Assembly: GCA_017964785.1 (NCBI GenBank)
Contig: JAGCRH010000012.1
Coordinates: 1-32,852, forward strand
Length of the DNA stretch: 32,852 nucleotides
Reading direction: 5' to 3'
Origin: Prevotella sp.
GTDB lineage: Bacteria > Bacteroidota > Bacteroidia > Bacteroidales > Bacteroidaceae
Each line of letters opens with the position of its first letter. Positions within the stretch are counted from its first letter, which is position 1. The notes beneath the pieces were generated by a model. The model had not been told where the DNA came from. It ran no database searches and saw only the letters and a list, made by a program, of their open reading frames with translations. Positions 1 to 32,852 of this stretch are shown here, piece after piece. Position numbers and translations under genes: made by a program.

Positions 1-1
1 C

Positions 2-1309
2 CGTGCAGGCGGACTGATGACCAACACCAACTACCACATCGCCTTCGACCGTATGATGGCGCGTGGCGCTACCTTCGACATCGATGCAGCCTACTCCAAC
101 CCCGCAGGTCTCGCCTGGGGACATGAAGGCTGGCAACTCTCGCTCAACTTCCAGAAGCCTTGGCAGAATCGTGACATTAAGTTGGGTAATACCACCTACG
201 AGGGTAAGGCATCTGCCCCCATCGTACCAGCCCTCTTCGCTTCCTACAAAAAAGACAAATGGGCCATTTCATCGATGATTGGCATCGTGGGCAGTGGTGG
301 CTTCGTAGAGTATAAACAAGGCGTGCCAGAATACAATCTCATGGTACAAACATTGCTTGGTAGTTTGATACCCCAACTAAACCAACTGCCAGGAATCGAT
401 ATCCCCCAAAATTATACCATCGATTCTGAGATGAAGGGCAAGCAGTACATCTACGGTGGACAGATTAACTTCACCTATAAAATTATTGACTGCCTCTCCG
501 CTGCTGTCGGCATTCGTGCCAATTACTATGACGGCTACTATCGCGGTCATGTCATAGCCAACGCACAAAATGAATACGGTCAACTTGCAAAACTCCTGCT
601 TGATGTCGACCAGAAAGGCTGGGGTTTCACTCCTATGGTCAGCGTGAACTATCACCAAGGACCGATCACCCTCACTGCACGCTACGAGTTCCGTACCAAG
701 GTCAATCCCAAGAACAGCACCAACATCCTTGATGCCGGCCTCGGCAATGGCTTGGTGGCCAAAGTTGCTGCCGTGCCTGTATATGGCGAAGCCACATTAG
801 CAACGATAAAGGAAGGATTGGCACCAAAACTGGCTGGTACCATCGCACCTTTTCAAGATGGTGTCCACACACGCTACGACATGCCTGCACTGCTTTCTGT
901 TGCTGCCGGTTACGAGTTCACCCCAAAGTTCCGTGCTACCGTCGAATACCATTTCTTCGATGACAAGAATGCCAAGATGGCTGATGACCGTCAGGAGAAG
1001 TTAACTCACGGCACTCACGAAATCCTCGCTGGTATCGAATACGACATCAACGACAAATTCACCGTCAGTTGTGGCGGTCAGCGTACCGACTACGGTCTCA
1101 GCGACGAATACCAGAAGAACACCTCGTTCGCCTGCGACAGTTATTCCGTCGGCTTCGGTGGTGCTTGGAATATCACTGAGAAAGTACGCCTTAATGCTGG
1201 TTACTTTATGTCGATTTACAGTGACTACGACAAGCAGGCTTCCTATGGTATAGAGACTTATTCGCGCACCAACTACGTAGTCGGTTTGGGTGTCGACTAC
1301 AAGTTCTAA
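2..1309 (+). CDS. FadL/TodX-like outer membrane protein, 5' end outside window
   Basis: Outer-membrane beta-barrel of the FadL/TodX (OmpP1) type, a family that passes hydrophobic compounds such as long-chain fatty acids across the outer membrane. The frame is open to the window edge. The residues just before the first ATG (RAGGL, then MTNTNYHIAF at position 17) match the usual mature N-terminus of the Bacteroidales family, so the true start and signal peptide lie upstream and ATG 17 is internal. The family-like DAAYSNPAGLAWG segment follows. The body is a series of alternating hydrophobic and polar beta strands, and the protein ends in an aromatic residue (VDYKF), as barrels do. About 435 residues are visible. 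Family assignment is fairly secure; the substrate is unknown. Confidence 0.8.
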   Translation, partial: RAGGLMTNTNYHIAFDRMMARGATFDIDAAYSNPAGLAWGHEGWQLSLNFQKPWQNRDIKLGNTTYEGKASAPIVPALFASYKKDKWAISSMIGIVGSGGFVEYKQGVPEYNLMVQTLLGSLIPQLNQLPGIDIPQNYTIDSEMKGKQYIYGGQINFTYKIIDCLSAAVGIRANYYDGYYRGHVIANAQNEYGQLAKLLLDVDQKGWGFTPMVSVNYHQGPITLTARYEFRTKVNPKNSTNILDAGLGNGLVAKVAAVPVYGEATLATIKEGLAPKLAGTIAPFQDGVHTRYDMPALLSVAAGYEFTPKFRATVEYHFFDDKNAKMADDRQEKLTHGTHEILAGIEYDINDKFTVSCGGQRTDYGLSDEYQKNTSFACDSYSVGFGGAWNITEKVRLNAGYFMSIYSDYDKQASYGIETYSRTNYVVGLGVDYKF

Positions 1310-1363
1310 TCTCAAATAACATTTTTTAAGCGTCCCATAAAAACAGATTTCATAAATAATGTA

Positions 1364-1371
1364 TATCTTTG
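1364..1371 (+). promoter_or_regulatory. Bacteroidota -7 promoter element for the xylanase operon
   Basis: TATCTTTG fits the TAnnTTTG consensus exactly and is followed by C. It lies 31 bases before the ATG at 1403. No clear TTTG is seen about 20 bases upstream, so the -33 element is weak. Confidence 0.55.
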
Positions 1372-1402
1372 CACCCGAGAATAATAACTAATAGCAATCG
1401 AT

Positions 1403-4045
1403 ATGAATCATTTACTTAAAAAGACATTAATCTGTTTGTTTGGTGCAGGCCTCTTCTCTACACAGGCATCTGCACAGTTGTCGTCCAACCCCGACAAGTT
1501 CCTGGGTAACATCACCACCCGCTACCAGATGGATGCCGGAGGAGGCGTGCCAAAGTACTACGAACTATGGAACCAGGTAACACCTGAGAACGAGTCCAAG
1601 TGGTCTTCGGTGGAAGGAACCAAGGGCAGTTACAACTGGGGAAGTGACACACCCTTTAACTATGCCAAGAAGTACGGTTTCACCTACAAGTTCCATGCAC
1701 TGGTATGGGGTGCCCAGTATCCAAGTTGGCTTTCGAGCCTGTCGATCAAGGACCGTTATCTGGCCCTTGTGAAATGGTTCGATGCTGCCAAGAAACATTA
1801 TTCCACCCTGCCTATGATTGACGTAGTGAACGAGGCCGTGGGTAATCACCAGGCTGGCAACCCGATGATGAAGGAAACACTGGGTGGTGGTGGCAAGACT
1901 GGCTACGACTGGCTCATCAAGGCTTTCGAACTTGCCTACGAGCGCTGGCCAAATTCCATACTTATTTATAACGACTACAATTCTCTTCGTTGGGATGTGG
2001 ATAACTACATCACGTTAGTGCAGACATTGCGTGATGCCGGTGCGCCAATAGATGCCTACGGCAACCAGTCGCACGATGTGAACGACATCAGCACAAGCGA
2101 ATTGAGTAGTGTACTGAAAAAGCAGCAAGATGCACTGAAGATGCCAATGTTCATCACGGAATTGGATATTGACAAAGCAGACGACGCTCAGCAAAAGGCA
2201 CAGTACGAGAAGGTATTGCCACTGATGTGGGAAGCCCCCTATTGCGCAGGCGTCACCCTGTGGGGTTATGTCCATGGAGCAACATGGGTTGACAACTCGG
2301 GCCTTTACAAGAACGGCAAAGAACGTAAGGCTATGACATGGATCAAGGAATATATGGAAACCGAGGCTGCCAAGAACGCCAAGGGTCCTTTCCCCGGCGC
2401 AAAGAAAGAGGCATCTATCTACATAAGACCCCGTGATCTGAAGGTGGCCAGAGGTGACAAACTACCCATCAAGGTACGCGCTTCTATGGCCACAAAGACC
2501 ATCGAGAAGGTTGACCTCTATGTGGGTGATGACCTGATTGCCACCATGACAGAGGCACCATACGTCACAGAGTATGCTGTGGCATCGGATGCCAAAACAG
2601 GCTGGAAGACCTTGAAGGCTGTCGTGACCACCACCGACGGCTCGACCTACGAACGCTATTCGCGCTTCAATATTCTCAGTTCTACGACAGTACGTTCTCC
2701 CTACAATGAGACCGTGCCGACACTGCCTGGTACCATCAAGGCAGAAGAATATGACAATGGTGCCTCTGGCGTGTCCTACAACAAGGCTTCACGTAAGATT
2801 ACGACTGCCACACAGAACGACGGATGGATGGAATACACCGTCGACGTTCAGGAAGACGGCCTCTATTCTGTGGATGTAGAAGTTGCCTCCACGAAGACCG
2901 GTGGCTGGTTCCATCTGGCAGAGTACTCACTCGACAACCTGACCTATCTCACCGATTTCATCGAGGTACCGAAGACGGGCAGCGCCACCGATTTCCAAAC
3001 AATGCATTGTATCATGAAGGAGCCGCTGACGGCTGGTCGTCACATCTTCTGCGTGAATATCGACAAGGGCGGCTTCTATCTCAAGAGCCTCACTTTCAAC
3101 CGCTATGAGCAGGACAAGAACATCAAGGTGTCCATCCCCGCCTCTGCCTATTTCAATCCTACCAGCAAGTCCAACACCATCGAGTTGGGCGACAAAGCCG
3201 TTATCGAAGTGAAGGCCGAGACAGCCACCAGCACTATTGCCTGTGTGAAAGTGTATGCCAACGACCTGCTGATTGGTACCTTAACCGAGGCTCCTTACAC
3301 GATGGAGTTTGAACCTACTGCAAAAGGCAGTTATGTGATTACGGCTATTGCCTATGATGCAGAAGGCAAGGAGAACACCTCGGCGAGAAAGACACTGAAA
3401 GTCAACGGCAAGCGTACGCCTTACACCAATTCACCTATCGTCATCCCCGGCGTCATTAAGGCTGTGAATTTCGACAAGGGCGGTGAAGGCTTGAGTTTCC
3501 ACGACTCCAACGATACCAGTGAGGGCAGTGTTAAGAACTACCGTACTGACAGCGAGGGTGTCGACTTTGAGGAAGGCAACGGTGGTACGGTCATCGGCTA
3601 TACTGTTAAAAACGAGTGGTTAGAATACACGATCGACGTTCAGGAGGCAGGCACCTATTCCTATGTAGCAACCGTGTCTTCTGGCACCACCGGCTCAGGC
3701 TTCACCATCGGTGTCAAGAAACTCACGAGTACCACAACTCCTACCACGCTTGCCAGGATAAGCGTTCCACAGACAGCCAATAATGACTGGAGCAAATACA
3801 CGACTGTTGAAGGTGAACTGAGCAAGGATTTGGAGGCTGGTCAGCAGATCCTTCGTATCACCATCACGGGTGATAACTGTAACATCGACAAACTCGAACT
3901 GAAGTGCACCTCATCGGGTATCCATGACATGCTCTACGACATTCCCGTTACCGACCAGAAGTCCTACGACCTCTTCGGCCGCAGGGTTGATAGCAACTAC
4001 AAGGGTATCATCATCAGAAACGGTAAAAAAATTATCAACAAATGA
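1403..4045 (+). CDS. secreted GH10 endo-1,4-beta-xylanase with two CBM6-like modules
   Basis: Cleaves internal beta-1,4 links in xylan. Residues 1-24 form a signal peptide (cut near ASA-Q). The GH10 barrel spans about 30-320: the acid/base Glu is E144 in VVNEA and the nucleophile E253 in ITELDI, and the substrate-cleft motif LWGYVHG follows at 286-292. Next come an Ig-like domain (about 335-425), a CBM6-like module (about 432-570, with WMEYTVDVQEDG), a second Ig-like domain (about 571-668), and a second CBM6-like module (about 672-827, with WLEYTIDVQEAG). The last 40 residues hold YDLFGRRV and KGIIIRNGKKIINK, a tag found on other secreted proteins here and possibly a short T9SS-type signal. 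Its stop overlaps the start of the DUF3237 gene. At 880 residues it is long for GH10 because of the added modules. Confidence 0.93.
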   Translation: MNHLLKKTLICLFGAGLFSTQASAQLSSNPDKFLGNITTRYQMDAGGGVPKYYELWNQVTPENESKWSSVEGTKGSYNWGSDTPFNYAKKYGFTYKFHALVWGAQYPSWLSSLSIKDRYLALVKWFDAAKKHYSTLPMIDVVNEAVGNHQAGNPMMKETLGGGGKTGYDWLIKAFELAYERWPNSILIYNDYNSLRWDVDNYITLVQTLRDAGAPIDAYGNQSHDVNDISTSELSSVLKKQQDALKMPMFITELDIDKADDAQQKAQYEKVLPLMWEAPYCAGVTLWGYVHGATWVDNSGLYKNGKERKAMTWIKEYMETEAAKNAKGPFPGAKKEASIYIRPRDLKVARGDKLPIKVRASMATKTIEKVDLYVGDDLIATMTEAPYVTEYAVASDAKTGWKTLKAVVTTTDGSTYERYSRFNILSSTTVRSPYNETVPTLPGTIKAEEYDNGASGVSYNKASRKITTATQNDGWMEYTVDVQEDGLYSVDVEVASTKTGGWFHLAEYSLDNLTYLTDFIEVPKTGSATDFQTMHCIMKEPLTAGRHIFCVNIDKGGFYLKSLTFNRYEQDKNIKVSIPASAYFNPTSKSNTIELGDKAVIEVKAETATSTIACVKVYANDLLIGTLTEAPYTMEFEPTAKGSYVITAIAYDAEGKENTSARKTLKVNGKRTPYTNSPIVIPGVIKAVNFDKGGEGLSFHDSNDTSEGSVKNYRTDSEGVDFEEGNGGTVIGYTVKNEWLEYTIDVQEAGTYSYVATVSSGTTGSGFTIGVKKLTSTTTPTTLARISVPQTANNDWSKYTTVEGELSKDLEAGQQILRITITGDNCNIDKLELKCTSSGIHDMLYDIPVTDQKSYDLFGRRVDSNYKGIIIRNGKKIINK

Positions 4046-4554
4046 AAAAAGCAATAACAATGATTGCTGTGCTGCTGGCATTCGTCCTGAATGCCAGCGC
4101 ACAGGATAATATTCCCGAGGCGCCACAGGCGGAGTTTGTCATGCAACTGAAGGTCACCCTCGGTGAAACCTATTCCTGCGGCGAGACGCAGCACGGCCGC
4201 CGTACTGTCATCCCCATCACGGGCGGCACCTTCGAGGGACCGAACATCAAGGGAACCATCCTGAACGGCGGTGCCGACTACCAGTTGGCCAATGCCGCAG
4301 GCCGTACAGAGGTGGAGGCCATCTACAGCATCCGCACTGACGACGGTGTCAACATCCACATCCGTAACCGTGGCATCATCGCCAGCACCAAGGACGCACA
4401 GGGCAATCCCTCGTTCTATTTCCGCTGCGCCCCCCAGTTTGAGGCACCAGCCGACAGCAAATACGCGTGGCTGAACAACTCGCTCTTCCTCTGCGCACCC
4501 TCGTTCTCCAGCGGCTTTCAGGGCATTGTCTTGAATGTCTGGCGGGTGAAATAA
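4042..4554 (+). CDS. secreted DUF3237 family protein
   Basis: A 170-residue protein with a clear signal peptide (cut near ASA-Q, residue 20) and a DUF3237 domain over the rest. Recognisable segments are the GGTFEGPNIKGTILNGGADY region and the YFRCAPQFE and NNSLFLC segments near the end. The family's biochemical role is not known to me; small barrel-like secreted or cytoplasmic members exist. Its ATG overlaps the xylanase stop in the arrangement ATGA, so the two are probably translated together and this protein may assist xylan use. A strong hairpin terminator follows 24 bases after the stop. Confidence 0.8.
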   Translation: MKKAITMIAVLLAFVLNASAQDNIPEAPQAEFVMQLKVTLGETYSCGETQHGRRTVIPITGGTFEGPNIKGTILNGGADYQLANAAGRTEVEAIYSIRTDDGVNIHIRNRGIIASTKDAQGNPSFYFRCAPQFEAPADSKYAWLNNSLFLCAPSFSSGFQGIVLNVWRVK

Positions 4555-4577
4555 ATAAGACTGGATTATATGGAAAC

Positions 4578-4613
4578 AAAGACAAATCCCGCCGTATGGC
4601 GGGATTTGTCTTT
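4578..4613 (+). terminator. rho-independent terminator after DUF3237 gene
   Basis: A perfect 16-bp stem (4578-4593 with 4598-4613) around a 4-base loop GTAT. The descending arm ends in TTTGTCTTT. The stem is GC-rich near the loop. It closes the xylanase/DUF3237 operon. Confidence 0.88.
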
Positions 4614-4698
4614 CAGATGCTCGGACCGTAGCCAATGTGGTCACCAATGGGAATACAAACACTACTCAACATAGCGTCTTTAAAAAAAGGGCTGATAG

Positions 4699-4730
4699 TT
4701 TGGAACTTTCAACCTTTTTCCTTATTTTTG
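4699..4730 (+). promoter_or_regulatory. promoter of the transglutaminase-like gene
   Basis: TTTG at 4699-4702, a 20-bp gap, then TATTTTTG at 4723-4730 followed by C. This is a full Bacteroidota sigma-ABfr type promoter. The ATG at 4777 lies 46 bases further on. Confidence 0.7.
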
Positions 4731-4776
4731 CAAACGAATACTCTATTATATACCATTTTTGCAAATCATCAAATAT

Positions 4777-6243
4777 ATGAATAAGTTGCTTTCGCTGATA
4801 GTGGTTGCGTTCTGTTTTCATTCATATAATGGAATGGCTAAGATATATATGGATGATGAACAGGACGAGACGTATACTTCATACTACAAGAAGCCTTCAA
4901 GTGGGAAACCCCGTGTTTCGAATTCTGTCATCAGTTACAAGGGAATTGCCACTAAGATAACTGAAGGCTGCAATACAGACTATCAGAGGATAAAGGCTAT
5001 CTATCAATGGCTTTGCGACCATATCGTCTATGATACGTCTTTCAAGATTGTTACTGCCGATGAATGTTACTCTACAGGAAAGGGTGTTTGTCAGGCATAT
5101 AACGAGTTGTTTTACCAACTTGCGAAAGGCATCGGTATAAAGGTCGAGGTTATTGACGGGGTTTCTAAAGACAAGAAAGGTAATGTTGAGAATTTCGGGC
5201 ATTCCTGGTTGTTTGCCTATACCAGCGAGGATCATGGTATCTTCATGGATCCCACCTGGGGAGCAGGCTATCTTGACGGAAACAGATTTGTCAGGAAAAG
5301 AAACTGTTGGACTTGGTTCAATGTGGCTCCAGAATGGCTGATCCTCAGTCACTTCCCAAGAGAAAAAGAGTATCAGTTGATAGATAATCCTATGAATAAG
5401 GAAGAATTCCTTTCCATGTCGCCAGTGTCTGACCTTTGTCTGGAATATGGAATGAATGTCCATGATATCTATAAGAGTATCAGGGAAGAGGGTAACACCC
5501 TGCCCCAGTTGTATTCCAAGGGCGAAGGACTTATTGACATTACCGACCTTCCGTTGCGCAGTTCCCTGAAAGTCGGTGAACAGTACACTTTCCGTATCAG
5601 GTTGAAGGCTGACTGTGACCTCTCGCTGAACAACAATACAATATCAATTCGAAAAGAAGACTGGAAAGACGAGGGCGACAGCATTTATTCCCTCCATTAT
5701 ATGGTTCGTGATGTCGAGAGCCTTTCAATAGGCGTAAAGGACGAAACGAACGACTATTGGAATGTCGTGGTGAACTATAGCATTGAACAGCCTACAGAAG
5801 AAGACTGGAAGAAGGTGGAGGACATGTTCCCGCTAAGTGCGCCTGATATTATGTCTGTCAAGAGTCTGTATACCGACAGGTGGAATAAGGCAGGGGTGGA
5901 TGATCATAAGTTGGTCAGTCTGATTAGGGAACACCATGTGAGCGAACTGCCCATGCTATTCTTTGAAAACGGGCAGGATCTCACCATCGTGTCTGTGCCA
6001 ATGACGAAGGAGTTGCAGTCTGGGGTGGTCTATTCCTTCAGTTTCTATCCAAAGGCTGGTGTCAAATGGGCGGTGGTCAATAATAATAAATGGTATACAG
6101 ACTGGCAGATATCCGATGATGGTATGTATTCCATGTCCATCACTCCAACGGCTGCAGGCCCCCTTTATCTGTATGTCCAGATAGAACAGGGTCAGTCTTA
6201 TTGGCCTTGTATGCAGTACGAGGTAGTCAGTGAGTTACCATAA
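4777..6243 (+). CDS. secreted transglutaminase-like (cysteine protease fold) protein
   Basis: A 488-residue exported protein. The ATG at 4777 gives a normal signal peptide (MNKLLSLIVVAFCFHSYNG); a TTG at 4759 in the same frame is a poorer start. The transglutaminase-core domain covers about 45-200 and has an intact triad order: C105 in GKGVCQAYNE, H142 in GHSWLF, and D158 in MDPTWGAG. Such domains in Bacteroidales are usually proteases or peptide-crosslink enzymes of the envelope. Residues about 220-488 are beta-rich and look like Ig-like repeats without a family I recognise. The gene has its own promoter and ends at a hairpin shared with the opposing gene. The class is secure; the substrate is not. 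Confidence 0.82.
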   Translation: MNKLLSLIVVAFCFHSYNGMAKIYMDDEQDETYTSYYKKPSSGKPRVSNSVISYKGIATKITEGCNTDYQRIKAIYQWLCDHIVYDTSFKIVTADECYSTGKGVCQAYNELFYQLAKGIGIKVEVIDGVSKDKKGNVENFGHSWLFAYTSEDHGIFMDPTWGAGYLDGNRFVRKRNCWTWFNVAPEWLILSHFPREKEYQLIDNPMNKEEFLSMSPVSDLCLEYGMNVHDIYKSIREEGNTLPQLYSKGEGLIDITDLPLRSSLKVGEQYTFRIRLKADCDLSLNNNTISIRKEDWKDEGDSIYSLHYMVRDVESLSIGVKDETNDYWNVVVNYSIEQPTEEDWKKVEDMFPLSAPDIMSVKSLYTDRWNKAGVDDHKLVSLIREHHVSELPMLFFENGQDLTIVSVPMTKELQSGVVYSFSFYPKAGVKWAVVNNNKWYTDWQISDDGMYSMSITPTAAGPLYLYVQIEQGQSYWPCMQYEVVSELP

Positions 6244-6277
6244 AAAGAGGATGTGCCGTTATCGACACATCCTCTTT
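6244..6277. terminator. bidirectional hairpin terminator
   Basis: A 12-bp perfect stem, AAAGAGGATGTG (6244-6255) with CACATCCTCTTT (6266-6277), and a 10-base loop. It begins directly after the stop of the plus-strand gene. A-rich and T-rich ends suit termination in both directions, for the genes at 4777-6243 and 6311-6673. Confidence 0.8.
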
Positions 6278-6310
6278 CTTGTTACCCTTAATCTTTTTAC
6301 TTTTCTCTTT

Positions 6311-6673
6311 TTACTTCATTCTCTGGTTCTGGATGGTTGCGCCGAAGAGCATCATATAAGTGCTGTATTGCTCGTCGTTCAGCACACGGCGCATGTTGCG
6401 TACATCCTTTCTAATTGCCTTCTCATACTGGATCACTTTGTCAAATCCTTTCGCTTGAGCGGCTGTTGCTAACTCAGTGTTCAGGCTGTTGCTGATGGCC
6501 TCTACGGCTTCCATCTGCTCGGCGGTCAACTGCAGTTTGTCTGCCAGTCTGCGTACGTCGAAACTCATGTCGTAACGCTCTACGTTGTTTACTACTGCCT
6601 GATTTTCCTCAGTCTCTGCGAACCCGAAGGTCATTGTCATTGCGGCTACTACCGTTAAAATAATCTTTTTCAT
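6311..6673 (-). CDS. small exported helical protein, unknown function
   Basis: A 120-residue protein with a signal peptide (MKKIILTVVAAMTMTFGFAE) and a mature part predicted almost wholly helical. It is rich in Gln, Glu, Ala and Arg, with a segment LADKLQLTAEQMEAVEAI that resembles the LTxxQ-type repeats of periplasmic stress proteins (Spy/CpxP). I do not recognise a named family with certainty, and the resemblance is only in style. It stands alone, converging on the transglutaminase-like gene with a shared terminator and diverging from the esterase gene. Start and length are supported by the signal peptide. Confidence 0.72.
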   Translation of the reverse strand: MKKIILTVVAAMTMTFGFAETEENQAVVNNVERYDMSFDVRRLADKLQLTAEQMEAVEAISNSLNTELATAAQAKGFDKVIQYEKAIRKDVRNMRRVLNDEQYSTYMMLFGATIQNQRMK

Positions 6674-6843
6674 TGTTCTTTTATTTTTTATTGTTTTCCT
6701 GTTTCTTGTTTGTTATCCTGACTTTTTTGTTGTCGTGATTTTTGTTTCTTTGTCTCTTTGACGCAACAGAATGGAAAAGGTTTAAAAAAGAACGAAAAAA
6801 AATTTTTGTTGCCCTAAAAAAAGACTTTTTCAGATAATTATGT

Positions 6844-6851
6844 TATCTTTG
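6844..6851 (+). promoter_or_regulatory. -7 promoter element for the carboxylesterase gene
   Basis: TATCTTTG followed by C, an exact TAnnTTTG match, 20 bases before the ATG at 6872. No good -33 TTTG is seen at the expected distance. The rest of the 198-base gap from 6674 to 6871 is AT-rich and shows no gene. Confidence 0.55.
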
Positions 6852-6871
6852 CAACAAAAATAGTGATAACG

Positions 6872-8482
6872 ATGAAAAGAATAACTTTGAGCCTTATCGG
6901 TCTGCTGTTTGCCACAGGGTTGGCAATGGCACAGGAGAGTACACCGGTGGTTAGTACCAAGAGTGGAAAAGTGAGTGGTATCATCCAGGAGGGCACGATG
7001 GCCTATCTCGGTATTCCGTATGCGAAGGTAGAGCGGTTTATGCCCCCACTGCCCGTTAAGAAATGGAGTGGCGTACGCAAGTGTGACCACTGGGGTCCGA
7101 TGACGATGCAGCAGCAGAACCGTCCGATGACGGAAGACCAGATGTCGGAGAACTGCTGTGTGCTGAACGTCTGGACCACAGATTTGAAGGCCAAGAAGCC
7201 CGTGATGTTCTGGTTGCACGGCGGCGGTTTCGATAGTGGCACCTCGGAGTGGGATCCTGGTATGTGCTTAGCGAAGAAAGATGTGGTGGTGGTGAGCATC
7301 AACCACCGTCTGAACATCCTCGGTTTCCTCGACCTCTCCACCTGCGGTAAGAAATATAAGTATTCCGGCAATGTGGGTATGCTCGATGCCGTACAGGCCT
7401 TAGAGTGGGTACGCGACAATATCGCCAACTTCGGCGGCGACCCCAACAACGTGACCATCTTCGGTGAATCGGGCGGAGGCGGCAAGGTAGGAACCCTCAT
7501 GTGTATGCCCAAGGCGAAGGGACTCTTCCACAAGGCGATCATCATGAGCGGCACCATTCTCAACGTGAATACCAAGGCGATGACTGAGGAACTGGGCGAG
7601 GCAGTCTTAAAAGAATTAGGTATCGACAAAAAGAATATTGCTAAAATAAATAAGGTGTCTTATCAGGATCTCTACGCCGCAGGTCAGCGGGCAATGGCTG
7701 CCAGCATCGGCACCCGTCGACCTGGTACACCGATGATGTGGGGCTTCGGACCTACCCCCGATGGGGAAGTTCTTTTGCAACAGCCCTTCCAACCTTCCTT
7801 CGCCAGCATCAGTGACGATATCCCCTTGCTGATCGGTACTACTTTCAACGAACTGCAACGGGCTCGCTACAATCAGAAAATCACTTTCGAAGAGGCCCGC
7901 AAAGAACTGCTACGCACCTTCGGTGACGAGACAGACGCCTATATCAGCGCATTTATGGAAGCCTATCCACTTGGAACCTACGAACGGTTGCCACAGGATC
8001 TGCTGAGCATCGACTGGCTGTTCCGTCCCAAGACCATTATCACTGCCGATGCCATCGGTGGTAAGCGCAAGGCCGACACCTATGTATATATGTACACTGT
8101 GAAGGAAGGGACTGCAGGTGTGAAAGGCTCCGCCCACGGTGCCGAGTTGAAGTATTGTTTCGATGTGCTGCATCACTACTCTAACCAATTATCAACGGCA
8201 GAAATCGCATACAATAAGCCTTGGGCCGATCTCATGAGCAGCGTCTGGGCTCATTTCGCCCATACTGGCAATCCCAATGCTCCCGAGATTCGCAATTCAA
8301 CAGATTTTCCTGGTTTACGCAAATCACCTGCTTGGGAACCCTATACTAAGGAGAACGGCTGTCTGATGGAGTTCGGAGACCCCCTCATCTTCATCCACAA
8401 CAACCACGACCGCAAACTCGAGGAAATCATCAATCGCCACTGCTTCAAGCAACTGGACGAGTTTAATAAGAACAAACGATAA
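6872..8482 (+). CDS. secreted type-B carboxylesterase (alpha/beta hydrolase)
   Basis: A 536-residue ester hydrolase of the COesterase family. ATG 6872 opens a normal signal peptide (cut near AMA-Q); an in-frame GTG at 6863 adds only three residues. The oxyanion-hole motif HGGG is at 116-119, the nucleophile S200 is in FGESGGGG, the likely acid E327 is in TTFNE, and the catalytic H422 is in SAHGAELKYCF. All are in the usual order and the length fits the family. Family members in plant-fibre degraders often remove acyl groups from xylan side chains. With a xylanase 3 kb upstream that role is plausible, but it is inferred from position only. The gene has its own promoter and converges on murQ. 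Confidence 0.88.
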   Translation: MKRITLSLIGLLFATGLAMAQESTPVVSTKSGKVSGIIQEGTMAYLGIPYAKVERFMPPLPVKKWSGVRKCDHWGPMTMQQQNRPMTEDQMSENCCVLNVWTTDLKAKKPVMFWLHGGGFDSGTSEWDPGMCLAKKDVVVVSINHRLNILGFLDLSTCGKKYKYSGNVGMLDAVQALEWVRDNIANFGGDPNNVTIFGESGGGGKVGTLMCMPKAKGLFHKAIIMSGTILNVNTKAMTEELGEAVLKELGIDKKNIAKINKVSYQDLYAAGQRAMAASIGTRRPGTPMMWGFGPTPDGEVLLQQPFQPSFASISDDIPLLIGTTFNELQRARYNQKITFEEARKELLRTFGDETDAYISAFMEAYPLGTYERLPQDLLSIDWLFRPKTIITADAIGGKRKADTYVYMYTVKEGTAGVKGSAHGAELKYCFDVLHHYSNQLSTAEIAYNKPWADLMSSVWAHFAHTGNPNAPEIRNSTDFPGLRKSPAWEPYTKENGCLMEFGDPLIFIHNNHDRKLEEIINRHCFKQLDEFNKNKR

Positions 8483-8506
8483 CTTTGGGTTTCGGCTAAT
8501 AAAGAA

Positions 8507-9310
8507 TTATTTGAGGGCTTTGTCGACGCTACCGGCATCGAGAAGGCGCTGTTGGGCCTCCTCGTAACTCAGTCCAAGGGAGTCTTGAAGCATCCGTGTG
8601 CCACGATCCACAAGTTTGGCGTTTGTCAACTGCATTTTTACCATGCGGTTGCCCTTGACACGGCCCAGACGGATCATCAGCGAGGTGGAAATCATATTGA
8701 GCACCATCTTTTGGGCCGTTCCACTCTTCATACGACTGGAACCCGTCACGAACTCTGGACCGACAATCGTCTCAATGGGATATTCTGCTGCCTCAGCCAG
8801 AGGGGTATCAGGATTGCTGGTGATACAACCCGTCAGCAGACCATTCTTGCGAGCCTCACTGACAGCACCAATGACGTATGGCGTTGTGCCTGAGGCTGCA
8901 ATACCTATCACAGTGTCGTCTGTCGTGGGGTGGTAAGCCTGCACATCCTCCCAGCCTTTTTTAACTATGTCCTCTGCCTTCTCGACAGCGTGGCGCAAAG
9001 CATGTTCTCCGCCAGCAATGATGCCAATAACCCAAGTGTCAGGCACGCCGAAGGTAGGAGGCAGTTCGCTGGCATCAAGCACACCTAATCGTCCGCTGGT
9101 ACCAGCACCCACATAGAAGAGTCTGCCACCACGTTTCATCCTCGGTTCGATGGCTTCTACCAAGGCCTCTATCTGCGGGAGAGCCTTCCGCACAGCCTCA
9201 GCCACCAGCGCATCCTCATCGTTGATGTGCTGCAAGAGTTCGGCTACCGACATCTTTTCCAGATGATCGTAGTGAGAGGGTTGTTCTGTGATTTTGGAGA
9301 AATCCATCAT
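8507..9310 (-). CDS. murQ: N-acetylmuramic acid 6-phosphate etherase MurQ
   Basis: Cleaves the lactyl ether of MurNAc-6-phosphate to give GlcNAc-6-phosphate, a cytoplasmic step in cell-wall recycling. The SIS-domain signature GAGTSGRLGVLDASELPPTFG covers residues 68-88, and the Glu of DASELPP is the family's conserved catalytic acid. The segments GIAASGTTPYV and FVTGSSRMKSGTAQKMVLNMI are also typical of MurQ. At 267 residues it is slightly shorter than most MurQ (about 300), with the N-terminus trimmed. It starts 9 bases after the rnc stop, so it is probably the last gene of acpP-fabF-rnc-murQ. No MurNAc kinase or transporter lies next to it. Confidence 0.93.
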   Translation of the reverse strand: MMDFSKITEQPSHYDHLEKMSVAELLQHINDEDALVAEAVRKALPQIEALVEAIEPRMKRGGRLFYVGAGTSGRLGVLDASELPPTFGVPDTWVIGIIAGGEHALRHAVEKAEDIVKKGWEDVQAYHPTTDDTVIGIAASGTTPYVIGAVSEARKNGLLTGCITSNPDTPLAEAAEYPIETIVGPEFVTGSSRMKSGTAQKMVLNMISTSLMIRLGRVKGNRMVKMQLTNAKLVDRGTRMLQDSLGLSYEEAQQRLLDAGSVDKALK

Positions 9311-9319
9311 AGAAAATGT

Positions 9320-10360
9320 TTATTCCTCAGCAAAGGCTGCTGCCTCGGCTTCGGCAATGATATCCTCACGCGATTTTTCCTTGTGGGTGATATCGGAAAG
9401 GTCGAACTCTTCCTCAGAGGTGAGAGGTGAGGGGTGAGAGGTGAGAGATTTTTTTTCTGGCTCCCTTTTGGGCTTAATGATTTCTCTTACCTCTGACCTC
9501 TCACCACTTACCTCTGAAATGATAAAATCCTCTTGCTCCTTCTCTGGATCAGGCACCAGCATCATGGGTTCCTCTTCCATCTTCGTACGGTCGGACTTGG
9601 CCTTAAAGATGGCATCAATGAACTGCGGTTCGCACTTCAATTTCTGCAACGTGTCCTTCGAAGCCAATTGCTGGGCCTCTTTTTTTGAATAGCCGGAACC
9701 TTTCTCGCCCTCTACGCCTTCAAGCAGTACCTGGAAACTGAATATCGGACTGCCATTATCGTCCTTCTTCTGTTTCAGCATCCGGTACTCCATGCGTACC
9801 TTGTTCTTCTGGCTCCACTCCAAGAGTTTCGACTTGAAGTTGACCTCCTTGAAAGCCACCTTGTCGAGATTGATGTATTTGCCCAGCACCCGATGCTCCC
9901 AGAACCACATACAGGTATCATAGCCCCGATCCAGATAGATGGCTCCCACCAGTGCCTCGAAGGCATTGCCACCTACGTAACTGTTGTGCGAGTTGCTGTG
10001 ACCTGCGGAGAGGATGAGTTGCGAGAGGCCCATCTCGCTAGCTAGTTTACCCAATGTCTCACGAGAGACAAGTTTCGAACGGGTATTCGTCAGAAAACCC
10101 TCGCGCTTGCCCTCATAGTGGCGATAGACGATATGGCCTACAGCCGCATCGAGGATGGCGTCACCCAAAAACTCCAACCGTTCATTGTTGAGAGGCTTGC
10201 CTTTGTCGTTGCGCTTACCGATGCTCTTGTGCATCAGGGCCTGACGGTAGTACTCGATGTTATGGGGATAGAAGCCCAATATCTCGTAGAGAGCCGAAAA
10301 AAGCTCCTTTTCCTTGCGGAAAGGGAGCCTTATTCTGTCAATGATATTATTAATCCACAT
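9320..10360 (-). CDS. rnc: ribonuclease III with a long repeat-containing C-terminal tail
   Basis: Cuts double-stranded RNA in rRNA maturation and mRNA decay. ATG 10360 (MWINNIIDRI) is chosen because it overlaps the fabF end by 11 bases; the frame extends upstream only into fabF. The catalytic domain is about 20-155, with NERLEFLGDA at 59-68 carrying E60, E63 and D67. The second site has N132 and E135 in GNAFEAL, so Asn stands where E. coli has Asp114. I recall this as usual in Bacteroidales. The dsRNA-binding domain is about 172-243. Residues 244-346 form a charged tail absent from most RNase III. Residues 282-293 and 305-316 of it are encoded by the two arms of an inverted 7-bp-unit repeat. 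The gene sits third in acpP-fabF-rnc-murQ. Confidence 0.94.
   Translation of the reverse strand: MWINNIIDRIRLPFRKEKELFSALYEILGFYPHNIEYYRQALMHKSIGKRNDKGKPLNNERLEFLGDAILDAAVGHIVYRHYEGKREGFLTNTRSKLVSRETLGKLASEMGLSQLILSAGHSNSHNSYVGGNAFEALVGAIYLDRGYDTCMWFWEHRVLGKYINLDKVAFKEVNFKSKLLEWSQKNKVRMEYRMLKQKKDDNGSPIFSFQVLLEGVEGEKGSGYSKKEAQQLASKDTLQKLKCEPQFIDAIFKAKSDRTKMEEEPMMLVPDPEKEQEDFIISEVSGERSEVREIIKPKREPEKKSLTSHPSPLTSEEEFDLSDITHKEKSREDIIAEAEAAAFAEE
9415..9516. repeat. inverted pair of 7-bp tandem repeats inside rnc
   Basis: Arms of 33 bp (9415-9447 and 9484-9516) match as inverted repeats at 28 of 33 positions. The spacer is 36 bp. Each arm is about four and a half copies of a 7-bp unit, TCTCACC or its complement GGTGAGA. 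Both arms are translated in frame in the RNase III tail. In the transcript they could form a mismatched hairpin. Confidence 0.85.
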
Positions 10361-11612
10361 ATTTACGGAATACCACACAAGCATTGTGGCCACCGAAACC
10401 GAAGGTGTTGCTGAGTCCGGCACGCACCTCACGCTTCTGAGCCTTGTTGAATGTGAAGTTCAGGTTGTAGTCGATATCGGGATCCTCGTCGCCCTCCTCG
10501 TGATTGATGGTGGGAGGAACGATGTCGTTCTTCACTGCGAGGACAGTAGCCATTGCCTCAACGGCTCCGGCAGCACCCAGCAGGTGACCCGTCATCGACT
10601 TTGTAGATGAGATATTCAGTTTGTAGGCAGCCTCGCCAAACACCTCCTTGATGGCCTTGGCCTCAGAGATATCACCCACATGGGTAGAAGTACCGTGAAC
10701 ATTGATATAATCAATCTCGTCAGGCTGCATGCCTGCATCTTCGAGGGCACTCTGCATCACCAGTTTAGCACCTAAGCCCTCAGGATGGGAAGCCGTGATA
10801 TGATGGGCGTCGGCACTCATACCGGCACCAACCATCTCAGCATAGATCTTCGCACCACGAGCCTTGGCATGCTCCAACTCTTCAAGAATCAGACAACCGG
10901 CACCCTCGCCCATGATGAACCCGTCGCGACTGGCACTGAACGGACGGCTGGCCTTCTCTGGCTCATCGTTGCGGGTAGAGAGGGCGTGCATGGCATTGAA
11001 GCCGCCTACACCACAGGCACAGATGGCTGCCTCAGCACCACCGGCAACGATGGCATTTGCCTTACCTAAGCGAATCAGATTGAAGGCGTCAGCCAGTGCA
11101 TTCGATGAAGAGGCACAAGCGGAAGCAGTGATATAGTTGGGACCGTGGAAGCCATACTGGATACTAATCTGTCCAGCAGCAATGTCGGCAATCATCTTCG
11201 GAATGAAGAAGGGGTTGAACTTCGGGCCGTCAGCCTGATGCACGGCATAATAACCCACCTCCTCCTCGAAAGTCTTGATACCACCGATACCAACACCGAA
11301 GACAACACCGATACGGTTCTTGTCTACTGTTTCCAAATCCATGCCACAGTCGTCTACGGCCTGCTTGGCAGCAATCATTGCCAACTGTGTATAACGGTCC
11401 ATCTTACGGGCCTCCTTGCGGTCGAGGTAGTCGTTCACGTTGAGGTTCTTGACCTCACAGGCGAACTGTGTCTTAAACAGACTTGCATCGAAAAGTGTAA
11501 TAGGTGCTGCGCCGCTAACTCCGTTGATGAGGTTATTCCACATCTCGTCAGGAGTGTTGCCGACTGGTGTCACTGCGCCCAGACCTGTTACAACTACTCT
11601 TTTTAATTCCAT
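10350..11612 (-). CDS. fabF: 3-oxoacyl-ACP synthase II FabF
   Basis: Condenses malonyl-ACP with acyl-ACP in fatty-acid elongation, in the cytoplasm. The thiolase-fold protein has 420 residues, the usual length. The catalytic triad is C166 in ITASACASSSNA, H306 in NVHGTSTHVGD, and H343 in TGHLLGAAGA. The start VVVTGLGAVTPVG and the end GLSNTFGFGGHNACVVFRKY are typical. It follows acpP, with only a 106-base gap that is nearly filled by an inverted repeat ending 8 bases before the fabF ATG. Its 3' end overlaps rnc. Confidence 0.97.
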   Translation of the reverse strand: MELKRVVVTGLGAVTPVGNTPDEMWNNLINGVSGAAPITLFDASLFKTQFACEVKNLNVNDYLDRKEARKMDRYTQLAMIAAKQAVDDCGMDLETVDKNRIGVVFGVGIGGIKTFEEEVGYYAVHQADGPKFNPFFIPKMIADIAAGQISIQYGFHGPNYITASACASSSNALADAFNLIRLGKANAIVAGGAEAAICACGVGGFNAMHALSTRNDEPEKASRPFSASRDGFIMGEGAGCLILEELEHAKARGAKIYAEMVGAGMSADAHHITASHPEGLGAKLVMQSALEDAGMQPDEIDYINVHGTSTHVGDISEAKAIKEVFGEAAYKLNISSTKSMTGHLLGAAGAVEAMATVLAVKNDIVPPTINHEEGDEDPDIDYNLNFTFNKAQKREVRAGLSNTFGFGGHNACVVFRKYVD

Positions 11613-11620
11613 AAATGTAA

Positions 11621-11708
11621 AATTGAAAAATTGAAAAATTGAAAAATTGAAGAACGAATCCAGGATGAAGCCTGAACTTCAATTCTTCAATTCTTCAATC
11701 CTTCAATT
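11621..11708 (-). promoter_or_regulatory. 32-bp RNA hairpin between acpP and fabF
   Basis: The left arm 11621-11652 is four copies of an 8-bp unit AATTGAAA. The right arm 11677-11708 is four copies of the complement with G (unit CTTCAATT). In the minus-strand transcript the four A/G differences become G-U pairs, so all 32 positions can pair: 28 Watson-Crick and 4 wobble. The 24-base loop contains a further CAGG/CCTG stem. The hairpin starts about 10 bases after the acpP stop and ends 8 bases before the fabF start. It has no T-run like a terminator. It is a likely RNase III substrate or a block to fabF translation; the function is inferred. Confidence 0.8.
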
Positions 11709-11718
11709 CTGAGTTATC

Positions 11719-11955
11719 TTATTTTGCGTTCTCCTCGATATAAGCGATAGCGTCACCTACTGTACCGATCTTCTCAGCCTTATCGTCGGGGATAGAAATA
11801 CCAAACTCCTTCTCAAATTCCATAATGAGTTCTACGGTATCCAGTGAATCTGCACCCAGATCATTTGTGAAACTTGCCTCTGGCTTTACCTCAGCCTCAT
11901 CAACACCCAGTTTGTCTACGATAATAGCCTTTACTTTGCTTTCAATTTCTGACAT
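11719..11955 (-). CDS. acpP: acyl carrier protein
   Basis: Carries growing acyl chains on a phosphopantetheine arm in fatty-acid synthesis. At 78 residues it is acidic throughout, with the attachment Ser S37 in the canonical [18 protein letters not shown]. The fold is a four-helix bundle, full length. It is the first gene of the minus-strand operon acpP-fabF-rnc-murQ and has a Bacteroidota promoter 75-106 bases upstream. The hairpin in the acpP-fabF gap would allow a stable short acpP transcript, in line with the high level of ACP needed relative to FabF and RNase III (inference). Confidence 0.97.
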
Positions 11956-12029
11956 AATTTTCTTTCTTTAAAATGTTAATAATGTATTTGCTATCTTGAA
12001 AATTTTGCGGTTTTTCCGCTTTCGGGGTG

Positions 12030-12061
12030 CAAAGTAACACATTTTCTTCGAGTTACGCAAA
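12030..12061 (-). promoter_or_regulatory. promoter of the acpP operon
   Basis: Read on the minus strand: TTTG (12061-12058), a 20-bp gap, then TTACTTTG (12037-12030), one base off TAnnTTTG. The start would give a leader of about 70 bases, with a small GCGG/CCGC hairpin at 12007-12019. Confidence 0.6.
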
Positions 12062-12183
12062 CTTTTTAAGGAAAAAGTGACACTACTTTGCACATTTGGG
12101 GTGTGATTGTGCAAAAAATTGACCTTTTTGTGTGCGTTACCAGTGATAAAAATGCAAAATTAGATGAAATTATCCGTAATTAG

Positions 12184-12214
12184 TTGGTTAATTGAAAAAG
12201 TTTCCGTAGTTTTG
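12184..12214 (+). promoter_or_regulatory. promoter of the DUF4254/glycosyltransferase operon
   Basis: TTG at 12184-12186, a 20-bp gap, then TAGTTTTG at 12207-12214 followed by C. The ATG at 12241 lies 26 bases on. It fits the same promoter type as others in the window. Confidence 0.65.
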
Positions 12215-12240
12215 CACCTAAGAAACAATTTTATATCAAA

Positions 12241-12843
12241 ATGTCGTTTACCGAGCACGCTAATCAGATCTTCAATCAGGTGATCAGTGACTATCATCTG
12301 ACTGATAATATTGATACGCCTATCCACAATCCCTATGATAGGGAGAGTATTGACCATAGTCTCTATCTGAAATGCTGGATTGACACAGTTCAGTGGCACT
12401 TCGAGGATATCATACGTGACCCTCAAATCAATCCGACGGAGGCTCTTGCCTTGAAGCGTCGTATTGACCGCAGCAATCAGGACCGTACGGATCTGGTGGA
12501 GGAAATCGATTCCTACTTCCGTCAGTTGTATAGTGAGGTGACACCACTGCCTGATGCCCGACTCAATACAGAAAGTCCTGCCTGGGCTGTGGATCGTCTG
12601 AGTATCCTGGCCCTGAAAATCTACCACATGCAGGAACAGGTGGAGCGTAAGGATGTCAAGGCAGAGCATATTGCCAAGTGTCAGGCTAAACTCGATGTGC
12701 TTTTGGAACAGCAGAAAGACCTGTCGCTGGCCATCGACCAATTATTGGAAGATATTGAGGCTGGCAGAAAGTATATGAAGGTGTATCGTCAGATGAAGAT
12801 GTACAACGATCCTTCAACAAATCCGATATTTTATAAGAAGTGA
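12241..12843 (+). CDS. DUF4254 family protein
   Basis: A 200-residue soluble, mostly helical protein recognised as DUF4254 from the long Gln/Glu/Arg-rich helices and segments such as NPYDRESIDHSLYLKCWIDTVQWH and ALALKRRIDRSNQDRTDLVE. It has no signal peptide. The family is found next to family 9 glycosyltransferases in Bacteroidota, which is the case here: the next gene starts inside this stop codon (GTGA). A role in lipopolysaccharide or glycan assembly with that enzyme is inferred from the pairing; no catalytic motif is visible. Confidence 0.88.
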   Translation: MSFTEHANQIFNQVISDYHLTDNIDTPIHNPYDRESIDHSLYLKCWIDTVQWHFEDIIRDPQINPTEALALKRRIDRSNQDRTDLVEEIDSYFRQLYSEVTPLPDARLNTESPAWAVDRLSILALKIYHMQEQVERKDVKAEHIAKCQAKLDVLLEQQKDLSLAIDQLLEDIEAGRKYMKVYRQMKMYNDPSTNPIFYKK

Positions 12844-13892
12844 AAAAGGAGCATATACTGGTTATCCGTTTCTCGTCGTTAGGCGATGTGGCTATGACTG
12901 TACCTGTGGTATGGGCATTGGCACACCAGTATCCAGATATCCGCATCACGGTACTGAGCCGCAAATATGCCAGAACCCTGTTCGACGACCTTGCTCCCAA
13001 TGTGAATTTCATGGAGGCGGACTTGAAGGTAGAGTATCACGGCATCAGGGGCCTGAACTCTCTCTACCGTCGACTGGCAGCCAAACAGTTTACAAAGGTG
13101 GCAGACCTGCACAACGTGCTCCGTTCGGAATATCTCCGTATGCGCTTTAATCTGGGACGTTATCGGGTGGAGCATATCAACAAGCATCGGAAAGACCGTC
13201 GTCATCTGGTTTCACAGAAAAAGAAGTCTATGCAACAACTTCCCACCTCTTTTAATAATTATATAGAGGTATTCGAACGCTTGGGCTATCCTGTTGACAT
13301 CAGCCAGTTCCATAGCATCTTCCCAGAAGAAGGCGGCAACCTCAATCTGTTGCCCAAGGAGATAGGACCCAAGAAAGACTTTGAACAGTGGATAGGCATT
13401 GCGCCCTTTGCTGCCCACGAGGGAAAGATTTACCCCCCACGACTGATGGAACAGGTGATCCATCAGTTATTGGAGAAAAATCCCCAATGCCGTATCTTCT
13501 TCTTCGGACGAGGCGAACAAGAAGACAAATATTTCAGTCTTTGGAGCGCCCAGTATCGGCAATGTATCAATGCCAGCCGCTATTGCGAGAATATGTACCA
13601 AGAACTCATCATTATGAGTCATCTGGATGTAATGCTCTCAATGGACTCTGCCAATATGCACCTGGCTTCGCTCACTGCCGTACCTGTGGTCAGTGTCTGG
13701 GGAGCCACCCATCCGTATGCCGGTTTTATGGGATTCAAACAACCGAAGGATAATGCCATCCAACTGGACCTTGACTGTCGTCCGTGCAGTATCTATGGTC
13801 AGAAACCCTGTCAACGTGGCGACTATGCTTGCTTAAAGAACATTCCGCCAGAGCGGATTGTTGAGAGAATAACAACCATCATTAATAACTAA
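12840..13892 (+). CDS. family 9 glycosyltransferase (heptosyltransferase-like)
   Basis: Glycosyltransferase of the ADP-heptose:LPS heptosyltransferase family, expected to add a sugar to the lipopolysaccharide core or another surface glycan at the inner face of the cytoplasmic membrane. The protein has 350 residues. The N-terminal Rossmann opening ILVIRFSSLGDVAMTVPVVWALAHQYPD is typical, as are WIGIAPFAAHEGKIYPPRLM in the middle and the nucleotide-sugar site segment SMDSANMHLASLTAVPVVSVWGATHP. The GTG start overlaps the DUF4254 stop by 4 bases, so translation is coupled. The C-terminal CRPCSIYGQKPCQRGDYACL has four cysteines, common in Bacteroidota members. The donor sugar is not known. Confidence 0.92.
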   Translation: MKKEHILVIRFSSLGDVAMTVPVVWALAHQYPDIRITVLSRKYARTLFDDLAPNVNFMEADLKVEYHGIRGLNSLYRRLAAKQFTKVADLHNVLRSEYLRMRFNLGRYRVEHINKHRKDRRHLVSQKKKSMQQLPTSFNNYIEVFERLGYPVDISQFHSIFPEEGGNLNLLPKEIGPKKDFEQWIGIAPFAAHEGKIYPPRLMEQVIHQLLEKNPQCRIFFFGRGEQEDKYFSLWSAQYRQCINASRYCENMYQELIIMSHLDVMLSMDSANMHLASLTAVPVVSVWGATHPYAGFMGFKQPKDNAIQLDLDCRPCSIYGQKPCQRGDYACLKNIPPERIVERITTIINN

Positions 13893-13904
13893 AAAAGTAC
13901 GATT

Positions 13905-14069
13905 ATGAAAAAGTATGTATGCGACGTTTGTGGTTACGTGTATGATCCGGCAGAAGGTGATGCCGATGGCGGCATCGCTCCCGGCACAGCCTTCGAAGAC
14001 ATCCCTGAGGATTGGGTCTGCCCCGTCTGCGGAGTCGGCAAGAGTGATTTCTCACCCGTTGAAGAGTAA
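13905..14069 (+). CDS. rubredoxin
   Basis: A 54-residue iron-binding electron carrier. The two knuckles CDVCGY (C6, C9) and CPVCGV (C39, C42) hold one Fe with four Cys. The intervening [28 protein letters not shown] is the standard rubredoxin core. It starts 12 bases after the glycosyltransferase stop and ends before a strong terminator, so it is probably cotranscribed with a glycan gene to which it has no obvious link. In anaerobes rubredoxin often serves oxygen and peroxide reductases. Confidence 0.97.
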
Positions 14070-14117
14070 AGTGGTTTTTAGGCAGTCAGTTACCGCCAGA
14101 TAGTAGTGCCGTCATTA

Positions 14118-14157
14118 AAAAAGTACTGTCGTAGTGAAGATTACGACAGTACTTTTT
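14118..14157 (+). terminator. rho-independent terminator after rubredoxin
   Basis: A perfect 16-bp stem, 14118-14133 with 14142-14157, 8-base loop. It starts with an A-run and ends in TTTTT, so it works on the plus strand and possibly in both directions. Confidence 0.88.
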
Positions 14158-14160
14158 CGT

Positions 14161-14382
14161 CTATTTGATGACTCTTTTTCTACCATTGTTTATATACACA
14201 CCCTTTGTCGGCACGTTCACACGTCGTCCCTGCAAGTCGAACCAACTGTCTGAATGTTCAGCGTCAATTGTCTTGATACCTGTTGCCTCGCCATTGATGT
14301 TGAACGATATGCCACGATATCGAGCAGAGGCTGCTGGCGGATTGTAAGTTCCACGACACGATTTCCTGACCTCGAAAAACCT
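14161..14382 (-). pseudogene. C-terminal remnant of a secreted protein
   Basis: The minus-strand frame from 14382 to the stop at 14161-14163 has 73 codons, is preceded by an in-frame stop at 14383-14385, and has no start. It reads as the tail of a Prevotella-type secreted protein: SWFDLQGRRVNVP, then KGVYINNGRKRVIK at the very end. This matches the tail pattern of the xylanase and the CotH protein here. The sequence upstream to about 14460 shows no continuation in any frame that I could follow. The rest of the gene seems lost. Confidence 0.65.
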
Positions 14383-14507
14383 TCACCAGAATCTGGGACA
14401 AGAAAAACCTACCTCAGGAAATCATCACCCAAATAGGGTCACTTGCAAAAGGCTGTGTTTAAACGCATTCATTCGTCTATCTTTCATCCTCCCACCGGGG
14501 TAAAGTC

Positions 14508-14567
14508 AGCCCAAATCTCGGGCACGCTTATGCACCCCGGGCAGAAGTATGCCCGAAATCTCAGGCA
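14508..14567. repeat. cluster of short palindromes
   Basis: Two similar imperfect palindromes in the same orientation, 14508-14524 (AGCCCAAATCTCGGGCA) and 14550-14567 (TGCCCGAAATCTCAGGCA), with a further hairpin CGGGCA-6-TGCCCG at 14538-14555 between them. The block is GC-rich in an AT-rich gap. It resembles a repetitive extragenic palindrome, but copies elsewhere cannot be checked. The rest of 14383-14743 holds no gene I can support. Confidence 0.5.
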
Positions 14568-14743
14568 TAAAAAAACGAGTCCGGAATGGCTCTATCTGAT
14601 TCTTGGTTGATGATTACAGATTAGGAATAATGACAATCCTATAGAATGACAGAAAGACAAACTTGAAAGTACACAAGGTTTTTCTTATGTCCCTCCAAAT
14701 GGCAAAAAAGCAAGTTCACGGAATCCTTTTGAATTCTGCCGAG

Positions 14744-16702
14744 TTACTCCTCAAACACATATCCAAAGCCAGTACGGCTGACGATATTCTGAGCATATAC
14801 CCCCAGTTTTTTACGAAGACGGGTTATGTTGACATTGACAGTACGGTCAGTGACGATGACGCCTGCCCAAACGGTATCCATCAGTTGCTGGCGTGAGAGT
14901 ACCTTTCCACGATTAGTCAGAAGCAGATGGAGCAATTCGAACTCTGTACGTGTCAGGTTGACGGGATTGCCATCAATGGTGGTAGTCTTCTTGTCGAGGT
15001 TCAAACTCAAGCCATTATAGTTAAGCAGATGCTTACCTAGACGGGCTTCAACGATATTCATGACATAGTCGCCGATTTTCTCACAGTCAGCCACTATGTC
15101 GTTATAGAGTGTGCCAATAGCATAAGAATACTGATGTGAGTTAACCCCCACGACGATTTCACCCTTGAGTTGGTTGCGAAGTTCATTGATGTCGTTCTCG
15201 ATAGAAAGAGAATCTGCCAACGACAGATCTTTGCGCCGTCCGCTCACCACAACAATCATCTGTACTACAGCCTCATTCACCAGTCTGAGCATTTCATGCA
15301 GTCTGACGTATTGCTCAGCAGTGAAGTCATCCTTACTCTCACGCAGATGGTTGACTGTGCGGGCCATCTTGTAACAGGCATCACCAATAGATTCCAGTTC
15401 TCCTATCTGACGAAGTATCACTCGGGTCTTATCCTTTGTCTCGTCAGACAGGTGCTCATTGCCCACTTGCTCGAGATAATTCGCAATCTCTATTTCCATG
15501 TTATCGGCGATGGTCTCGTAACGTTCGATACGTGCATACTGACTTTCAAACTCTTTCTTGTCCTTCTCGTCTATCAGTACACTTGTCATCCCAAACATAC
15601 GAAGCATACGCTCGGCAAAATGCACGATTTCCTTCTGTGCCTGAAGTACCGCAATCTCTGGAGTCTGTATCACACCACCACTGATGAAGTGCAGCGTCGT
15701 GGGTTGTTTGGCTTCCTCTTTTTTTTCTGGCAGAAGTCTGCAGACAATCTGCTCCATCTGTGGAATCAGGCCGATGAGCAATGCTGTGTTAAGGACATTA
15801 AAACAGGTGTGGAACATGGCCAGTACAACAGGTATCCGCTCTGGCTGTCCTGCCATGGAGGGATTATAGCCGACAAGGCTGCACACCATATCGACAAAAG
15901 GATAGAACACGACGAGCACCCAGATGACACCGAAAACATTAAACAACAGGTGAGCCAATGCAGCCCGTCGTGCCTCAGTACCAGCACCAAGTGCCGCAAG
16001 ATTAGCAGTTGCCGTTGTTCCTATATTCTCACCCATCACCAGGGCAATGCCCATATAGATAGGTAGCACACCCGTTGAACAGAGCAGAATGGTAATGGCC
16101 ATCACCGCTGCTGACGACTGCACCACACAGGTAATGATAGTGCCAGCAGCCAGAAAGGCAAGGATGGTGAGATAACTGCCAGTATCAAACGATGCAAAGA
16201 AACTGACCACAGCGGCATTGTGAGCCAAGTCCATGTCACGCCCCACGCTACTCAACATAACCAGCGACCAGAATAGAAATGCCAGTCCGAAGAGGAGATC
16301 GCCTGCTACACGATGACGTTTCTTGTAGATGAGCACCATACCAATAAGGAAAGCAGGGAACACAATGACAGTCAGGTCAAGATTATAACCTAACGACATG
16401 ATCCAGGCTGTGAGTGTAGTGCCGATATTGGCACCCATGATAACAGAGATGGCCTGTGCCAGCGTGAGTAGTCCTGCTGAGACAAATGATACAGTCATAA
16501 CTGTCGTGGCTGATGATGACTGCACCGCACAGGTTACCATCGTACCTGTCAACATGCCACTCAATCGGTTGCCCGTCATTCGGGCCAATATGTGCCTTAA
16601 ACTTGGTCCTGCCAATTTCTGCAAGGCATCACTCATCGTCTTCATGCCGTAAATAAGCAATGCCAGCGAGCCAAGCAGCCTGAAAAACAATTCAATCTTC
16701 AT
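14744..16702 (-). CDS. Na/Pi cotransporter fused to PhoU-like and OmpR-type DNA-binding domains
   Basis: One unbroken 652-residue frame with three parts. Residues 1-320 are an NptA-type Na/phosphate transporter: many membrane segments and the two inverted-repeat signatures QSSSATT (61-67) and QSSAAV (195-200), plus GANIGTT (90-96) and GENIGTT (224-230). Residues about 350-555 are PhoU-like helices with ELESIGDACYKMAR and DCEKIGDYVMNIVEA, as is usual in this family. Residues about 562-651 are a complete OmpR/PhoB winged helix: LTRTEFELLHLLLTNRGKVL, then DRTVNVNITRLRKKLG and SRTGFGYVF. There is no receiver domain. Typical family members end after the PhoU part (about 550-570 residues). It has its own promoter with two direct repeats upstream. 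The domains are clear; a joint sensor-transporter-regulator role is inferred. Confidence 0.93.
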   Translation of the reverse strand: MKIELFFRLLGSLALLIYGMKTMSDALQKLAGPSLRHILARMTGNRLSGMLTGTMVTCAVQSSSATTVMTVSFVSAGLLTLAQAISVIMGANIGTTLTAWIMSLGYNLDLTVIVFPAFLIGMVLIYKKRHRVAGDLLFGLAFLFWSLVMLSSVGRDMDLAHNAAVVSFFASFDTGSYLTILAFLAAGTIITCVVQSSAAVMAITILLCSTGVLPIYMGIALVMGENIGTTATANLAALGAGTEARRAALAHLLFNVFGVIWVLVVFYPFVDMVCSLVGYNPSMAGQPERIPVVLAMFHTCFNVLNTALLIGLIPQMEQIVCRLLPEKKEEAKQPTTLHFISGGVIQTPEIAVLQAQKEIVHFAERMLRMFGMTSVLIDEKDKKEFESQYARIERYETIADNMEIEIANYLEQVGNEHLSDETKDKTRVILRQIGELESIGDACYKMARTVNHLRESKDDFTAEQYVRLHEMLRLVNEAVVQMIVVVSGRRKDLSLADSLSIENDINELRNQLKGEIVVGVNSHQYSYAIGTLYNDIVADCEKIGDYVMNIVEARLGKHLLNYNGLSLNLDKKTTTIDGNPVNLTRTEFELLHLLLTNRGKVLSRQQLMDTVWAGVIVTDRTVNVNITRLRKKLGVYAQNIVSRTGFGYVFEE

Positions 16703-16725
16703 ACCTTTGTTATATTATTACGCTG

Positions 16726-16757
16726 CAAAGATACAAAAACGAACTAGGACGGACAAA
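16726..16757 (-). promoter_or_regulatory. promoter of the transporter-regulator fusion gene
   Basis: Read on the minus strand: TTTG (16757-16754), 20 bp, TATCTTTG (16733-16726) followed by C. The ATG at 16702 is 23 bases beyond. An exact match to the Bacteroidota consensus. Confidence 0.75.
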
Positions 16758-16764
16758 AAAAGAC

Positions 16765-16786
16765 GATTACAATTTGATTACGATTC
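16765..16786 (-). promoter_or_regulatory. two 11-bp direct repeats, possible operator
   Basis: On the plus strand GATTACAATTT (16765-16775) is followed at once by GATTACGATTC (16776-16786), 9 of 11 identical. They lie 7 bp upstream of the -33 element of the fusion gene. OmpR/PhoB proteins bind direct repeats with 10-11 bp spacing near the -35 region, so the site is suited to the gene's own C-terminal domain (inference). Confidence 0.5.
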
Positions 16787-16787
16787 A

Positions 16788-17318
16788 TTATTGGCTCCGC
16801 TGAGGACTAAAGTGCCAGATAATGATGCCGGCTGTGACTGAGACATTCATGGAATGTTTGGTGCCAAATTGTGGAATTTCAAGACACCCATCGCAGATAT
16901 CGATGACTTCCTGATGAACACCCTTTACTTCGTTACCTAATATGACAGCGTATTTTTTCTCTTTTACTGGTTGGAAGTCTTGCAACATCGTAGAGCCATG
17001 AGCCTGTTCAACGGCAAAAACCTCATAACCCTCAGACTTCAGTTGCTGCACGGCCTCTATAGCCGTTGGAAAATATTTCCAACTGACACTATCTTCAGCC
17101 CCTAAGGCTGTCTTATGAATCTCAGTACTTGGAGGTGTTGAGGTGATGCCACACAGATAGACAGCCTCTATCCGGAAAGCATCACCAGTACGGAACACAC
17201 TACCCACATTATGCATCGAACGCACATCGTCGAGCACTACCACCAATGGTAGTTTCTCTGCCTGCTTGAATTCATCAACAGACAGACGATGCATCTCTAT
17301 GGTGCGGAGTTTCTTCAA
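16788..17318 (-). CDS. TrmH/SpoU family RNA 2'-O-methyltransferase
   Basis: A SAM-dependent methyltransferase of the SPOUT class acting on tRNA or rRNA, 176 residues. The three SpoU motifs are present: MHNVGSVFRTGDAF, then AVILGNEVKGV, then PQFGTKHSMNVSVTAG forming the knotted SAM site. It lacks the N-terminal RNA-binding domain of longer members. The start is TTG at 17318. It comes 3 bases after the upstream stop, in the same frame, so no earlier start is possible. MKKLRTIEMHRLSVDEFK matches the family N-terminus better than the internal ATG at 17294. It is in one operon with the beta-barrel gene upstream. The target nucleotide is unknown. Confidence 0.9.
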   Translation of the reverse strand: MKKLRTIEMHRLSVDEFKQAEKLPLVVVLDDVRSMHNVGSVFRTGDAFRIEAVYLCGITSTPPSTEIHKTALGAEDSVSWKYFPTAIEAVQQLKSEGYEVFAVEQAHGSTMLQDFQPVKEKKYAVILGNEVKGVHQEVIDICDGCLEIPQFGTKHSMNVSVTAGIIIWHFSPQRSQ

Positions 17319-17321
17319 ATC

Positions 17322-17951
17322 TTACAACTTATAGCCAAGCGTCAAAGTAATGAGACTATTACGAGAGGAAACATCTATACCTTTAAATAATTTAATCAGT
17401 CCGAAATTATAACGGGCATCAAAGACTATTTTATTGTATTCGTATGAAAAACCAACAGGAATAGAAAAATCGAACTTATTCATAGTGACTTCCTGGTTTG
17501 GGAATAAAAAGTCCAATGCCTCATCGAGATCCATCTTCCTATCATCTGTTTTCAACTTTGTCTTTACTCGAAAAGATGGTTGTATACCTGCCTTGACAGC
17601 AAGACCCTCCACCAAATAATAGTTAAGTGTGATAGGTACTGCTGCGTAATAATAATCAAAAGTTGCAGTATATTTTGAATTTGATGTATCAAAATAATCA
17701 AACTTATAACCCTGATTAGTAAATAACAATCCACCAGCAACACTCAGTTGATCCGTAAAATAGTATTCTGCCTCAAAACCATAGGTCAGATTTACTTTCA
17801 TCTTAGTATCCTCAGAAAATAAATCATCACCTGTAATATTAGAAAACGATACACCTATTCTGGGCTGAATTGTTATATCACCCTCTTCATGCTGTGCCTG
17901 AGTAGTCATTGTAATTGCCATTAAGGCTAAAATTAAAAAATTCTTCTTCAT
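17322..17951 (-). CDS. outer membrane beta-barrel protein
   Basis: A 209-residue exported protein. The signal peptide is MKKNFLILALMAITMTTQAQ, followed by alternating beta strands typical of an 8-10 strand OmpA/PorT-like barrel (VSFSNITGDD, ADQLSVAGGLLFTNQGYKF-like turns, VGFSYEYNKIVFDARYNFGL), ending in LITLTLGYKL. No ligand or partner can be told. It is the first gene of a two-gene operon with the methyltransferase and has a good promoter 28-60 bases upstream that abuts the DnaA-box cluster. Confidence 0.8.
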   Translation of the reverse strand: MKKNFLILALMAITMTTQAQHEEGDITIQPRIGVSFSNITGDDLFSEDTKMKVNLTYGFEAEYYFTDQLSVAGGLLFTNQGYKFDYFDTSNSKYTATFDYYYAAVPITLNYYLVEGLAVKAGIQPSFRVKTKLKTDDRKMDLDEALDFLFPNQEVTMNKFDFSIPVGFSYEYNKIVFDARYNFGLIKLFKGIDVSSRNSLITLTLGYKL

Positions 17952-17979
17952 ACCTTATTATATTTATATATATCGACCG

Positions 17980-18011
17980 CAAAAATACAACATAGTTAGC
18001 AAATTACCAAA
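17980..18011 (-). promoter_or_regulatory. promoter of the beta-barrel/methyltransferase operon
   Basis: Minus strand: TTTG (18011-18008), 20 bp, TATTTTTG (17987-17980). Exact consensus and spacing. The start codon is at 17951. Confidence 0.75.
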
Positions 18012-18015
18012 TGAT

Positions 18016-18240
18016 TGTGGATAAAAGTGTGGATATCTATGTGAAAAAGATGTGGATTACTTTACAATTCCATTATGATTCCTCAAAATTAACGATATCT
18101 GATGATTTATTATTGTAAAATTACTAAGATTTCCACTATTTTTTGCAGAAAAATAATATAAACTTATTAATTTTGCACCAAAATAGAAAATTGTGGATAA
18201 ATTATCTTAGATATTCATTATCAGAGAGAAATAATTCACA
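18016..18240. other. AT-rich DnaA-box cluster, candidate oriC
   Basis: In the divergent gap 17952-18380, exact DnaA boxes (TGTGGATAA, complement of TTATCCACA) are at 18016-18024 and 18192-18200. One-mismatch boxes TGTGGATAT and TGTGGATTA are at 18028-18036 and 18051-18059, and TAATTCACA at 18232-18240. The first four share one orientation. The gap is very AT-rich, and reading by eye the plus strand tends to be C-rich to the left and G-rich in nadA to the right. No dnaA gene is present. No gene is seen in 17952-18380. Confidence 0.5.
18142..18175 (+). promoter_or_regulatory. possible promoter upstream of nadA
   Basis: TTTG at 18142-18145 and TAATTTTG at 18168-18175 followed by C, with a 22-bp gap (longer than usual). 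It would give a leader of about 200 bases before nadA. Confidence 0.4.
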
Positions 18241-18380
18241 ATAGTAATGATAAATGGATGCCAATAAGTGAATAACTTACTATACAAGAGAATCTGTCAG
18301 AAGTTACCAACATATTCACGGCATATCATACTACTCATTTCTATTTTTTAAAAGAAAAAGAATAAAAAGATAATAATAAT

Positions 18381-19373
18381 ATGGTGTTGAAAAAAGAGTG
18401 GATCAAACAAGGATTTATTGATGAGCCTGTGAAAAATGATATTGATTTAAAGGCTGAAATCCGAAAGATGTGTGAAGAGAAAGATGCCATTATTCTGGCT
18501 CACTACTATACCATAGGTGATATCCAGGATATTGCAGACTTTGTAGGTGACTCTCTGGCTTTGGCTCGTAAGGCTGCAGAGACAGATGCGAAGATGATGG
18601 TGATGTGTGGTGTTCACTTTATGGCAGAGACTTGTAAACTGCTCTCACCAGATAAGACTGTTCTTTGTCCTGATCTGAATGCTGGTTGTAGTTTGGCAGA
18701 TAGTTGTAAGGCAGAGGATTTGAAGAAATATAAGAAAGAGCATCCTGGTTATCAGGTTGTCTCGTATGTTAATACGATGGCTGCCGTAAAGGCTCTAACC
18801 GATGTTGTAGTGACTTCTGGTAATGCCAAGAAGGTTGTAGACCAGTTGCCTAAAGATGCTAAACTTATCTTTGGTCCTGATTATAATTTAGGTAATTATA
18901 TCAATGAGGTAACAGGTAGGAATATGTTGCTTTGGAATGGTGGTTGTCATGTACATGAAAGATTCTCTGTATCAAAGATTATTGAATTAAAGAAAAAATA
19001 TCCTCATGCTATTGTGATGGCCCATTTAGAGTGTAAGGGACCTGTTTTGGCTTTGGCAGAAGTAAAGGGAAGTACAGCAACGATGTTAAACTATGCTCAA
19101 CAGAGTGATAAAAAGCAATTTATCGTGGCTACAGAGGCTGGTATTCTCCATGAGATGCAACGAACTTGTTCCAATAAGGAATTTATCCCTGTGCCACCAG
19201 AAATCAGCGAGAGCGGCTTGGAATGCAGTTGTAATGAGTGCCAATATATGAAGATGAATACGTTGCTTAAAATTTACAATGCCCTCAAATATGGCTGGCC
19301 TTCTGTTGAAGTAGATCCTAAGATAGCCAAGAAAGCAGTGAAACCTATCGAAAGAATGCTTGAATTGAGTTAA
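18381..19373 (+). CDS. nadA: quinolinate synthase NadA
   Basis: Condenses iminoaspartate with dihydroxyacetone phosphate to quinolinate in NAD synthesis; cytoplasmic, oxygen-sensitive 4Fe-4S enzyme. At 330 residues it has the usual length. The conserved cysteines expected to bind the cluster are C103 in AGCSLADSC, C189 in WNGGCHVHERF, and the group C282, C284 and C287 in ECSCNECQYMKMNTL. The HYYTIGDIQDIADFVGDSL segment at 41-59 is the first substrate-binding repeat. nadB and nadC are not next to it. The next gene begins at the base right after the stop. Confidence 0.97.
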   Translation: MVLKKEWIKQGFIDEPVKNDIDLKAEIRKMCEEKDAIILAHYYTIGDIQDIADFVGDSLALARKAAETDAKMMVMCGVHFMAETCKLLSPDKTVLCPDLNAGCSLADSCKAEDLKKYKKEHPGYQVVSYVNTMAAVKALTDVVVTSGNAKKVVDQLPKDAKLIFGPDYNLGNYINEVTGRNMLLWNGGCHVHERFSVSKIIELKKKYPHAIVMAHLECKGPVLALAEVKGSTATMLNYAQQSDKKQFIVATEAGILHEMQRTCSNKEFIPVPPEISESGLECSCNECQYMKMNTLLKIYNALKYGWPSVEVDPKIAKKAVKPIERMLELS

Positions 19374-20690
19374 ATGAATATAAGAATCATCATAACTTTT
19401 ATACTTTCCTGTTTCGGATTATTATGTTCTTTTAGCCAGAATATAATACCTACACGCGACTATTATGTAGAAATAGAGAATGAGGCTGTATATCATTATT
19501 TACGTGACGTAGTTTATGAACCTCATGATAATAGTTTGATTGATAATTATCGTAAGGATTTGTTGTACAGAGGTGACTGGCCAAATCCTGTGGTTATGGA
19601 TATTCCTCAATCTACATATGATAGTTTATATATTGTTTGTTGTGATGATGAGACACTGAAAGATAGTTTGAAATTTCATATATCTGCGATCAATAAAAAA
19701 GTAGAATTATATAATTTCATACCAAATCGTATTTACCGTTATCAAATAGAAAATGGTAATGATGTTTTACAACAAGGAAAGATATATGTTAGTGGTCAAT
19801 TACGACAAATAAAAGTATGTAGTACAGTATCAAACGTTCGTGACTTAGGTGGTTGGAAAACGGCTGATAATATGCAGATACGTTATGGTAAGATTTTCCG
19901 AGGTACAGATTTGAATGGAACTCATATTGCTACGAAAGAAGGTATTGATATATTACGTGGACTTGGCGTCAGTGCAGAATTGGACTTACGTGCTGATTAT
20001 AATAAAGCACATGGAGTTTCGGCTTTTGGATTTAGCAATGATTCTTCTTATGGAACAATACCTACTTTTTATTATAGTTCAGATAGTGGACAATTGCCTT
20101 CACACTTGACTGATAGCATTTATTTGAATAAATGGCAACTTGAATTTCAGTTTATAGTGAACAATCTGCGTCAAGGTCGTTCTATTTATGAACATTGTGT
20201 ATGGGGAAGAGATCGTACTGGTTTTCTTTCATTTTTACTTGAAGGTTTATTAGGTATGTCATATAGTGATTTAGTAAAGGAATTTGAACTAACTTATTTT
20301 GTATATTATAACTCTAAAAGTACAAAAGATAGTATAGATAAAGTATTTGACTATATAGAAACTATGGATGGTGAAACCTTACGTGATAAATTTAATACCT
20401 TTTTTGTGAGTAAAATTCAAGCGAAACAAGATGATATTAATTTTTTTCGCAGTGAATTGCTCGAATACCCCAGTTCCTTAAATATAATTATACCTATTAT
20501 TGAAAAAGGTAATGCCAATGATGATGAAGAGGTGAATGAAAAGGATATTGTGGATATCGTAAACTATATGATGGGGAAGCAGACTTCAACTGGAAAGTTT
20601 GATGAAAATGAGGCTGATATAAATGAAGACAACATGATAAATATTGCTGATATTGTTAAGATTGTTAAGAAAATAAGGCAAATAAGATAA
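19374..20690 (+). CDS. secreted tyrosine phosphatase with C-terminal dockerin-like repeats
   Basis: A 438-residue exported protein. The signal peptide ends near CSFSQ (residue 22). A beta domain covers about 25-145. The phosphatase domain of the Tyr_phosphatase3/IphP type spans about 146-345, with SNVRDLGGWKT at 153-163, a conserved opening, and the P-loop HCVWGRDRTG at 274-283. C275 is the nucleophile and R281 binds phosphate. Residues about 379-436 carry two dockerin/EF-hand-like repeats (NANDDEEVNEKDIVDIVNYM and ADINEDNMINIADIVKIVKK). It starts directly after the nadA stop, so it is cotranscribed, though no functional link is obvious. Codon use is more AT-rich than in the left half of the window. 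The substrate may be a protein or a phosphoinositide; unknown. Confidence 0.85.
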   Translation: MNIRIIITFILSCFGLLCSFSQNIIPTRDYYVEIENEAVYHYLRDVVYEPHDNSLIDNYRKDLLYRGDWPNPVVMDIPQSTYDSLYIVCCDDETLKDSLKFHISAINKKVELYNFIPNRIYRYQIENGNDVLQQGKIYVSGQLRQIKVCSTVSNVRDLGGWKTADNMQIRYGKIFRGTDLNGTHIATKEGIDILRGLGVSAELDLRADYNKAHGVSAFGFSNDSSYGTIPTFYYSSDSGQLPSHLTDSIYLNKWQLEFQFIVNNLRQGRSIYEHCVWGRDRTGFLSFLLEGLLGMSYSDLVKEFELTYFVYYNSKSTKDSIDKVFDYIETMDGETLRDKFNTFFVSKIQAKQDDINFFRSELLEYPSSLNIIIPIIEKGNANDDEEVNEKDIVDIVNYMMGKQTSTGKFDENEADINEDNMINIADIVKIVKKIRQIR

Positions 20691-20691
20691 G

Positions 20692-22386
20692 TTATTTGAT
20701 GATTATTTTTTTTCCATTACGAATATAGATACCATGCTTCAATGGTTTTGTAGAGTCTATACGTTGTCCATTAATAGTATAGATGTACTTATCTGATTTA
20801 TTATTGATTTTCAAAGAAGGTATATTTGCGAAAATCCTATCTATATATTCCTTATCATATTGTACGGGGAAGCCTTTTTTATCTACGGCTTCCAAATGTT
20901 TTGTTATCCAATCACAGATATACTCATATTCTTTATCAAAGTCAATGACTTCGCCTTTTATATCACTATCGCCACTCCACTTGTCTGTTTCACGCTGTGC
21001 TGCTCCACTTTTTTTAATAGCATTGTAGTATTTTGTAATTCGCTTTATCAGGCTGTCTGTTGAAAGTATATTACCATTCTGGCGCAATTCCTGATAACGT
21101 TCGTTAACTTGGTCATTGTATTGTAGTGCATTGGTACGATTAAAATTAAAAAAGCAGGCAACAGCCACATCTGAGAAATACTCAGGTGATGTAAGGTCGT
21201 CTTTTTCGTTTATCAAGGTCCCTCCCCATCGTTGACCAAAAGTACAATCCAAATCCCAAGGTGCAAGTGTCATACGTTGAGTAGTGGCTTTGTCGTATAT
21301 AGCCCAGAACATATTCTTTCCACTATTGTCGATGGCATTGATTGAACTTAGAAAGACATTGTAGTCTATCATGACTGGTACATCTAACAAGTCTTCTACT
21401 TGCTCTTCAAACTGTTTGGCATCGTAACAGAGAATGAGTATCTTATTATTGATATCTACAAATGGTTTCCAGTCAGTACTGTCGCAATCATCACCAGGCT
21501 CTGGATATTTAACTTCATAACCAAAAAGAGATTCAGAGTAGTTGTCATAATTGTAGATAGAGTCATTCATAGAAGTATTCTCCCATGTTTTTCCCTTATA
21601 AAGTAATCCGTGAATTTCCCCAGATTCATCAACCTTTTTGAGTCTAAGTTGTTTACGGTCCAATTTTTCAGAAAGGTTATAGATGCCTCTGTATTCATCA
21701 TTAAGGAAGACTTCTACCATGATGCCACTGACACCATTACGTGCCTTAGGTTCCTGGTCAGCATAATATGGTTTGTGTGCCATATCGTTCCAGAGATCCA
21801 TTGCTATCCTGTTGCGCATACGGAACACATCCGGTTGTCCGGCATCCAACATCCAGTTATTATCTTTACGCATATCAAAAAGTTTGATATCAGTATCAAA
21901 TTTAATGTTGTAGTTTCGTTTATGCTTGTCATTTGTATTGGTAGAACCTCCACGCCATTTTACTCTGGTATTAAGTACATAGTCATCGATTTCTCCATTA
22001 GGATTAGCAATAATAACAGTTCCTTGCTTATATTCATAACCGAAATCTCCATTTAAATGAACGATAGGCAGAAAAGTAAATTGTAAAATACCAGTGATGG
22101 TGTTTCCTTCTGCATCTGTGAGACTTGTCTGATAAGTGCTTTCTGCTGTTATTTGTTTAAATGTATATTGGTAGTCTACTTTTTTATTATCAATCGTCAA
22201 ATCTTTCCATCCATTTTGTAGAGTAATAGTTAACTGGTTATCTTTTCCAAACATCGTTTCAGGAATGGTGGCTAACCAAGTATTAGTCTGACAGTCATAA
22301 TGTACAATATGATTGTTAATCAGAAATTGTGCCTGTAGATGGCATGTCAGAAAATAAAATGCAATTGTAAACAAATTTTTTTTCAT
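20692..22386 (-). CDS. secreted CotH-type kinase-fold protein
   Basis: A 564-residue exported protein of the CotH family, named after a spore-coat protein kinase but common in secreted proteins of fibre-degrading bacteria. A signal peptide (cut near LQAQ) is followed by a beta domain. The CotH domain runs about 160-480, with VKWRGGSTNTNDKHKRNYNIKF-like opening, EVFLNDEYRGIYNLSEKLDR and the metal-site-like segment LAPWDLDCTFGQRWGG. It ends in YTINGQRID and HGIYIRNGKKIIIK, the same tag type as on the xylanase. It faces the phosphatase gene, with one base between the two stops and no clear hairpin. Kinase activity has been shown for some CotH proteins; here it is unproven. Confidence 0.85.
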   Translation of the reverse strand: MKKNLFTIAFYFLTCHLQAQFLINNHIVHYDCQTNTWLATIPETMFGKDNQLTITLQNGWKDLTIDNKKVDYQYTFKQITAESTYQTSLTDAEGNTITGILQFTFLPIVHLNGDFGYEYKQGTVIIANPNGEIDDYVLNTRVKWRGGSTNTNDKHKRNYNIKFDTDIKLFDMRKDNNWMLDAGQPDVFRMRNRIAMDLWNDMAHKPYYADQEPKARNGVSGIMVEVFLNDEYRGIYNLSEKLDRKQLRLKKVDESGEIHGLLYKGKTWENTSMNDSIYNYDNYSESLFGYEVKYPEPGDDCDSTDWKPFVDINNKILILCYDAKQFEEQVEDLLDVPVMIDYNVFLSSINAIDNSGKNMFWAIYDKATTQRMTLAPWDLDCTFGQRWGGTLINEKDDLTSPEYFSDVAVACFFNFNRTNALQYNDQVNERYQELRQNGNILSTDSLIKRITKYYNAIKKSGAAQRETDKWSGDSDIKGEVIDFDKEYEYICDWITKHLEAVDKKGFPVQYDKEYIDRIFANIPSLKINNKSDKYIYTINGQRIDSTKPLKHGIYIRNGKKIIIK

Positions 22387-22406
22387 ATATAATTTTCTTT
22401 AAACAA

Positions 22407-22414
22407 CAAAGGTA
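22407..22414 (-). promoter_or_regulatory. -7 promoter element for the CotH gene
   Basis: TACCTTTG on the minus strand, 20 bases before the ATG at 22386. No -33 TTTG at the expected place. Confidence 0.45.
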
Positions 22415-22478
22415 GTCAATAAATATAAATAATTATTTAATAAGTTAAATACATTTCAATAATTTAATGATTTTTATT

Positions 22479-22486
22479 TAATTTTG
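22479..22486 (+). promoter_or_regulatory. -7 promoter element for the acyltransferase gene
   Basis: TAATTTTG fits TAnnTTTG. The ATG at 22495 is only 8 bases further on, so the transcript would have almost no leader. The -33 element is not clear. Confidence 0.4.
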
Positions 22487-22494
22487 TATCCATT

Positions 22495-23493
22495 ATGAAT
22501 GAAAGAATACAGTGGCTTGCCGTGTTGAGGGGCTTGAATATTATATTTGTAGTTATGGGACATGTTCAGTTGATAGATATGTCAACAGGGTTTAATCATG
22601 ATTTTTGTTTGCGTGTAACAAATCCTTTTGGTCCTTTTAGAATGCCTTTATTTATTTTTTGTTCAGGTGGTCTTTTGTATTTAAGTCGTATACAAAAAAA
22701 GTGGAATACTAGAGATTTATATATAGACAAGTTTTATAGGATTCTTTGTCCATTCTTGTTTTTTGTGGTTTTTTATTATTTTTTTAAGTTAGCGCTCAAT
22801 CCATTTACAAAGACAAAGGTAGTTTTTTCTATTGGTGATTTTTTAGAGTCCTTTGCTGTTTATAATGATCATCCTTCAGCACACCTTTGGTTTTTAGCTG
22901 TATTATTGTTTTTTATGTTGTTATACCCACTTTTTAAGTGGTTATGCAGAAATGATGTTAGTATGTGGATTTTTCTTTTGTTAAGTATTATTTTTTATCA
23001 TATTGACAGTAACCTTTGTGGAGAAAAGAACTATTTCTATATTGATAATCTTCATTTATATCTTGTATTTTTCTTCTTTGGCATTTTTTTCTTCAAATAT
23101 GAACTTTATCATTATTTATCGACACTATGGAGTTTTATTATTTTTGTAATATTATATGTTGTCAGTTATTTATTTACTGATTTGATATTTACTTCTTTGT
23201 TAGGCATTTTAATGATGATAGCGTTTAGTCAGCAAATAGCATTTTATCATTCTTCTTTGTTCAGCAGTTTTCGTGAATACATTTACCAGATATATCTGAT
23301 GTCATTTATTTTTCAGCCATTTGTAGAGTTAATTCTCTGGAAGAAAATATTTTATAATGAAAACTATTTCATACTATTTTATTTGCTAAATGTATTAGCA
23401 GGCATATATTTACCAGTATTTGTCTCCAAATTGACAGAGCGTTATGGTCATAAGTGGTTAAAAATTTGTTTAGGTTTGAAGGCATCTACCTGA
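22495..23493 (+). CDS. membrane acyltransferase (acyltransferase 3 family)
   Basis: A 332-residue integral membrane protein with about ten hydrophobic segments rich in Phe, Leu and Ile. It opens with WLAVLRGLNIIFVVMGHVQL, the family's typical first helix with R13 and the conserved H22 of the active region. It then has RMPLFIFCSGGLLYL and the SAHLWFLAVLLFFMLLYPLF segment. Members transfer acetyl or other acyl groups to surface sugars, such as O-acetylation of polysaccharides. The gene is very AT-rich, more than its neighbours, which may mean recent transfer. Its last 8 bases overlap the end of porZ on the other strand. The substrate is unknown. Confidence 0.85.
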   Translation: MNERIQWLAVLRGLNIIFVVMGHVQLIDMSTGFNHDFCLRVTNPFGPFRMPLFIFCSGGLLYLSRIQKKWNTRDLYIDKFYRILCPFLFFVVFYYFFKLALNPFTKTKVVFSIGDFLESFAVYNDHPSAHLWFLAVLLFFMLLYPLFKWLCRNDVSMWIFLLLSIIFYHIDSNLCGEKNYFYIDNLHLYLVFFFFGIFFFKYELYHYLSTLWSFIIFVILYVVSYLFTDLIFTSLLGILMMIAFSQQIAFYHSSLFSSFREYIYQIYLMSFIFQPFVELILWKKIFYNENYFILFYLLNVLAGIYLPVFVSKLTERYGHKWLKICLGLKAST

Positions 23494-25534
23494 TGATAGC
23501 AATTTTACAAACCGTACCTTTTTTCCCTTCACTTGTGGCTGTAGCTACTATATATAATCCAGATGCCACACGGTTGCCGTTTTTGTCTTTTCCATCCCAG
23601 GTAAATGATCCGCCGTTGCTGCGTCCTTCTGCTATGAGGGTACCATTAGAAGATAAAATCTTAACATCAGCATTGAATGTAAGACCCACGATTGTTATCA
23701 GTCCAGTATAGTCTGGGGTGACAGGATTAGGATATGCCCATACATTGTCTTCTGTCATCTCTGTATTGATATCAGTAGCATCGCTGACAAAAGAACAAAG
23801 ACCATTATCCGTACCAAAGAATACTTCCCCGGTTTTCTCATTGATGGCAATAGAATGAATGATATTTGAAAGTAATTCACTATTGTCTGTTGTGAAATGC
23901 TGTAGTTGTACAATATTATCAGCACTAATTAGATATACTCCATCACCATTGGTACCCATCCATTTTCTGTTTCCAGCATCGATGGCGATAGCAGTGATGT
24001 CCACTTTGTTAAGGAGATAGTCAGCATAGTTGGTACCGTCGTTACGTGGAACCTTCACTTGTGTGTAGACAGGATTACTTGCTTCAATTTGTGACTTCTC
24101 AAGCAAAATCGGTCCCAAGTCAGTACCAAACCATATATTGCCTTCCTTGTCTTCGCATACACATCTTATTCCGTGTGTGGTTGAAATGGCCGTACCATCT
24201 TGGTTGACGAAGTTGTAATATTCTATACAGGAATTATTGTTCATATCATATCGGTAGGCAGCAGGTCTGTCCCAACTATTGTTGACAAACCACATATAGC
24301 CCTTGCTGTCTATGATGATGTTTGAAAGATTACGGTTACTCTTATTGGTAAATTCATTACCATCGTATTTCATCACCTCTGGAACATGATATGATACAAA
24401 CTCACCTGATTTTGTATATTTGATGACAGACTGGGTTGGGGCATTACTATTTAATAACCACAAATCACCAGCCTTATCATATTTAACTCCTGTCACCATC
24501 TGGTGGTTTAAACTTGTTCCATTATATGCTTCGATGGGACTGTTTTCGCTATTGTAGTGTTTTATAAACTTTCCGTTTTTGAATTCAAAGAGTCCGGCTC
24601 TTGCTCCAGCAAAAAAATGTGTCTCATCTAACGGATCAATGTCCACAGCATAGACATTAACAAAACTCCTGCCTATTTTTTCATATACCGTTTCTGTTTC
24701 GAATGAGTTCCAGTCGTTATCTTTCAAAACTTGTATTGCAGCATTAACCTCATCACTGTTGTTATTGTCACTGGTAATGAGTTTGCCGCCTATGAACCTC
24801 ATAAATCCGAAAAGGTTGTATTTCGGACCTCCAGGATTGAGAGTTGATATTACTTTATAATAGGTCTCCCAGTCTTTTTGGTCAAAGATAAAGGTGTTAA
24901 CAGGATATTCTTCTGTTGTAGTCCAGTTGGCAGGATCAAGAAGATTACTGGAAAGAGGTGCTGAAATAATAATTGAGTCATCTATCTTGGCATAGATGGT
25001 ATTGTTTCTGATGCTGCAAGCCGTGATATTCTTTCCTAAATGATAGGTTTCTGTAATCTCTGCTTTCTGAATATTGACCTTGACAATACCGAAACCTGTA
25101 GAGAGATAGGCAAATTGTCCTTCAATATAGATATGATTGACAGTCTTGTCTTCTGTCATCGTCTTCGAATAAAGAGATGAGATATTGGTAATATTGCCAT
25201 TGGTCTCAATCAGGTCGATATTGGAGTTCTGATACACAGCAATCAGTCTCTTAGCCTGTTTGCTCCAACCTATCAGTTTGATATTGGTGTCAGAGAGACC
25301 GTTTGTTTTGTCAAAGGTTGTTATGCTCTGGTCTTTTTGGTTGTACATATAAAGACCATTGCTGGCTCTGACAAAGATATCATCGCCTGAGGCATAGATT
25401 TGTTCTATGTGATTATATGAGAGATAGTTCTTCCACGTTCCAACCTGAGCAGACAGAGGTAAGCAAGTAAAAAGGTAAAAAGGGAGAAAACATTTTACCC
25501 AGAAGTTTCTTTTTATTTTAAAAACTATCCTCAT
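23486..25534 (-). CDS. porZ: PorZ-like T9SS surface beta-propeller protein
   Basis: A 682-residue exported protein matching PorZ, which in Porphyromonas gingivalis works at the cell surface in T9SS, supplying anionic lipopolysaccharide to the sortase complex. The signal peptide (cut near PLSA-Q, residue 29) is followed by the PorZ-like start VGTWKNYLSYNHIEQIYASGDD. Two beta-propeller regions follow, about 35-290 and 300-595, with blades such as GNIWFGTDLGPI, NRKWMGTNGDGVYLI and GEVFFGTDNGLCSF. The final 80 residues, starting at VWAYPNPVTPDY, are a T9SS type A sorting domain. Part of the signal peptide is encoded by a CCTTTTTA tandem repeat. It is the last gene of a leuS-yitT-rdgB-porZ cluster, 7 bases after rdgB. 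Confidence 0.85.
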   Translation of the reverse strand: MRIVFKIKRNFWVKCFLPFYLFTCLPLSAQVGTWKNYLSYNHIEQIYASGDDIFVRASNGLYMYNQKDQSITTFDKTNGLSDTNIKLIGWSKQAKRLIAVYQNSNIDLIETNGNITNISSLYSKTMTEDKTVNHIYIEGQFAYLSTGFGIVKVNIQKAEITETYHLGKNITACSIRNNTIYAKIDDSIIISAPLSSNLLDPANWTTTEEYPVNTFIFDQKDWETYYKVISTLNPGGPKYNLFGFMRFIGGKLITSDNNNSDEVNAAIQVLKDNDWNSFETETVYEKIGRSFVNVYAVDIDPLDETHFFAGARAGLFEFKNGKFIKHYNSENSPIEAYNGTSLNHQMVTGVKYDKAGDLWLLNSNAPTQSVIKYTKSGEFVSYHVPEVMKYDGNEFTNKSNRNLSNIIIDSKGYMWFVNNSWDRPAAYRYDMNNNSCIEYYNFVNQDGTAISTTHGIRCVCEDKEGNIWFGTDLGPILLEKSQIEASNPVYTQVKVPRNDGTNYADYLLNKVDITAIAIDAGNRKWMGTNGDGVYLISADNIVQLQHFTTDNSELLSNIIHSIAINEKTGEVFFGTDNGLCSFVSDATDINTEMTEDNVWAYPNPVTPDYTGLITIVGLTFNADVKILSSNGTLIAEGRSNGGSFTWDGKDKNGNRVASGLYIVATATSEGKKGTVCKIAIIR

Positions 25535-25541
25535 GATTCTT

Positions 25542-26156
25542 TTACGTTTTTATCTTTAATAGGTAATCTGCCAATTTCTGCGTGGCTCTGGCACGATGAC
25601 TGATATGATTCTTGATGTCCATACCTAATTCAGCAAATGTATGGTCGTAGCCATCAGGTTGGAAGATGGGATCATAGCCGAAGCCCTCCCCTCCCCTCCG
25701 CTCTCGGATAATCTCACCATTGACGATTCCCTCAAACTGATGGATCTCCTTGATACTGTTACAGCCACAGGGACAGATATTCTTTTTCTGTATTAACGTA
25801 ATAACAGTACGAAATCTTGCTTTACGGTTGTTATTATTTCCTAATTCCTTCAAAAGTTTTGTCATATTGGCCTCTGAGTCGTGACCCTCGCCAGCATAAC
25901 GGGCAGAATAGACACCAGGAGCCCCATCCAGCGCCTCCACTTCCAAGCCAGTATCATCTGCAAAGCAGTCCAAATGGTAATGGTCAAAGACATATTGTGC
26001 CTTCTGCAAGGCATTTTCTTCGAGTGTCTTGCCTGTTTCAGGGATATCTACATCACAGCCTATATCCTTTAAGGAGAGTACTTCAATGGTTTCCCCTAAG
26101 ATACTACGAATCTCAGAGAGTTTATGTTGATTATTTGTCGCGAATACGATCTTCAT
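25542..26156 (-). CDS. rdgB: non-canonical purine NTP pyrophosphatase (RdgB/HAM1)
   Basis: Hydrolyses ITP, dITP and XTP to the monophosphates, keeping damaged purines out of nucleic acids; cytoplasmic. At 204 residues it is full length. Conserved motifs: [16 protein letters not shown] at 5-20, [25 protein letters not shown] in the middle, [15 protein letters not shown], and the C-terminal SHRARA. An oddity is an insertion of about ten residues near 126-137 with three cysteines (CPCGC at 128-132) just before the FEGIVNGEI strand. The ATG at 26156 lies within an 8-bp tandem repeat that also supplies the stop of the upstream gene, 4 bases away. Confidence 0.95.
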
Positions 26157-26184
26157 TTTTTCATTCTTTCATTTTTTCATTCTT
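26153..26184. repeat. 8-bp tandem repeat at the yitT-like/rdgB junction
   Basis: Four 8-bp units alternating TCATTTTT and TCATTCTT, that is a perfect 16-bp unit twice. On the minus strand the units contain ATGA and encode the last residues of the YitT-like protein, its stop (26161-26163) and the rdgB start (26154-26156). Confidence 0.85.
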
Positions 26185-27102
26185 AATCTTCACTCTCATC
26201 TCATCGAAGCCCTCGCCATAGACACCAATGACGGCACTCTGCGAGACAAAGGCCTGTGGGTCGATCATCTTAATCAAACGAAAGATATTGATACTCTCGT
26301 TCTTCTTGGCGAGGATACAGAGTACTTTCATCTCCTGACCAGTGTACCAGCCATGTCCATCGAGGATGGTCACACCGTGATTCATCTGTGTACCAATGGC
26401 ATTGGCAATCTCTTGCCATTTCCGTGTGAAGATTAGGAACTGGACAGACTGTCTGCGAGCATTCATGACATAGTCGAGAGTATAGTTCTCCATTGCCATC
26501 ACACAGAAACCGAACATCACTTTATGGGCCCGTTCGAGTAAGGTACCAAACTGAGGGTAGAACATACAGGATCCGATGATACAGAAGTCGGCAGCAATCA
26601 GTACATTGCCCAGCGTCACATTCGGATGATACTTATTCACGGAGGCAGCAATGATATCCGTTCCTCCCGTAGAACCATTGTTCATGAACACCGTAGCAAG
26701 GGCAATACCTGTAATCACACATCCTATAATCATCGACATAAAATCCTGTCCCTCACCCATCAGTTTGAAGGGCAGACCATTCTCCTGTTTGGGAATGATA
26801 TCCTGGGCAAACTTCAGCATGAAATAGAGGGTGAAGATAGCGAAGATAGTCTTCATCAGGAACCTCACACCCAGAATTTTCAAGGCTACGAGCAGCAGGA
26901 TGCCATTGATGATGATATAGGTATTCTCCAGATGGAACCCTGTGGCATAGTAGATGATAGCCGAAAGACCCGTCACGCCTCCTGCCACAATCTGATAAGG
27001 CATTAGGAAGACTGTGAAGGCGATGGTATAGAGGAAGAGGCCAAAGGCAATAAAGAAATAGTCTTTGGCTTCGTTTAATATGATTTTATGCTGGATATTC
27101 AT
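26161..27102 (-). CDS. YitT family membrane protein
   Basis: A 313-residue membrane protein of the YitT/DUF161 family with a C-terminal DUF2179 domain. Five or six membrane segments lie in residues 15-205, including [33 protein letters not shown], the family hallmark, and the loop [12 protein letters not shown]. The cytoplasmic DUF2179 part is about 215-300 ([24 protein letters not shown]...[20 protein letters not shown]). The function is not firmly known; transport of a small molecule is suspected for the family. Its start overlaps the leuS stop by one base (TAATG), so it is translated with leuS. Confidence 0.92.
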
Positions 27103-29918
27103 TATTTCTTCAGCACAATGTTCACCATACGCTTAGGGACGATGATAACCTTTGCTACCTGGAATCCTTCGAGATATTTTGCAGCACGTTCGTCGGCGAG
27201 GACAGCATCCTGGATGGTCTGATTGTCTGCATCAGCAGCAAACGACATCTCGAAGCGGGTCTTACCATTGAAGGCGACACCCAACTTCACCTGACTCTCC
27301 ACGAGATACTCCTCATTCCATTTCGGCCACTGAGAGTCGCAGACAGAACCTTGCTCACCCAACATCTCCCAGAGTTCCTCAGCGATATGGGGGGCAAAGG
27401 GAGCAATGAGGATCACGAGGGTCTTCAGCATCTCCTTGTTCTTGCACTTCTGCTGCGAGAGTTCATTCACGCAGATCATAAAGGCGGAGATAGAGGTGTT
27501 GTAAGAGAAGGTCTCGATATCCTGAGATACCTTCTTGATCAGTTTGTGCACGCTCTTGAGATTCTCAGGTGTAGCCTCACCTTCAAAACCGTTCTGATAG
27601 AGATTCCAGAACTTACGCAGGAATCTGTGGCAACCGTCAATACCGTTGGTATCCCAAGGCTTGCTCTGCTCAACAGGACCCAGGAACATCTCATAGAGAC
27701 GCAGGGTGTCAGCACCATATTTCTCGACGATCATATCCGGATTGACCACGTTGAACATCGACTTAGACATTTTCTCGATGGCCCAGCCACACTTGTACTG
27801 TCCATTTTCAAGGATGAACTCTGCGTTCTCGTATTCAGGGCGCCAAGCCTTGAAGGCCTCAATATCGAGCACATCAGCAGAGACGATATTCACATCCACG
27901 TGGATAGGCGTGGTAGTGTATTTGTCTTTGAGTCCGAAACTGACAAACTTACCCTTGTCGGCTCCTTCGTCCTCGATACGATAAACGAAGTTGGAGCGCC
28001 CCTGAATCATACCCTGATTGACGAGTTTCTTAAAGGGCTCGTCCTCACAAGAGTAGCCAGAGTCATAGAGGAACTTGTTCCAGAAACGAGAATAGATCAG
28101 GTGACCAGTTGCATGCTCTGTACCTCCTACGTAGAGATCCACATTGCGCCAGTACTCATCAGCCTCACGACTCACAAGCGCCTTTTCGTTCTTGGGATCC
28201 ATATAACGAAGATAGTAGGCCGATGAACCAGCGAAACCAGGCATTGTGTTCAGTTCGAGAGGGAAGACAGTCTTGTTATCGATGAGGTCTTTGCTCACCA
28301 CCTTGTCTGTCTTCGTATCCCAAGCCCACATCTTAGCACGTCCCAATGGGGGTTCGCCTGTCTCTGTGGGCTGGTATTTGTCAATCTCAGGCAATTCCAG
28401 AGGCAGGCACTCCTTGGGAATCATATAGGGCATATCGTCCTTGTAGTAGACAGGGAATGGCTCGCCCCAATAGCGCTGACGTGAGAAGATGGCATCACGC
28501 AGACGATAGTTTACCTTCACACGACCCAAGCCTTGTTCTGTCACAAACTTTTTCGTGGCAGCAATAGCCTCTTTGACAGTCAATCCGTTGAGGCTGAACT
28601 TGCTGCTTGCAGAGTTGCACATGATACCTTCCTTGGCATCATAACTCTCCTCGCTGACATCAGCACCCTCAATCAGCGGAATGATGGGCAGGTTGAAGTG
28701 CTTGGCGAAGGCATAGTCACGAGAGTCGTGAGCAGGCACAGCCATAATGGCACCAGTACCATAACCAGCCAACACATATTCCGCAATCCAGATGGGTATC
28801 TTCTCATCCGTAAACGGATTGATGGCGTAAGAACCAGAGAACACACCAGTTACTTTATGGTCCATCTGACGATCACGCTCTGTACGCTTCTTCACATAGT
28901 CGAGATACTTTTCTACCTCAGCCTTCTGCTCAGGCGTCGTCAGTTCTGCCACCAGTTCGCTTTCAGGTGCCAGCACCATGAAGGTCACACCAAACATTGT
29001 ATCAGCACGGGTGGTGAAGATGGTGAAGTGCTTATCTGAGTCAGCCACATTGAACTCTACCTCAGTACCTTCGCTTCGTCCGATCCAGTTGCGCTGAGTC
29101 TCCTTCAGAGAGTCAGTCCAATCGATTTCTTCTAAGCCGTCAAGTAATCTCTGAGCATAGGCAGAGACACGCAGACACCACTGGCGCATCTTCTTCTGCA
29201 CCACAGGATAGCCACCACGAACGGAGACACCATCCACTACCTCATCATTGGCGAGCACTGTGCCGAGTTTAGGACACCAGTTTACCATCGTATCTGCCAG
29301 GTAGGCAATACGGTAGTTCATCAGCACCTCCTGCTTCTTCTTCTCAGAGAAGCCTGCCCAGTCGGAGGCTGTAAAGTGCAGTTCCTCAGTACCCAAGGCA
29401 TTGCAGTTCTCAGTACCCATCAGTTCGAAATGCTCAATCAGTTTGATGGTTGGCTGGGCCTTGTGAGACGACGTGCTGTAGTAACTCTTGAACATACGCT
29501 GGAAGGCCCACTGTGTCCACTTGTAGTAGATGGGGTCGCAGGTACGGACCTCGCGCTCCCAGTCAAAACAAAAACCAATCTTATCTAACTGACTGCGATA
29601 GCGGTCAATATTCTCAAAAGTGGTCTTTTCAGGATGCTGACCTGTCTGAATCGCATATTGTTCTGCAGGCAGTCCGTAGGCATCATAGCCCATCGGGTTC
29701 AGCACGTTGAAGCCCTGCTGACGCTTATACCTGGCGTAGATATCCGAGGCGATATAACCCAACGGATGACCCACGTGCAAGCCTGCTCCCGATGGATAAG
29801 GGAACATATTCAGCACATAGAATTTCTTCTTGTTCTTGTCCTCCACTACGCGATAGGTTCCATTCTCCACCCATCGCTTTTGCCATTTTTGTTCGATCTC
29901 TCTGAAATTGTAATCCAT
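27102..29918 (-). CDS. leuS: leucyl-tRNA synthetase
   Basis: Charges tRNA-Leu with leucine; class I synthetase, cytoplasmic. ATG 29918 ([16 protein letters not shown]) is the usual start and gives 938 residues; the frame runs 14 codons further up but with no match to the family. HIGH is present as HVGH at 48-51 in [15 protein letters not shown], and KMSKS appears in [14 protein letters not shown]. The editing domain (about 240-440) includes the [18 protein letters not shown] stretch. The insertion [20 protein letters not shown] after residue 170 is usual in Bacteroidota. It heads the leuS-yitT-rdgB-porZ cluster and lies 46 bases after the DUF3667 gene. Confidence 0.98.
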
Positions 29919-29964
29919 TGTATCTGTATTGTTTTTATTTGTTTGCTGAATGATAGTCACTTTA

Positions 29965-30903
29965 TTAGTTCATGGCCATAGCAAAATGAAGGCCATAGAT
30001 GAAAACGAGAAGGTATATTGGAATAAAGAATAACAGCAGGGCGAGGAGGGTTTTCCAGATGGTGCGTACATAACTGTAACCCGACAGTTGTTTCAGGGGG
30101 ATAATGGCCAACACAGGGAAAAACGACTCATAGAGGAGGTCCCCACCGAAGAAAGCCCAGATGATAGAGATGATGCTCGTCATGTTTGTGAAATAGATCA
30201 CTGACACGAAGAACTCTGAAAACCGCATATCTGGAATGTTCGGACAGTGGCGGAAAAAGAGATAGAGCGGTCCGGAGAAAAGCAGCAGGAGCACAAATGT
30301 CACGATGGTGATGTGCTTGTTAATCCAGATGGTCAGAGCCTTGGAATTATCCACAATTTTGTCATTAAATTCCTTTCTGACTTCACCAGCCTTCGCTGCT
30401 CTTGCTTGTTCTTCGGCACTCAGTGTCTGCTGTTGGGCTTCCTTTGCGTCTTGTTTTGCCACAGCCTCATTGTTCTTTGCCATCTCGTCAAACATTGCCA
30501 TATATTCATCAATGCGGTTCGCACCCCTGATATTCAGGCCTGTCTCTACAAGTAGCGAGACAGCGATGAGCAGGAAGAACAACTTGAACGGAGGGAAATA
30601 CGCCATCTGCATCCCTTGCAGATAGTCGCGAATCATGTAGCCAGGACGCAGAATCAGGTCTCGGATGGTACGGAACATACCACGATTGCCCAAGCCCCAG
30701 ACGTCGAGGAAGAGGAGGAAAGCGTTCTTGAAGGAGTATCTGCCGATCTTGGCCGACTGTCCGCAACGGGGACAGTAGTTGCCTTCAAACTGCGTGCCGC
30801 AGGTAGGACAGACATGCCCGTCATCCGACAGCGGTTTCACCTGATAAGGCCGCTGTTGCCACTCCCTGAATTGCCTGTATTTCTCCTTCAATTCTTCAAA
30901 CAT
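29965..30903 (-). CDS. DUF3667 membrane protein with zinc ribbon
   Basis: A 312-residue membrane protein. The ATG at 30903 ([12 protein letters not shown]) fits; the longer frame starting at 30939 would run through the promoter. A zinc ribbon near the start has C32 and C35 in CPTC and C44 and C47 in CPRC. The DUF3667 hallmark [27 protein letters not shown] follows. Membrane segments are near residues 100-120, 195-215, 225-250 and 270-305. Between the first and second is a charged, Ala/Glu/Lys-rich helical stretch (about 130-190) that could be a coiled coil. The function is unknown. The gene has a consensus promoter that would place the transcript start almost on the ATG. Confidence 0.88.
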
Positions 30904-30908
30904 GGCTG

Positions 30909-30940
30909 CAAAGGTACGAATAAGTGAGAAGAATACCAAA
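30909..30940 (-). promoter_or_regulatory. promoter of the DUF3667 gene, leaderless-type
   Basis: Minus strand: TTTG (30940-30937), 20 bp, TACCTTTG (30916-30909) then C. The ATG at 30903 is 5 bases past the -7 element, so transcription should begin at or next to the start codon. Confidence 0.7.
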
Positions 30941-30980
30941 TAATCTAAAGATTATTTTTCTTCGTGGAAATCATTATATT

Positions 30981-31090
30981 TTACAAACCACTGCTCATAT
31001 TTCGCGTCAAATTCACCAACTTCCTATCGAGTCTCAAATACGCGAAATATGACCTGTTTTGTAAGTCTTTGGCTCTCTGCTGCTTACAAA
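30981..31090. repeat. nested inverted repeats upstream of DUF3667 gene
   Basis: A perfect 13-bp inverted repeat TCATATTTCGCGT (30995-31007) with its complement at 31040-31052, 32-bp spacer. It is flanked by TTACAAA (30981-30987) and TTTGTAA (31058-31064). The latter also pairs with a second TTACAAA at 31084-31090 as part of an 8-bp repeat (31058-31065 with 31083-31090). A partial copy of the segment CAACTTCCTATCG (31017-31029) recurs near 31097-31109. Confidence 0.75.
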
Positions 31091-31124
31091 TCTGTCAACT
31101 TTCCATCGCTCGAAATACAGCCGC

Positions 31125-31255
31125 TATTTCTATTAATAGAGCCAGTATTTTCTATTAATACTAGCAATATTTTCTATTAATACTAGCAATATTTACTATT
31201 AATGGTAGCAATTTTTCCCTGCTTAGGCCGCAAATTTTTCCTAAGGGAGCCAAAA
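31125..31255. repeat. 22-bp tandem array, six degenerate units
   Basis: Units at 31125-31145 (21 bp), 31146-31167, 31168-31189, 31190-31211, 31212-31233 and 31234-31255. Units 2 and 3 are identical, unit 4 differs at three places and the outer ones decay. The shared core is CTATTAAT followed by AGCAA. No spacers, so it is not a CRISPR array. Confidence 0.85.
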
Positions 31256-31430
31256 CCAAACCCCCAGTCCGCTTACTCCAAACCCCTACTCCACTACTAC
31301 CTCCCACTTTTTCCGCCTTTTCCTCCCCCACCCTTCTCCTAGAACACTCCATTCCAAAGTGTTAATTTCTTACCATATTCCTTTACAAATCATACCCACC
31401 TCCCATTTCCTCGAATTATAATCTCCAACA
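31256..31430. other. G-poor, C/T/A-rich tract in the divergent gap
   Basis: The plus strand here has very few G and many C-runs (ACCCCCAG, AACCCCTACTCC, CTCCCCCACCC), so the minus strand is purine-rich with G-runs. No reading frame of note. It lies just after the 22-bp array. Confidence 0.5.
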
Positions 31431-31457
31431 CAAATTATTTTTTTTCGGTAATTTTAT

Positions 31458-31488
31458 TTTGGTAATTTACAAATAATTACTATCTTTG
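31458..31488 (+). promoter_or_regulatory. promoter of the AAA ATPase gene
   Basis: TTTG at 31458-31461, 19 bp, TATCTTTG at 31481-31488 followed by C. The ATG at 31508 is 19 bases on. Confidence 0.75.
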
Positions 31489-31507
31489 CACACAAAATCA
31501 GATAGTT

Positions 31508-32650
31508 ATGAGTATAAGTTTCAATCCATTTATTGTATCAGGCAAAATACCAGAAGCCTTTTTTTGCGATAGAATTGAGGAGTCAATAGAACTTCAGAAG
31601 TCACTTACTAATCAGTTAAATGTGGTTCTAACTTCTTCTCGTCGTATGGGTAAGACTTCGCTTGTCGACTTTGTTTTCGACAAGCCTGTCATCAAAGATG
31701 ATTATATCACCATTTCTGTTGATATTCTTCAGACGACGACCTTTCGTGAGTTTATCTTCACTTTTGGTACTGCTGTATTTGAAACTGTTGCAACAAGAAG
31801 CGATAAGTGGCGTAAGATGTTTATCACCTTTTTAAAGTCTCTTAGTGGCAGTTTCGGCTATGATCCTGTTCAAAATACACCTACTTTCGATATCAGATTA
31901 GGAGATATCCAACAGCCGGAATATACACTTCGTGAGATATTCCAGTATTTGGAATCAGTTGAAAAACGTTGTCTGGTTGTTATCGATGAGTTTCAGCAGA
32001 TAACACGTTATCCTGAAAAGAATGTTGAGGAGATATTGCGTACTCAAATTCAGAAGTTATCGAATGCCAACTTTGTGTTTTCTGGCAGTCGTAGAAGACT
32101 GATGGAAGAGATGTTCTTTTCGTCTAAGCGTCCATTTTATCAAAGTGCAAAGCCATTGAGGCTTGAGCCCATAGATAAGGAAGTTTATTTTGACTTTGCA
32201 TCTAGCCATTTCCAAAAGGCAGGAAAAACGCTCAGCAAAGAAGCATTCACTTATGTCTATGATACTTTTTGGGGAGTAACCCTTTACGTTCAGCGTATGA
32301 TGAAAGACGCTTATATTGAAACGCCTGAAGGTAAGGTTTGTGATGTAGATTTGGTAAAAATGCTAATTGAAAACTATATCAAGGAGAACGACTCTCACCT
32401 GCGAGAGCAGTTGTCATTTATCACAGAGGCGCAGAAAGAACTCCTCTATGCCATTTATGCAGAGGGAGAGGTGCAAAGTATCACTTCATCGGCTTTCAAT
32501 AAGAAGCATCGCTTGCGCTCACCCAGTTCCACCCAGTCAGCAGCCCTCAAACTTTTGGAGTATGATCTGATTACGAGAAAAGAGAAAACCTATTCTCTTT
32601 CTGATCCGCTCCTGAGCCTTTGGCTGGACAGAAGAAAAAGGTCTGTGTGA
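31508..32650 (+). CDS. AAA/STAND-type ATP-binding protein
   Basis: A 380-residue cytoplasmic P-loop ATPase of the ATPase_2/archaeal-ATPase type common in Bacteroidales. Walker A is SSRRMGKTS (43-51, K49, T50), Walker B is CLVVIDEF (155-162, D160, E161), and the sensor-1-like strand is ANFVFSGSRRRLMEEMF. The C-terminal part (about 270-375) looks like a winged helix, with SFITEAQKELLYAIYAEGEV and the final LEYDLITRKEKTYSLSDPLLSLWL. The role is unknown; relatives are single genes scattered in genomes. It stands alone, with its own promoter and a hairpin after it, next to a repeat-rich gap. Confidence 0.85.
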   Translation: MSISFNPFIVSGKIPEAFFCDRIEESIELQKSLTNQLNVVLTSSRRMGKTSLVDFVFDKPVIKDDYITISVDILQTTTFREFIFTFGTAVFETVATRSDKWRKMFITFLKSLSGSFGYDPVQNTPTFDIRLGDIQQPEYTLREIFQYLESVEKRCLVVIDEFQQITRYPEKNVEEILRTQIQKLSNANFVFSGSRRRLMEEMFFSSKRPFYQSAKPLRLEPIDKEVYFDFASSHFQKAGKTLSKEAFTYVYDTFWGVTLYVQRMMKDAYIETPEGKVCDVDLVKMLIENYIKENDSHLREQLSFITEAQKELLYAIYAEGEVQSITSSAFNKKHRLRSPSSTQSAALKLLEYDLITRKEKTYSLSDPLLSLWLDRRKRSV

Positions 32651-32672
32651 GGGTTATGTGAGAGATCAAAAT

Positions 32673-32733
32673 AATCCTTCCCGTCCTTTTGCCCCTTTAT
32701 CCAAAGGCATTCCCAAAGAAAACGGGAGGGATT
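32673..32733. terminator. hairpin between convergent genes
   Basis: A 12-bp stem AATCCTTCCCGT (32673-32684) with ACGGGAGGGATT (32722-32733), one G-U pair on the plus-strand RNA. An inner CCTTT/AAAGG stem sits in the long loop. No strong T-run. It sits between the ATPase gene and the minus-strand gene at the window end. Confidence 0.55.
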
Positions 32734-32752
32734 GAACATTTTATGTCAAACC

Positions 32753-32852
32753 TCATTCTTTATCAATTCTTATGAAGGTGGTAGTCGATGGTCCTATAAA
32801 TTCTTCGTTTTTAAGTTCTAGCGTCATTATTCCTTTTGACTTATCGAAACTC
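32753..32852 (-). CDS. C-terminal end of an unidentified gene
   Basis: An open minus-strand frame from the window edge to a TGA at 32753-32755 reads 32 residues (SFDKSKGIMTLELKNEEFIG, then PSTTTFIRIDKE). It looks like real coding sequence with beta-strand character. It converges on the ATPase gene with a hairpin between. Too short to assign to a family. Confidence 0.5.
   Translation of the reverse strand, partial: SFDKSKGIMTLELKNEEFIGPSTTTFIRIDKE

Follow-up and report, generated by a model that had tools for sequence, protein, structure and literature searches.

A Prevotella sodium-phosphate transporter fused to a PhoB-type DNA-binding domain is predicted to control its own gene

ToxR and CadC have an OmpR-type winged helix at the N-terminus, a single membrane span, and a periplasmic sensor. 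They belong to the transmembrane regulators, which are membrane proteins with a DNA-binding domain (PMC10269533). In the available text of that survey, proteins with up to 22 spans are counted, and the word "transporter" appears just once in the main text, in the title of a reference. The same text describes Rsp of Neisseria gonorrhoeae, which joins the membrane receptor PilS to the C-terminal DNA-binding domain of PilR, from its own two-component system, and represses pilA (PMC10269533). A transporter with a signalling output is also known: Ks-Amt5 is reported to be an ammonium transporter fused to a histidine kinase (PMC5764959). As for phosphate, PhoB from Bacteroides fragilis is reported, in the accessible part of that study, to bind the pstC promoter (PMC3547664). 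Finally, the accessible passages of an NptA-type survey describe Staphylococcus aureus NptA, which has the transporter signatures and a PhoU-like C-terminal region that affects nptA expression, ends after the PhoU-like domain, and works beside the PhoPR two-component system (PMC13170248).

We analyzed a 32,852-nt stretch of DNA (the window) from Prevotella sp. (assembly GCA_017964785.1, contig JAGCRH010000012.1). It encodes a protein in which an NptA-type transporter and PhoU-like region continue directly into a PhoB-type winged helix (Table 1). As in the PhoR-PhoB systems of Bacteroidota, the winged helix is of the PhoB type, with a nearly identical recognition helix, and the gene is preceded by a repeat with an 11-bp period, at the same distance from the promoter as in three of six Prevotella phoB genes. 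Unlike those systems, the fused protein has no receiver, kinase, or phosphotransfer, and the effector sits on a transporter. The winged helix is C-terminal and the membrane part is polytopic, which differs from ToxR and CadC, and the protein is not of their type. The membrane part of Rsp is a kinase receptor and not a transporter, and the output of Ks-Amt5 is a kinase and not a DNA-binding domain; these two are the nearest cases known to us. Membrane-bound one-component regulators are already known, but here the carrier is a transporter. No Na/Pi transporter with a DNA-binding domain was among the matches listed in our literature searches (subscription papers and preprints lay outside them), and section 5 and the other available passages of the NptA-type survey mention no DNA-binding fusion (PMC13170248).

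Table 1. Features of the fused gene and its promoter in the window (all on the minus strand)
Feature	Position	Strand	Residues	Basis or remark
Repeat CGTAATC-AAAT-TGTAATC, resembling a Pho box	16765..16782	-		Half-sites 11 bp apart; in the fused gene's promoter
Candidate -33 element, TTTG	16754..16757	-		20 nt before TATCTTTG
Candidate -7 element, TATCTTTG	16726..16733	-		TAnnTTTG
Fused gene: NptA + PhoU-like + PhoB-type winged helix	14744..16702	-	652 aa	ATG start; ORF and domain searches
Transporter part, Na_Pi_cotrans x2	15728..16702	-	1-325	Pfam, hydropathy
QSSSATT	16502-16522	-	61-67	Read from translation
QSSAAV	16103-16120	-	195-200	Read from translation
PhoU-like region, expected to be cytoplasmic	15032..15727	-	326-557	Pfam PhoU at 15047-15301
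Internal ATG, ten residues before the join	15059..15061	-	Met548	Possible start of a 105-aa soluble winged helix
OmpR/PhoB-type winged-helix effector	14747..15031	-	558-652	Pfam, NCBIfam, alignments
Probable recognition helix, RTVNVNITRLRKK	14807..14845	-	620-632	Alignment

The initial annotation, made from the sequence alone, had placed an NptA transporter, a PhoU-like region, and a full OmpR-type winged helix in one 652-codon frame that lacks a receiver. The ORF and Pfam searches bear this out. The frame has no internal stop, and just three Pfam families are found at E<=0.01, in the order Na_Pi_cotrans, PhoU, Trans_reg_C. Na_Pi_cotrans (PF02690) matches two stretches (the best is residues 15-151, at 183 bits), so that there are two repeats with QSS motifs, as in Na-Pi cotransporters. 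PhoU matches residues 468-552 (33 bits), with a weaker second stretch at 15356-15619 (21 bits, below the cut-off). Trans_reg_C (PF00486) is complete (residues 578-650, model positions 1-77 of 77, 74 bits). The NptA family model NF037997 scores 188 bits (cut-off 50) and TIGR00704 scores 209.5 bits, slightly below its cut-off of 210.1. The Bacteroidota PhoB model from NCBIfam covers the winged helix with its positions 130-225 of 225 only (E = 3.9e-32), and the nearest solved structure to the winged helix is the effector domain of E. coli PhoB (51.8 bits). The effector segment runs from about residue 558 to 652, so the range of 562-651 that was first given for the winged helix was roughly right. 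There is no receiver domain, with its phospho-acceptor aspartate, and the fused protein is not a response regulator. Rather, it combines a DNA-binding domain and transmembrane segments in a single chain, as one-component transmembrane regulators do.

For the winged helix to act on DNA from the membrane, it should be in the cytoplasm. The PhoU-like region of NptA proteins is expected on the cytoplasmic side. Judging from a hydropathy script, which is our only basis for the topology, the clear hydrophobic segments lie within residues ~1-324. Past residue 330, the highest value is a borderline 1.32, at residues 468-486 within the PhoU domain, and the maximum in the winged helix is 0.67. The winged helix comes after the PhoU-like domain, and we see no clear hydrophobic segment that would separate the two or lie beyond it; we therefore expect it to be cytoplasmic, as the initial annotation had required.

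We take residues 620-632 to be the recognition helix, based on the alignment to E. coli PhoB and on the structure of that protein. The helix is almost identical between the fused proteins (RTVnVNITRLRKKL) and six classical PhoB proteins from Prevotella (RTVDVNITRLRKKI; the consensus of the six for the helix itself is RTVDVNITRLRKK). Since the recognition helices are so similar, the two kinds of protein are predicted to have the same target.

The join lies at residues 557/558 (window 15032/15031), adjoining position 15035, near which the initial annotation had considered a chimeric join. Across 89 fused loci (74 distinct junction windows), which range down to 64% identity, the join is free of insertions and deletions in every case. 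The end of NptA (...VVEARLGK) leads directly into the start of the PhoB effector (xxYxGLxxNLDKK), without a linker. This is near the natural end of NptA: in unfused operons, 7 of 10 NptA proteins end exactly at ...GK, at or near the residues of the fused join. (In L111 and L130 the end is one or two residues earlier or altered, and in L129 it is three residues later.) In the separate regulators, a receiver and a linker precede an effector start that is homologous to the fused one. Because the same join appears in many separate assemblies, including those of named strains, we rejected a chimeric assembly, which can in practice be set aside. The winged helix is also under purifying selection. 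The median dN/dS is 0.048 for the transporter, 0.069 for the PhoU-like region, and 0.093 for the winged helix (Nei-Gojobori script; 201-202 pairs with overall dS of 0.05-1.2, from 53 ungapped fused genes).

How widespread is the fusion? The initial annotation had proposed a check of its conservation, and it turns out to be both widespread and old. Among the best 80 of 311 relatives in GTDB contigs, 75 have the transporter and the winged helix in one frame, which is not a frequency because the 80 were ranked by their likeness to the fused query. (One of the 75, L087, is cut by the end of its contig.) Of the other five, four have a full separate regulator directly after nptA, and in L110 the regulator is 1.4 kb further on. 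Named strains among the fused records include P. aff. ruminicola Tc2-24, Prevotella sp. P6B1, Prevotella sp. khp7, Xylanibacter ruminicola D31d, P. ruminicola KHT3, and P. ruminicola HUN156. In a sample of 299 genomes from the genus, 27 match a query that spans the junction from end to end (with one terminal residue possibly missing), another 167 match more weakly (E<=1e-20), and the other 105 show no match. Among those weaker matches that were listed, only the winged-helix half aligned, and the frames were mostly of the size of a regulator. In a sample of 393 genomes from the order, two match at E<=1e-38, namely the window's own genome and G684. The genomes with the fusion belong to relatives of Prevotella, mostly from the rumen.

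A few records are assigned elsewhere. The fused gene of G684 (L140) is in a genome of another family, on a contig exactly as long as that of L090, and L098, L099, and L101 are labelled as Paludibacteraceae. Horizontal transfer or wrong labels are possible explanations. Separately, the window's genome encodes a second NptA (L002; G000:C61:4015-5736), which is 60% identical to the fused protein over residues 1-557 and has neither the winged helix nor the upstream repeat.

We searched 67 genomes for PhoB and its kinase: all 27 with the fusion, 30 of the 167 with a weaker match (picked for a separate regulator and good completeness), and 10 picked from the 105 with no match. A PhoB above the model's cut-off was found in 30/30 genomes with a separate regulator, 2/27 fused genomes (G097 and G194), and 0/10 genomes without a match, where the 30/30 and the 0/10 follow in part from how the genomes were chosen. 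A PhoR-type kinase above 170 bits was found in the same 30/30, 2/27, and 0/10. So, in 25 of the 27 fused genomes, our profile and sequence searches found neither a separate PhoB nor a PhoR-type kinase. Gaps in the assemblies do not explain all of these absences, because G141, which is a single contig of 3.45 Mb and 99% complete, has no PhoB above the cut-off. Across the genus sample, a separate match is present in 2/27 fused genomes versus 167/272 others (Fisher p = 3e-8, which is only indicative as the genomes are related). Nor did we find PhoB above the cut-off in nine more entries for fused genomes, which are G684 (best match to the PhoB model at 212 bits, below the cut-off), six strains, and the genomes of L098 and L061. 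(Three of the six strains are apparently the same as G241, G079, and G292 among the 27, as the coordinates are identical.) The genome of L083, which is fused, does have a PhoB above the cut-off. Contamination might account for PhoB in G097, G194, and the genome of L083.

As to other phosphate genes, PstB was above the cut-off in 8 of the 67 genomes, none of them fused; eight more genomes score about 321-335 bits, including two fused ones (G095 and G154). Five PstB-like ATPase domains score lower (~248-255 bits, under the cut-off; G315:C10, G174:C7, G292:C39, G299:C22, and G035:C2) and lie in frames of 911-952 residues, which is an odd length for PstB. In the window's genome, which is 81% complete, the two NptA proteins are the only ones with a Pfam PhoU match, and there are two OmpR-type regulators besides the fusion.

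We then considered where the fusion came from. At loci L107, L108, L109, and L111, and in genomes G020, G028, G035, and G122, the gene after nptA encodes a full regulator, and next comes a kinase in a frame of ~300-340 residues. The kinases beside classical PhoB are longer, at about 450-540 residues. The arrangement varies: in L110, the regulator-kinase pair is further downstream of nptA; in L145, the pair precedes nptA, which is cut by the contig's end; and in G009, the regulator follows nptA and a kinase of the operon type is on another contig. (Also, in G122 (L129) a second, cut nptA lies ahead of the operon, and in G090 (L145) the nptA that follows the pair has a repeat of its own between them.) Neighbouring genes for NptA, a PhoB-type regulator, and a short PhoR-type kinase are likely the ancestral state, and comparison of these loci suggests that the fused gene seems to descend from such an operon. 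Near the fused genes of L032-L106, our receiver and kinase queries found little. In L037, a frame with weak likeness to a kinase (27 bits) comes immediately after the fused gene, and other kinases or receivers are nearby in L078, L085, L093, and L097. L083 (CADBRQ010000066.1, 11136-13065) has a PhoB-PhoR-type pair 4-5 kb from the fused gene on the same contig, and is possibly an intermediate.

The trees do not give a simple picture of this origin. Starred branches in the NptA-part trees require that the fused state changed twice, L008 groups with L103-L106 apart from the main group, and none of 200 bootstrap trees has all fused rows in one clade. Constraining them to a single clade lowers the log-likelihood by 40, which the AU test does not reject (p = 0.179). 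A quick NptA tree places operon forms among the fused ones. In the winged-helix tree, all 89 fused rows are on one side of a branch, with support of 14. The uniform join favours a single origin, without proving it. Recombination, a second fusion event, or the later splitting of a single fused form are possible as well.

Upstream of the fused gene is a direct repeat that resembles a Pho box. It lies a short way upstream of TTTG-N20-TATCTTTG, and we take TATCTTTG to be a candidate Bacteroidota promoter element of the TAnnTTTG type. Of 75 distinct upstream regions of fused genes, 69 have the repeat no more than 170 nt from the start (0.05 are expected from shuffling), as do 8 of 9 unfused operons (it is absent from the operon-like L023). 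The repeat is also found in 1 of 20 nptA genes without a regulator, but in that gene (L013) the match, at -40, runs into the promoter region and could be a chance one. Of the six fused exceptions, two have the repeat further away (L059 at -275 and L062 at -264), L081 has a degenerate form, L074 has too little upstream DNA, and in L092 and L008 we found no repeat in 450 nt. The spacing is also kept. Among loci in which TAnnTTTG follows the repeat, the gap between them measures 32 or 33 nt in 57 of the 64 fused ones and 32 nt in 8 of 8 operons. (An exact TTTG at the 20-nt spacing is present in only 18/57 fused upstream regions.) Of six classical phoB loci, three (L133, L134, and L135) have the repeat within 170 nt, 32 nt before TAnnTTTG (0.01 are expected from shuffling), and three (L132, L136, and L137) have no repeat in that range. 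At eight PstB loci there are four repeat matches versus 0.8 expected; the one clear case is L146, with two overlapping repeats 80 nt before pstS, while L148 has one repeat ~520 nt upstream of the cluster and another inside a gene, and the other six loci have none. Given these few classical cases, the repeat with an 11-bp period is probably the Pho box of Prevotella. With the site, the spacing, and the recognition helix all conserved, the fused winged helix is predicted to bind it. The site and the -33 region do not overlap, and the site is the more upstream of the two, so activation fits better than blocking.

We also counted such sites across genomes. In the 2.88 Mb of the window's genome (81% complete), CGTAATC-N4-TGTAATC has a single exact match. 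A strict pattern, built from the fused sites, has exactly one match in 19 of the 27 fused genomes and none in the other 8. In all 19, the match is on the upstream side of the fused gene; a script confirmed this for 15 (62-73 nt before the start, or 257 nt in G001), and coordinates did so for 4. A caveat is that the matches at the fused loci are partly by construction, because the pattern was drawn there; the absence of matches elsewhere is the only independent result. There were no matches in 10 genomes that lack both the fusion and PhoB, and a reversed control gave 4 matches in 37 genomes. A looser pattern has 8 matches in the window's genome, counting the gene's own site, versus 11 for its reversed control; one of them, on contig 66, is inside an ORF. 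We rejected a broad regulon, since none of the 27 fused genomes has a further match to the strict pattern. Weaker targets besides its own promoter are possible, but the comparison points to control of its own gene rather than of a broad Pho regulon.

The genes around the fusion are not conserved. Each of the five neighbours in the window is seen again in at most 1 of 75 loci, and a conserved operon partner, which we considered, was not found in these loci. A same-strand frame is close downstream in 40 of 74 loci, where the largest group of similar genes has 4 members, all from closely related loci. (The loci differ in length, which puts some neighbours out of reach.) Because the neighbours are not conserved, the upstream site appears to travel with the fused gene. 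In the window itself, two short frames near the fused gene were read by eye. Downstream of it, at 14161-14316 on the minus strand, a frame fragment that ends in ...WFDLQGRRVNVPTKGVYINNGRKRVIK*, and resembles the tail of a secreted Prevotella protein, is apparently a gene relic. A small ORF with ...CPVCG at 13905-14069 on the plus strand is convergent with the fused gene, and we take it to be rubredoxin-like.

Putting these results together, we propose that the fused protein is a self-regulating phosphate transporter that serves as its own membrane-bound transcription factor. We give this reading a probability of roughly two in three. Since nearly all of the fused genomes that we checked lack the usual kinase and regulator, it is probable that one membrane protein both senses phosphate and switches its own gene. 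In our model, an ancestral arrangement of nptA, a phoB-type response regulator, and a short phoR-type kinase would have collapsed. In the process, nptA would have lost its stop codon, the regulator its receiver and linker, and the kinase gene would have disappeared, so that the intact C-terminus of NptA was joined directly to an intact PhoB effector. The fused protein would import phosphate with sodium, and the PhoU-like domain would control the attached winged helix directly, in place of signalling by a kinase. Under low phosphate or flux, a dimer of the winged helix, with one subunit per half-site, would bind the TGTAAC repeat just ahead of the -33 region in its own promoter and would probably activate the gene, acting from the membrane. 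When phosphate is plentiful, the PhoU-like domain would withhold the winged helix. In the available passages of the S. aureus work, removing the PhoU domain of NptA raised nptA expression, so in that species the domain already has an effect on the phosphate response, alongside a two-component system (PMC13170248). The idea of the initial annotation, that a single protein would sense phosphate and act as a regulator, is supported, with two corrections: the regulation would be of its own gene rather than of a broad Pho regulon, and the gene seems to derive from an nptA-regulator-kinase operon.

Other explanations need to be weighed. The active regulator could be a soluble winged helix, released by proteolysis or translated from the internal start at Met548, with the full-length protein as a mere carrier. 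Such a form would reach DNA more easily, and the internal ATG is present in 74 of 88 fused genes, versus methionine in 2 of 37 unfused NptA proteins, most of which (28/37) have valine there. But the change from valine to methionine could be one inherited substitution, and 14 of the 88 fused genes, from several lineages, have ATC, ATT, or ATA instead. The strong constraint on the transporter and the PhoU-like region, and the fact that none of the 89 loci gained a linker at the join, also speak against this reading. We consider it rather unlikely. Alternatively, the winged helix could regulate its own gene but report only how much transporter is present (a simple feedback), and not phosphate or the state of transport. 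In its favour, the strict site is found only at the gene's own promoter, and the sequence does not reveal a signal. Against it, the likely PhoB-type ancestor had a receiver, a kinase, and the same promoter geometry, and the domain directly before the winged helix, with no linker, is PhoU-like, which is a control module of NptA in the accessible account of S. aureus (PMC13170248). Feedback by abundance alone therefore seems unlikely to us.

It is very unlikely that another regulator reads the site while the attached winged helix is idle or has some other task. There are candidates for such a regulator, as three fused genomes still have PhoB and the window's genome has two further OmpR-type regulators, but 25 of the 27 fused genomes, including the single-contig G141, have no PhoB above the cut-off, and the winged helix matches Prevotella PhoB in its recognition helix and is maintained by selection. 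Lastly, the fusion might be an accident without function, or an artefact. Deletions do create fusions, and this gene was first seen in one fragmented assembly; the initial annotation had itself offered a recent deletion with no function gained as an alternative. The presence of the fusion in 75 of the best 80 relatives, named strains included, and the identical join in all 89 loci argue against both an artefact and chance. The dN/dS of 0.093 for the winged helix, together with the uniform join, led us to reject a recent non-functional fusion, which is also opposed by the promoter site with its conserved spacing and by the lack of a separate PhoB or PhoR-type kinase in most fused genomes. We regard this explanation as refuted for practical purposes.

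If the fused protein is indeed a self-regulating transporter, it might be a one-gene nutrient homeostat, in which the state of transport, as read by the PhoU-like domain, directly sets the binding of the winged helix at its own promoter, where the genome's only strict site was found. We see the odds of this as even. The homeostat could be a collapsed two-component system whose tethered regulator is specific to its locus by geometry. Such specificity is possible because the gene for a membrane protein is drawn to the membrane during transcription, translation, and insertion.

A long-standing question is how a phosphate transporter and PhoU inform PhoR-PhoB about phosphate. In the fused protein, the kinase and the phosphotransfer are apparently gone and a PhoU-like domain is joined without a linker to the DNA-binding domain of PhoB, so that work on the signal could use a single purified protein. 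Both ends of the path from a two-component to a one-component system seem to have been kept, as classical phoB, the unfused nptA operon, and the fused gene, and where the site is present, these three share the same promoter geometry.
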